Shown: positions 1 to 44,199 of the stretch, in pieces
Position numbering within the stretch: position 1 is the first letter of the stretch
Layout: the number at the start of each line of letters is the position of its first letter
Source of the DNA: a virus
Reading direction: 5' to 3' (one strand)
DNA: 44,199 nucleotides
Virus record (IMG/VR): IMGVR_UViG_3300010885_038652
Location: 1 to 44,199 of that record
Program-made: the position numbers and the translations under genes
The notes under the pieces: model-generated
Databases searched by the model: none
Seen by the model: only the letters and a program-made list of their open reading frames with translations
Told to the model about the DNA's origin: nothing

Positions 1-336
1 AGGTGGCGCGATATCACGACCGCGAAATGGATCGCGGCCAAGCACGCTCAAGCCAAGCAGTTTTTCAACAACGCCAAAGCCGACGTTTTTATCTCCCACC
101 ATATCCCGAGCGAGGCGTTGATTACGCCGAAGTGGGCAAGAAGCCCAATCAATCGGTTCTTCGCCAGCAAAGTCTTCGAATACGTCACGCACCCGCCGAA
201 GGTTTGGTGCTACGGCCACACGCACGACTCGATTGACCGCGTTCTTGGTGCCACGCGCTTTTTGTGCAACCCAAAGGGGTATCCCCACGAGCGAAAGGGC
301 GTTTATGAGGTCAAGTCTTTCACCATCGAGGTCTAA
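1..336 (+). CDS. Metallophosphoesterase, C-terminal part (cut by window edge)
   Basis: The reading frame is open from base 1 and ends with TAA at 334-336, so only the last 111 residues are present. Two features fit the C-terminal half of calcineurin-like metallophosphoesterases: an SHHIPS segment near residue 35, and a WCYGHTHDS motif about 35 residues before the end. The GHTH motif supplies metal-binding histidines in that family. Phages use such enzymes as nucleotide or nucleic-acid phosphoesterases, but the substrate cannot be told here. The stop is followed 3 bases later by the next ATG, so the genes are co-transcribed. The N-terminal metal ligands lie outside the window. Family call fairly sure, function open. 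Confidence 0.8.
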   Translation, partial: RWRDITTAKWIAAKHAQAKQFFNNAKADVFISHHIPSEALITPKWARSPINRFFASKVFEYVTHPPKVWCYGHTHDSIDRVLGATRFLCNPKGYPHERKGVYEVKSFTIEV

Positions 337-339
337 AGC

Positions 340-516
340 ATGAGCCTGCCGCGCCTGCTTGGTTCCCTGCCCGTCCGTTTCAGGTGGACGGTTCACAATC
401 TGATCGCGCACCCCTTGTCCGAGTTGGTGTACCAATGCGGCTTCGAGGGTCTGGGCAATCGTATTCACGACGGCACGGTCCCTGACGAGAAGTCCAAGAC
501 GCCGGGACGCGGGTGA
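340..516 (+). CDS. Small conserved phage protein (58 aa)
   Basis: An ATG 3 bases after the preceding stop opens a 58-codon frame ending at TGA 514-516. The product contains a stretch around HNLIAHPLSE, followed by GLGNRIHDGT. From memory, this pattern (hydrophobic NLIAHPLSE then a short basic and HD-containing tail) recurs in small uncharacterised proteins of many phages. No catalytic motif or membrane span is evident. It sits tightly between the phosphoesterase and the exported-protein gene, which supports translation as part of the operon. Function unknown. Confidence 0.7.
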   Translation: MSLPRLLGSLPVRFRWTVHNLIAHPLSELVYQCGFEGLGNRIHDGTVPDEKSKTPGRG

Positions 517-573
517 TTCACGATGAAGCCTGAGTCGAAATGGGTCGGCGCAGCCTTATTTGTGGGAGTATCC

Positions 574-1119
574 ATGAAGTTCCTACTCGCATTGACGATC
601 CTGTTGTGGGGCAACTTGGCCCATGCTCAAACCCCGAAGCACATCAAACTCCGAGCAATTGAAAACGCTAAAAGCCTCACACAATCCATCTGGAAGGTCA
701 CGCTGACTCCGAAGGAAAGTGTCGGCTGTAAGAACAAGGCTCACACTAGAACCTTGTATTTCACGCCACGAGTGTCCATTGCATTTGACTTGCCCTACTC
801 AGCCCCGTTCTTCGACATGGACGTACAGGGCGATGCGGGGATTGATACGTTGTCTGCTAGTTTCAATGCCCTGATAGACCCTTCTGGCGACGGCTTGTTC
901 CTGATGAATCTTCGTCAGAACAAAACCCCCGAGGACTTGAAGGGATACTTGCCTGAGAACTCGTCGATATCGTTTAGACTCAAGTATCAAAACAATAAAC
1001 TCTTCGGCGAAGCCTCATACGGAGGTCACAACGGTCTGAAATCCAAAGAGTTAGACTACTGCCTCTTGACGTTCAAGGTCACAGGGGAGCCCGTCGCCGC
1101 AGGGTTGTGCAACGAATGA
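574..1119 (+). CDS. Exported protein with signal peptide
   Basis: The frame is open from an ATG at 523, but the ATG at 574 is preferred. It has a GGGAG Shine-Dalgarno 6 bases upstream and starts a textbook signal peptide: MK, a hydrophobic core (FLLALTILLWG), then AHA|Q as a likely signal peptidase I site. The mature part, about 160 residues, has three or more cysteines (VGCKN, DYCLLTF and a C-terminal GLCNE) that could form disulfides, and no membrane span. Predicted destination is the periplasm or outside of the cell. No family recognised; a role in lysis, superinfection exclusion or envelope modification would only be a guess. Its stop overlaps the next start (ATGA). Confidence 0.7.
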   Translation: MKFLLALTILLWGNLAHAQTPKHIKLRAIENAKSLTQSIWKVTLTPKESVGCKNKAHTRTLYFTPRVSIAFDLPYSAPFFDMDVQGDAGIDTLSASFNALIDPSGDGLFLMNLRQNKTPEDLKGYLPENSSISFRLKYQNNKLFGEASYGGHNGLKSKELDYCLLTFKVTGEPVAAGLCNE

Positions 1120-1580
1120 GCACAATGAAACTCACCGTCGAACTCGTGCCCGAATCTTCTTGGGGGGACAACCTGCGGTCCCGCTTCAAGAGGCCCGAGT
1201 GGGACCTCCTGCGTAAAGCCTGCTACGAGGCGGCAGGGCACAAGTGCGAGATCTGCGGCGATAAAGGTCGCAGGCACGCCGTCGAGTGCCACGAAATCTG
1301 GCACTATGACGACGAAAAGGGCTTGCAAACGCTTCAGGGCTTGATCGCCCTCTGCCCTCCCTGCCACGAGGTCAAGCACATCGGTCGGGCAATGGCCGTG
1401 GGGTCAGGCGACCGCGCGTTGGCTCATTTGATGAAGGTCAACGGAATGACCAAGGCCGAGGCCATCGCGCACGTCGGCGATGCTTTCGTCTTATGGAGAA
1501 AAAGGTCCGGACGACCGTGGACGTTGGATATTAGCGTTTTGCAAAAGAACACGACAGGAGGAGTCTGCGATGAGAGATGA
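1116..1580 (+). CDS. HNH-type zinc-binding nuclease-like protein
   Basis: A protein of 154 residues. Two CxxC pairs (C44/C47 in CEICG and C80/C83 in CPPCH) flank a CHEIWHYDD segment at 58-66 and are followed by HEVKH at 84-88. This is the layout of HNH-type zinc-binding nucleases, with H59 and H84 as candidate catalytic or metal residues. From memory, proteins with WGxNLR, CEICG, ECHEIWxYDD and ALCPxCHEVKH are common in phages and proteobacteria as HNH-like proteins of unproven activity. The ATG at 1116 is chosen because it forms an ATGA overlap with the upstream stop; GTG 1107 and ATG 1125 are alternatives. Biological substrate unknown. Confidence 0.75.
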   Translation: MSTMKLTVELVPESSWGDNLRSRFKRPEWDLLRKACYEAAGHKCEICGDKGRRHAVECHEIWHYDDEKGLQTLQGLIALCPPCHEVKHIGRAMAVGSGDRALAHLMKVNGMTKAEAIAHVGDAFVLWRKRSGRPWTLDISVLQKNTTGGVCDER

Positions 1581-1761
1581 GGTTCGAATAAAAAGCGATG
1601 AGATAATAGGGGGCATCGCCCACAAGGATTGCCCCCATTGCGGTAAGTCCAAGTCCTTGGACGGCTTCGGCTTGAGGCGTATGCCCCAAAAGAACAAGGA
1701 AGCGAAGCTGGTCATACCTCAGTCTTGGTGCCGCGATTGCAGGGCTAAGGCTTTAGCATGA
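1570..1761 (+). CDS. Small zinc-ribbon protein (63 aa)
   Basis: The start at 1570 is preferred over upstream in-frame codons because AGGAGG lies 8 bases before it and the overlap with the preceding gene is then only 11 bases. The product has CPHCGK near residue 24 and CRDC near the C-terminus, a split zinc-ribbon arrangement. Between them is a phage-typical segment, KSLDGFGLRRM. Zinc-ribbon proteins of this size often bind nucleic acid or act as adaptors, but nothing here sets the role. The stop overlaps the next ATG (ATGA). Confidence 0.65.
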   Translation: MRDEVRIKSDEIIGGIAHKDCPHCGKSKSLDGFGLRRMPQKNKEAKLVIPQSWCRDCRAKALA

Positions 1762-2087
1762 TTACCAAAGAAGATTTCCAAAAAGAGGCTGCACGTCGGA
1801 TAGAACGCGCCAAAGACGAAATCGGGAAGTTCCAGAGCGAGCTCTATCGCAGCCCCATCGGGGCGTTGCGGTGGCCGTCTGACGCCCTTCGTGCCGCTGC
1901 TACTTTGAGCGTGTGGCAGGATATGTTCAACATCGACCCCGCGACCGCCCTGACTATGGCGAGACGGTACGCGATGGGGAAGATCGAGCCGTCGAGTTCA
2001 CCCTCCCACGACGAGTTCGAAGAATACAAGCGTCGTCAATGGGCTGACCTGCACGACTTCATCGAGGCGGGCTCGAGACGGCCCTGA
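1758..2087 (+). CDS. Hypothetical protein (109 aa)
   Basis: It starts with ATGA overlapping the previous stop, the last gene of the leading + strand cluster. The product is soluble, mixed-charge and probably helical: an N-terminal amphipathic region (KEAARRIERAKDEIGKFQ) and a central segment WPSDALRAAATLSVWQDMFN. No motif recognised. Its 3' end overlaps the convergent gene on the other strand by 29 bases, so the two transcripts are complementary there. Confidence 0.55.
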   Translation: MITKEDFQKEAARRIERAKDEIGKFQSELYRSPIGALRWPSDALRAAATLSVWQDMFNIDPATALTMARRYAMGKIEPSSSPSHDEFEEYKRRQWADLHDFIEAGSRRP

Positions 2088-3516
2088 CCGAGAAGAAGAA
2101 CAGTTGCACGAGGCGCGTGAAATCCTCGAAGCCCTCGTAACTAGACGCCGAATGAATCAGGCTCGCGTCCCATATCACGAGCCTGTTATAAACCCCGCCG
2201 ATGCGGTCGACTAACTCCCAATCGTCGCCGTGCGTCAGGTTGTACGGCGAATATACGTCGTTCTGCACCGCCAACGGGTCGGCAAAACGACCGCGCTCCA
2301 TCGGGTGACTCGGGGGCCGACGACAACCGTGAGTGCGGTTGCGCCAGAATGACGTTCCGGCAGATACCGGAGCATTCGGGGTCAGATAGACCGCAGCCGC
2401 GTAGTCCTGCGTGTCCGAGTGCCAAACGAGCGGGTCGCTGGACTTGGTCTGCTGAAAGCAACCGTTCGCGGGCTGGTTAAGCCAATCCGTAATCTCGACG
2501 CCGCCCAAATGGGCCTGCAAGTGCTCACGCAGGTAGGGCCAGATGTAGCGTTCTCGCGTCCGCAAGCCTTTGTAATGGCGCAAGTCCTCGTGATAGTCCT
2601 GCTCCAAGGCAAAAGCCCGCACCGCATCGGGGTCCTTGTAGAACCCGTCCACGACCTTCAAGTGAGGGATCGTCGATGCGTTTCTTGCCCCGACGTCGCC
2701 CGTCCCTTCGGGAACCCACATGCGGAGTCCGAAGCCCATGTCGAGCAAGTGCTTCGTCCGACCGTCCGAGCATTTGCCGACTTCAAGTATGCGCCGTTCA
2801 GAACCTAACCAATAAACCACTGGTTTACCTGCTTTGTGGGGTATGAATTCGGCGTAGTCGGTCCATGGCTTTATGGGCACGACCTCGATCTTGAACTTGT
2901 GCAACAACGGCGGGAGGCTAACTTGGTCCCGAATTGACTCCTTGTTCACGGCTTCCCACCAAGCCTCGCCAAGCGACCGCAACGACGACTTGCGGTGCTT
3001 ACGGTAAATCAGCCCGCATGCCCATAATCCGGCCTTCTTCGGCCAGCCGCGCTGTGTGTATAACGCCCGCTGCGCCGCGAAATCCTGATCGGCGAAGTCT
3101 TTACCTGACTTCTTGATATTCTCAAGGGCCGTCAGTTCGTCGTAGATGCAGTTCCGGCCTTCTTCGGCCACACGATCCATATGAGGTATGGCGGCAAATA
3201 CGGCCTTCTGCTCTCGCACATGCTTGAGCAGCCTGTCGCCCTTCAGGACCATGCTGCCGTCTATCCAGATGGACTCGCGGACGTAGGGCGAAAGCCATTT
3301 GTGGGGGAGCAACTTCGGCCCCTTGGAGCGCAATCGCGGGCTAAGACCGTTGAGGCCCACGCGCACGATTCTCCAAGTGTTTGATTTCAACGGCTGGTCC
3401 GTGAAGCAGACGTACTTGACGCCTTTGATTTTCGGTTGCTCTTTCAGACTGTCGTAAGGTCCGAAAATCGCCGTGTAGACGACGCACAACCGAGATCGGA
3501 ATCTCTTACTTGCCAT
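2059..3516 (-). CDS. Fusion: DUF616-like glycosyltransferase and 2OG-Fe(II)-oxygenase-like domain
   Basis: A protein of 485 residues with two recognisable halves. Residues about 10-225 match the DUF616 (TOD1/MUCI70-like) glycosyltransferase pattern: VVYTAIFGPYD at 12-22, YVCFTD at 35-40, SIWIDGSMV at 82-90 and a PHMDR...CIYDE segment at 111-126. Residues about 285-485 resemble a DUF6445-type 2-oxoglutarate/Fe(II) oxygenase fold: VVDGFYKDPDAVRAFAL, an HxD pair (H366, D368), a distal H455 in LVIWDASLIHSA, and R468 before LVQLFFF. If active, one polypeptide could glycosylate and hydroxylate a common target such as a modified base, surface glycan or virion protein. The substrate is unknown. It overlaps the FmdB-like gene upstream by 11 bases. 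Confidence 0.7.
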   Translation of the reverse strand: MASKRFRSRLCVVYTAIFGPYDSLKEQPKIKGVKYVCFTDQPLKSNTWRIVRVGLNGLSPRLRSKGPKLLPHKWLSPYVRESIWIDGSMVLKGDRLLKHVREQKAVFAAIPHMDRVAEEGRNCIYDELTALENIKKSGKDFADQDFAAQRALYTQRGWPKKAGLWACGLIYRKHRKSSLRSLGEAWWEAVNKESIRDQVSLPPLLHKFKIEVVPIKPWTDYAEFIPHKAGKPVVYWLGSERRILEVGKCSDGRTKHLLDMGFGLRMWVPEGTGDVGARNASTIPHLKVVDGFYKDPDAVRAFALEQDYHEDLRHYKGLRTRERYIWPYLREHLQAHLGGVEITDWLNQPANGCFQQTKSSDPLVWHSDTQDYAAAVYLTPNAPVSAGTSFWRNRTHGCRRPPSHPMERGRFADPLAVQNDVYSPYNLTHGDDWELVDRIGGVYNRLVIWDASLIHSASSYEGFEDFTRLVQLFFFSVRAVSSPPR

Positions 3517-3706
3517 ACCCGTCAGAATACCAACCGCCGCCCTTGAGGGCGAAGCTGGACCGCGAAATCAATCGCTCGGTTTCCCCGCCGCAAAAATGCT
3601 TGTGGTCTTCGAGCAATCTCTCGCAAGCGGGATTGGACGAGTCGAGCCGCTGAACCTTATCGAACTTGTGCCCGCACTTCAGGCACCTGTACTCATACAT
3701 CGGCAT
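3506..3706 (-). CDS. FmdB-family zinc-ribbon protein
   Basis: 66 residues beginning MPMYEYRCLKCGHKFDKVQ and ending in a SSFALKGGGWYSDGYGK-type tail. Both ends are the signature of the FmdB putative regulatory protein family: N-terminal CxxCG knuckle, a second cysteine region here reduced to CERLLEDHKHFCGG, then ISRSSF.LKGGGWY. Family members are small zinc proteins of unproven regulatory role. It lies 3 bases after the upstream gene and overlaps the downstream fusion gene by 11 bases, consistent with one operon. Confidence 0.85.
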   Translation of the reverse strand: MPMYEYRCLKCGHKFDKVQRLDSSNPACERLLEDHKHFCGGETERLISRSSFALKGGGWYSDGYGK

Positions 3707-3709
3707 AGG

Positions 3710-4378
3710 TCATTCCCACTCGTTCGCCCATTGGCCGATTTCGATTTGCACGTCTTTCGTGTAGCTCACGGGGTTGATATTGTTCTTCACAACCCACAGG
3801 AACTTGTCGGTGATTTTGACCCCGTTGTACGTCCACGAACAACGATGCGCTATGCCGCCCTCGAAAGGTTCTTGCACTTCAAGACCGAGGCTCTTTTCGA
3901 CCTTGTCGAAGTATTCGGGCTTGAACGAGGCCACGACGTACTCGGGCTTCAAGAACAAGCCCAACTGCCCCAACAAGGGCACCCCGTTTTCCAGCAAGTG
4001 ACTTCGCACGTTGCCTTCCAACTTGCTGAAGATTTCGCTCGTCATGATCGGGCTCAGGTCCGTGTGAAGGGCCTGACTATATCCGGTCTTCGTGAACGAT
4101 GCCCCCAACTGATTGAGCACCGTTTCCCAAGACGAGAACCACTTATCGAAGCGGTACTTGTTGCAGTATCTCTCCATCGCCGCCGCGTCTCGGGGCTGCG
4201 CCAATGTCGCAAGCGGGCCAGGGTTGACCCCGACCGATATGACCTTGGTTTCCGAGTTCTGGTAGAGGTTGCGGTCGCCGAACCAAGGTATCGGGCAAGA
4301 ATTCTCTGGGATGCAATCAGGGCTCACGCTGCGCGCCCTGTGCCATTCGTTCCAAAACGCGGCGGTCAGCTCTTCCAC
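3710..4378 (-). CDS. Possible uracil-DNA-glycosylase-superfamily-like protein
   Basis: 222 residues from a GTG start, with GGGGGA about 6 bases upstream spanning the previous gene's TAA. The segment IPWFGDRN...KVISVGVNPGP at about residues 30-55 resembles the conserved opening of uracil-DNA-glycosylase-like domains, where a hydrophobic strand leads into a GxNPS/GP loop. The family's second signature (HPS-like loop near the C-terminus) is not clearly present: the corresponding region reads NNINPVSYTK. It may therefore be an inactive or divergent member, or a different fold. A DNA-repair or base-excision role is inference only. Confidence 0.4.
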   Translation of the reverse strand: MEELTAAFWNEWHRARSVSPDCIPENSCPIPWFGDRNLYQNSETKVISVGVNPGPLATLAQPRDAAAMERYCNKYRFDKWFSSWETVLNQLGASFTKTGYSQALHTDLSPIMTSEIFSKLEGNVRSHLLENGVPLLGQLGLFLKPEYVVASFKPEYFDKVEKSLGLEVQEPFEGGIAHRCSWTYNGVKITDKFLWVVKNNINPVSYTKDVQIEIGQWANEWE

Positions 4379-4654
4379 TTAGTCGTCCCCCATAATCTTC
4401 TTCTCTAGGACCCTCAGAATCAAAATCAGAATGACGGCGATCACGCCGAACCAGAACATCACGACCAGCAGGGCAACGTCCGCACCGCCACCGAGCATCC
4501 AGAACAGGATCGCGGCGATGATCCCCATCCACGCCATCCAGCTCAGGACCTTCGCCATGAGCTTGCCCGCGTACCAGCCGACACCCGCTCCTGCGGCGAT
4601 TCCGAGAAGCGAGGCTATGCTGTCCTCACGGTCGTCGTCATCGTATCTGCCCAC
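4379..4654 (-). CDS. Small membrane protein (91 aa)
   Basis: Starts at GTG 4654 with GAGGTGA 3 bases before it. An acidic N-terminus (GRYDDDDRED) precedes a glycine-rich helix (LLGIAAGAGVGWYAGKLM) and two strongly hydrophobic spans (MAWMGIIAAILFWML and VALLVVMFWFGVIAVILILIL), ending in KKIMGDD. Two or three transmembrane helices are expected in the inner membrane. It is paired with another membrane gene directly upstream, so the two may act together. No holin, Rz or antiporter motif recognised. Confidence 0.7.
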   Translation of the reverse strand: MGRYDDDDREDSIASLLGIAAGAGVGWYAGKLMAKVLSWMAWMGIIAAILFWMLGGGADVALLVVMFWFGVIAVILILILRVLEKKIMGDD

Positions 4655-4657
4655 GGT

Positions 4658-4921
4658 TCACCTCTTCATTTGAAAGAAGTAGATGTAAAGTACCTTGAAG
4701 AAATACCAGACAACCCCCAAAATCCAGAAAAGCAGCATGCCGAGCAGCAGACCGATAGAATACCCGACCCAAGACCAAGGGGTTCCGAGAATCAGCGCGC
4801 TCAGAATCGAAAAGCCGATGATCCAAAAACAGATGGTCGTGTAAATCTCGCCCTTTAGGGCACCGAGGGCGTAGGCGTTGCCTATGTCGGTTCCTTGTTT
4901 AATAAAGTCTCGGAGTTTCAC
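4658..4921 (-). CDS. Small membrane protein (87 aa)
   Basis: Begins at GTG 4921 with GGGAGG upstream. The N-terminal 25 residues are soluble (KLRDFIKQGTDIGNAYALGA), then come three hydrophobic spans: TICFWIIGFSILSALIL, VGYSIGLLLGMLLFWIL and VVWYFFKVLYIYFF, ending in MKR. It is the first gene of the leftward cluster and faces the kinase-like gene across 62 bases. Together with the next membrane gene it might form a small membrane complex; function unknown. Confidence 0.7.
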   Translation of the reverse strand: MKLRDFIKQGTDIGNAYALGALKGEIYTTICFWIIGFSILSALILGTPWSWVGYSIGLLLGMLLFWILGVVWYFFKVLYIYFFQMKR

Positions 4922-4983
4922 CCGACCTCCCTTTCGGTAGGTATTTTATATCGCGTATCGTTAGACTTTACGGGAGAACGTAA

Positions 4984-6102
4984 ATGGAACCTAAGGCTCG
5001 TTCCGCGATTATCCGACTCGCTTATTCTAACCCCAATCTCCGTTCCCATCTGCTCCCCTTGTTGAGCATGGGGATCGAAAAAAACCTGTTAAAGATCGCC
5101 AAGGAGCAACTTGTAAAAACGGCGGCTCCACTCAACGACCCGAAATATCTTCGCTACCAAGCGGTATTCATCATGGGTGCGGGCGGCTCGGGCAAGGGTT
5201 ACTATTCGCACCGATACCTAAAATATATGCCCGGCGCGGGTTCTAAGGGCATTAGCCGCGAAGAATATACGGATTACGCAGAACGCGGGAAGCAAGACCC
5301 GACGAAGGACACGAAGGCGCGCCTTTTGTCTAATATTGACTTCACCAAAGCGACTAAAATTCTAAAAGAACGGGGTTTCGATATTAAAATCGACGATAAT
5401 CCTTCGAAAGCCAGCATACCTTTTCGGTTATATTCATACGACAATAAAGGTGCGGAGCGTTTAATACCTAAATCGGAATATAATGAACTTCCGATGAAAA
5501 TTCGTAACGTAGTCGAGGATATCGAAAATATCATCTTCAGCGAGGCCAAGCACGAAATCCCTTCCTATTGGAGACAGGTCAATCCTGACTTGTATAAGGA
5601 AGAGTTGCCCGGTTACGCTAAAGAAGAACCCGGCTATGTTCACGAAATGTCCTCGGTAATGTCTAAGGCTTATTTTGAAGCGGCCTTAGAAACCGGCGAC
5701 CCGTTAATCGTGGACGGAACGGGCGTCAATAGCAAGAAGATGATTGAGCAGTTCAATCTCGCTAAAAAGGCGGGGTATCGCGTATCCCTCGTGTATGTTT
5801 GGGTTCCTTTGACGGTTAATCAAATTCGTAATGCGACCCGTCCTCGTAATGTTGATCCTGACCAGATCACCATTCAATGGAAACTTACGCAAGCCAGCTA
5901 CGACGCGATTAAGAGCAAAGCGGATAAGGCCAAGAGGATCGATAATCGGGATACCCCGAGGGATATCCCGCTGTACGAGAAAAACAAAGATAAGATTAAC
6001 AACTTTATCGCTCAAAAGACGGGCTATATTACCCTATACGGTCTTATCGCTAATGAATCCCCTGAAGAACTCAGGGATTACGGTGCCCTACTATCTAATT
6101 AA
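4984..6102 (+). CDS. Zeta-toxin-like P-loop kinase
   Basis: 372 residues; GGGAG lies 8 bases before the ATG. A Walker A motif GAGGSGKG occupies 65-72 after a hydrophobic strand (AVFIMG), and VDGTGVN at 243-249 matches the second strand of zeta-toxin/AAA-type kinases. A lysine- and arginine-rich C-terminal third could form the lid. The family phosphorylates small molecules or nucleotides; the target here is unknown. The N-terminus carries a helix RSAIIRLAYSNPNLR followed by LLPLL that I believe recurs on unrelated phage proteins. The gene is isolated on its strand and its codons are more AT-rich than those of its neighbours (many ATA, AAA and TAT), suggesting a separate origin. Confidence 0.65.
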   Translation: MEPKARSAIIRLAYSNPNLRSHLLPLLSMGIEKNLLKIAKEQLVKTAAPLNDPKYLRYQAVFIMGAGGSGKGYYSHRYLKYMPGAGSKGISREEYTDYAERGKQDPTKDTKARLLSNIDFTKATKILKERGFDIKIDDNPSKASIPFRLYSYDNKGAERLIPKSEYNELPMKIRNVVEDIENIIFSEAKHEIPSYWRQVNPDLYKEELPGYAKEEPGYVHEMSSVMSKAYFEAALETGDPLIVDGTGVNSKKMIEQFNLAKKAGYRVSLVYVWVPLTVNQIRNATRPRNVDPDQITIQWKLTQASYDAIKSKADKAKRIDNRDTPRDIPLYEKNKDKINNFIAQKTGYITLYGLIANESPEELRDYGALLSN

Positions 6103-6292
6103 CTGACTTAAGCCAATTCAAAAAAGCATCAAGCGTCGAAATATGGGTTGCCGTATTGATTTTATTCGACGGCACCAGATAAATACTCTTGCTGAGGTCA
6201 CAAAAAGCCTCAATAGCAGGCAATAAGTTCGGGCTAATAATAATTAGTCCGATACTTTTATTGGTCGTGCTATCACAAACTTCATACGTCAT
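6095..6292 (-). CDS. Hypothetical protein (65 aa)
   Basis: Starts with ATG at 6292 and overlaps the preceding gene's end by 11 bases. A short protein with a hydrophobic central strand-helix segment (GLIIISPNLLPAIEAFCDL) and a C-terminal amphipathic helix (TLDAFLNWLKSVN). Codon use is AT-rich like the convergent kinase gene, whose 3' end it overlaps by 8 bases. No family recognised. Confidence 0.5.
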   Translation of the reverse strand: MTYEVCDSTTNKSIGLIIISPNLLPAIEAFCDLSKSIYLVPSNKINTATHISTLDAFLNWLKSVN

Positions 6293-6512
6293 CGCGCTTT
6301 TCCTTTTTTAAGGATTCAATCTCGTCGATTAGCTCCTGAATAATAGTAGGAGCCTCACACAAAAAATCTGCGTCCTGAACGGGCAAGCCAGCCCCGAAGC
6401 TATAAGTGCCGAAACTCAGGAACAACTCGTCCGTGCCGGAATCCTTTTGCCAAGTCCAAGTGCCCCTTGTCCGCGCTGCGAGTAAAGCCTTGGCTTTCCC
6501 CACCGCGCTCAT
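6282..6512 (-). CDS. Ead/Ea22-like small phage protein
   Basis: The ATG at 6512 is chosen because it makes an ATGA overlap with the upstream stop; an in-frame TTG at 6527 is the alternative. 76 residues. The layout (helical start AKALLAARTRGTWTW, then GAGLPVQDADFLCEAPTIIQ, then LIDEIESLKKE) resembles the Ead/Ea22-like family, in which an A..PGPW motif is followed by DA.FI..AP and an LL.E helix. Those proteins are common phage accessory proteins without a proven activity. Family resemblance is moderate. Confidence 0.5.
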   Translation of the reverse strand: MSAVGKAKALLAARTRGTWTWQKDSGTDELFLSFGTYSFGAGLPVQDADFLCEAPTIIQELIDEIESLKKEKRDDV

Positions 6513-7036
6513 TGAGTCACCTGCCAATCGCTCCCAATCGCGGCATAGCGAACGCGGTCGACGGGATCGCGCCTCAACTGATTCCTGATTTCACGGGTCA
6601 ACCTGTCGTGACGCAATAACCCTTGCCGCCGATAAGGATAAAACCTCATCGTGTAGCGCAACAGGTCAAGGTCCGACCAGCCGGGCAGGGGCACGTCGTA
6701 TTTGAGCGTGTACTCCAACTCGGCTTGCAGGATTTTTTGGGGCCAAGTGAGGATGCCGTCTAGGAACTTGGCGAGGTTGACGTCGTCCGTAGAAAGGTCG
6801 AAGTTCGAAATCGCCAACTTCGGTTCGGGCTCCGGTTCGGACTTTGGCCCAAGTAAATATAAGTAGTCCTGAACCAACTCGTGGTCCAAGCCGAGGCTTT
6901 GCTCATGGGGCAATAAGGCGTCGAGCAGGGCTTCTTTGCCACCCTTGATGCTTCGACCACCCTTCAGACCAATGCGTACCGCGTAGGTTCTCAGGGACTC
7001 TAAAGAAACGGCTCTTAACGTATCACGTCTTTGCAT
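6509..7036 (-). CDS. Hypothetical protein with SAP/Rho-N-like N-terminus
   Basis: 175 residues. The first 45 (SLESLRTYAVRIGLKG, then KGGKEALLDALL) have the helix-extended-helix pattern of SAP or Rho N-terminal domains, small nucleic-acid-binding modules. An EPEPEPK linker at about 70 leads to a C-terminal domain of about 100 residues rich in aromatic and arginine residues (RYTMRFYPYRRQGLLRHDRLTREIR). There is no Shine-Dalgarno before the ATG. Instead a 9-bp perfect hairpin abuts it, so translation initiation may be controlled or leaderless. Role unknown; DNA or RNA binding is inferred. Confidence 0.6.
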   Translation of the reverse strand: MQRRDTLRAVSLESLRTYAVRIGLKGGRSIKGGKEALLDALLPHEQSLGLDHELVQDYLYLLGPKSEPEPEPKLAISNFDLSTDDVNLAKFLDGILTWPQKILQAELEYTLKYDVPLPGWSDLDLLRYTMRFYPYRRQGLLRHDRLTREIRNQLRRDPVDRVRYAAIGSDWQVTQ

Positions 7037-7037
7037 A

Positions 7038-7059
7038 GGGCTATTTTACCAAATAGCCC
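7038..7059 (-). promoter_or_regulatory. Perfect hairpin directly before a start codon
   Basis: GGGCTATTT (7038-7046), a 4-base TACC loop and AAATAGCCC (7051-7059) form a perfect 9-bp stem. On the minus strand the stem ends 1 base before the ATG of the SAP-like gene, and no Shine-Dalgarno is present. The right-hand arm contains TAAAAT at a spacing that could also be a -10 box for a leaderless mRNA. It is either an RNA hairpin masking the start, an operator palindrome over the promoter, or a weak terminator without a U-tract. Confidence 0.5.
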
Positions 7060-7084
7060 CCGTTATTGCAGTCGCGGTACGGGC

Positions 7085-7411
7085 CTATGGTTCGCCCTTA
7101 TCTCCGCAGCGGTGGCAAGTCCAAGACCCGTCAGACTCGTACTCCATCCCGTCGCTGTGGCAACAGCCAGGACAGGCTTTTGCGACCAGCCGCAGATGGG
7201 GCTCCTTTTTCTCAAGGTCTTTGACGGAGTCGCAAGGCGCGCAGTACAGGACAAACTTTCTTTCCTGCCAATCGTGCCCCGTCGCTTCGCACGCCCGCTT
7301 AATCTCTTCACGCAGCGGTTGGTACTTCGCTTCGAGCGCGTCGAGAAGGTCCCGCTTTTCTTTGCGGTAAAGCCGTTCAAGACGAACGCGCTTCTTGAAC
7401 AGGTCGTTCAA
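7085..7411 (-). CDS. Zinc-ribbon protein, paralogue of the 9964-10188 product
   Basis: 108 residues from a TTG at 7411 that overlaps the upstream TGA (TTGA). An in-frame ATG at 7441 would overlap by 34 bases and extend beyond the homologous region. A basic N-terminal helix leads to ALEAKYQPLREEIKRACEAT then GHDW, which lines up with IHEKFRPLYEALQAECDVS then GHEW in the product encoded at 9964-10188. Three cysteine pairs follow (CAPC, CPGCC and CHRCG), so two zinc sites are likely. Nucleic-acid binding is plausible; function unknown. Confidence 0.65.
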   Translation of the reverse strand: MNDLFKKRVRLERLYRKEKRDLLDALEAKYQPLREEIKRACEATGHDWQERKFVLYCAPCDSVKDLEKKEPHLRLVAKACPGCCHSDGMEYESDGSWTCHRCGDKGEP

Positions 7412-7938
7412 CGAGCCACCAGCGCGTTGAACGAATCCCATTCGCGCTCGGACAAATGGACTCGAAAGTCGCCGTGGTTCGAATCGTCGCAGGACGACCG
7501 CAGCACGCGGAGTTCACGCAGGGCCGCTTGAATCCCCGCGATCTTGGCTTGCAACGCCGCGTTTTGCAGCGCGAGGGCGTCCCGCGTCAGGTCGGACTCG
7601 TTGGCGTTGGTGTACTCGCGCTCGATGAAGTCGCAGATACCGCACTCGGCAATCTCTAGTTCCTCGTTTTCCAGAGAACGGAAACCGACAAGGCGGTCCC
7701 CGTCCGTCTCTAGGACGACCCGATGGAACAAGCAGTTACGGGCGGCGGTCACCTGATCTTCGGTAACGCGATACTCCTGCACGGGCGCGTCTTCCAAGCA
7801 GGAAGCCACGATACTTACCGTGAGGTCTTTCGAGTTTACGCCGACGATCAGCAAATCATGTTCCTGCTCATACGCGGCTTCCGCTTCGGCCAAGCCCGCA
7901 GGCTCGTTGTAAAGGCTATGTTCTTTCAAGCGTCCCAT
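7408..7938 (-). CDS. Hypothetical protein with C-terminal coiled coil (176 aa)
   Basis: Starts with ATG at 7938, just after the previous stop. The N-terminal 100 residues look like an alpha/beta domain with strands (LLIVGVNS, VSIVASC and RLVGFRSL) and a CGIC pair near 98. Residues 108-150 form a helical, heptad-like region (LALQNAALQAKIAGIQAALRE). The C-terminus ends in SEREWDSFNALVAR. No family recognised. It sits in the middle of the leftward accessory operon. Confidence 0.6.
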   Translation of the reverse strand: MGRLKEHSLYNEPAGLAEAEAAYEQEHDLLIVGVNSKDLTVSIVASCLEDAPVQEYRVTEDQVTAARNCLFHRVVLETDGDRLVGFRSLENEELEIAECGICDFIEREYTNANESDLTRDALALQNAALQAKIAGIQAALRELRVLRSSCDDSNHGDFRVHLSEREWDSFNALVAR

Positions 7939-8319
7939 TTAATCGTCCCCTTTCAGTTTGCCCTTTAAGACGGCGATGCCGGCGTCCACGACGTCGCGCA
8001 TACTCACGCCGCGAAATATAATCATCCCCCCGCCCATCGCCGCTCGAAACTTCGCGGCGGCGTTTTGTTGCTCGGGCGTCAACGGCTCGGGCACGGCCAA
8101 CTCGGTGCGGTTGGCTTCGGACATTGCTTCGGCCATTGCGTCCCGCATTTCGTCGGCGAGGGCCGTAAAATGCGGGCGGTCGGTTTCAAGGTCAATCGGC
8201 GTAATCTGCGTGCTGCCCGCGCTCACACGCAGCAAATAGGACCCCATCGGGAAAGAGTCGTATCGAACGGTCTCACGGACGGGAACGTAACGACGCCCCC
8301 GCTTCTCGTAGAGCGTCAT
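7939..8319 (-). CDS. Conserved phage hypothetical protein (126 aa)
   Basis: Starts MTLYEKRGRRYVPVRE and continues with a short beta segment (GSYLLRVSAGST), then an alanine- and glutamate-rich helix (ALADEMRDAMAEAMSEA). From memory, an opening YEKxGRRYxPV followed by a ...G.HLL.V..G segment and an A-rich helix is seen in uncharacterised proteins of many tailed phages. The C-terminal third has GGGMIIFRGVSMRDVVDAG. No catalytic motif. It overlaps the next upstream gene by 4 bases (GTGA/ATGA type), so it belongs to the operon controlled from the 8664-8767 repeat. Confidence 0.6.
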   Translation of the reverse strand: MTLYEKRGRRYVPVRETVRYDSFPMGSYLLRVSAGSTQITPIDLETDRPHFTALADEMRDAMAEAMSEANRTELAVPEPLTPEQQNAAAKFRAAMGGGMIIFRGVSMRDVVDAGIAVLKGKLKGDD

Positions 8320-8600
8320 TCGTTCCCCTTGTTTTCTAGGCTGGTGGCGGGCTGGACAGAAACCACCAAACCCGCTCGATACTTCGACCGCATATACGAG
8401 TCAAAATGATCCCATAGGGCGAGCACTAAAGCGCGAGCCTCACCCGAGTCCAGCCCCGCTGAGTAATCGCCTAAAGCGGTTTCGGTGTCGGTGTAAACGA
8501 CTTCCCGTAACCCACCGTCATCATAGCGGCTGACAACGTGCCAACCGTTGGCTACTCGGCGGATCCAAACGCCGTCGGGCGGCGCAAATTTTTCATCCAT
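8316..8600 (-). CDS. Hypothetical protein (94 aa)
   Basis: ATG at 8600 overlaps the end of a tiny leader ORF (ATGGATGA), which suggests translational coupling to it. The product begins DEKFAPPDGVWIRRVANGWHV and contains a DSGEARALVLALWDHFDSY helix. It looks like a small soluble globular protein. No family recognised. Second gene of the leftward operon. Confidence 0.55.
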   Translation of the reverse strand: MDEKFAPPDGVWIRRVANGWHVVSRYDDGGLREVVYTDTETALGDYSAGLDSGEARALVLALWDHFDSYMRSKYRAGLVVSVQPATSLENKGNE

Positions 8601-8652
8601 TGTTTACCCCGTAATATTCGGAATAGTCCGTATCATCGAAGTCTTCGTCCAT
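8593..8652 (-). CDS. Acidic 19-residue leader ORF
   Basis: ATG at 8652 is preceded by AGGAGGG at an 8-base spacing, the strongest ribosome site in this operon. It reads MDEDFDDTDYSEYYGVNNG then TGA, overlapping the ATG of the next gene by 8 bases. It may be a leader peptide that loads ribosomes for the operon by coupling, or a functional micropeptide with strong negative charge. The same frame stays open for 96 codons further upstream, through the inverted repeat, but that part has no good start and lies over the control region. Confidence 0.5.
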   Translation of the reverse strand: MDEDFDDTDYSEYYGVNNG

Positions 8653-8663
8653 ATTTACGTCCC

Positions 8664-8767
8664 TCCTTACACCTTCCAGACGGTCGGGCGACCCCGAAAA
8701 AACCGAGAAAGTGAACGCCGATTTCCGGTTTTTTCGGGGCGGGGCAACCGTCTGGAAGGTGTAAGGA
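8664..8767. repeat. Concentric inverted repeat between divergent operons
   Basis: Two nested pairs of perfect arms share one axis at about 8715.5. The outer arms are 21 nt each (8664-8684 and 8747-8767; right arm begins ACCGTCTGGAAGG). The inner arms are 14 nt each (8692-8705 and 8726-8739; CGGTTTTTTCGGGG on the right). The 7-base gaps between inner and outer arms do not match each other, and the central 20 bases are not symmetric. Each divergent operon therefore has the same upstream module, CGGTTTTTTCGGGG-N7-ACCGTCTGGAAGGTGTAAGGA. No ordinary -35/-10 pair is visible. Likely a mirrored promoter or operator; less likely a long RNA hairpin or an origin element. Confidence 0.85.
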
Positions 8768-8791
8768 CAACCAACGCAGGAGACGACGAAC

Positions 8792-9130
8792 ATGACTAAC
8801 ACGAACACCGAGAACCAGAACGACGAGATGCATTTGCGGTTGTGGGCGGCGGTCGCCGCTGCCCAAGGTCGCGGCGACGCGACGCACCGCCCCGAGAACC
8901 GAACTGCGTTTGCGATGATCCTATACATGATGGGGATCAATCAGGGGATGCGAATGTTTACCCCTGACACCCCTGCCCGCCGAGCCTATTACAAGGCTCA
9001 GTGTGAGGAGTTCATCGCGCGTCTCGATGCGCTGACCCCCACGCCCGACGCGCATCCGTGCGGCTGGTCCGTCGAAGACGAGCACAACGCCCATTACGCG
9101 GGTGCGTGTGCCTGCTACGGTTACGGCTGA
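8792..9130 (+). CDS. Hypothetical protein (112 aa)
   Basis: First gene of the rightward accessory operon, with CAGGAG 11 bases before the ATG and the inverted-repeat module just upstream. A polar N-terminus (TNTNTENQNDE) precedes a helical region (AMILYMMGINQGMRMFTPDT) and a C-terminal cysteine-containing tail (HPCGWSVEDEHN, then ACACYGYG). No family recognised. Its TGA overlaps the next ATG (TGATG). Confidence 0.6.
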   Translation: MTNTNTENQNDEMHLRLWAAVAAAQGRGDATHRPENRTAFAMILYMMGINQGMRMFTPDTPARRAYYKAQCEEFIARLDALTPTPDAHPCGWSVEDEHNAHYAGACACYGYG

Positions 9131-9495
9131 TGGAAGATCACGACGACCGCTTGAGGCGGCAGACCGATTGGTATCAGCAACGGTTCAACGCACTTCGGGC
9201 GTGGGTAAACCGTGAGGTTCGCCCGCTGTCCGAAGAAGCCGCGAATCGTTATTTCGCAATCGTGGCAAACGGCTCCCCCGCTCCCCATGAACAGGCCGAT
9301 TGGCGTGACACGATGCACGGGCTCACGCTGCGTGCCGAGTCCGCTGAACGCGAACGGGACTCCGCATTAAAGCACGCACAAGAATTGCGTGCGGCGTTGG
9401 AAGGCTACCACAAGGGGGCAGATTCCATCCCGTATGCTCAATGGTCGCGTGAACAGCATGCCGCCGACATCGCGCTAAAAAGGACGATGCCATGA
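9130..9495 (+). CDS. Hypothetical coiled-coil protein (121 aa)
   Basis: Starts at the ATG in TGATG, overlapping the upstream stop by one base. The central part (LTLRAESAERERDSALKHAQ, then ELRAALEGYHKG) is a long amphipathic helix expected to form a coiled coil. The start (HDDRLRRQTDWYQQRFNALR) is also helical. The C-terminus ends in a QWSREQHAADIALKR segment. This style of small helical protein is typical of phage early/accessory operons; no specific role can be read. Confidence 0.6.
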   Translation: MEDHDDRLRRQTDWYQQRFNALRAWVNREVRPLSEEAANRYFAIVANGSPAPHEQADWRDTMHGLTLRAESAERERDSALKHAQELRAALEGYHKGADSIPYAQWSREQHAADIALKRTMP

Positions 9496-9959
9496 AACTC
9501 TCGGACGTTCCCAAGCATATCACGGAACTAAACCCGCCGTGGTTCCATCATGTGCTCAGTCGAGTCCACGGGGAGCATTCGTCCAACGCGGACATCAAGC
9601 CGCTGTTCCATCTCGATTACTACGACGGGCCGCTGTCGGGCATTTTCAAGTGCTTCGACCGTGTGTTCTATGCGAAGGTCGTCTACGCCGACGACCGCAA
9701 ATATTGGGTCGCTTGGGAACTAACCCCCGAGCAGGCCGAGATTGAACTCGCCAATTACGCCCTGTTCCAAAAGCACGTCGGCACGCACACGGACTATTCC
9801 ATCGACGAAGAGGGCGAGGTCAGCCGTCAAATCGACGCGACTCGACCGCAAGCCGAATGGGACTTGTTCTACAAGGCCGAGAAGAAGCGGATCGACTACG
9901 ATGCTATCGAAGCCACGGACTTCTTCGGCGTGTTGCTGAACCCTTTTCGCAGTTGGTGA
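9492..9959 (+). CDS. Hypothetical protein (155 aa)
   Basis: ATG at 9492 overlaps the upstream TGA by 4 bases. The centre has a compact aromatic region, DYYDGPLSGIFKCFDRVFYA then KVVYADDRKYWVAWELTPEQ, which reads as a small beta-rich domain. It is followed by helical and charged segments. From memory, a DGPLSG.......YA......RRYWV..L..E.. pattern occurs in other uncharacterised phage proteins, so this is a conserved phage protein of unknown role. Confidence 0.6.
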   Translation: MKLSDVPKHITELNPPWFHHVLSRVHGEHSSNADIKPLFHLDYYDGPLSGIFKCFDRVFYAKVVYADDRKYWVAWELTPEQAEIELANYALFQKHVGTHTDYSIDEEGEVSRQIDATRPQAEWDLFYKAEKKRIDYDAIEATDFFGVLLNPFRSW

Positions 9960-9963
9960 GCCC

Positions 9964-10188
9964 ATGAGCAAGTCGATTTGGGAGAGGCGGCTTGAGATCG
10001 AGCGTCAAGAGCGCGAAGAACGTCAGGCCGCGCTCGATCCGATCCACGAGAAGTTCAGGCCGCTGTATGAAGCCCTCCAAGCCGAGTGCGACGTAAGCGG
10101 GCATGAATGGCGATTCACGACTTTGGGCGTAGTCGGGCAGGCGTTCTTTGCCTGTAACTATTGCAGAAAAACCAGAGTGGAGGAATGA
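9964..10188 (+). CDS. Small zinc-knuckle protein, paralogue of the 7085-7411 product
   Basis: 74 residues with a strongly charged N-terminal helix (WERRLEIERQEREERQAALD), then IHEKFRPLYEALQAECDVS, GHEWRF and a single CNYC pair near the C-terminus. The IHEKFRPL...GHEW region aligns with the product encoded at 7085-7411 on the other divergent arm, which carries additional cysteine pairs. The two genes probably arose by duplication. Nucleic-acid or protein binding is likely but unproven. Confidence 0.6.
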   Translation: MSKSIWERRLEIERQEREERQAALDPIHEKFRPLYEALQAECDVSGHEWRFTTLGVVGQAFFACNYCRKTRVEE

Positions 10189-10225
10189 CCGTGGCATTTA
10201 CCCAGATGCGAAGCTGATTTTGACC

Positions 10226-10792
10226 ATGAAAAATGAATCGGAAAACGATTTGATTGACCGCCTTATTGTCGAGGCGGGGGATAACAACGAGTATGACAAC
10301 CGTGACCGCCTTGAGACGGCACGGAAAGCCGTGAAAAAGCGGTTCGCGGACTTGCGTAAAGAGTTGACTGAACTCAAACGCAAACTGAAAACCGAAGAGG
10401 ATTTCACGGCTTCGTACATTCGCAGGCTGCACGAGTCTGAGAAGAAACGCGAAGAATGGCAGGCCATCGCTGAGAAAGCGATTGATGCCTCGTCCGAAGG
10501 GGCTTGGATGGCCCGCGCGCTCGATGCCGAACGGGGGCTGGCGGGCTTGCGCGAGTTCGTGGGTGATGAAGCCGACGAAGATTGTCACTATGGGGATAAT
10601 TGCCCATCGAACGCGGGCACCCGTCACGGCACTTGTCGGTCTTGCAAGGCACGTCAGGTTTTGTCTGCGTGCGGGATTCACGTCTGGTTCGAGCGTGACA
10701 ATCTTGAAGCCTGCCGAAACTGTGGGGTAGTTCGTCGTGCGGACGACGGTAATAAGCCCTGCAAAGGCGAGGTCAAAGTGACCTTGCGGTGA
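10226..10792 (+). CDS. Coiled-coil and zinc-finger protein (188 aa)
   Basis: The ATG at 10226 leaves a 37-base gap after the previous gene; a TTG at 10148 would overlap it by 41 bases. Residues about 20-75 form a coiled coil (RDRLETARKAVKKRFADLRK, then ELTELKRKLKTEEDF). The C-terminal half has clustered cysteines and histidines: CHYGDNCP, CRSCK, ACGIHVW, ACRNCG and CKGE. Two zinc sites are expected. It looks like an adaptor with a helical dimerisation part and a metal-binding end; the partner is unknown. Confidence 0.55.
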   Translation: MKNESENDLIDRLIVEAGDNNEYDNRDRLETARKAVKKRFADLRKELTELKRKLKTEEDFTASYIRRLHESEKKREEWQAIAEKAIDASSEGAWMARALDAERGLAGLREFVGDEADEDCHYGDNCPSNAGTRHGTCRSCKARQVLSACGIHVWFERDNLEACRNCGVVRRADDGNKPCKGEVKVTLR

Positions 10793-10803
10793 GGTAAGTC
10801 AGC

Positions 10804-11082
10804 GTGGCCTTAGACCACAACCAACTTCGGATTGACTTGAAAGCAGCCATTGAAAGACGTGGTTGGCACGCGATGGTTCAGTCCAAAGGTCGGGCTAAGG
10901 CGCGTTTCTTTCGACTCGCTTTCATCGAAGCAAGTACCGATGGGCGACGGTGGCACGTTTGGGGCTGCGCGGAAGGCAACTCGTACTTCGAGATTGACCA
11001 ACTACACGCTGCGTTAGACCGGATTGACGAGTCCTTGAAGTCGCTCGTTAAGGAAGCACGCACTTCTTTAGGTGGGGCATGA
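10804..11082 (+). CDS. Hypothetical protein (92 aa)
   Basis: GTG start at 10804 with GAGG about 9 bases upstream. The product opens with an amphipathic helix (LRIDLKAAIERRGWHAMV), then a basic beta segment (KGRAKARFFRLAFIEASTDG, then RRWHVWG) and a C-terminal helix (IDESLKSLVKEARTSL). Mixed alpha/beta; no cysteine motif and no recognised family. It overlaps the next gene by 4 bases. Confidence 0.55.
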   Translation: MALDHNQLRIDLKAAIERRGWHAMVQSKGRAKARFFRLAFIEASTDGRRWHVWGCAEGNSYFEIDQLHAALDRIDESLKSLVKEARTSLGGA

Positions 11083-11573
11083 CCAACAACGACCTAATCG
11101 CCCTTCTCGCCGAGGTCCAAGGGAGCTTGGCCCGTCACGTCTTCGGACCCGAATCCCCCGCCTGCGTGATGTGCGGCGGCGAATCGGGCTTTGACGTTGG
11201 CCGTGCCTGTCCCAAGGCGCACGACTACGACCTGCTTCAGCGGGTCAAACTCGCACTTGAAGAGCCCGTCGAGAACATCCCGCTGCGTGAAGAAAACGCC
11301 GCCCTGCGTGCCGCGCTGCGGTGCATTCGTTCTGACGACGATTGGCGAAAGCGTTTCGTTAAGTCGGAGATCAAGCGGGTTCGGCTTCAGGTAGAGTTAG
11401 CGAAGGCCGAGGAACGCTGCGTCGAGTTGCGTGAGTTGGCCGATAAAGCGGCGCACGAGCAGGGACTCGCACAACGGCGTATGCTGCAAGCGCAAGAGCG
11501 CGCTTCGTGCGGCAATTGCGGCGAGCAAAAGGCACCGGACAAAGTCTGCGGGCATTGTGCGGAGGATTTGTGA
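11079..11573 (+). CDS. Coiled-coil protein with two zinc knuckles (164 aa)
   Basis: ATGA overlap with the previous stop. Near residue 30 there is CVMCGG followed by a distant C, and the C-terminus has CGNCGEQKAPDKVCGHC, a typical four-cysteine zinc ribbon. Between them residues 70-140 form a long charged coiled coil (LREENAALRAALRCIRSD and VELAKAEERCVELRELADKA). Such rod-and-ribbon proteins suggest oligomeric adaptors. No known family; its TGA overlaps the next ATG (TGATG). Confidence 0.6.
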   Translation: MTNNDLIALLAEVQGSLARHVFGPESPACVMCGGESGFDVGRACPKAHDYDLLQRVKLALEEPVENIPLREENAALRAALRCIRSDDDWRKRFVKSEIKRVRLQVELAKAEERCVELRELADKAAHEQGLAQRRMLQAQERASCGNCGEQKAPDKVCGHCAEDL

Positions 11574-12004
11574 TGAAAACTCATCATTACAAAGGTGACG
11601 GGCACCCTGCGACTTGCCTTAGAGTTCCTGACGCCATTGCCAACAAGACGACCGATTGGTCGGAAGTGACGTGCCGCTGGTGCCTCAAGAATCGGGTGCC
11701 CGAGTTCGACGCCGAAGAGCAGGCTCGTCTTTTATTGGATGCGATCCCGCTTCAGGTCACGAATCTATTTGAGATAACGTGGGAGGCCGCGCCCGAGGGT
11801 TCCGAATGCCCGCGATGCAAAGGGGCGTTGGAGAGGTCACGCGGGCTTATGATTTTCGGCCCGTGGTCAGGCAGCGTGCGGTGTACGAAATGCGACTACC
11901 GTGATTCCGTGATGGGCTATCTTGGGCGTTCGATGTTTCAAGTGGAGCCGATGCCCAAAGGGGCCGAGCCGATTTTCATGAAAGAACCCCTTGAGGGGGA
12001 CTGA
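11573..12004 (+). CDS. Zinc-ribbon protein (143 aa)
   Basis: Starts at the ATG in TGATG. The N-terminus (KTHHYKGDGHPATCLRV...SEVTCRWCLKN) is a His/Cys motif (H..H...H..C...C..C). It matches a pattern I recall from small phage proteins, in which histidines precede a CxxC. A second ribbon, CPRCKGALE...VRCTKCDYRD, follows at about residues 79-109. Two zinc sites are likely. Role unknown, possibly nucleic-acid binding. Confidence 0.6.
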   Translation: MKTHHYKGDGHPATCLRVPDAIANKTTDWSEVTCRWCLKNRVPEFDAEEQARLLLDAIPLQVTNLFEITWEAAPEGSECPRCKGALERSRGLMIFGPWSGSVRCTKCDYRDSVMGYLGRSMFQVEPMPKGAEPIFMKEPLEGD

Positions 12005-12005
12005 T

Positions 12006-12302
12006 ATGCACATGACTTACCAAGACTGCCCCGAGTGCGGTGCTCGCAAGATTCGCGAGAGCGTGTCGCTGTGCGAAGTCTGCGAGGTTTCGCAGCGGTA
12101 CGAAAAGAGAATCGGGGAACTCCAAGCCCTGCTCGATCTCGCCAACGCCATGCACGATGTCGCGGTCAAAGAACGCGACTTGGCCCGATACCAACTCGCC
12201 AAACTAACCGAAGCCCCAAAACCACGCCCCTCCGGAACGGGTCTGTGCTCGTACTGTGGTCAGCCTTCGGGTAGTGCTGACTGCCAAAGAAGTCATCCGT
12301 AG
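12006..12302 (+). CDS. Zinc-ribbon/coiled-coil protein (98 aa)
   Basis: ATG at 12006 follows GAGGGGG by 5 bases. A CPECG knuckle and a CEVCE knuckle lie within the first 30 residues. Then comes a coiled-coil helix (YEKRIGELQALLDLANAMHD, then VAVKERDLARYQLAK), and a C-terminal CSYCG...DCQRSH site. The C-ribbon, coil, C-ribbon design repeats what is seen in the gene at 11079. Function unknown. Confidence 0.6.
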   Translation: MHMTYQDCPECGARKIRESVSLCEVCEVSQRYEKRIGELQALLDLANAMHDVAVKERDLARYQLAKLTEAPKPRPSGTGLCSYCGQPSGSADCQRSHP

Positions 12303-12322
12303 TTCAGAAAAGGAGATTTGAT

Positions 12323-12529
12323 ATGGCGATGATCATTGCAGGTATTTTCTTGATCGTGGTGGCCCTTGTCGGCAAAGGTGCCCCATTAACCGTAGACCCG
12401 AATTACGATGCTGCTGTTATGGGGGCGATGCTCGTGGGCGGTTTCGTTTGGATCGCCGCAGGGGTTCTGCTTCAGGCGTTCACTTCGGCTAACGAGAAAA
12501 AGGCTAAGTCCTTGGACAATAAGCCGTGA
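12323..12529 (+). CDS. Small membrane protein (68 aa), paralogue of the 12752-12970 product
   Basis: Strong AAGGAG 9 bases before the ATG. Two hydrophobic spans (MAMIIAGIFLIVVALVG and VMGAMLVGGFVWIAAGVLLQ) flank a short polar loop, with a lysine-rich tail (NEKKAKSLDNKP). The second span and tail align with the product encoded at 12752 (LVGGFVWIAAG versus LIGGFIWMAAG, both followed by a charged tail). Probably an inner-membrane protein with a hairpin topology. Holin-like by size only; there is no direct evidence. Confidence 0.65.
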   Translation: MAMIIAGIFLIVVALVGKGAPLTVDPNYDAAVMGAMLVGGFVWIAAGVLLQAFTSANEKKAKSLDNKP

Positions 12530-12750
12530 GCGACCTGCTTCAACAGCGTCAGTTGGACAATGCGTGGCTCAAAACCACGGAACTCGAAAATCAGTTGGAC
12601 GCCGCTAACGCTGAAATCAAGCGACTTCGGGATGCGATCAAGTTGGTGCTTGAGGCTGACGCGCTTCGAAGCCATGCGTTCGAAGAAGGTGACGATGATA
12701 CGTCGATCTACATGCTTCTGAAAAACCTGAGCCTTACTAAAGAGGGGTGA
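12526..12750 (+). CDS. Small coiled-coil protein (74 aa)
   Basis: GTG start in a GTGA overlap with the upstream stop. Residues 5-45 form an uninterrupted heptad-rich helix (LDNAWLKTTELENQLDAANA, then EIKRLRDAIKLVLE). An acidic stretch, EEGDDDTS, precedes a hydrophobic C-terminal helix (IYMLLKNLSL). It lies between the two paralogous membrane genes, so the three may form a cassette. No family recognised. Confidence 0.55.
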   Translation: MSDLLQQRQLDNAWLKTTELENQLDAANAEIKRLRDAIKLVLEADALRSHAFEEGDDDTSIYMLLKNLSLTKEG

Positions 12751-12751
12751 T

Positions 12752-12970
12752 ATGAATACGTCCTTTACTTCTGATCAAATGACCTTGTTCGGCCTAATCA
12801 TGGCCGCTGTGTCTGCGTTCTCTTTGATTTTCTTGCGCCTTTCCATGAATAGCACTCTGAGCTTCGTTGCGACGTTGATCGGCGGTTTCATCTGGATGGC
12901 CGCAGGTCAAGTCACCCGCCACCTTGAAGGCAAGTCCCCCGAGAAGAAAGACCCGCCAGAGTCGCCGTGA
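12752..12970 (+). CDS. Small membrane protein (72 aa), paralogue of the 12323-12529 product
   Basis: AGAGGGG lies just before the ATG. Two membrane spans (LFGLIMAAVSAFSLIFL and LSFVATLIGGFIWMAAG) are followed by a charged tail (HLEGKSPEKKDPPESP). The second span resembles that of the gene at 12323 closely enough to suggest duplication. Inner-membrane location expected; function unknown. Confidence 0.65.
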   Translation: MNTSFTSDQMTLFGLIMAAVSAFSLIFLRLSMNSTLSFVATLIGGFIWMAAGQVTRHLEGKSPEKKDPPESP

Positions 12971-12994
12971 CAAGTCACCCGTAGGAGGTTCGGT

Positions 12995-13241
12995 ATGGCG
13001 ATGGTTGCGATTGCCGTCAAGATGGTGGGCATAGTCTTGGAAAGAGCTGCCCGCCGAGTTCAGCCCGTATTACAAGAACCACTACATCACGGTCACATAC
13101 TCGCTCTTCTACGTCAAAGGCAAGGTCAGCGGCGATCTAACGCTCATGGCCCTGCCAGGGGACGAAGACTTCGGTGCATGCGCTTTGACCTACCAAGTTG
13201 ATGGTGCGCCGATTGCCGAAGAAGAAGGTTGCAATCAGTAG
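12995..13241 (+). pseudogene. Small gene broken by a +1 frameshift
   Basis: ATG at 12995 has a perfect AGGAGG 6 bases upstream and opens a frame starting MAMVAIAVKMVGIV. After about 13035 the coding-like frame is the +1 frame: it gives WKELPAEFSPYYKNHYITV and YSLFYVKGKVSGDLTLMALP and ends with GCNQ at TAG 13239-13241. That downstream frame has no usable start and an in-frame TAG at 13032. The original frame runs on to 13201 with low-complexity, unconvincing residues. The simplest reading is a one-base indel around 13030-13040, either a real mutation, an assembly error or, less likely, a programmed shift. Confidence 0.6.
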
Positions 13242-13257
13242 TTAGGGCGTCTATACT
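13229..13257 (+). promoter_or_regulatory. Sigma70-type promoter with almost no 5' leader
   Basis: TTGCAA (13229-13234), a 17-base spacer and TATACT (13252-13257) fit a -35/-10 pair. The ATG of the HAD gene lies 11 bases after the -10, so the mRNA leader would be only about 4-5 bases and no Shine-Dalgarno exists. This suggests leaderless translation. The -35 box overlaps the last codons of the broken gene. Confidence 0.6.
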
Positions 13258-13268
13258 AAAGAATACGC

Positions 13269-13832
13269 ATGAATGATCGTCCCGTCGTATTCCTTGACCT
13301 TGACGAGACTTTGATTTCGTCGTTCTCGCCCATCGAACTGAATCAAGTCGAGAATCTGCTCGAAAAGGCGTGGACCAAGCCGCCGACGGAGTTCAACCTC
13401 AAGGCGGTTGAACGCAGTCAGATTCGCGTCACGCAGATCAAAAACGCTTTCACGATTGACGACCTGATGGTAATCGTCAGGCCCGACGCGCAAGCGGCAA
13501 TCGACTACTTGAGCACCTTCGCCGAGGTTCATATCTTCACGGCGGCGTCGATGGCCTATGCCGAAGCGATTGTTTCCGGCGTCGGCCTGAAGTTCAAGCC
13601 GGACGAAGGCCGGATTTACTCGCTCAGGGACGAGCCGGATATGACTTGGGCCGCAGGCAGGCGTTGGGTTCTGCTAGACGACACGCAAGCCTACGCCAAG
13701 ATTCGCGCGCTACGAGACTTGGACGTAGACGTGCGGGTAATCCTAGTAGACCCGCTGAGCTTAGGTAGCCGTTGCGAACCGCTCATGATTTATGCGCGTG
13801 AAGCCGCTCGCAGACTCGGCATCACGTTTTAA
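13269..13832 (+). CDS. FCP1-like HAD-superfamily phosphatase
   Basis: 187 residues. FLDLDETLIS at 8-17 is motif I of the FCP1/NLI-interacting-factor branch of HAD phosphatases, with D10 as nucleophile and D12 as acid/base. A RPDAQAAIDYL segment precedes VHIFTAASMAYAEAIV, the family's FTAS...YA motif II region, and WVLLDDTQ carries the motif IV acidic pair. Such enzymes dephosphorylate proteins or small phosphoesters; the phage target is unknown. The gene has its own promoter, little leader, and converges on the tail operon with a 4-base overlap at its 3' end. Confidence 0.8.
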   Translation: MNDRPVVFLDLDETLISSFSPIELNQVENLLEKAWTKPPTEFNLKAVERSQIRVTQIKNAFTIDDLMVIVRPDAQAAIDYLSTFAEVHIFTAASMAYAEAIVSGVGLKFKPDEGRIYSLRDEPDMTWAAGRRWVLLDDTQAYAKIRALRDLDVDVRVILVDPLSLGSRCEPLMIYAREAARRLGITF

Positions 13833-16800
13833 CGATCTTCGTCGTAGGTCAGCGTGAGATTGCCAATCGTCGCGTACTCGGTCGGCCCTACGTCAATGTC
13901 CTTCGTCCCGCTATCCTGCCCGACGACGTAAATCGCGGCATAAGAATACGCAGTCGGGGATACGCCGATAGGCAAGGACACCAGAACGCGATTCGCGGTC
14001 AGTTCCAACCTGCGGGACTGAATCGCCGTCGCGGTCACATAGCCTTGTGCGATCAGGGTCGCATCGTCGGAATAGCCCACGATGGAACGGCCCGTACTGC
14101 CAAGGATATACGCACGCCCCGTCGAAATGCCCAAGGCGTTCAGGCTCGCGCTGCTATCCAACAGGTTGAGTGCGATCTCGTTTTGGAACACGCCCTTGTA
14201 GTCCGTGCCCGCCCCGCCACCATCGACCGTTGCCGCACTCAAGGAGTTAGTCAGGATATAGACGTTCGCCGCATTCGTCGACAACGACGACAAGACGACG
14301 GATTCCGTCGCGGTGTCCGTCGAGATCAAGTCCCAAACCACCGTGCTGCCTTCTGCGCGAACCATCTTCGTCAGGGGCACCACGACATATGAAACGCCCG
14401 TCGTCTGCTCAATAACGGAAATCACGTCGGATTGACGCACCGCGTTATCGAGTCGAAGTGACGCGAAGAAGTTGTCGAGGTTCGTCCTCAACGCTTGGTC
14501 TACCACGACGGGATCGCGCCCTCGTTGCAGCACGATTGTCGCCGAAAGGTCCAAAGGCGCGGGGATCGCCTCTTTCACCAGAACGTCGGCGGTCGCGTGC
14601 TTGCTGTCGTCAATCGCATTTTGCGCCAACGACACGATCAGGTTGGTCGTGTAAGTGACCGTGAAGTTCTCATCGTGCTGGTAGTTCACGAGCACCGACG
14701 CGCCCGAAGGTATCGCGCCCGTTTCCACCCGCGTAATCGAAACCGCCGACGTTTGAGTGCCGAGGGTAATCGTGAAGTCGGGCAAGCCCGAGGGATCGTT
14801 CGGCCCCTTGTATTGGGTCAGGCCGTCCGAGCTGAACACCTCAATCGTAAAGTAGTTCGCCCCCAAGTTGTCCAAAAACTCAGGGTATTGACCGATCAAG
14901 ACGTGCGGCTCATTCGTCACCGTGATCGCACTACCCGACGCACCCCCATTGATTTGCAGGTAATCCCCCGAGAGTACGGATCGACCATAGTCTAGTGGGG
15001 AGTTCGGGTGATACAGGCCGTAGTTGGCCGCGTCGAGGGAACCGACAACGGTGCCGACAACCGACGTGATAGACGCCACGGGTTGACGAGGCAGAACGAA
15101 CGCCGTGCCCGCCTGCTTGCGATAAGAGCCGAGCACCACGTCGGTTAGGTCAACGACGGGTTGGGCGATAGCCGTGTTGAGTTGGATGGTGTTGTACGAA
15201 AGAATCGTCACGCCAGAAAGGTCGAAAACATCTCCGGTGGACACATTCTTGAACTCGTAGCCCGCCACCGGAACGTCGAGCATTTCGACAATCGGGTTGG
15301 AGATCGAAAGGGTCGGGTCTACGGCTGTGAAAATCAGGTTGGCCGGATCGCCGACGACCTCAAACTGAACGTCGTCTGCGATTTCGTAGGAGAAGGCAAA
15401 CGTATCGGTAATCGTAGCGATGTTGCTTTCGCCCTGTACCCAAATGTCAACCTTGCCCCCTCTGTGGACTCCGTTCTCGTCCATGTCCCGAAGCATCAAG
15501 TCGTCGCCCGCGCTCACCACGTTCGCCTTGATCACCCCAGGCACATCAGCGGCGGTCTGCGTGTATCCCTGAACCGTGCCCGAATCCACCGAAGCGAGCC
15601 TGTTCTGCGCCCTTTCGACAAGGGACAGGTTCGACTCCGTGCCGGAACCGCCGAACATAGGTGCCGCATTGGTAACGAGCAGGCCACCCGCAATCTGCGT
15701 TTGCACTTGGCGAATCTGCCCCGTGCCCACGTTGCCCGCAGGACCAACCGACGCCGCTCTGACGGGCACGTTCACACGGTAGCGGCCCGTGATGGGGTCA
15801 TAATATGAGGCCAACTGCGCGAAGTCGATGGAAGCCGCCCTTGAAGTGACGAACTGAATCGAACCACCCAATACGACCGTCCCCAACGGTATCTGAATCG
15901 TGAACGTCGGGCGTCGATTTGTGTAGAACGTGACTTCGCCCTGCGCCTGTTGCCCCGCCCTTCGAATCACGCCAAAGTTGCTGGCGTAAGCATCGAACGA
16001 GGAATCAATCAGGTTTTGCACGGCGGCGTCCGTCGTCAGATAGAACGCGGCCTTGAGTGCCTGCTTGTACGCACTCTGACTGACGGGTAAAGACGTGCCC
16101 GTGCTTTGCGGGTCGTCCACTTGCAGCAAGAGGGTCGGGTTACGGGACCGATACAGGAAGTCCATCAGGAACCGAAGTCGCTCGGCTTCGGACGAGAACG
16201 GGTCGATTACCGTGTCCCTCAACACCGATCCGGGTTCGACCTTGATTTGAGGGTTCGAACGGTAGATCGAAGTCACGAAGCTCTCGACGATGGATTGCCT
16301 CGTGGCAAGGGGGAAAGAGCCAATCGCCGTCGTGATGGACAAAGGACGGGCGACGACTTCTTGCGACAACGCGGACTCGTATTCGAGATTGGCTACGCTG
16401 TCGTAATAGGTCGCCATCACCACATAGTAAAGGGGGCTCTCAACGGGGAGGGCTGAGAAAGTGCCGACACGGATCGTGGGAGGGTCTGAGGTCGGCCCAT
16501 TTGAACGACCGTGCTCGAAGGAGTAGACCGTGAACGTCCGGACGCTATCAATCGTCGCGGACATACGGATATGCCGCACGGTTTCGGGGATTACAAACCT
16601 CGTGTCCAAGTCGGATTGCAGTAAGTCCCGATTCTCGTCCTCTTGGCGAGCCAAGACTCGGAAATACTGCGGGTCGGCCAACGGCACGTCGTTCCCGTCC
16701 ACGGCGACGTTCGCATCGAGGCTGATTTCACCAAAGGTCGCGGTCTCTTGCTGACCCGTGCCCTGAGTGACCAGATTCAGGTTGACCTTCGTGTAGCCCG

Positions 16801-17266
16801 TGGCCCCGCCACCGGATTCGGTCGAGGCGTAGAAGTCCATGCCCCGAAATCCGAATGACGCGCTCGGCTCGGCTTCGATTACCACCACCGCGTCTTTTTG
16901 AGTGACCCGCACATTCGTCGGCGCACTCGCAATCACAACGTCCGCATCGCTCACCAAGCGAATCGTCGCAATCGCGGGGGGCGTGGCGACCCCCGCAGGG
17001 TTGACCGCTCTGACGGAAATCGTATTCGCGCCAGATAGCAGAACCAAGCCGTCGGGCTCGTATGACGGGTTGGGGACGGTGAATACGCCGTCACCCCACA
17101 ACGCCAAAGAAGGGTCGGACGAGTAGCCGGAACCGTTGACGGACACCTGAAAGTCAACAGCGTCGTCAGGCAGCGTGCCTTGAATGAATCGGCGCGCAAG
17201 CGTGGTGCTGAACACCAGCGTCTCGCGGGCTACGCCGTCGGGTCCGGTAATCGTGACGAGGGGCAT
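13829..17266 (-). CDS. Baseplate wedge protein, gp6/baseplate-J-like
   Basis: 1145 residues. The N-terminal 320 residues are beta-rich, with fibronectin-like segments (APTNVRVTQKDAVVVIEAEP). Residues about 330-620 carry the baseplate J/gp47 pattern: an RQSIVESFVTSIYRSNPQIK start, DPFSSEAERLRFLMDFLYRS, GTVVLGG...FVTSRAAS, VPVRAASVGPAGNVGTGQI and QNRLASVDSGTVQGYTQTA. The C-terminal half is repetitive beta structure. In contractile tails this protein forms the wedge ring that ties hub to fibres. It is the last gene of the tail operon and lies just after a gp25-like gene, the usual pairing. Confidence 0.8.
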   Translation of the reverse strand: MPLVTITGPDGVARETLVFSTTLARRFIQGTLPDDAVDFQVSVNGSGYSSDPSLALWGDGVFTVPNPSYEPDGLVLLSGANTISVRAVNPAGVATPPAIATIRLVSDADVVIASAPTNVRVTQKDAVVVIEAEPSASFGFRGMDFYASTESGGGATGYTKVNLNLVTQGTGQQETATFGEISLDANVAVDGNDVPLADPQYFRVLARQEDENRDLLQSDLDTRFVIPETVRHIRMSATIDSVRTFTVYSFEHGRSNGPTSDPPTIRVGTFSALPVESPLYYVVMATYYDSVANLEYESALSQEVVARPLSITTAIGSFPLATRQSIVESFVTSIYRSNPQIKVEPGSVLRDTVIDPFSSEAERLRFLMDFLYRSRNPTLLLQVDDPQSTGTSLPVSQSAYKQALKAAFYLTTDAAVQNLIDSSFDAYASNFGVIRRAGQQAQGEVTFYTNRRPTFTIQIPLGTVVLGGSIQFVTSRAASIDFAQLASYYDPITGRYRVNVPVRAASVGPAGNVGTGQIRQVQTQIAGGLLVTNAAPMFGGSGTESNLSLVERAQNRLASVDSGTVQGYTQTAADVPGVIKANVVSAGDDLMLRDMDENGVHRGGKVDIWVQGESNIATITDTFAFSYEIADDVQFEVVGDPANLIFTAVDPTLSISNPIVEMLDVPVAGYEFKNVSTGDVFDLSGVTILSYNTIQLNTAIAQPVVDLTDVVLGSYRKQAGTAFVLPRQPVASITSVVGTVVGSLDAANYGLYHPNSPLDYGRSVLSGDYLQINGGASGSAITVTNEPHVLIGQYPEFLDNLGANYFTIEVFSSDGLTQYKGPNDPSGLPDFTITLGTQTSAVSITRVETGAIPSGASVLVNYQHDENFTVTYTTNLIVSLAQNAIDDSKHATADVLVKEAIPAPLDLSATIVLQRGRDPVVVDQALRTNLDNFFASLRLDNAVRQSDVISVIEQTTGVSYVVVPLTKMVRAEGSTVVWDLISTDTATESVVLSSLSTNAANVYILTNSLSAATVDGGGAGTDYKGVFQNEIALNLLDSSASLNALGISTGRAYILGSTGRSIVGYSDDATLIAQGYVTATAIQSRRLELTANRVLVSLPIGVSPTAYSYAAIYVVGQDSGTKDIDVGPTEYATIGNLTLTYDEDR

Positions 17267-17469
17267 TAGAAGTCCTCGGGATCGACGCCTAACTTCATGG
17301 ATTCGGTGTCTACAATCGCGTCAATGGAGTCCAATGCCTTGATTTGCAACGATAGTTGACGCTTGAACGTCGGGTCAAGCCGCGAATAGTCCTCGATGCT
17401 GGACTTCAGGCGCGTGATGTAAAGGGTCATGCCGAGAAGTAACTCGGCCTTATTTTTCTGATCGTTCAT
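17266..17469 (-). CDS. Small protein between baseplate genes (67 aa)
   Basis: ATG at 17469 overlaps the upstream stop, and its own stop overlaps the next ATG by 1 base, so it is translationally coupled to both baseplate wedge genes. Entirely helical and charged (NKAELLLGMTLYITRLKSSI, then SLQIKALDSIDAIVDTESMK). It may be an assembly chaperone or minor baseplate component by position. No family recognised. Confidence 0.55.
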   Translation of the reverse strand: MNDQKNKAELLLGMTLYITRLKSSIEDYSRLDPTFKRQLSLQIKALDSIDAIVDTESMKLGVDPEDF

Positions 17470-18611
17470 CGTATCACCACCGTCGGTTGAATGCCTAGAC
17501 TGAGGCCGTTTGTGCCCTTGAGTGCCACAACGCCAGGCACCGTGAACACGATATTCAACGCCACAAGCCTGTTAGAAGCGTTGCGTACCGTGATCTGCGC
17601 CCTGAATGTCGTGGGATCGTTAGGGTCGATCTGCACTTGCACGTCGTTAACCGTATATAGCCGCTCTTCAGGGCTCACCACTTGATATTTCGACTGAGCC
17701 GCCTGAAGGGACTTCACTTTTTCCAAGGCGTTCTGAATGTCCAAGCGCACGAGGGTCTGCGTCGGAGTAATCGCCTTCGCCCCGATGCGCGTCGTGACCT
17801 CTGAGCCATACGAAGGGTGATAAGGATTCGACCCCAGCACGGTCAGAATCGCCTTCAAGCAAGCCTGATATAGCAGGTTCTCATCTTCAATCAGGGTCAT
17901 ATCCCCCTGAATGTCGAACCTGTAATCGTTCTCGACGTAGGTGCCACCGCAACGGGGACACCGTTCCGAAGGAGCCGCATACGTCACCTTGATCATCGGA
18001 TTGCCGGCAAGGGGGCGCAAAAATTTGATGCGACGTGAAGGTACAGGAAATACCCCCGCGGGCAACTCGGTGGGCAAGACGTCGTAGTAGGTGATCAACT
18101 GCCACGGGGGGTAAATCTCTTTGCCCCTCGCGCCCAACTGCTCGAAACCCAACGCCGCCGCAGCACCGCCAGAAACTCGCACGAAGGAGTCCGTGCCTGG
18201 CTCGCCGTTATCGGACAGGGACAATACGCCGTCCGTGTCGCCCACGAGCACGAAATCAGTCTCAAGTCGAATCGTCTGCACGACTCGGCTGATACTGACC
18301 TGATCGCCCTCGGGGATCGTGATGAACACGGTCCCTCGACGGGTCGTGATATTCAGGAGGTTGCCGTTTGCCCCAATCGGCGGGACGCAACGCTGAATCC
18401 GGTAAGGCCCACGCTTGCTTGCCGTAAGCGTGGCAACCGAAAACAAACCACCTGAAGGGATGTAGTCCTTGTCATTGGCAAGGACAAACACCGAGTCCGT
18501 AGACGCGATGGACGAGGTAGTCACCAGCGTTTGACGATCATTGGAGATCGTGACGGGTTCCTCGATTATCAGGTGCGGGCAACGATGCCCTATTTGGGGT
18601 TCACGGCTCAT
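17466..18611 (-). CDS. Baseplate wedge protein with gp25-like C-terminal domain
   Basis: 381 residues. The N-terminal 220 residues are beta-rich. A CPRCGG knuckle near 230 leads to VENDYRFDIQGDMTLIEDEN and LLYQACLKAILTVLGSNPYH, then YGSEV..RIGAK. This order resembles the gp25/GPW-like baseplate domain (usually 100-150 residues). From memory, other phages have the same Cys-knuckle, YRFD and NLLYQACLK arrangement. Some beta structure follows. The SD (TAAGG) lies within a hairpin just upstream, suggesting regulated translation. Confidence 0.75.
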   Translation of the reverse strand: MSREPQIGHRCPHLIIEEPVTISNDRQTLVTTSSIASTDSVFVLANDKDYIPSGGLFSVATLTASKRGPYRIQRCVPPIGANGNLLNITTRRGTVFITIPEGDQVSISRVVQTIRLETDFVLVGDTDGVLSLSDNGEPGTDSFVRVSGGAAAALGFEQLGARGKEIYPPWQLITYYDVLPTELPAGVFPVPSRRIKFLRPLAGNPMIKVTYAAPSERCPRCGGTYVENDYRFDIQGDMTLIEDENLLYQACLKAILTVLGSNPYHPSYGSEVTTRIGAKAITPTQTLVRLDIQNALEKVKSLQAAQSKYQVVSPEERLYTVNDVQVQIDPNDPTTFRAQITVRNASNRLVALNIVFTVPGVVALKGTNGLSLGIQPTVVIR

Positions 18612-18646
18612 TCTAGCCTTATGGCTAGATAGCCGCTTTAGCGGCT
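18612..18646 (-). promoter_or_regulatory. Two tandem hairpins before the gp25-like gene
   Basis: TCTAGCC-TTAT-GGCTAGA (18612-18629) and AGCCGCT-TT-AGCGGCT (18631-18646) are two perfect inverted repeats in a row. They fill the gap between the upstream stop (18646-18648) and the downstream ATG (18609-18611). On the minus strand the second hairpin contains the only Shine-Dalgarno-like sequence (TAAGG) and ends at the start codon. There is no U-tract. Likely an mRNA stability or translation-control element, or an RNA-processing site; a terminator is less likely. Confidence 0.6.
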
Positions 18647-20037
18647 CAAGCGGGCAAAGTGATTGTCACCGTCGCGCCAATCGCCTTGAGTGTACGAAGT
18701 GCGTTCTCTACGCTGCTCGATTCACTCACGGCTGGGTTGATGGCGCGCTCTGACAAGACCTTGACCTGCTCGGCCAACTCAATCACGTTTGATTGAAGGC
18801 TGCTGATTGCCTTGGTTATTTCGGATTGATCGTTGCGAACGACATTGAGGTAGTTCGCAAGATTTTGATATTCCTGTGTCGCCTTTTTGAACTTCTCGTC
18901 GATGAGGGTAGCGGGCGTGCCCTTGTCCTTAGCGGCAACCTGCACCGACTGATTCACGTCACGGAGCGCGGCCTCGATTTTCGTGATCGCGTTGTTCGTT
19001 GACCCCAAGCCATTGTCGATGGTGTCGATTCGCTTGGTCAGCTTGTCGAACTCTTCCAAACGGATAGCGAGGTTAAGAATCTCGTCCTGCACGGTCTTGA
19101 GGATCGTGTCCTGAACGACGGAAGCCTTCTTGACCTCGACGACCTCGGGCTTCGTGACCTCGACGACCTCGGCCTTTTCCCTCGCCATCGTCATCTCGAA
19201 ACCGAAGGCGTCACGATACTTGGCGAATGCCTTTGGGTCCGCTTGCTTGACACCCGACAACTCGGCGTAGGAGTTGAGGATCATAGACGCCCGCTTCGGA
19301 CGGGAGTCGGCCAGAAGCCACATATAGAAAGACAGGAAGGCGTTTGATCGCCCGCGCAGGGAGTCGAGAACGGGCGGCATCGGGCTCGGGTAGAAACTGC
19401 TACCGCCCATATCGCCGTGCATGAACGCATCGCGGATAATGCCGCGCTCTGTTGTGCTCAGGTTGAGAATCTTGAAGCCCGCGCTGTAAAACGCATTGAA
19501 AGCCTTTTCCTGAATGTCCTCACTCGGGTTCAGCTTCTTGAAGAAGTCTGCGAACTTTGCCTCGGGCGGCAGATTCGAGATCGAAAAGGCGTTCATGCAA
19601 CGGTATAGGAACCGTGCGGGCAACTTCGCGTATGGGCTGAGCAACTGCTTGACGAAACTGTTGACCTTGCCGCTCTTGATCGCCTCGGCAATCGCGGAAT
19701 CCTCATCCACTTCGATTTGCATCATCTTCGTACCTTCGGTATTTGAATCGCCCATCGTCATTTCGCGGATATACTTATTCCCCATCGCGTCAATCGCCAT
19801 GCGGATACCAGATAGCCCGTTCTCGGCCACAATCGGGATGCGACGGGCCTTGGCGTAGGCTCGGGCACGGTCAAGGCCACCGTGCGACGAGGACAGGTGC
19901 CTGAGCACCATGACCTCAAGGTCTTGGGGGAAATCAACGGGGTCCGAACCAAGTAGTCGGACGATATGGCCGTCGGATTCGAGTGCCGCCGCGTGGTTTT
20001 TAGCGTGGTCGGGCTTTGATACGATTCCAAGAATCAT
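18646..20037 (-). CDS. DUF2325-like domain plus coiled-coil protein
   Basis: ATG at 20037 is preferred to the in-frame codon at 20073 because AAGGAGG lies 10 bases before it. 463 residues. The first 85 (MILGIVSKPDHAKNHAAAL, then DLEVMVLRHLSSSHGGLDRA and RIPIVAENGLSG) look like the Rossmann-like DUF2325 domain. The middle is helical (ARFLYRCMNAFS, then GFKILNLSTTERGIIRDAFM). From about 290 come EVVEVTKPEVVEVKKA repeats and a long coiled coil to the C-terminus. Its place in the tail operon beside the sigma-like gene could mean a structural protein or a regulator of that factor. Confidence 0.55.
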   Translation of the reverse strand: MILGIVSKPDHAKNHAAALESDGHIVRLLGSDPVDFPQDLEVMVLRHLSSSHGGLDRARAYAKARRIPIVAENGLSGIRMAIDAMGNKYIREMTMGDSNTEGTKMMQIEVDEDSAIAEAIKSGKVNSFVKQLLSPYAKLPARFLYRCMNAFSISNLPPEAKFADFFKKLNPSEDIQEKAFNAFYSAGFKILNLSTTERGIIRDAFMHGDMGGSSFYPSPMPPVLDSLRGRSNAFLSFYMWLLADSRPKRASMILNSYAELSGVKQADPKAFAKYRDAFGFEMTMAREKAEVVEVTKPEVVEVKKASVVQDTILKTVQDEILNLAIRLEEFDKLTKRIDTIDNGLGSTNNAITKIEAALRDVNQSVQVAAKDKGTPATLIDEKFKKATQEYQNLANYLNVVRNDQSEITKAISSLQSNVIELAEQVKVLSERAINPAVSESSSVENALRTLKAIGATVTITLPA

Positions 20038-20076
20038 GCGTGTTCTGCCTCCTTGTAGAAGGCAATACGCCATATT

Positions 20077-20976
20077 TCAATCCAAGCCCCCCCTAAAACT
20101 CTGCGCCGCGCTTTTTACCGACGTAATCGCCCTTTCGAGCATGAAAGGTCGGCATTTACCTTTATATAATCTTTCCAAATCACTCTTGCGATAGCCCATT
20201 GCCATCTTAGCCGCAACGTCTTTCGTTAACGTAACGTCCGCCCGATTATCGACCGCATATTCTAGGGCCTTATCTACAAGAGCATTAAACGCGAAGCCCA
20301 TTTCCACCAAGTCGGCAGATTCTCGAGTCGATACATTAGAGGATGCGACGTCGATATATTCACCGTCATCGCCAAGCAAGCCGATTTGCTCGGACAAACC
20401 GACACGGCCCCATTTTCGATGATAGTTACCCAACACGCACTTGATGATCAAGTGGACGTAATGGCCGAACGTGGACTTATTCGAATCGAAGGGGCACGTC
20501 CCCTTGTTCCGAATAAGGATGCCCTTGTAGACCTCCTGAAGCACGTCCTCAGGGCTATATCCATAGTTCACGCAGGAACGGGCAAAGCCCGCGTAAAACA
20601 ACTTGGCGACCTCGTGACCACGCTTAGTCAGGTCGATGCCCCTCACGGGTTCGTGGATCGAAAGGGCATTCGTCGTCTTGAGACGGCTCTTGCGGTCAAC
20701 CACCGACAGGGGGCTGAACAATGACAACGTATCCAAATCCGCCGCCGTCGTCGAAATCTTGAAGTAGCGCGCAAAACCGATCTTCGGGTCACGCGCCTCG
20801 GGTCCCGGCTGCGGATTGCGGTTCGTGATCGCAATCAGGGTCTTTCGGGCCGAAGGGTACTGCATCGAGCCCGTCGGCCAATCAACCTCGAACAAGCCCG
20901 AATCCAACTTCCGAACACGATGCCCGCCATGAACGACACGCGCAAAATACGTCTCGACCTGCATCGCTATCCCCAT
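20077..20976 (-). CDS. Divergent sigma-70-like RNA polymerase factor
   Basis: 299 residues. SPEDVLQEVYKGILIRNKG at 141-159 and FDSNKSTFGHYVHLIIKCVL, then GNYHRK, at 163-188 follow the region 2 pattern of sigma-70/ECF factors (EDLLQEVF...FD..KS.F..W......N..R). This region binds core polymerase and the -10 element. The C-terminal 90 residues contain a TKDVAAKMAMGYRKSDLERL stretch that could be the region 4 helix-turn-helix. The N-terminal 130 residues are not recognised. ATG 20964 with GGGGAT upstream is an alternative start. It would direct host polymerase to phage promoters, probably late ones. It sits within the tail operon; codons are somewhat AT-rich. Confidence 0.7.
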   Translation of the reverse strand: MGIAMQVETYFARVVHGGHRVRKLDSGLFEVDWPTGSMQYPSARKTLIAITNRNPQPGPEARDPKIGFARYFKISTTAADLDTLSLFSPLSVVDRKSRLKTTNALSIHEPVRGIDLTKRGHEVAKLFYAGFARSCVNYGYSPEDVLQEVYKGILIRNKGTCPFDSNKSTFGHYVHLIIKCVLGNYHRKWGRVGLSEQIGLLGDDGEYIDVASSNVSTRESADLVEMGFAFNALVDKALEYAVDNRADVTLTKDVAAKMAMGYRKSDLERLYKGKCRPFMLERAITSVKSAAQSFRGGLD

Positions 20977-21004
20977 TCTTCACGTTGCGGACGGGGATAC
21001 TAAC

Positions 21005-21023
21005 TACATTCGGCGCTAATGTA
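21005..21023. promoter_or_regulatory. Small inverted repeat upstream of the sigma-like gene
   Basis: TACATT (21005-21010) and AATGTA (21018-21023) are perfect arms around a 7-base centre. They lie inside an 87-base AT-richer gap that also has runs of A and T, between the spike gene's stop and the sigma-like gene's start. The site could be an operator for that gene. No convincing -35/-10 pair is seen, so an independent promoter here is only possible. Confidence 0.35.
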
Positions 21024-21063
21024 ATCAAAAAATGTGAAAGGGCTATCGTTTTTTCCTACAATC

Positions 21064-23457
21064 TTAGAAAACGCGGAAGTTCGCTATACCGACTGTTCCA
21101 TTAGATAAGAAAGGTTTACCCGTAAAGGAATCGATCACGCCGTCCGTAAGCACCCCGCCCGCATTTGTGGTAATAACGACCACCTTTACGGACCCTCCGG
21201 ATATAATATCCACGTTCGATGAACTTAATTTGATACCCAAAGTCGAAGTTTGCTCGATTTTACCCGTAGGTGCCTGTATAGAAATGTTCCCTAATCCCGC
21301 TGCGCCTGCAGCCAGCGTTACTTGATTGCCTAAAAGAAACGATTTCAAGATTAATCGACTTGAAATAGACTCCGTAGGACCTGCTATAAGATTAATGCCG
21401 TCATTATCTAAAGGGTTATCGGCGGCAAAATCAGGTGAACCATTGAGATTCAAGCTCGCTATACCCGCTACTGCACCTTTAAGGCTTTGGGTCGTGACAT
21501 TGAAGCTGCCTAGAGAAACGTCAAAATCGTAACGGCCTAGGCCAATATACGCGCTCATGCCTCCGAAGGGTGACTTCCAAAAATCAACGGCACCACCGAG
21601 CGCGCCCGTAGCTGGGTTCGCCGTAAAAGTCGTAGACCGTGATGCCCCAAGTCCGCCGCCGCTGAAAGCGTAACTAGCACCGCCCGAAGCTGAAACATTC
21701 AACTTGTCAGTCGTCACCGTGACCGCGTTGCCTGATGCTAACGAAATCGTTTGACTCGCCGTTGACGAAATCTCTTGGGCGTCCGTCAGACTGATACTCG
21801 GCGCAGCAACCTTCACTCTCGTCGTGCCAGATACGTTAATGCCCGTCGCGCTAACAAGTCGAATCGAATCCAGCCCATCATCACTCGTGCTAGATCCGCC
21901 GCCCAAAATCTCAATCGCGCCGTTATATGACTGCACGCTCACGCCGACGTTATCCGTCGTTCGAGGCTTCGACCAATTTGTCAGCGATACCGTGCCCTCG
22001 CCGTTAACGGTCAAACTCTGCCCGTCATCGTCCGTGCCTAACTCCATCACGCGACCAACCGCGTGATATTCCTGATTCGACTTCGACCCCTTGCCGGGAA
22101 AATAGGACTTCAGCACCCCGCCCTTCGTGATCGCCATGAAAGCGTCCGGTGCTTTCAGGTCCACGGGGTTCCGCACGCGAACCAGAAAAGCCGCGTGGTC
22201 CGTCTCGGGGTCGTCGTCCTCGGCAGGCACGATGGACGCGGAAATTTGCCCGTCCTTCGTGAAAATCTGTGGCTTCAAGGGGCGCGCGTAAGAGCCTCGA
22301 TCCCCCGTGGGGTCATTGCCAATCGCCGTACCTAAAACGAACTCGACCATCGGCGCGTTCGGGGAACGGTTCGTGACGTCGATTTCCTCGTTGTCCAAAG
22401 GCGTTTCAGGGAGCAGACGGTCAATGTCGATGCCGTCGGTTTGCTCGCTGATCGGTAACGTCCCGTCCGACGTATGGGCGACCTCAATGCGATACTCGGA
22501 GTAGGCCAGCCCCGTCGGACCCTGCGTTACTCGATGGTACGGCTTGCCCCCGTAGACAATATCAGGGATGACCTTATCATCGTAGGCGTTATTGTCCTGA
22601 TCGATGAATAGCCCCCTCTTTAGCACTTCACGGGGATCGACGTTGTTGGGCATATTCGGCAGGTTGGTGAAGACCTCGTTGACCTCCAACCCGCCTTCCG
22701 CATCTTCCCCCTCCAATTCGGACGGCTGAAGGGGCACGCCATTCTCGTCTACTTGGCGGTCGGCATCCCAAATGATGCCGTCTGAAATCATCTGCGTCGG
22801 CAAAAACGTAGCGTCACGTTGCGCCATGCCGCCGTAGACTCGGAAGCCCGCGCCCGCGTGGAACTGCTGTAAAGACCTGACCACTAAGGCTTGGTCTTGG
22901 TCCCGCAGGCTAATCTCGTTGCCCCGTCGATTGGCAAGGGTGACGGACTCATCCAAAAGCATATCGGCCCCTTGAGCCGAAGATGCGGCGACGTTGCCCG
23001 ATTCGAGCAACATCGACTTATGCCGCCGCCGCCCTACAATGCCCCTCAGGTTCTCTTGGACCTCGGGCGTCATGGCAAGGCTTTCCTGCTCCGTGAACTG
23101 CGTCATGAGCCAATCGTAGCCCTTCGTGACGCCAGGGATAACCCACGCCACAATCAAAGGGGAACGAGTGAAGCCCGATTCCTCGTGCGTATAGCCAATG
23201 ATCGCGATGTCCGCAGGTTCAGGTAGGGCACCTAGAAAATGTCGGGCACCTCCCGCCGCGAACGGGATAAGCACGTCCCGATACACCGCAGACTGACCCG
23301 TGAGTGAAATCAGGTCCACGACCCTCTTGCGGGGATCGACGCGCAATACCTTCGCAAAGGCCAGCGGAAATGAGCTGCCGTCTTTGTTCGACGACTTCGG
23401 CTCAAGTGCGTTTTCTTTCGATAGGTCTTGACGAATCTGCGCGTTCGAAATTTTCAT
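21064..23457 (-). CDS. Baseplate spike protein, gp5/VgrG-like
   Basis: 797 residues. Residues about 30-110 (FPLAFAKVLRVDPRKRVVDL, then DVLIPFAAGGARHFLGALPE and ADIAIIGYTHEE) fit the OB-fold of gp5/VgrG-like spikes. Residues 150-460 include an insertion with YRIEVAHTSDG. The last 300 residues are glycine-, serine- and threonine-rich, short-period beta sequence (SLASGNAVTVTTDKLNVSAS) as expected for a trimeric beta-helix needle. No lysozyme domain is seen. It follows the gp27-like hub with a 4-base overlap, the usual hub-spike order. Codon use becomes AT-richer toward the 3' end. Confidence 0.75.
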   Translation of the reverse strand: MKISNAQIRQDLSKENALEPKSSNKDGSSFPLAFAKVLRVDPRKRVVDLISLTGQSAVYRDVLIPFAAGGARHFLGALPEPADIAIIGYTHEESGFTRSPLIVAWVIPGVTKGYDWLMTQFTEQESLAMTPEVQENLRGIVGRRRHKSMLLESGNVAASSAQGADMLLDESVTLANRRGNEISLRDQDQALVVRSLQQFHAGAGFRVYGGMAQRDATFLPTQMISDGIIWDADRQVDENGVPLQPSELEGEDAEGGLEVNEVFTNLPNMPNNVDPREVLKRGLFIDQDNNAYDDKVIPDIVYGGKPYHRVTQGPTGLAYSEYRIEVAHTSDGTLPISEQTDGIDIDRLLPETPLDNEEIDVTNRSPNAPMVEFVLGTAIGNDPTGDRGSYARPLKPQIFTKDGQISASIVPAEDDDPETDHAAFLVRVRNPVDLKAPDAFMAITKGGVLKSYFPGKGSKSNQEYHAVGRVMELGTDDDGQSLTVNGEGTVSLTNWSKPRTTDNVGVSVQSYNGAIEILGGGSSTSDDGLDSIRLVSATGINVSGTTRVKVAAPSISLTDAQEISSTASQTISLASGNAVTVTTDKLNVSASGGASYAFSGGGLGASRSTTFTANPATGALGGAVDFWKSPFGGMSAYIGLGRYDFDVSLGSFNVTTQSLKGAVAGIASLNLNGSPDFAADNPLDNDGINLIAGPTESISSRLILKSFLLGNQVTLAAGAAGLGNISIQAPTGKIEQTSTLGIKLSSSNVDIISGGSVKVVVITTNAGGVLTDGVIDSFTGKPFLSNGTVGIANFRVF

Positions 23458-26400
23458 AGTCGATCTTTCAGACGCTTTTTGGCGTCATTCGCTTTACTAG
23501 TAATATCCTTCAGGCTATTACTAGCCGAGTCTAGCGTGTCTGATAGGCGTTCACTATTGCGCTTATAGTCAAAAGGCTGGTTCCCAGACACCCCTGCTAA
23601 AGCCCTCTTGGACTGAGCCCATAAGTTACCGACTTCAAGTACCTGCTCTTCGGTCCAGCTCTGCAACGCGCTTTCGCCGACGAGTTCTTCACCCCGCGAA
23701 TAGACCTCAAGCAAAAACGAGGCGTCCGCGCCTTTGCAGCCGCATAGCCCTTCCGAGTTCAAGCCGATGTTCGCCAACTGCTCGGCGGCTTTATCCCCCA
23801 AGGTGGCTTGGTACAGGTCCGTTGACGTGACGGGCGTATTGCGCGCCAGCACCAAGTTCCTGATTTCCCTGCGCCGATTGGTGATGCGTTCCAAGTCTCC
23901 TGGGCCGCGAATGTTCGCCGACGCTAATTGGACGCGCTCTTGTTCCTTCAAGCCCGTGTAGACGTTCACGGCGTCGTAACCACGGGCTTTGATGATGACC
24001 AAGGCCCGTTCAATATCGAACATCGACGAGGGTGTCGCGGTCAGGTCTGTATCCGTGAACAGCTCATACTGCTGCGTCAGGTTCATATCGCGGCCATAGG
24101 GCATGCCGCCGTAGACCTCGTAGCCGTTCTGGTCAGACACGGGGAATACAGGGACGAAGAACTTTTTGGACGAAGGGGTAGTCACCTTCGACTTCTTCAG
24201 CCCCTTGGGAATGGTGCTGACAATGCCGAGTTCCCGCTCGAATCTGGTCTTGGCCTCATAAAGCATGGTAACCACATCTGCCTTAGAGCCGTCTTTGACC
24301 ATCTCCTTCGCAGAAATCATGAGCAATGAGGCAACCTTAGCTATCGGCGCGGCGAGGGTGCTCGAAATCTTGTCGACGCCAGCATCGTCTTTGTTCTTGA
24401 ACGTGTCCGTGACAAGCACGTTCCCGTCAATGCCGCACGCGACCAGCATCCTGTCGAAATTCTTCAAAGAAGCATTCACGGTCGCGTAAGGAGTCTTGGA
24501 CTGATTCGCAACGGGGGTATTAGAAGGCCCCGTAATCTGCATCTGGTCCAATTCAGGTAGCACGTCCATAAACGACGTAAACAGGGTGAAGAAATAGCCG
24601 TATGCGGTGTCGTACCCCTCCCGAAACCTGACTTTGATGGTCAGGCTCGGTTGCTTTCGCTTTGCCGAGAGCGCGATGCGTTCGGAAATCCCCTTCGCCA
24701 AAATCGCGGGCGAAGAGCCTAACCCACCCGCATAGGCTTTCGCGTTCTCGGCGATTTCCTGCGTCGTGGGCATATTGTTGTAGTGGGGGGCGAACGACAC
24801 CTGACGGACGTCACCCGTCTGAACGTCGATGACGCTCGTGCCCGTCGCATCATCGAACTGAGCGATACGGACGCCGCATTTGGGCTCCCGCATCACCACA
24901 CTGACCCCGTTATCGGCTTTACCGAGGGTCGGTATACTGTTCTCTTTCACATATTCCGACGTTGCTTCTGCGGTCGTGATTTTTGCGTCGGGGTTGATCG
25001 TTATCGTCAGCGGCCCTTGATGGTCCTTATCGAAGTGACTGCTACTGTAATACCTATATTGCCCTCGCAACTCGTTGCCCGGCGCGAAAATTGCCTTCAG
25101 GTTCGCGTTGAGGCTGATCCACGAAGAAAGTTCACGGTCGGAACGAATCGCCGTATTGTTACCTAGCGGGCTGTTCTCGAAGATACGCACTAGGTTATTG
25201 TCGAACGAACTCAAACCCGTCAGGTTTTTGTTCTTCGGGTTTTTCTTCCGCTGCTCAACAGTCGGAGTCACCAGCTCTTGACGAATCTGAGTGAAGATAG
25301 AAAGCAACTCGTCCTTTGAGTACGAGCGAACATCATTCGGGCCTTCACCCGTCCTTAAGTTGTATGCGCCGTCATCACGCCGTTCCAAGGCACCCGTGCT
25401 GGACAACACGATTTGGTCCAAGTCGGCTTCGGCTAACGCCTGTAACGGGATCGTGCCTACGTCCAACTTCCTCGCGTCAAGGGCCAGAATGACGTTCGGG
25501 AAACCGATCATTCGGACGGGGCCGCTGATTTCTTCACCGTCCCCGATGTTCTTCGGGTCCACGAAAATCGGCATGGCCGGATACTTGCCCGGCTCGTCGA
25601 GCTTGATGTTTTCGAGCTTCGGGTAGGTGCCGTCTTTCGGGGCGTCCACCGGAGGGAACCACTTACGCCTGCGCGCCACGCCGTTGATTACGGTCGTGCA
25701 TTGACCACCGAAAGTGAACGAGTGGCTGAGGCTCTTGGCGTAGTAGAAACAATCCAGATGCCGAACATAGACCGGATAGCCCGCCCGTAGCTCGGGACGC
25801 AAGGGGATGGTGATCGTCGCGGAGTTGGTGCCGATGTTTGCCAAGTCCAAGCGGTTGATCGCCGCAATAAAAATCGAACGAGGGTCCGTGAGATAGGTCG
25901 TCTCAAACGCCCCGCCCTCTTTCCAACCGAACTGCGCGACGAGCCTGAAATCGACGTAGGTTGAACCCACGCCCATCCAATCGTCCGTGCCCGTCCCCCT
26001 CCAATTTTGGAAGTGAACACCCGTGCCCTTGATCATCGTCGCTTCGGGCTCGCTTGACGCCTCGCTGATCGAAATCAGGTCCGCATCCTCGATCACGAAA
26101 ACGGGGTCTTGCCTCGTGTCCAGATTGTAGAACGGGGGCTTGAAAACCAGATCGCCGTCTACGTCTTGGTAGAACTCGTAGCCCGTGAGCGCGGTCACGG
26201 CATTGGCGATCTCAAGTTTGCTCATCATCTCGCTGTTGAAGAAGTTGACCTGACCCATCGTGCCGAGGTCATTCGCGTAGACCATCATCTTCTGCATATC
26301 GATCTTCGTGAGCTTGCCCGCCGCACTCGAAGATACAGAAGCGACCGTGCTCGCACGGTCGTAGCCTAACTTTCTCATCGTGGTTTGGAAGTCTTCGGTC

Positions 26401-27281
26401 GACTCAAGATTCTTGGTATTGAGGCTGAGCTTGCTGCCAATGCTCTTGATGATATTTTTGACTTTTCTCTGATCGCCCGACTGAAATATCCCCAAATAAG
26501 ACTGCTCAAGCATCGTGAAAAGGGAGCCGTCCACGCCGTACATGCGGAGGTTGCCCGCGTACTGCTCCCAACGCGAAGCAAAATACTCGGCGGCGTGCTT
26601 GAACGCCTTGCCCTTCGGGTCATTGAAGTTCGTTTTCTGCGACAGCTTGTATTCGACGCCGAACGCCGCACCGAAGCCCGCCCGAACCAGCGTGTAGATA
26701 ATCGAGAACGGACTGAGGCGCATGAGCGAGTGGCCCTCAAGGTCTACGAACACCCCTGAGTTGTCCGGCCTTGGCCCGAACACCGCGCCGTTAGTGGACA
26801 GGTATAGGTTCTGCCAGAAGTGCAAAATATCCGCGCACGAGATCGAGGCCGAGTAAAACCCCCCGCTGAACTCGTGTGACGACTCCCGCACCACCCCATG
26901 AAAGACTTGATAGTACGGGAACATCCGTACATTGCCCAAGCCGTCCTCTTTGACCAGCCCTTCTTCGTCAAAGTAGCCCCGAAAGAGGATTTGGACTTCG
27001 ATTCCTGGCTGCAATAGCCAATTGCCGTCCGAACCGAAAACGTCCGTGTCGTGCTTCGGCACGACAAGCGAGATCGTCGCGGTTGAAACAGGGTCCGTGC
27101 TGCTATCGACCGATACGGACGTGATGTATTTTTGGATTTCGATTCGGCGGTTACAGGTCGGGCAAGCATCCAATGACGCCGCGCCGTTGACGTACACCAG
27201 CACGTCAGGCGTATGGCGGTATACCGAACGGTTCTGCTTCCACGTTGGAGCATAAGGGCGATCTAGCAAGCCCATGTTCAA
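23454..27281 (-). CDS. Baseplate hub protein, gp27/late-control-D-like, very long
   Basis: 1275 residues, about three times the length of T4 gp27. The N-terminal 600 residues carry a CPTCNRR knuckle near 42, a hub-like start (ITSVSVDSSTDPVSTATISL, then VQILFRGYFDEEGL) and a tube-like segment GYEFYQDVDGDLVFKPPFYN, typical of gp27/late-control-D hubs. VYVRHLDCFYYAKSLSHSFT and INGVARRRKWFPP follow. The C-terminal 650 residues are an extension with no recognised enzyme motif, containing EVYGGMPYGRDMNLTQQYEL and a CGCKG cysteine cluster. In the virion it should join tube to spike. The ATG at 27275 is an alternative start. Confidence 0.7.
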   Translation of the reverse strand: MNMGLLDRPYAPTWKQNRSVYRHTPDVLVYVNGAASLDACPTCNRRIEIQKYITSVSVDSSTDPVSTATISLVVPKHDTDVFGSDGNWLLQPGIEVQILFRGYFDEEGLVKEDGLGNVRMFPYYQVFHGVVRESSHEFSGGFYSASISCADILHFWQNLYLSTNGAVFGPRPDNSGVFVDLEGHSLMRLSPFSIIYTLVRAGFGAAFGVEYKLSQKTNFNDPKGKAFKHAAEYFASRWEQYAGNLRMYGVDGSLFTMLEQSYLGIFQSGDQRKVKNIIKSIGSKLSLNTKNLESTEDFQTTMRKLGYDRASTVASVSSSAAGKLTKIDMQKMMVYANDLGTMGQVNFFNSEMMSKLEIANAVTALTGYEFYQDVDGDLVFKPPFYNLDTRQDPVFVIEDADLISISEASSEPEATMIKGTGVHFQNWRGTGTDDWMGVGSTYVDFRLVAQFGWKEGGAFETTYLTDPRSIFIAAINRLDLANIGTNSATITIPLRPELRAGYPVYVRHLDCFYYAKSLSHSFTFGGQCTTVINGVARRRKWFPPVDAPKDGTYPKLENIKLDEPGKYPAMPIFVDPKNIGDGEEISGPVRMIGFPNVILALDARKLDVGTIPLQALAEADLDQIVLSSTGALERRDDGAYNLRTGEGPNDVRSYSKDELLSIFTQIRQELVTPTVEQRKKNPKNKNLTGLSSFDNNLVRIFENSPLGNNTAIRSDRELSSWISLNANLKAIFAPGNELRGQYRYYSSSHFDKDHQGPLTITINPDAKITTAEATSEYVKENSIPTLGKADNGVSVVMREPKCGVRIAQFDDATGTSVIDVQTGDVRQVSFAPHYNNMPTTQEIAENAKAYAGGLGSSPAILAKGISERIALSAKRKQPSLTIKVRFREGYDTAYGYFFTLFTSFMDVLPELDQMQITGPSNTPVANQSKTPYATVNASLKNFDRMLVACGIDGNVLVTDTFKNKDDAGVDKISSTLAAPIAKVASLLMISAKEMVKDGSKADVVTMLYEAKTRFERELGIVSTIPKGLKKSKVTTPSSKKFFVPVFPVSDQNGYEVYGGMPYGRDMNLTQQYELFTDTDLTATPSSMFDIERALVIIKARGYDAVNVYTGLKEQERVQLASANIRGPGDLERITNRRREIRNLVLARNTPVTSTDLYQATLGDKAAEQLANIGLNSEGLCGCKGADASFLLEVYSRGEELVGESALQSWTEEQVLEVGNLWAQSKRALAGVSGNQPFDYKRNSERLSDTLDSASNSLKDITSKANDAKKRLKDRL

Positions 27282-28408
27282 CGCCTCCCAAGCAACTCAA
27301 AAGGCGTCTGCGCCTGTGCTGGATTAGAGTACGCCTGACTCGACGTATTTGCGGGCGTCGTCGGGGTCACGGGCACCGCACCCGACAGGGGATTCACATA
27401 AGGCCCACGCATCGGCCCGAGTGAAGCAGGCTGACCCGCACGGTCGTAGATTTTGTCCGCAACGAACTCCATGTCCCATTCGATGCGGTGCGGCGTCTCT
27501 GACTTGTAAGAGTAGCTGAAGCTCTCGATATGGCCGATGTAAGTGAACTGATCATAGTCAATCGCCACCGCGCCAATCGCCAAGTGCGCTTCCGTTTTCC
27601 CGTAGGTGTCCCGCAGGTAGCCGTTGTTGCGATAGAACTGATACAGGGCCGTGAAGTTCTGGAACGCCGCCGAGTTTCGCTTCGACGCGAACTGAACGCC
27701 CGTCGCCGTTGTCGTCTCCGTCGGATTGCGGACGGCACGCTGCACATTTTCGCCCGCGATGAACGAACCCGTGCTGCCCGAGAAGCTGATTTTTACCTGT
27801 TCCTCGCCCCAACGCTCAAACACGAACCCGTACCTCGTTCGATCCGAGTATTTCTGAACCGTCGCGTAAGTCGTGGTCATATTATTGGGGTTAATCAACA
27901 GCGTCAGGGACGGCGCGTTTCGGACCTGTTCGATCTGGTACTGAATGTCCGTAGCCGTCAGTTTGTCGGCCAACACGGTCATCTTGCGGATTGACCCGTT
28001 GGACTGAATCAACGCCTCGCCCGCGTAGTAAAGCTGCTCGCTCGAAGAAGTCGGCCTCGCCGTAGAAGTGCCGACGACCGCGCCCGTTACCATGTTGGTC
28101 CCGTACTGCCGCTGAACGACACCGGACCTCGCATTATTCCTTGCGATCTCGTCCCCCGCCCCCGAGTAAATATCCACCGTGATCGGGAAAGCCCTATCTT
28201 CGGGGTTATTGGCGATGCGGATTTGACTTGGCCCGATGCGGTTCACGTCGGGCAGCACAAGGCGCAACGTGAATGGGGACAAATCACGGGGCAGGGCGCG
28301 TGAACCATCGACGGGGACCGCGTCCTGCTCTTCGAACGAGTAGAGCAACGACGGGCCAGCGGGCAGGCCGTTGTAACGAGAAGCGACTAGGTCGGGTCGA
28401 ATGCTCAT
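27278..28408 (-). CDS. Baseplate/tail-tube adaptor protein (376 aa)
   Basis: The core (TLLINPNNMTTTYATVQKYS, then FVFERWGEEQVKISFSGSTG and ALYQFYRNNGYLRDTYGKTE) aligns along its length with the next upstream gene product (LILHINPQSMSLKYAT, then HWGDEPQTISFEAVTGAFMR), so the two are paralogues. This one has an extra N-terminal 130-residue beta-rich domain and a C-terminal Pro/Thr/Ala-rich tail (PTTPANTSSQAYSNPAQAQT). Its position between tape measure and hub fits a tube-initiator or LysM/gp53-like adaptor. The exact family is not certain. Confidence 0.65.
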   Translation of the reverse strand: MSIRPDLVASRYNGLPAGPSLLYSFEEQDAVPVDGSRALPRDLSPFTLRLVLPDVNRIGPSQIRIANNPEDRAFPITVDIYSGAGDEIARNNARSGVVQRQYGTNMVTGAVVGTSTARPTSSSEQLYYAGEALIQSNGSIRKMTVLADKLTATDIQYQIEQVRNAPSLTLLINPNNMTTTYATVQKYSDRTRYGFVFERWGEEQVKISFSGSTGSFIAGENVQRAVRNPTETTTATGVQFASKRNSAAFQNFTALYQFYRNNGYLRDTYGKTEAHLAIGAVAIDYDQFTYIGHIESFSYSYKSETPHRIEWDMEFVADKIYDRAGQPASLGPMRGPYVNPLSGAVPVTPTTPANTSSQAYSNPAQAQTPFELLGRR

Positions 28409-28980
28409 CGGTTCACCGCTGGCGTGGGGTTATACACGGTCCTCCACACTTGAATCTCTTTGGAAACCGTGAACTCAGCCGTCATCGTGAACATGAACGG
28501 CTTGTCCGGAGACTCCGTGACGTTGAACGACGAAAACCACCCTAGATACACGCCGCCGTCGAACGTGACCTTGATGATGCCCTGAGCGGCGATTTGCCCG
28601 TAGGTGTCGTAGATGGACCCGTTACCGTGGAATAGGGACAGAAAGTCCAAGTAACTATCGTAGGCAAGGGTCTCGCGCCGCGTGCCCCCCGTGAAACCGG
28701 GCTCCGTGGTAGACACCAAGCCCGTGTAAAGGCGCATGAACGCGCCCGTCACCGCCTCGAATGAAATCGTCTGGGGCTCGTCCCCCCAATGCTGCTCGAC
28801 GAACCCGCCCTTGGTCTGGATACGCTCAATCTTCGTGGCGTACTTGAGACTCATGGATTGCGGGTTAATGTGAAGGATGAGCTTCCAGCCGTCCGGCAAA
28901 AGGGACGTTTCGTGGTCTGGTCCGAGAACGTCGAAGATCACGGGCCGCAGGTCGCGGTACTTCTCGTTGAATACGGCCAC
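28405..28980 (-). CDS. Baseplate/tail-tube adaptor protein (191 aa)
   Basis: GTG start at 28980 just after the tape-measure stop. It has the same core as the following gene: INPQSM...YATKIERIQTKGGF, HWGDEPQTISFEAVTG, YDSYLDFLSLFHGNGSIYDT, YGQIAAQG and a final beta hairpin (YLGWFSSFNVTESPDKPFMF). It is the minimal form of the pair, without terminal additions. Likely a ring protein at the tube-hub junction. Function is inferred from position. Confidence 0.65.
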   Translation of the reverse strand: MAVFNEKYRDLRPVIFDVLGPDHETSLLPDGWKLILHINPQSMSLKYATKIERIQTKGGFVEQHWGDEPQTISFEAVTGAFMRLYTGLVSTTEPGFTGGTRRETLAYDSYLDFLSLFHGNGSIYDTYGQIAAQGIIKVTFDGGVYLGWFSSFNVTESPDKPFMFTMTAEFTVSKEIQVWRTVYNPTPAVNR

Positions 28981-28983
28981 GGA

Positions 28984-31900
28984 TTAGCGGCCTCCCGCTG
29001 GTGCCCGAAGGCCCGACTCCTGAATCACGCGCTTGACGACGTTGTAGACCTTGGCTTCATCCCCGCTGATGTAGATATTGACGACCCCGCCACCACCACC
29101 ATTGATCGCCTTATCAATCGCACCGCCCGGCTTCGCACCGAAGAACTCGTCGCGCTTGCTGATCGGGTTGATCGTGCCTCGGGTTCCGTCGCCACGGTAG
29201 ATGAAGTCCTGAAGCTGGATGCCCGCTTTGGAGGCAAGACCTAACGCCCCTTTGTTACTGCCGATCAGGGCTTTCAGGGCATTCACGGAGGCGGGATTAT
29301 TACCCAATGCGGCGGTTACGGCTTCGCCACCGTATGCTGCCGTGAGCTGTTGAATCGCAGCCGTTCTTTCAGCCGACTTCTGGATTTCTTCAAGGGTTTT
29401 GTTGGTCTTGTCTTGACCCTTTTCTTGCTTTCTTTGGGCTATGGCGTCGTCGGCGGCTTTCTTTATTGCCGCTTCTTTGGCGGCTTCGGTCTCTGCCAAG
29501 ACCTGCTCTTCAGTCCGTAGAGCCTCGGATTTACCACCAATACCGATTGCTGTCCCCATGCCCCAAAGTGCTAAATCTACCACACCCTTGCCCGTTACTT
29601 GTGTGGAGCCAACACCAAGGGCTTCGGCTCTCGCGTTTGCGACCGAGTAACCCTTACCCACCCCCTCTAAAGTCTTTTCTGCGATCTCTTTTTTCTTCTC
29701 GGCTTCAGCTTTTTGACGCATCATCGTATCAATCGTGCCCTGTATGGCACCGATTTTGGATATATCCTGCTCATTCGCAGGCTTCGATGTTTCTGTTTTA
29801 AGAGCTTCTTCAAGTGCTTTGATCGGCGCGGTAAAGCTCTCAGCCGTATCTTTTGCGCCTTTTGCTTCTTCTTTTAATGCTAATTTTTCCTCACGCCTTT
29901 CTTTCGCGCCCCTGAAAACAGGCCAATTCGAAAGGCCATCGAAAATATCAGTAACCAAAGAACCAAGGTCTTCAAGCAGACCCGCGATGAGATTCTTCAA
30001 CGTATCGTTGACAGACGTCATCGCAGTCACTTGCTCTTGGGCAATTGACTCCATCGTCTTCGGCTTGGTCTTACTAAGTTCGTCGAATAGTTTTTTGTCA
30101 CCCTCGGTCATGGGGAGCTTACCAGCAGCCATCATCTCTAGGATTTCGGGGATCGACTTGTCTTGGTATTGGCCCTGATAGCGGTTTATCAGGGACGCTA
30201 TCTGGTCGAAATTCTCCCCCGAAATGCCGGACAAGTCCTCAAAGTTCTTGCGCGCAATGAAGCCCATGTCGTCGAGGTTCTGTGCCCCGACCAAGGACAT
30301 ACCCTCGGTGATTCGCATGGCAACGTCGGCCAAGCCCGAAAGTCCGGACATGCCCTTCGCCATACCCATCGCCCCGCCACTCGCACCCTGTTGGACCTTA
30401 CGCAGCTTCTCCATTCGCTGAGTCGCCATGGCGACTTGCTCGGGATTGAATCCTTTTCGTTCGCCTTCGGCAATAATGGCTTGCTGCAAAGACCCAAACT
30501 GCTTGCCCGTCAGTTCGCCAAGTTTGTCGATGTCAAACTCTTTGAACGTATCCGTGAACTTGTCGCCGAAATCCTTGGTGAAATTTTCCATCTGCGACTT
30601 CATCGCCGCTTGGAAGAGTTTTTGACCCCTATCACCGACGAGCATCCCCGACTTGAAGCGTTCCTCGATGCCTTTACCACCCATCTCTTTCGACTCAAGC
30701 AGCTCCTTGGCTTTGTCCTTGTCCATGATTTTCATCAGGCCGAGCAGTTGCTCTGCGGTTTTGTCGAGTCGGATGTTGTAAAGGGCCAGACCAGAAGTGG
30801 TCTGACTGACGGCGGTGAAGAAATCCTTGACGTTCAAGCCCGCGAGTTGAGCCCCTGCGGTGATCGAGCTGAATCCTTCGGCGATGCTGTCCATGCCCAT
30901 ACCGAGCTTCGTGAACATGGTTCCGGTATGGGTGGTTAGCTCGTCAATCGAAATGCCCAAGGCTCTCGTGTAGGTGTTGGCGAACATCGCCATTTCAGTA
31001 TAGGCTTCGGTCGCAGAACCCGTCTTGCTGAACTCCGAGCGTAACTGACTAAGCGCAACGCCCGAGTTATTAAAACTGGTGATAAGCCCGAGCGCTTCTT
31101 GTGCGGATACTTTCGTGATCTCGGAGAACTCAATCGCCGCATCACGAATCTCTTTTAGGCTCTCACCTAACTTAAAGCCTTCCTCAAAAACCTTGCCGCC
31201 GAATAAGTCCACGGCAGGGGCAGCATCTAATATCGTCTTGTTGAACTCTTTTACTTGGCCGTAAGCGGCCATAAAAACGGCGGAAATACCCGCAACGGCG
31301 GCAGTAAGCCCTATTACTACGGGTCCAAGTCGAGTCGCAGCGGAAAGAAGTAGGTTAATAGGCCCACCTCCTTTGCCCGCTGCTTCCCTAGACTCTAATT
31401 TCGCGGCGGCTTTGTTTCCTAAAAATGAAAACGCTTTGCCCGCACCGCCGAGAATACCCTTACTAATGTCCTCAATATTAGTCGTAAGGGCACTCGACAT
31501 CAATTCGCCTGCGGCTTCTCCACCATCTTGGAAATGGGTACGCCACAACTTAGCGGCGGACTCATGCGCCGCCTCAATCATTTTTTTCTGTTCTTCGATT
31601 CGAGAAATGTCTTTCCTATGCCTATCCATGAAGGCAGACATTTCTTTTCTTTGATTGCGCTCAAAAATATTTTTCCGCTTACCGATTTCTTCGGCTAATT
31701 GCCTTCTTTTTGCCGACATTTCTGCGGTTAAGCGTTCTTTGGCAGCCTCATCGCTTGCCTTTGACATTTCTTCTTCATATTTAGCTTCTTCGGCAGCTAG
31801 TTCTTTTTGCTTTTTAATAAAATCATCATTGGTTTCTTGGAAACCTGCTTGGGCTTGCTTAAAAGAAGCATTCAAGCGATTTCCGGTAATCCGTGCCCCG

Positions 31901-32052
31901 ATATGGAACGCGTCGGCAATCGCTTTATTAGCTTTTTCCGCGACCTCGTTAGCCCCGTCTTTAAGTTCGTCGGGGAGGTTGCTTACAGTTTCATTGAGCT
32001 TCTTAAATGAAGCGGCGTCTTTGGGATCTAACCCGAAAAGTATTTTGCTCAT
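28984..32052 (-). CDS. Tail tape measure protein
   Basis: 1022 residues; ATG at 32052 overlaps the upstream stop by 4 bases. The first 170 residues form a long coiled coil (KKQKELAAEEAKYEEEMSKA, then KRRQLAEEIGKRKNIFERNQ). A hydrophobic, membrane-like segment follows at about 240-270 (LGPVVIGLTAAVAGISAVFM). Long helical regions with periodic glycine/alanine follow, and a Gly-rich segment (GGGGGVVNIYISGD) lies near the end. Length, coiled coils, one hydrophobic span and position between chaperone-like and hub genes are diagnostic. It sets tail length and probably helps DNA cross the inner membrane. Its 5' third has AT-richer codons than the flanking genes. Confidence 0.85.
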   Translation of the reverse strand: MSKILFGLDPKDAASFKKLNETVSNLPDELKDGANEVAEKANKAIADAFHIGARITGNRLNASFKQAQAGFQETNDDFIKKQKELAAEEAKYEEEMSKASDEAAKERLTAEMSAKRRQLAEEIGKRKNIFERNQRKEMSAFMDRHRKDISRIEEQKKMIEAAHESAAKLWRTHFQDGGEAAGELMSSALTTNIEDISKGILGGAGKAFSFLGNKAAAKLESREAAGKGGGPINLLLSAATRLGPVVIGLTAAVAGISAVFMAAYGQVKEFNKTILDAAPAVDLFGGKVFEEGFKLGESLKEIRDAAIEFSEITKVSAQEALGLITSFNNSGVALSQLRSEFSKTGSATEAYTEMAMFANTYTRALGISIDELTTHTGTMFTKLGMGMDSIAEGFSSITAGAQLAGLNVKDFFTAVSQTTSGLALYNIRLDKTAEQLLGLMKIMDKDKAKELLESKEMGGKGIEERFKSGMLVGDRGQKLFQAAMKSQMENFTKDFGDKFTDTFKEFDIDKLGELTGKQFGSLQQAIIAEGERKGFNPEQVAMATQRMEKLRKVQQGASGGAMGMAKGMSGLSGLADVAMRITEGMSLVGAQNLDDMGFIARKNFEDLSGISGENFDQIASLINRYQGQYQDKSIPEILEMMAAGKLPMTEGDKKLFDELSKTKPKTMESIAQEQVTAMTSVNDTLKNLIAGLLEDLGSLVTDIFDGLSNWPVFRGAKERREEKLALKEEAKGAKDTAESFTAPIKALEEALKTETSKPANEQDISKIGAIQGTIDTMMRQKAEAEKKKEIAEKTLEGVGKGYSVANARAEALGVGSTQVTGKGVVDLALWGMGTAIGIGGKSEALRTEEQVLAETEAAKEAAIKKAADDAIAQRKQEKGQDKTNKTLEEIQKSAERTAAIQQLTAAYGGEAVTAALGNNPASVNALKALIGSNKGALGLASKAGIQLQDFIYRGDGTRGTINPISKRDEFFGAKPGGAIDKAINGGGGGVVNIYISGDEAKVYNVVKRVIQESGLRAPAGGR

Positions 32053-33281
32053 TTCAGGCTCTCCAAACTCGGCTTGCGGGCAGAAAGTTTGTCTTGCAAC
32101 GTAGTGCCCCCTGAATCTTTCCCGTATTCTTCAGGCATCTGCGTTGTACTAATCCAACCCGCTTTAATTTCCGACCCAACGACCTTGTCGTATAGGTGCG
32201 ATGCGATAGCCGAACTAGGACCGTCCGACTTTACGCTCTGGACACTTATGCCGAGTTCAGCCAACTGATCCGGCGTGTAGCCGACCAACGTGGTCGTGCC
32301 CGTCGTGCCCGAGACGTAATCCTCTTGGTTCCGAGCCGCTTGCAAGGCCGCTTCGTAGTCTGCCTTACGCTTCGCCACGTTCTCGTGGATACGGTTCAGG
32401 TACTCATCCACCACAAGGTCGTGGGCGTCCTTTTGGCCGTCAATGAAACGCCGCATCTGGTCGTCAAGCTCGTCGAAAGACCGAGCGGCTTGGATATGGT
32501 CCACGATGAACTCTTCGCCGCCAACCACGATCTTGACCTTGACCTTGCCATCCCAATCCTGCCCGTAAAGGACTTTGTTCAAGGTGTCCATGATATGCTT
32601 TTGGCGGTTGTCTTCCTCCCTAGCCTTCAACCGATCCAGCTCGCGTGACAGGTGCTGGGCACTCTTGCCGGATACTGCGCCGACCTGAGCCCTCGTGTGC
32701 TCCCAATGCCGCAGGTCCGAAAGGTATTCGTCCTCGGCGATATTGTACGCGACCCACATCCGACGAATATTATTATCGTCGGTCTGAAAAGCCTTGCGAC
32801 CCTGCAAACGCCACAACGCTCGAGAGTAATTCTCGTAGCAGTAAGATTCAGAAAGAAAAATCGCCCTATCCAAGCGACTCTGCAAAGCGTTGTAGACGTC
32901 GAACAAAGCGTTCAAGTGCTCAAGGCGCAAGCCCTTGAAGAAATCATTATATAAATGGTACGCCGCGTTCTTATCGTCGAATACGTCATAGCCGTCCACC
33001 ATCCAGAGGGACGACGACAGTATCCAACGCATCACGTCACCCTTTAACGTGATCGACTCGCAGCGCGCTCGCAACTGCGGTATCCGTTGAAGGGGCAACG
33101 TGCGAAAAGTAAGTACGCACCCGTTTAGGTGTACGGGTGCGTGTAAAAAGCCGTCCGTCAGCAGGCTTTCTACATCGTTGTAAAGAAACCTCCTGCGAAA
33201 CGACTCATCTACCCGTTGTTTGGCTAGATGGGCGCGGTACTCGTCATTCGGTTCTTCAGGATTGGACTCAATGTCATCCAC
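32049..33281 (-). CDS. Tail assembly chaperone-position protein 2 (410 aa)
   Basis: GTG start at 33281 overlaps the upstream gene by 8 bases. It contains an N-terminal helical region (RRRFLYNDVESLLTDGFLHA), a compact domain with LTFRTLPLQRIPQLRARCES, then long helices (SAQHLSRELDRLKAREEDNR and NRIHENVAKRKADYEAALQA). The C-terminus is low-complexity. By position directly before the tape measure it is the second tail assembly chaperone or a tape-measure partner. No slippery sequence is visible at the overlap, so it is read as a separate gene. Confidence 0.5.
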   Translation of the reverse strand: MDDIESNPEEPNDEYRAHLAKQRVDESFRRRFLYNDVESLLTDGFLHAPVHLNGCVLTFRTLPLQRIPQLRARCESITLKGDVMRWILSSSLWMVDGYDVFDDKNAAYHLYNDFFKGLRLEHLNALFDVYNALQSRLDRAIFLSESYCYENYSRALWRLQGRKAFQTDDNNIRRMWVAYNIAEDEYLSDLRHWEHTRAQVGAVSGKSAQHLSRELDRLKAREEDNRQKHIMDTLNKVLYGQDWDGKVKVKIVVGGEEFIVDHIQAARSFDELDDQMRRFIDGQKDAHDLVVDEYLNRIHENVAKRKADYEAALQAARNQEDYVSGTTGTTTLVGYTPDQLAELGISVQSVKSDGPSSAIASHLYDKVVGSEIKAGWISTTQMPEEYGKDSGGTTLQDKLSARKPSLESLK

Positions 33282-34167
33282 GCCGGAAGTTCGGATTCAA
33301 CTCACCCTTCGGTGAAGGGTTCAATTCAGCGCGCCCTTTGGGGGCCGAATCCTTACCCCGATTGCTCAATTCCTGCGGGGGCAATCTCATCGCAGACAGG
33401 TCATTCTCAGGCGGCACAGTTGTCTGCGGCGGCGGGGTCGAAGGTGCGGGCGGGCCAGGAGGCGGGGCCGTCTGCGGTATCACCGGCTCCCGCTTCACCG
33501 CCTCAGTACGCTGCGCCTGAATCTCGGCGCGCTGCGCGTTATCCGCGCTCTCCAAAAGGGAATCGGCCTTTAATATGGATTCGACCTGTTCCTTGAAAAT
33601 CGTGGGGTCACTTACCGTGCGCTTCTCGCGCTCAGCCTTGACCTCAATCAGACGATTCTCAAGGCGGGCGATCTCAATATCTAAGTCGTCAATCGACTTG
33701 CGAACGATATTGTCAGCCTCGTCCTGAAGTCGTTGCGTCAAATCACCGTAGGCTTCGAAGGCCAACGTCAAAGAAGTACGGGACCAATCGTTGCGGATCA
33801 TCTCGCGCAACGCAGAAGCCTTCGACACCTTAATCAGTGTCCCGTCCTCTAGAGTCTCGCCCGTGGCGAGGGTCTTCTCATGGCGCAAGTCCAAGTCGCC
33901 AATTTGAATAATCGCGTGAGCGATTACCTCGATACGAAAACGGTCGAAGTAATCCAAAGCGGCGGCGCGGGACATATTACCGTCCTCCGTCGCCTCGCCT
34001 TTATTCTCTTCGATGATCTCCGCAGCGTAGCGGTGAACGTGCGTTTCTTCAACAGGCAGCAAGGGCCTTATGGTGATGCTAAGGCCGTTGATCTGAAAGA
34101 TGTGCTCGTTCTTGCCGAACGTCTCAAGGGGAGCGAGGGCTTGCTTCAGATGCGAGAGTGAAATCAA
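33274..34167 (-). CDS. Tail assembly chaperone-position protein 1 (297 aa)
   Basis: TTG start at 34167 with GAAGGA 9 bases upstream. The N-terminal half (FQINGLSITIRPLLPVEETH, then YFDRFRIEVIAHAIIQIGDL) resembles the globular domain of tail chaperones that bind the tape measure. Residues 165-200 are a coiled coil (DIEIARLENRLIEVKAERE). The last 90 residues are proline-rich with two near-repeats of PKG..ELNP; a short hairpin in the DNA there reflects these codons. Located right after the tail tube gene, as such chaperones usually are. Confidence 0.55.
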   Translation of the reverse strand: MISLSHLKQALAPLETFGKNEHIFQINGLSITIRPLLPVEETHVHRYAAEIIEENKGEATEDGNMSRAAALDYFDRFRIEVIAHAIIQIGDLDLRHEKTLATGETLEDGTLIKVSKASALREMIRNDWSRTSLTLAFEAYGDLTQRLQDEADNIVRKSIDDLDIEIARLENRLIEVKAEREKRTVSDPTIFKEQVESILKADSLLESADNAQRAEIQAQRTEAVKREPVIPQTAPPPGPPAPSTPPPQTTVPPENDLSAMRLPPQELSNRGKDSAPKGRAELNPSPKGELNPNFRRG

Positions 34168-34185
34168 AGCAGTTAGTCCTTCGTA

Positions 34186-34971
34186 TTACCCAATTGCAGC
34201 GGGGTTCTGAATCCCTATAGTACCATTGCTGAGGATATCGTTGATGTTCGTGGTGGCACCAAACAACTGCCCGTACTGAATCGAGCCGTACTGACCGATG
34301 CTCGGGTCATTACCCGTCTGCATGAACTCACCATACACGCTAGAGAAGTCATGCACGTCGGTCGCCGAGAAATCGCCGCTCTCAGAAATCAAAGCCGCGT
34401 CCTTGCCGATGCTGGCCGACCACGACTCCCACCAGCAGGCTTCGTACATGGTCACGAGGATCCGGTGGGTGCCGTCCACGTCGCCATTCGGACCCCAAGA
34501 CTTGCCGTAAGCAAGGGGCTTCGTCGTGCTCGCGTTGCCGATTTCTTTATCGGCAATCACGCTGAACACGATCTGCTGAAGCACGTCGAACGGCCAACGA
34601 TGATGCCGTAAAGAACGCACGGGGCCGGAAACGCCGCCCGCATAGCCCGTAGACTGCCAGAGGTTGCTCAAATAGAGCAACGTGCGCTCGGTGTTGACCT
34701 TCATCGCCTCCGTCTTGCCCGGCACCAATTCGGCGATAATGTCGCCGAAGCCGATGCTTGTCACGGGTTCCGTAGTACGGCTGTCCGAAGGATTCAGCGT
34801 CCCAAGAACGCCGATTTGGTACAACTGACCAGAGTTTTCGCTACCGTAGGCAGGAGCGAGGACTCGAATCTTTTGGCTGACGACCGCACGGGTATTGGGC
34901 GAAGTACCGTACTTGTAGATGTAGGAAGTGCCCTGTGCGGGACCTTGGGGGCTCAAGTCGGAGTTTGCCAC
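34186..34971 (-). CDS. Major tail tube protein
   Basis: 261 residues from GTG 34971 with AGGAGA upstream. Beta-rich with few charges: QKIRVLAPAYGSENSGQLYQ, GVLGTLNPSDSRTTEPVTSI and a final DPSIGQYGSIQYGQLF segment. Size, composition and place as first gene of the tail operon (before chaperones and tape measure) fit a gp19-like myovirus tube protein. The tail sheath gene is not in this window. The C-terminal 25 residues look exposed (NGTIGIQNPAAIG). Confidence 0.7.
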   Translation of the reverse strand: MANSDLSPQGPAQGTSYIYKYGTSPNTRAVVSQKIRVLAPAYGSENSGQLYQIGVLGTLNPSDSRTTEPVTSIGFGDIIAELVPGKTEAMKVNTERTLLYLSNLWQSTGYAGGVSGPVRSLRHHRWPFDVLQQIVFSVIADKEIGNASTTKPLAYGKSWGPNGDVDGTHRILVTMYEACWWESWSASIGKDAALISESGDFSATDVHDFSSVYGEFMQTGNDPSIGQYGSIQYGQLFGATTNINDILSNGTIGIQNPAAIG

Positions 34972-35010
34972 GGAATATCTCCTGCGTAAGTGCTATACCG
35001 TTTGCGGGGT

Positions 35011-35016
35011 TATAAT
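35011..35016 (+). promoter_or_regulatory. Consensus -10 box, leaderless-type promoter
   Basis: A perfect TATAAT lies 12 bases before the ATG of the thermonuclease-like gene. Transcription would begin about 6 bases before the ATG, leaving no room for a Shine-Dalgarno, and none is present. No good -35 is found 16-18 bases upstream. It shares the short -10-to-ATG distance with the HAD gene promoter at 13252. Confidence 0.55.
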
Positions 35017-35028
35017 CGTTCTAACGCT

Positions 35029-35397
35029 ATGAGCAATCCGACACCTTACGTTTACCACGGCACCGTAATTTCTAACTACGATGGGGACACCCTCATCGCC
35101 GATTTAGACCTCGGCATGGGCGTCCGCATGAAGGCATCTTGCCGCTTGCTCGGACTCGACGCGCCCGAAATCAAAGGCAAGACCGCAAATGAAAAGGCCG
35201 CTGCCGTTGTAGCGAAACAACGACTAGCGGCCTTACTTGCTTCCGGCCCGCTCGTCTTTCACTCATGCGCCAAGCCCGACAAATACGGGCGGCTATTGGT
35301 GAGGATTTGGGCGGGGGATATATGCGTGAATAACGTCATGCTCGCCGAAGGGCACGCTATCCCTTACGACGGCGGCGCGAAAGAATCGGCTTTTTAG
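35029..35397 (+). CDS. Thermonuclease-family (SNase-like) nuclease
   Basis: 122 residues. The start at 35029 is chosen by the -10 box position and by homology; an in-frame codon at 34990 would lie upstream of the -10. The OB-fold nuclease signatures are present: VISNYDGDTLIADLDLGMG near the start, CRLLGLDAPEIKGK with the family's R...G.D.PE pattern, and KYGRLLVRIW with the catalytic-type arginine. The family cleaves DNA and RNA using calcium. No signal peptide is seen, so it probably acts in the cytoplasm, for example in host nucleic acid breakdown. It is the only + strand gene between two leftward operons. Confidence 0.85.
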   Translation: MSNPTPYVYHGTVISNYDGDTLIADLDLGMGVRMKASCRLLGLDAPEIKGKTANEKAAAVVAKQRLAALLASGPLVFHSCAKPDKYGRLLVRIWAGDICVNNVMLAEGHAIPYDGGAKESAF

Positions 35398-35612
35398 ACG
35401 GCGGGCTTCGGGGCCTTCGCCGGCTTCGCAGCCTTGCGAATCTCGCCAACGCTCTTCTTGAGCGAAGCGAGGGCCTTCTGGCTCTCCGTCGCCGACTTAC
35501 GGAGACGAGTACCCGGCGTGCCGGTCTTGCCGCCGTCGAACTTCTCCGCATCTTCCTTCGCGGCGTTCAGGGTCGCAATCACTGAATCAAGCTGCTCAAC
35601 AAAAGTCGCCAT
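35394..35612 (-). CDS. Histone H1/Hc1-like small basic protein
   Basis: 72 residues; GGAG precedes the ATG by 6 bases. An N-terminal helix (FVEQLDSVIATLNAAKEDAE) leads to KFDGGKTGTPGTRLRKSATE, SQKALASLKKSVGEIRKAA and a tail of AKPAKAPKPAV. The G...GTR.RK...L..L.K..RK layout is that of bacterial histone H1/Hc1-like proteins, which bind and condense DNA non-specifically. It could package or protect phage DNA. It has its own promoter and converges on the nuclease gene with a 4-base overlap. Confidence 0.7.
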   Translation of the reverse strand: MATFVEQLDSVIATLNAAKEDAEKFDGGKTGTPGTRLRKSATESQKALASLKKSVGEIRKAAKPAKAPKPAV

Positions 35613-35669
35613 GATCTACTCCATAGGTTAGAGGAACAACCCGATCACCCGATCAGGTAAGTACGCCCA

Positions 35670-35698
35670 AAAATATACCCGAGGGCAAAGTTTTTCAA
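35670..35698 (-). promoter_or_regulatory. Promoter for the histone-like gene
   Basis: On the minus strand TTGAAA (35693-35698), a 17-base spacer and TATTTT (35670-35675) form a sigma70-type pair; TATATT at 35672-35677 gives a 15-base spacer. The predicted leader of about 50 bases contains a GATCGGGT direct repeat near 35644-35658 that could bind a regulator. The 118-base gap around it holds no other gene. Confidence 0.55.
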
Positions 35699-35730
35699 CC
35701 CCTCGAAGATTATTACCCCAATCAGGCCAA

Positions 35731-36225
35731 TCAAACATCTTCAGGGTCCTCACTCTGCATTCGTTCCAGCACTAACAAACGATATACCACGCGGTCAACC
35801 CAATCCGTCATGCGCTCATTCGGCAAACGAGGCACGACCGATTCCGCACGGCCAAACGACTCAAGGGCTTCGGCCAACTGCGCCGTGAACGCGACTTCGT
35901 CGATGGGCACTTTGGGGTCATACCCTGATACCTCGCGGCACACGCTCAGGATTCTTTCGACGCCCTTCAACTTCGCCATATCCATTACAAGCGAAGGCAT
36001 GGCGTTTCTCAGCCCCACGATGAGAAGCATCAGGGCTTCGGATTGATCCGGCTCCAATAGCCGCGTGACTCGAAACAAAGGCACGTCTTTCGCCGTGACC
36101 ATGTACCTCCGCGACCCGTTGTTCTCCTTCGGGTTCGGGGACGTAACCCACTCACCTTCGGGCAGTTTCTTCATCAACTGCCAAAGGTTAGCGAGGTACG
36201 GGGGAACGGTGAGCAGACGGGCCAT
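35731..36225 (-). CDS. Hypothetical protein (164 aa)
   Basis: The ATG follows the upstream TAA with no gap (TAAATG). A mixed alpha/beta protein: LPEGEWVTSPNPKENNGSRR near the start, a helical centre (PDQSEALMLLIVGLRNAMPS) and a C-terminal helix (MTDWVDRVVYRLLVLERMQS). No cysteine pair, membrane span or known motif. It ends the operon before the promoter region of the histone-like gene. Confidence 0.6.
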   Translation of the reverse strand: MARLLTVPPYLANLWQLMKKLPEGEWVTSPNPKENNGSRRYMVTAKDVPLFRVTRLLEPDQSEALMLLIVGLRNAMPSLVMDMAKLKGVERILSVCREVSGYDPKVPIDEVAFTAQLAEALESFGRAESVVPRLPNERMTDWVDRVVYRLLVLERMQSEDPEDV

Positions 36226-36351
36226 TTACTTCGACGTAATCGGACGGATCGGCTTCGGACGCTTGATCTTCACCACCACAATCTCACGACCCGTCTTGCG
36301 ATCTTCGATCATACGAGTCTCAACGGCCTGTTTCGTCGTGCCCAACTTCAA
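36226..36351 (-). CDS. Small basic protein (41 aa)
   Basis: A TTG at 36351 with AGGG upstream opens a 41-codon frame that fills an otherwise empty interval. The product is strongly basic, with a repeat-like end (EIVVVKIKRPKPIRPITSK). It overlaps the previous gene by 32 bases, and its TAA touches the next ATG. TTG 36345 is an alternative start. Translation is likely from coupling and charge pattern but not certain. Function unknown, perhaps nucleic-acid binding. Confidence 0.45.
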   Translation of the reverse strand: MKLGTTKQAVETRMIEDRKTGREIVVVKIKRPKPIRPITSK

Positions 36352-36508
36352 TTAACCCTAACGCCTGTTCGACTTCAACCGGAGTAAGGACCACCCCCGC
36401 CCCGTTTTCGTCAAGTACCATGACGATTTCCCAACTACCCTCATGCACGGCGAATACGGTCAAAGCCGAACTACCGCGATAGATAGTCACCGTCGCATCA
36501 TTCATCAT
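36320..36508 (-). CDS. Hypothetical protein (62 aa)
   Basis: The tandem ATG ATG at 36508/36505 is chosen over an ATG at 36559 because it overlaps the upstream stop by a few bases instead of 62. A compact beta-rich protein: TVTIYRGSSALTVFAVHEGS, then WEIVMVLDENGAGVVLTPVE. The C-terminus is a helix (EVEQALGLIEVGHDETGR). No family recognised. Confidence 0.5.
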   Translation of the reverse strand: MMNDATVTIYRGSSALTVFAVHEGSWEIVMVLDENGAGVVLTPVEVEQALGLIEVGHDETGR

Positions 36509-36764
36509 TTCCGTCGTCTTCATCCACGTCGCATTCTGGGCATTCATCTTCGAGATCAAACTTGTCTAGCACGCGAACTTCGACGGCGTTATGGAATAAC
36601 GTCGCATAGTCACCCGCAATTCTAGCCGCGAAAGGTTCGCCACTTTCATTGAAAAGCGAAACTAGATTCTCAAATATAACAGAAAGATTGTCCGGAACAC
36701 CTTTGTCAAGGTGTGAGTGCAGGTTCTCGACCGCATACGCCAACGATTTGATTTGATTCTGCAT
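36498..36764 (-). CDS. Hypothetical acidic protein (88 aa)
   Basis: ATG at 36764 has GAAGGG 3-4 bases upstream; an in-frame GTG at 36785 is possible. A helical N-terminal part (IKSLAYAVENLHSHLDKGVP, then NLSVIFENLVSLFNESGEPF) is followed by an acidic tail with a CPEC pair in DLEDECPECDVDEDDGNDE. The tail could be a metal-binding or partner-binding element. No family recognised. The 5' end overlaps the upstream gene by 59 bases. Confidence 0.5.
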   Translation of the reverse strand: MQNQIKSLAYAVENLHSHLDKGVPDNLSVIFENLVSLFNESGEPFAARIAGDYATLFHNAVEVRVLDKFDLEDECPECDVDEDDGNDE

Positions 36765-37137
36765 GTGCCCTTCTTTCTTGCTCACTCAGGGGACAGCGGT
36801 GTGCCGCTTCCGACAGGATAGAATCTACCCCATAGTGCGATAAGTCGCCTAAAGGCATACCGCATAAGCCCGTGTCCCCTATCCACGGGCACGAAAAACA
36901 TTCGTTGCAAGGCAATGCCCTGCGGACAGGCTTCTCCGTAGAAATCAGGTCTAGGACCGTCAGCCTTAGCCCCGACTTCTCCAAATAGTCCGTGAGATAG
37001 TCCATTTCCTCGTCGGACAAGAAAAGCGTGTGAAAGGAGTCCACGGAACCGTGATGCACCAACCACGGGTTCTCCCCAGGTTGAAGTGCAATCGGGACCG
37101 ACCCGCTAACCTGAACCCGCCTTACTTGGCGTACCAC
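36706..37137 (-). CDS. Cysteine-cluster protein (143 aa)
   Basis: GTG 37137 start, with other start codons further in (TTG at WLVHH). The central part, SFHTLFLSDEEMDYLTDYLE then TVLDLISTEKPVRRALPCNE, leads to a cysteine/histidine cluster (CNECFSC, GLCG and HRCPL), which may bind a metal. The last 20 or more residues are encoded in another frame of the next gene over 59 bases, a long overlap even for this genome. A competing frame at 36782-37066 is judged a shadow. Function unknown. Confidence 0.5.
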   Translation of the reverse strand: MVRQVRRVQVSGSVPIALQPGENPWLVHHGSVDSFHTLFLSDEEMDYLTDYLEKSGLRLTVLDLISTEKPVRRALPCNECFSCPWIGDTGLCGMPLGDLSHYGVDSILSEAAHRCPLSEQERRAHAESNQIVGVCGREPALTP

Positions 37138-37406
37138 GCCAACAAAGCCTTGTGCTCTTTTTCGGGGTAGTCCTCACCACCATTGCAGATCACGAACGGA
37201 CCCTTCTCTGGCGGGGACAAAAAGCCAAACAACTTGACCGTCCGGCCCGACCCGTCAACCCAATTCGAATCGGTGAACCGCATCCCGCAAATCGCTAAAG
37301 CGCGCTGCGCCGGAACCACCTTGCTCTCGGGGACCAAGATATTCAGGTGACTGCCACGCGAGGGGTTTTCGACCTCCCGCACGACGTTCTCGAAAAACAT
37401 ATTCAT
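37122..37406 (-). CDS. Hypothetical protein (94 aa)
   Basis: ATG at 37406 makes an ATGA overlap with the upstream stop; longer versions to 37433 lack a good start. Mixed alpha/beta: SHLNILVPESKVVPAQRALA, then GMRFTDSNWVDGSGRTVKLF and PFVICNGGEDYPEKEHKALL. No recognised domain or metal motif. Confidence 0.55.
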   Translation of the reverse strand: MNMFFENVVREVENPSRGSHLNILVPESKVVPAQRALAICGMRFTDSNWVDGSGRTVKLFGFLSPPEKGPFVICNGGEDYPEKEHKALLAWYAK

Positions 37407-38137
37407 TCCGCAACCCCCGTCCTGACGACCCAACCAAACTGACGTTCGGGGATGCTCGCTACCGGAATCACCACGAAGGGCAAGGTTCCGGCTTGCTCGA
37501 ACCGATTTCTGAGCACGCCCTCAAAATAAGAAACGGCAGATTCGACGGGACTGAAGTCCTCAAGCAAGTCGTCCGGACCAAACACCGTCATCAACCATCG
37601 AATGTCCGAGTGACCCGTAGAACGCTTGTAGACGCCCGCGCTCACCCCCAACCTTCGCTCTAGTTCAGCCTGAATCGCGGGGGCCAAACTGCGTCGGCCC
37701 TGCGTCGTGGCGAAAGATAGCCAAGAGAAATACCGCGCCCTATCCGGAGGCAGGTCGGCCAAAATCGAAGCGGGTGGAGCCTCAACCACCATTGGCTCAG
37801 GTATCTCACCCGCAACGTAGCCCTGCACGCTGACGGGCAGGTTCGCAGGTTGCGAAAGGGCAAGTGCCGTCTGCTCGGCTGAATCGCGGGCAATCTGAAA
37901 TCGACCCTCGATTTCCCGCGAAGCCCGCTCCAACATCAGCCCCACCAGAATCGGATTCAACGAATCCGTGACGACGGATATGGCGGGACGAAAGCCCTCT
38001 ACGGGCAACGGCTCGTTCGCATCACGAAACTCAGGCACGTCACCGTCAATCGACGCACGTTCGGCAATCGCCGCTCGAAACATCGGGTTCGCGTTGTGCG
38101 TGCTCAGATTAATCTTGGGGAAAGTGTAGTCCTTCAT
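37403..38137 (-). CDS. Hypothetical protein (244 aa)
   Basis: ATG at 38137 overlaps the upstream stop by 4 bases. The N-terminal 110 residues are extended (KINLSTHNANPMFRAAIAER, then PLPVEGFRPAISVVTDSLNP). After an alanine- and proline-rich linker, the C-terminal 110 residues (RYFSWLSFATTQGRRSLAPA, then RSTGHSDIRWLMTVFGPDDL and FEGVLRNRFEQAGTLPFVVI) form a helical-beta domain. No enzyme motif or known family. It follows the SWIM-domain gene, which may be its partner. Confidence 0.55.
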   Translation of the reverse strand: MKDYTFPKINLSTHNANPMFRAAIAERASIDGDVPEFRDANEPLPVEGFRPAISVVTDSLNPILVGLMLERASREIEGRFQIARDSAEQTALALSQPANLPVSVQGYVAGEIPEPMVVEAPPASILADLPPDRARYFSWLSFATTQGRRSLAPAIQAELERRLGVSAGVYKRSTGHSDIRWLMTVFGPDDLLEDFSPVESAVSYFEGVLRNRFEQAGTLPFVVIPVASIPERQFGWVVRTGVAE

Positions 38138-38931
38138 GATCCCTTGTTACCACCACCTAGTACCACCTTAGCCCCCACCTTGATTACACGCTCGGGGACC
38201 GCCCAAGGGTCAGGTTGCTCCGGTTGAGCCGATGGGGGAGTACCGCCGCCGATCATAATGCCACCGCTCGGCATCCTCGTATTCTGCGAAGGGGGCAGAA
38301 ACGGAGCCGGACGAGAATGAGCCACGGGCACGGGGGGCACAGGCTCAGGGGCACGGGCAAGTTTCGCGGCAATGTCCTGAACGTGCTTGCAGGATTTCTT
38401 GAAGGTGAAAGCCTTACACGAGCAAGACCACTTATTATCCGTCGTGCGCGTGACCTCGTATGTATCCCCCGCGTCACCCCGCACGTTCCAACGATCCGCA
38501 ATCTGCGGCTCGGGAGGCGCAATTACAGGCTCAGGGATAACGGGCTCGGGTTCAGGGACGACTACGGGTTCGGGGGCCTTCACGAATCCGGTAGGGGCCA
38601 GACCGACGAGTTCACGCGCCGCGTCTAAGACCTCTACGGGCGAAGCCACGGACCAATCGCCCTTGCGCTCGCTGATTTCTAACGCCAACGCCCGCTGAAT
38701 CATATCCTTGAAATCAGGTAGCCCTGACCCCAAGCCCTCGGGCGCGAAGTTGGGATTGCGTAGCAGGATTTCTTCCTGCGTCAGCATCCTCGACATCCAA
38801 AGGGATTGACCCGTGCGCGAGTTCTTGCAGCCCGAATTCTGGCAGGCAGCGCAAAAAGTCTGCTTAAACTGCTCGGGCGGCATCTTTTGATGGTCGCCCG
38901 AATAGCATTGGTTGAAAAGGTCAGCCAACAT
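38134..38931 (-). CDS. SWIM zinc-finger protein
   Basis: 265 residues. An N-terminal C27xxC30....C35 cluster (CAACQNSGCKNS) comes first. A Pro/Glu/Val-rich linker at 110-142 (EPVVVPEPEPVIPEPVIAPP) separates it from a SWIM motif, C170-x-C172-x8-C181-x-H183 (WSCSCKAFTFKKSCKHVQ). SWIM domains bind zinc and take part in protein-protein or protein-DNA contacts. A Pro/Gly-rich C-terminal tail ends in KVVLGGGNKGS. No catalytic domain is attached, so it may be an adaptor. It overlaps the thymidine kinase gene by 11 bases. Confidence 0.75.
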   Translation of the reverse strand: MLADLFNQCYSGDHQKMPPEQFKQTFCAACQNSGCKNSRTGQSLWMSRMLTQEEILLRNPNFAPEGLGSGLPDFKDMIQRALALEISERKGDWSVASPVEVLDAARELVGLAPTGFVKAPEPVVVPEPEPVIPEPVIAPPEPQIADRWNVRGDAGDTYEVTRTTDNKWSCSCKAFTFKKSCKHVQDIAAKLARAPEPVPPVPVAHSRPAPFLPPSQNTRMPSGGIMIGGGTPPSAQPEQPDPWAVPERVIKVGAKVVLGGGNKGS

Positions 38932-39448
38932 TGCGCGACCAGCAAGTCCGGCATCGCGCCTCGTAGACGCCGTGTGAACCCACTTCGATTAATTCGGTAT
39001 TGCGGGTCAGCTTGTAAGTCCTGTTTGCCCTCTCGCCGCACTTGCACTTGGCCGTGATCTTCTTCACGGAGTCCGCAATCGCCATAAGATGCGGCATCGG
39101 GCCAAACGGTTGACCCTTGTAGTCAAGGTCCAGACCGGAACAAATCACGCGAGTACCGCGATCCGCGAGCACGTTGACCACAAGCACCAGCGCATCGGGC
39201 AAGAACTGACATTCGTCAATGCCCACGATCTTCATGCCCCTAGACCGCTCCAAAATCGAATCTAGGCCGGATGAAGAAGTCGAGATGCTGATAGCGGGGA
39301 AGGTAACGCCGTCGTGGGTTGCGATGTGCGTGTCGTGGTAACGGTTGTCGATACTTGGCTTGAAGGCCACCGCCTCCATACCGCTCAGACGACGCACGAG
39401 TTCCGTCGTCTTGCCCGCGTACATGCACCCTGCGATGACTTCGATCAT
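38921..39448 (-). CDS. tdk: Thymidine kinase
   Basis: 175 residues, near the usual length of bacterial and phage type II thymidine kinases (180-200). The P-loop GCMYAGKT lies at 7-14, and GIDECQFLPD at 76-85 is the Walker B with catalytic glutamate. LDLDYKGQPFG forms the flexible lasso, with a C-terminal zinc site in CKCGERANRTYKLT and CRTCW. SHGVYEARC carries the thymidine-binding region. It makes dTMP for phage DNA synthesis by salvage. The frame is clean; start ATG at 39448. Confidence 0.95.
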   Translation of the reverse strand: MIEVIAGCMYAGKTTELVRRLSGMEAVAFKPSIDNRYHDTHIATHDGVTFPAISISTSSSGLDSILERSRGMKIVGIDECQFLPDALVLVVNVLADRGTRVICSGLDLDYKGQPFGPMPHLMAIADSVKKITAKCKCGERANRTYKLTRNTELIEVGSHGVYEARCRTCWSRNVG

Positions 39449-39452
39449 GTTC

Positions 39453-39908
39453 TCACGCTAAGTTGAATCCGTCGCCAATCACGACAACGGGATGGCGACC
39501 CTCACGGATCAGCAAGGCCACAAGTGCCGCGTTCGGCAGATTCGTGGTGAAGCAATCGGGCGGGCCTAACGGGTCTTTCTTACGGAACCCTACCCCTCCG
39601 ACGCGGCATAAGTCCTCGTTCCACACGATGCAGCGTGCTTGGCACTCAGCGTGCTTTTGCCCGATCTGCCGACCCCTCGCGTGGGGCGATGGACCGAGTT
39701 GCCGCAGCAACGGGTCATACCAACCGTGGTAAGCGTGTGACAACGCCTCGTTGCTGATTTCACGAACCAGCACCGACCACGGCGTATTTTTGAATGGTGT
39801 GAATCCACCCCAAGGCGCATCCGGTTCGGGATACGCGATTAGGAGTCGGATTGGCCCTTCTTTGGGGCAGACGAAATCGAGTTCGCGCAGTCTCGGTGTT
39901 CCGGACAT
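39453..39908 (-). CDS. Hypothetical protein (151 aa)
   Basis: ATG at 39908 is chosen; a GTG at 39950 would add 14 residues and increase overlap with the preceding gene (already 70 bases). No Shine-Dalgarno is clear. Segments: SHAYHGWYDPLLRQLGPSPH, then RQIGQKHAECQARCIVWNED and a C-terminal beta-helix (NLPNAALVALLIREGRHPVV). The scattered C/H residues do not form a standard zinc motif. Function unknown. Confidence 0.55.
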   Translation of the reverse strand: MSGTPRLRELDFVCPKEGPIRLLIAYPEPDAPWGGFTPFKNTPWSVLVREISNEALSHAYHGWYDPLLRQLGPSPHARGRQIGQKHAECQARCIVWNEDLCRVGGVGFRKKDPLGPPDCFTTNLPNAALVALLIREGRHPVVVIGDGFNLA

Positions 39909-40084
39909 AGATAACGCTTGCCCTCTGAGACTTCTTTTGGACGTCGCCACAAAGTCTTACCGCAGACCGTACAGCCCACGGCGATTGTCGCCCCACGTTT
40001 GCGCGCTAGTGGGGGCGGCGTCGGTGCTTTGGCAATGGGGTTGAAAGTAGGCGAGAGCAGATTCAGGAGTGCTCGCCAGATCAT
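39839..40084 (-). CDS. Small zinc-ribbon protein (81 aa)
   Basis: ATG at 40084 (TTG at 40099 possible). A hydrophobic N-terminal segment (MIWRALLNLLSPTFNPIAKA) precedes GATIAVGCTVCGKTLWRRPK and YLCPEHRDCANS, a CxxC-x17-CxxHxxxC zinc-ribbon-type arrangement. It may be a nucleic-acid-binding protein. It overlaps the next gene by 70 bases in a different frame, and both frames look coding. It lies just after the methyltransferase N-terminal piece. Confidence 0.5.
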   Translation of the reverse strand: MIWRALLNLLSPTFNPIAKAPTPPPLARKRGATIAVGCTVCGKTLWRRPKEVSEGKRYLCPEHRDCANSISSAPKKGQSDS

Positions 40085-40114
40085 GCTGTTGTAAATCAAT
40101 ACAACTGCTAACGG

Positions 40115-40675
40115 TCAAAAAGGCTTTCTCGCCACCACAATCGGTTCCCAAGCGGGCTTGAGGGCCGTGCCCCAACCAGACCATTGTTGCGCGATTTCCC
40201 GCTCAGCACCCGCTTGCTTGTCAAGAGCCTTGCTGACATCCATAGACTTCGGGAAGCCTGAGCCGTAAGTCCAAGCGTGAATCTCGAAGTCCACGAAACC
40301 CGCTTCACGCATGGCCTTCGCCATTCGGTGAAAGGTCCGAGTGCCCGAGAAGGCTTTGATTACCCCGTCGGGCTTTAGGACTCGAAGGCATTGACCCCAA
40401 AGTTCAACGGAGAACGCGATCCCAGAACCGTCCCACTCTTTACCCATGAAGCCGCGTTTGGTCGTCAAGGGTGATTCGACGGGTAAAGGGCGATTGTCCC
40501 CATTGACGCCGACGCGATGCCGACCATAAGGGCTATCCGAAGTAGGGGGAGGCTTCGTCCGATTTGAGCTTGTAAGCTCGTATGGAGGGTCTGAAACGAT
40601 ATAGTCCACGGAGCAGTCGGCAAGGTCTTGAAGTTTGACGAGGCTGTTCCCGAGAATCAGTCGGACGGTGTTCAT
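40115..40675 (-). CDS. DNA methyltransferase, N-terminal piece (motif IV, DPPY)
   Basis: 186 residues; ATG overlaps the upstream gene's stop (ATGA). DPPY at 29-32 is the catalytic motif IV of N6-adenine/N4-cytosine methyltransferases. Next come ELWGQCLRVLKPDGVIKAFS, YGSGFPKSMDVSKALDKQ and WGTALKPAWEPIVVARKPF, where it stops. This is the order of the first part of beta-class enzymes, but motif I (DPF.GSG) is absent. Motif I lies in the gene immediately upstream in the same operon, and the middle region in the one before that. The three probably make one enzyme from separate chains. Confidence 0.75.
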   Translation of the reverse strand: MNTVRLILGNSLVKLQDLADCSVDYIVSDPPYELTSSNRTKPPPTSDSPYGRHRVGVNGDNRPLPVESPLTTKRGFMGKEWDGSGIAFSVELWGQCLRVLKPDGVIKAFSGTRTFHRMAKAMREAGFVDFEIHAWTYGSGFPKSMDVSKALDKQAGAEREIAQQWSGWGTALKPAWEPIVVARKPF

Positions 40676-42507
40676 TCATCAAGCCCAAAGAAATCGTCGA
40701 AACCAACCTCACGCGGTTTCGCGGTCGTGTCACAATCAGACTCGATAAGCGCACGGCCTTCGATAATGCTTCGCTCGCTATTCCAATGCCTCACACGAGC
40801 GTCCGCAATCGGCAGGTACTCAGGCATAAGCTCGATGCCCGTGAAGTTCATGCGGGCGTTCAAGCAAGCGATACCCGTCGTCCCCGAACCCAAAAATGGG
40901 TCTACAACGTGAGAGCCTTCGGGGAAACCCTCAAGGCACCACTCCATAATCTCAATAGGCTTCACGGTGTTGTGCGACATGCCCACAGCCGTTTGGAACG
41001 TCGGGTTTCCAGATACAGTCAAGTTCCAAACGTCACCCGTGTAAGGCACGGGTTTCACCGATTGAATGTAACGCAAAACGTACCTGATGCCCTCATATTC
41101 CAGAAAAGTAGGACGGCTAGGCTTACGGGCACGGCTTTGGTCTTGGTTGCGGCTGTAAAGGTATAGCTGATACGATGGAAGGGTTTGCTTGAACTTGCGC
41201 CCATCAATCGAACCGGGCTCTGCGTCAAAACGAAACAGGTTCGACTTGTACCCCACACTCTCCGCGAGATAAGCAATCGAAGAGGCCAGATCAGGGGATA
41301 CGGTTTTGGCTTGAATGTGGCCTCTCACCACACCACCGTCACCCGCAAGGTAGCCTTCCAAAAAGGCTTTGCGGTTGCTCAAGGGCAACCCCCAAAACAT
41401 AGGGTGCAGGGACTTAGTGGAAGCACCCTTACCAATGAGGGTGATGAAGTCGGCACCTACGTCACGGTCGAACGCGACTACTTGCCAAGAACGACTATTC
41501 TTCTTGTCGTACACGCTGACGCTCGCGCCACGACCTTCGAAGTAGTCTTTGATCCGACTTATCAGGTGTTCATTGCGCGCACCAACCGTGAAAGAAGGGT
41601 ATCCACCCTCTTTCCCGTGGCTTGCCTTATGGATCACGCCCTCTGCGGCGTAGAACCCGCAGAAAAACCAAAACTCGTCCGGACGATTTAACTCAGGGCT
41701 AGATTTAGGCTCACTCAAGATAGGCGTGAGCGTGTAGTCGCCTTTCTTAAGGTCTTTCGCCTCTACCCACTCCATCGAACCATTGAAAAGAACTCCCCCT
41801 CTCGTGCGCGTGGGGCGCAGCACCAAGAATGGGTGATTGTCGCTGGCAAGGGTCGTGTAGTTCGTCCCCGCAACCCCAATCTCAAACAAATCCGGACTCG
41901 TATAAGGATGATGCGACACACAATCAACGGCATGGAAACTGCCGTCAGCGGTGTAAACCCTATCACCCGCAACGATTTGATTGATGGGGGAATACCCTTT
42001 ATCCGTCAACACCAATGCTTCGGGATGCAGGCAGGGATGCGAGTTCCCACGCGCAGACGATGACCTATTGCGAGGATTATTCGAACCTGGAGCGTCGGGG
42101 TCACGATCTTCTTCCCAACGCCTTTCTTCCAAATCGTGAGTGCCAGCTTCACGCTCAGAAGTCGCGGCCTTTGCCGTGTATGAGAACTTGCTTTCAGCCG
42201 TCGCCACGAAAATCGAGTCACGGACTTCAAAGCCGCTGTCCTCGGCGATGCACACGCAATCCGAACCCGTAGGGTCTACGTCGTCCGCTGATGCGATGAG
42301 CAGATGCCCACCTGGTTTCAAGACCCGTAGTGCCTCGGCTTGCCAAGCGTCACCGACGCCGCGAGTAACGAGCATCCCATGAGCCGTCGAGTCGCCGTGC
42401 CCCGCCCAATCAAAGGTCAAAGGGTCGTCGATTCGCAGGACGTTCAAGTCCGGCACGGGGGTAGAAATCAGCTTCGTCAGGTAATCCCAAAGATTAACCG
42501 CCGTCAT
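40672..42507 (-). CDS. DNA methyltransferase, motif I piece, interrupted by an intein
   Basis: 611 residues, of which 159-513 are an intein; the spliced product would be 256 residues. The extein has LRIDDPLTFDWAGHGD where motif IV would be, EALRVLKPGGHLLIASADD at 58-76, and AKAATSEREAG at 112-122. After splicing it has NSHP-TVKPIEIMEW and VVDPFLGSGTTGIACL (motif I, SAM binding). From memory a separate family with DDPMTFDW..., HPTVKP and DPFMGSGTTG occurs in phages and bacteria, so this piece is conserved alone. ATGA overlaps join it to both neighbours. A role in DNA modification (self-protection or regulation) is likely. Confidence 0.85.
   Translation of the reverse strand: MTAVNLWDYLTKLISTPVPDLNVLRIDDPLTFDWAGHGDSTAHGMLVTRGVGDAWQAEALRVLKPGGHLLIASADDVDPTGSDCVCIAEDSGFEVRDSIFVATAESKFSYTAKAATSEREAGTHDLEERRWEEDRDPDAPGSNNPRNRSSSARGNSHPCLHPEALVLTDKGYSPINQIVAGDRVYTADGSFHAVDCVSHHPYTSPDLFEIGVAGTNYTTLASDNHPFLVLRPTRTRGGVLFNGSMEWVEAKDLKKGDYTLTPILSEPKSSPELNRPDEFWFFCGFYAAEGVIHKASHGKEGGYPSFTVGARNEHLISRIKDYFEGRGASVSVYDKKNSRSWQVVAFDRDVGADFITLIGKGASTKSLHPMFWGLPLSNRKAFLEGYLAGDGGVVRGHIQAKTVSPDLASSIAYLAESVGYKSNLFRFDAEPGSIDGRKFKQTLPSYQLYLYSRNQDQSRARKPSRPTFLEYEGIRYVLRYIQSVKPVPYTGDVWNLTVSGNPTFQTAVGMSHNTVKPIEIMEWCLEGFPEGSHVVDPFLGSGTTGIACLNARMNFTGIELMPEYLPIADARVRHWNSERSIIEGRALIESDCDTTAKPREVGFDDFFGLDE
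40969..42033 (-). mobile_element. Intein with LAGLIDADG endonuclease domain
   Basis: 355 residues (159-513 of the host protein). It starts at Cys159 (CLHPEALVLTDKGY, block A), with block B at 219-225 (TLASDNH). Two LAGLIDADG-type helices lie at 283-291 (CGFYAAEGV) and 385-392 (GYLAGDGG). The C-terminal block is VWNLTVSGNPTFQT...SHN, ending in His512-Asn513, with Thr514 as the +1 residue. All splicing residues are present, so it should be active. It is inserted exactly in the conserved HP/TVKP motif of the methyltransferase. The domain is a homing endonuclease, so the element is potentially mobile. Confidence 0.9.
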
Positions 42508-42947
42508 TTGACCTCTACCTGCTGGAAGAATCGAGATGCCGATCCAAAAGAATCGTCGGATTTAGACATAGCACAATTGGTGGGATTGCCATTATTGTTG
42601 AATACGCGAGCCCCATCAGTACGAACCCAATTGTTACCTTTGCAGTCGGGGAAAACGCCTACGACTCGTTCGTCGCCGTCGTGAACCAAGTTCGCGGGCC
42701 ATCTTCCTGTGGGTTGCGTGTAATCTTCTGGTGACAGGGCACCGTCTACCCCGAATCTTCCAGCGGATTTGCCCGTTCGTTCATCACCAGGGAGCGGTTT
42801 ACGCATTTTCCCGCTGTAAGTCCCACCGTTCAAGTTGTCCGAAGTGACGATACGGCATCCGTCGATGTTCAACGCCCCGCAGCCGTGGGTTAGGGCGTTT
42901 TGTGCCACGGTGCCGACCACAGGCTTTCTCAGGACGTGGACGATCAC
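42504..42947 (-). CDS. DNA methyltransferase, middle (target-recognition-like) piece
   Basis: 147 residues; GTG overlaps the upstream TGA (GTGA). Residues 7-30, RKPVVGTVAQNALTHGCGAL then NIDGCRI, and 88-100, GRWPANLVHDGDE, then GSASRFFQQ, match the part of beta-class phage methyltransferases that normally follows ...KPAWEPIVVARKP and precedes the AKAS..ER and HPTVKP segments. Here it is a separate gene, first of the three. It has neither DPPY nor motif I and cannot be catalytic alone. The flanking RKP is duplicated between this piece and the N-terminal piece. Probably the target-recognition part. Confidence 0.75.
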   Translation of the reverse strand: MIVHVLRKPVVGTVAQNALTHGCGALNIDGCRIVTSDNLNGGTYSGKMRKPLPGDERTGKSAGRFGVDGALSPEDYTQPTGRWPANLVHDGDERVVGVFPDCKGNNWVRTDGARVFNNNGNPTNCAMSKSDDSFGSASRFFQQVEVK

Positions 42948-43486
42948 TTCTTGCCGCCCCGCCGAATCGTAGCCTCACCCTTACGCAACTTGATCAGCAA
43001 CGCCTTGTTCTCGTCGCTCAGGGCCATGTTGCCCGTCAACGTCGCAACGCCCGTGTCCTTGTCCAGCAACCGTGACGTCAAACCAATCGCCTTCGGCATA
43101 ATCGACTTGACCAACTTAGGGTCCATGTGCCGAATAGCAATGTCCCAAGCCATATCGAGATACACGCCCGCCGCGATTTGCAGCGGACGTCCACCGTACT
43201 CGGCAGACTGGCGCTCCTTGTAGAGCAGCCGACCGTCCTCAGTACGCAGTTCCAAATCGAAGTGCGAGACGGGCATCGGCACTTCAGGGCGGTCGAACTC
43301 AAGCCGGAATGCGATGCTCACCCTCAAATCTCCGAACGTCACGCGGGGCTTACTAACGTAACCCCAACCGACGATGTTGACTCGCAACGAGCCGGACTCG
43401 ACCAAGCGGGCGATAACTTCCTGCTCGACCTCAGACATCGGCGTATATAGGCTCTTGTCGTTGCCGCCGCCGAACTTATTTGCCAT
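42944..43486 (-). CDS. Conserved phage protein (180 aa)
   Basis: ATG at 43486 with GGGG 7-8 bases upstream is preferred over GTG 43495. It opens MANKFGGGNDKSLYTPMSEV, followed by EQEVIARLVESG, GWGYVSKPRVTFGDLRVSIA, YGGRPLQIAAGVYLDMAWDI and ATLTGNM. From memory this opening and the MAWDIA and GLTSR...TGNM segments recur in uncharacterised proteins of other tailed phages, so it is a conserved phage gene of unknown role. It overlaps the methyltransferase gene by 4 bases, which suggests a link with that locus. Confidence 0.65.
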   Translation of the reverse strand: MANKFGGGNDKSLYTPMSEVEQEVIARLVESGSLRVNIVGWGYVSKPRVTFGDLRVSIAFRLEFDRPEVPMPVSHFDLELRTEDGRLLYKERQSAEYGGRPLQIAAGVYLDMAWDIAIRHMDPKLVKSIMPKAIGLTSRLLDKDTGVATLTGNMALSDENKALLIKLRKGEATIRRGGKK

Positions 43487-43509
43487 GTAGGGCACCCCGC
43501 TGAAAAGCG

Positions 43510-43950
43510 TTATTCAGCGAACCTTACCCCACAAGCCCTAATGCGGTCCCCCTTGCCGACGGCCTCATAGAACAGCACGTCGTCGCCAATCACGGGCACA
43601 CGCTGGTCTGCGATATCCGCACGGTGTAAGAAGCACACGCGGGATCGCTCATCCTCGATGAAACCCCAACCTGTCCGAATGTCGAAAGACCGGATACGCC
43701 CCAAAATCTCCACGGGCTGCGAAACACGCCGCACCATCGAGGCTTTAGGGCTCTGGCCTTCCTCAATAGGGTCCGAACGAAGCATGATTTCAACAGGTTC
43801 GCCCGGCAAAGGCGGGGCTTTGTCGTCCGCGCTCAGCCGGACGAATACGGACACATGGAAGAACACGCGATCACGCCCGTCACGAGACTTGCAGAAGCCG
43901 AAGAATCGAATGGGATCGTAAATATCTACGACCATCACGGGCGAGGGCAT
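43510..43950 (-). CDS. Twin cold-shock-domain protein
   Basis: 146 residues. Two cold-shock-like domains: YDPIRFFGFCKSRDGRDRVF then FHVSVF at about 11-36, and GRIRSFDIRTGWGFIEDERS, RVCFLHRADI and VLFYEAVGKGDRI at about 83-138. The second has GWGFIED...VCFLH, equivalent to the RNP1 (KGFGFI) and RNP2 (VFVH) motifs of CspA. The first is more degenerate. Such proteins bind single-stranded RNA or DNA and act as RNA chaperones. Usual CspA is about 70 residues, so this is a tandem form. It precedes the conserved phage gene in the operon. Confidence 0.7.
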   Translation of the reverse strand: MPSPVMVVDIYDPIRFFGFCKSRDGRDRVFFHVSVFVRLSADDKAPPLPGEPVEIMLRSDPIEEGQSPKASMVRRVSQPVEILGRIRSFDIRTGWGFIEDERSRVCFLHRADIADQRVPVIGDDVLFYEAVGKGDRIRACGVRFAE

Positions 43951-43955
43951 TTCGT

Positions 43956-44199
43956 TTAGATTCCAATCGAAACCGCGATTTTGTTGATCAAGTCAGATTT
44001 CTTGGAAGCAGGGTCCAAGTCCAGACCGATCTCCGCACCAAACCGGACTAGTTCAGCCTTGGTCTTGGTGTTCAGCATTTCGCGGGTGAGTTCGACAGTA
44101 GGGGCCTCTTCAACTTCCGGCTCAGGTTGAGCCTCGACAACTACGGGCGCGGGTTCAGGGGCCACGGCGACCACGGGCTCAGGCGCGGGTTCATGGGCC
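43956..44199 (-). CDS. EP-rich protein with SAP-like C-terminus (cut by window edge)
   Basis: The frame is open to the right edge; at least 80 residues are visible, ending at 43956. A Glu/Pro/Ala/Val-rich repetitive stretch (EPAPVVVEAQPEPEVEEAPT) leads to a C-terminal helical module (LTREMLNTKTKAELVRFGAE, then IGLDLDPASKKSDLINKIA) of SAP/HeH or Rho-N type, which usually binds nucleic acid. The EP linker is like that of the SWIM protein and the SAP-like protein at 6509-7036. The true start and length are outside the window. Confidence 0.6.
   Translation of the reverse strand, partial: AHEPAPEPVVAVAPEPAPVVVEAQPEPEVEEAPTVELTREMLNTKTKAELVRFGAEIGLDLDPASKKSDLINKIAVSIGI

Follow-up and report, generated by a model that had tools for sequence, protein, structure and literature searches.

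Division of a phage beta-class amino-methyltransferase over three coupled genes, with its variable parts arrayed in tandem around one core in relatives

A 44-kb phage contig of the myovirus type, with baseplate J and baseplate wedge genes (an IMG/VR virus record of 44,199 nucleotides, here called the window), carries three coupled genes over which the parts of a single beta-class amino-methyltransferase are divided: A holds the catalytic half, B the presumed target-recognition region, and C the SAM-binding half, preceded by a degenerate second copy of the catalytic half (A'). Together, A, B and C probably represent a subunit-split phage DNA amino-methyltransferase, in which one C core would serve interchangeable A and B subunits and thus several specificities. 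The real novelty is the occurrence of tandem, variable A and B arrays around one C, a feature missed by the initial annotation of this DNA because the other genomes were out of its view.

Partition of the enzyme in the window

The three open reading frames lie at the coordinates first given, on the minus strand, and they are coupled by the 4-base overlaps noticed at that time. The features of the locus are the following:

42944..42947 (-): GTGA, 4-nt overlap between the stop of the gene upstream and the start of B
42504..42947 (-): gene B, 147 aa, with GTG as start codon; target-recognition unit on a chain of its own, in which the conserved blocks HVLRKP..GTVAQNALTHGCGALNIDGCR, GRWPANLVHD and GSASRFF flank two variable segments
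42504..42507 (-): ATGA, 4-nt overlap between the stop of B and the start of C
40672..42507 (-): gene C, 611 aa, or 256 aa minus the intein; degenerate catalytic half A' and SAM-binding half
42184..42507 (-): A', residues ~1-108 of C; N-terminal half that is degenerate and lacks DPPY
40969..42033 (-): intein at residues 159-513 of C; Cys1, ...HN/Thr+1, LAGLIDADG endonuclease domain
40873..40902 (-): SAM-binding motif I, DPFLGSGTTG, in C
40672..40675 (-): ATGA, 4-nt overlap between the stop of C and the start of A
40115..40675 (-): gene A, 186 aa; catalytic half with motifs IV-VIII; C-terminal end ALKPAWEPIVVARKPF
40580..40591 (-): catalytic motif IV, DPPY, in A

The proposal that A, B and C correspond to the N-terminal, middle and C-terminal parts of a beta-class enzyme was corroborated by Pfam, by PHROG and by about 150 relatives. 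The Pfam search divided N6_N4_Mtase (PF01555), the family against which an alignment had been suggested, between A (profile positions 1-106, above the cut-off) and C (positions 101-219, 60 bits), and matched no family to B at E<=1. Among the PHROG profiles, phrog_67 was divided between A (121-245) and C (242-346), and phrog_3008 between B (2-81) and C (141-217). The three proteins aligned in series to ~150 IMG/VR relatives, nearly all of which consist of one chain, A-B-C. In these alignments, the last ~8 residues of A and the first ~8 of B cover the same RKP stretch, a duplication already pointed out, and the end of B overlaps the first SAM-half residues of C by ~4 residues (SASRFF / SKFSYTAK), so that both junctions, and not RKP alone, are repeated. 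Chance is excluded as the source of this three-way motif split.

As regards the organization expected of the beta class, the DPPY of motif IV in the N-terminal half was found in A, and motif I (DPFxGSG) in the C-terminal half was found in C. However, the motifs do not form the series IV-VIII, TRD, X-I-III on a single chain, but are spread over three ORFs of variable order, and A~B~A'~C on one chain is met only in a rare fusion (L189, described below). The methyltransferase matches were to N6_N4_Mtase and adenine-type models; no C5 methyltransferase domain was matched in the profile searches of the window proteins, and no MT-A70 domain in the Pfam search. On the basis of the DPPY motif, the modified base is most likely N6-adenine (m6A), m4C being the alternative.

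The initial annotation had also ascribed to C a degenerate N-terminal half of its own, which was confirmed: residues 53-100 match single-chain enzymes in their catalytic half, with E values of about 1e-4 to 1e-9, and DPPY is missing. The sequence DDPL in C, considered as a degenerate DPPY, was dropped because the family alignment puts it in a poorly conserved stretch. Motif IV of A' may instead align with an HG..L..EP segment, and either alignment leaves no DPPY.

In the mechanism that we propose, C would be a fixed core that binds SAM (motifs X, I-III) and carries an inactive A' remnant kept by selection, A would provide the catalytic half (DPPY, motifs IV-VIII) together with one variable loop, and B would provide the target-recognition segments. 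The subunits would assemble into an enzyme that methylates DNA, and the site recognized would differ from one A-B-C combination to the next, so that the phage DNA might be shielded from several restriction systems. Since A and B are separate and translationally coupled, and each combines a conserved scaffold with variable segments, several A and B units can accompany one C. The array of the window is minimal (one A, one B), and therefore the combinatorial part of the proposal rests on its relatives.

Split systems and their arrays in other phages

Searches with the intein-free C, with an alignment of the C family and with a DNA pattern for the start of a free-standing B yielded 61 loci, which were reduced to 31 distinct split systems once near-identical C proteins had been removed. 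All members found are metagenomic or MAG contigs, ranging from ~41-kb phages (the genus of the window) to jumbo contigs of about 290-375 kb. A and B adjoin C in 30 of the 31 distinct systems, the remaining one being a contig-edge fragment, and the free-standing B units matched by the DNA pattern nearly always lie with A and C where the contig extends far enough. From one to six A and from one to seven B accompany each C, in variable order: B A B A A B A C in a 290-kb contig, A B B A B B C in a 227-kb contig, B B A B C in a 376-kb contig, C A A B A B B A A A B B B in a 126-kb contig, and A A B~C A B A B A B B B in a MAG contig. The permuted order B-C-A, initially taken as the core point, is consequently one arrangement among several and not a constant; given that the units are separate proteins and that their order is fluid, gene order carries no topological meaning. 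Misassembly, which had been named as a possible origin of the split and permuted genes, is ruled out by the recovery of 31 distinct systems in many independent assemblies.

The partition of motifs is maintained throughout the family: DPPY is present in 49 of 51 free A units, a motif-IV-like [DNS]PP[YFW] occurs in none of 27 C proteins, and motif I, as [DE]P[FY]xGSG, is kept in 25 of those 27. Most of the 61 unit junctions are exact 4-nt overlaps (44) and seven are 1-nt overlaps, with gaps at some others. The 4-nt overlaps between ORFs in different frames would also be expected if programmed frameshifting joined them into one B-C-A polypeptide. This seems very improbable, because ATGA and GTGA overlaps are the usual stop-restart coupling, each unit has its own start at a conserved place, the order differs between phages, and some junctions are gaps.

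Two contigs, L084 (IMGVR_UViG_3300037042_003620) and L085 (IMGVR_UViG_3300020179_000065), share flanking genes with the window, and on this basis the three are taken as one genus. At this locus, each has a single C, accompanied by one A and one B in the window, by one A and three B in L085 (B B C A B) and by two A and seven B in L084 (B B B B B B C A A B). The C proteins of L084 and L085 are 85-87% identical to that of the window outside the intein.

B paralogues of the same genome were compared in eight arrays. The N-scaffold was 83-94% identical in seven of them, the exception being L155, where it is missing from one B, and the GRWPAN block was 75-100% identical, whereas identity fell to 1-46% in the second recognition segment and to 5-23% in the first (L155, 40%). 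A similar pattern was found in A: the two A paralogues of L084 share 97% identity in the core and 25% in one loop, and in other systems the corresponding values are 63-92% and 6-47%. Such variability in B and A suggests recognition modules mounted on a fixed scaffold. The second segment KGHKGYPNGPGGIWS... is joined to four different first segments in different phages, and the first-segment type DNLNGG..Y of the window B is also present in the single-chain enzymes L083 and L087. The window B (42504-42947) itself looks like a mosaic when compared with B units of L084 (6001-6324) and L085 (4066-4674), with a DNLNGG-type first segment as in an array B and a second half resembling the last B of these relatives.

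Two readings of the arrays have to be weighed. In the first, C would exchange both the catalytic half A and the recognition unit B, so that n A and m B units would afford up to n x m specificities from one operon, A' acting as a placeholder that stabilizes C until A docks; we give this reading slightly less than an even chance. In the second, the split enzyme is real, and A and B work in fixed pairs, or a single A and a single B are in use at any moment, the extra copies being a reservoir for recombination. Recombination between B units, as in the second segment joined to different first segments, and the mosaic-like window B, which combines features of an array B and of the last B of its relatives, agree with this reading. 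However, all units appear to be translated, having their own start codons and mostly 4-nt overlaps, and the unequal numbers of A and B (2A/7B, 1A/3B) mean that one-to-one pairing would leave units unused. We consider it possible, but on balance doubtful.

Natural fusions were also identified. L189 (a 289-kb contig) encodes a 564-aa chain A~B~A'~C in addition to separate A units, and B~C fusions are present in L169, L190, L268 and L269. Their existence speaks for joint action of the parts within a single complex. L268, an Actinomycetota MAG contig, has two adjoining C units at 198-2742, a B~C and then a C, and is the only two-core system seen.

As for cultured phages, protein searches of INPHARED with C-type proteins gave only single-chain or other methyltransferases among the matches listed, a nucleotide search of INPHARED with the B-C region gave no match, and no split form was found there, those examined being single-chain except in Mycobacterium phage DRBy19 (L393). 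In this phage, A and B lie with large inserts in one ORF (2974-5520) and the SAM half forms a separate small ORF annotated as DNA methylase (5660-5911), a two-piece state that is perhaps a disruption. Two further candidates were rejected: Nostoc phage Nsp-JY10, in which three overlapping small genes resemble A-B-C, turned out to contain one ordinary 243-aa enzyme, and a pair of genes in Staphylococcus phage Twillingate consists of two adjoining paralogues.

Selection, predicted fold and origin

In comparisons within the genus of the window, dN/dS was 0.055-0.078 for C (window, L084 and L085), 0.072 for A' alone (against L085), 0.083 for the SAM half alone, 0.08 for A (window against each of L084 and L085) and 0.09 for an orthologous B pair; it rose to 0.26 for the more recent A pair inside L084 and up to 0.42 for B paralogues, all of these ratios being rough, as several pairs are near synonymous saturation. 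These ratios indicate that A, C and A' are under purifying selection. They imply that the pieces are not decaying and that A' has a function despite its missing catalytic motif. The loss of DPPY from A' and the fact that the pieces are shorter than the single-chain enzyme would fit a broken single-chain gene of which A, B and C are pseudogene fragments. Nevertheless, the pieces, A' included, evolve with dN/dS of 0.07-0.09, frames, DPPY and SAM motifs are nearly all intact over the 31 systems, and the arrays grow instead of decaying, so decay is hardly credible as an explanation.

Structure prediction for the naturally fused chain A~B~A'~C gave a pTM of 0.74 and a mean pLDDT of 72.8. Its best PDB matches were CcrM, M.BceJIV and M.RsrI, aligned over ~528 columns, with a target-normalized TM of up to 0.70 (M.BceJIV), whereas ~250-column alignments, which have room for A' and the SAM half only, reached a TM of 0.3-0.35. 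The ~528-column matches mean that, in the model, A is positioned relative to the SAM half as in a whole enzyme, B and A' lying in between. This was read, indirectly, as A, and not A', completing the SAM fold in the model, with the proviso that the underlying alignment included single-chain enzymes and was thus biased toward pairing the SAM half with A. The model of C alone was of low confidence (pLDDT 51), partly because it was built from few sequences, and was set aside.

These results bear on the idea that C is a regulatory pseudo-methyltransferase that folds with its own A', while A and B work with a host methyltransferase or with another one of the phage. A' and the SAM half do resemble a whole methyltransferase fold minus DPPY and the recognition region, and A' is under selection. 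Moreover, a catalytic/inactive pair is known in METTL3-METTL14, a eukaryotic RNA amino-methyltransferase with a catalytically dead homologous partner, which differs from the split system in that each chain is a complete fold. However, A lacks a SAM-binding half, nearly all C proteins retain an intact motif I, A~B~A'~C occurs as a natural fusion, and in the model of that fusion the SAM half is paired with A. A regulatory C is therefore unlikely, and the divided enzyme is the reading retained here.

In a quick, midpoint-rooted tree of the SAM half, from which the three intein-bearing C rows, including that of the window, were left out, 34 split rows fell on one side of one branch (SH-aLRT 94), with the single-chain enzymes opposite, and the split rows adjoined sampled single-chain rows. 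The split forms thus make up one clade and probably had one origin, from a single-chain enzyme, through duplication and complementary loss: one copy would have lost DPPY and the recognition region to become C, and others would have lost the SAM half to become A and B. This is compatible with the initial suggestion that C came from a second methyltransferase, as it probably descends from a second, full-length copy. A tandem of four related methyltransferase genes was observed in a 484-kb uncultured huge phage (LR756508.1, L348, 5390-10714): one has an intein-like insert and no recognition region, two are single-chain enzymes, and the fourth is a pseudo-enzyme that lacks DPPY and whose SAM motif is degenerate. 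It is plausible that this tandem, on a separate lineage, illustrates the kind of starting point from which a split could arise.

Known systems and mobile elements

The closest known enzymes are single-chain phage beta-class amino-methyltransferases (PF01555, PHROG 67), such as the 'DNA methylase' of Mycobacterium phages Marsha and Elite2014, which contain the same three parts, about 30-55% identical, but as one A-B-C polypeptide without A' and without arrays. Likewise, M.BceJIV, CcrM, M.RsrI and M.MboIIA provide the best structural and sequence matches, yet they are complete single chains. AquI, a naturally split m5C methyltransferase with alpha and beta subunits encoded by two adjacent genes, also has a DNA methyltransferase divided over adjacent genes, but it is a C5-cytosine enzyme in two parts, with no arrays and no inactive half. 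In the multispecific phage C5-methyltransferases of the M.SPRI type, one core serves several recognition modules, although within one chain and in the C5 family.

In type I restriction-modification systems, HsdM unites the catalytic and SAM parts in one complete chain, and HsdS carries two TRDs. The HsdM2HsdS enzyme has a separate specificity subunit subject to modular recombination (PMC3874165). B resembles HsdS in being a separate subunit with variable recognition segments between conserved scaffolds. Unlike in type I enzymes, the division runs through the catalytic fold, each C can be accompanied by many A and B, and B has no Pfam match; neither HsdM nor HsdS is recognizable, motif IV being missing from C and motif I from A.

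If confirmed, this would be, to our knowledge, the first DNA methyltransferase whose very catalytic fold is supplied as interchangeable pieces. Full-text searches of open-access papers turned up no description of a comparable system, and the portions of PMC7824862 that mention permuted jumbo-phage adenine methylases do not include a three-way split among them. If the proposal is correct, it would explain how a phage can cheaply cover many restriction specificities, it would make the evolution of new DNA specificities testable through small A/B gene swaps against one C, and it might offer a modular set of site-specific methylation tools. The system also looks like a case in which duplication and complementary loss turned one enzyme into an obligate multi-subunit machine.

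The intein of C is inserted at NSHP|TVKP, and once residues 159-513 are excised, NSHPTVKP is restored, the sequence found in L085, where the intein is absent. The element shows Cys1 and the HN and Thr+1 junctions, and its LAGLIDADG_3 match is above the cut-off; Hint_2 scored slightly below its own (26.0 against 28.4 bits), and the TIGR01445 match was weak. An intein was seen at this site in only three of the 31 systems (window, L084 and L185), the one in L084 being 91-92% identical to that of the window. The idea of a three-subunit, intein-controlled enzyme thus survives in its first half, the division over three coupled genes, but control by the intein is unsupported, since L085 has, in the same genus and locus, a C without it.

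At the same C site, L185, a 296-kb contig of a distant jumbo-size phage, has an intein (7995-9908) 55% identical to that of the window, which suggests homing between unrelated phages. Long intein-like inserts were also seen inside A in L173 (5498-7264) and L189 (4145-6064), the latter directly ahead of SGFPK, so that in some phages intein-like elements are found in both active-site halves. These inteins and inserts are best seen as optional mobile homing elements in conserved sites.

Elsewhere in the window, a thymidine kinase gene (PF00265, E 4e-44; 38921-39448, minus strand) lies downstream of the methyltransferase locus. A zeta-toxin/AAA kinase domain protein, polynucleotide-kinase-like (PF06414, E 5e-12), is encoded at 4984-6102 on the plus strand, and a single ORF at 2059-3516 on the minus strand combines a TOD1/MUCI70-like glycosyltransferase domain with a DUF6445/minor-coat-type domain.
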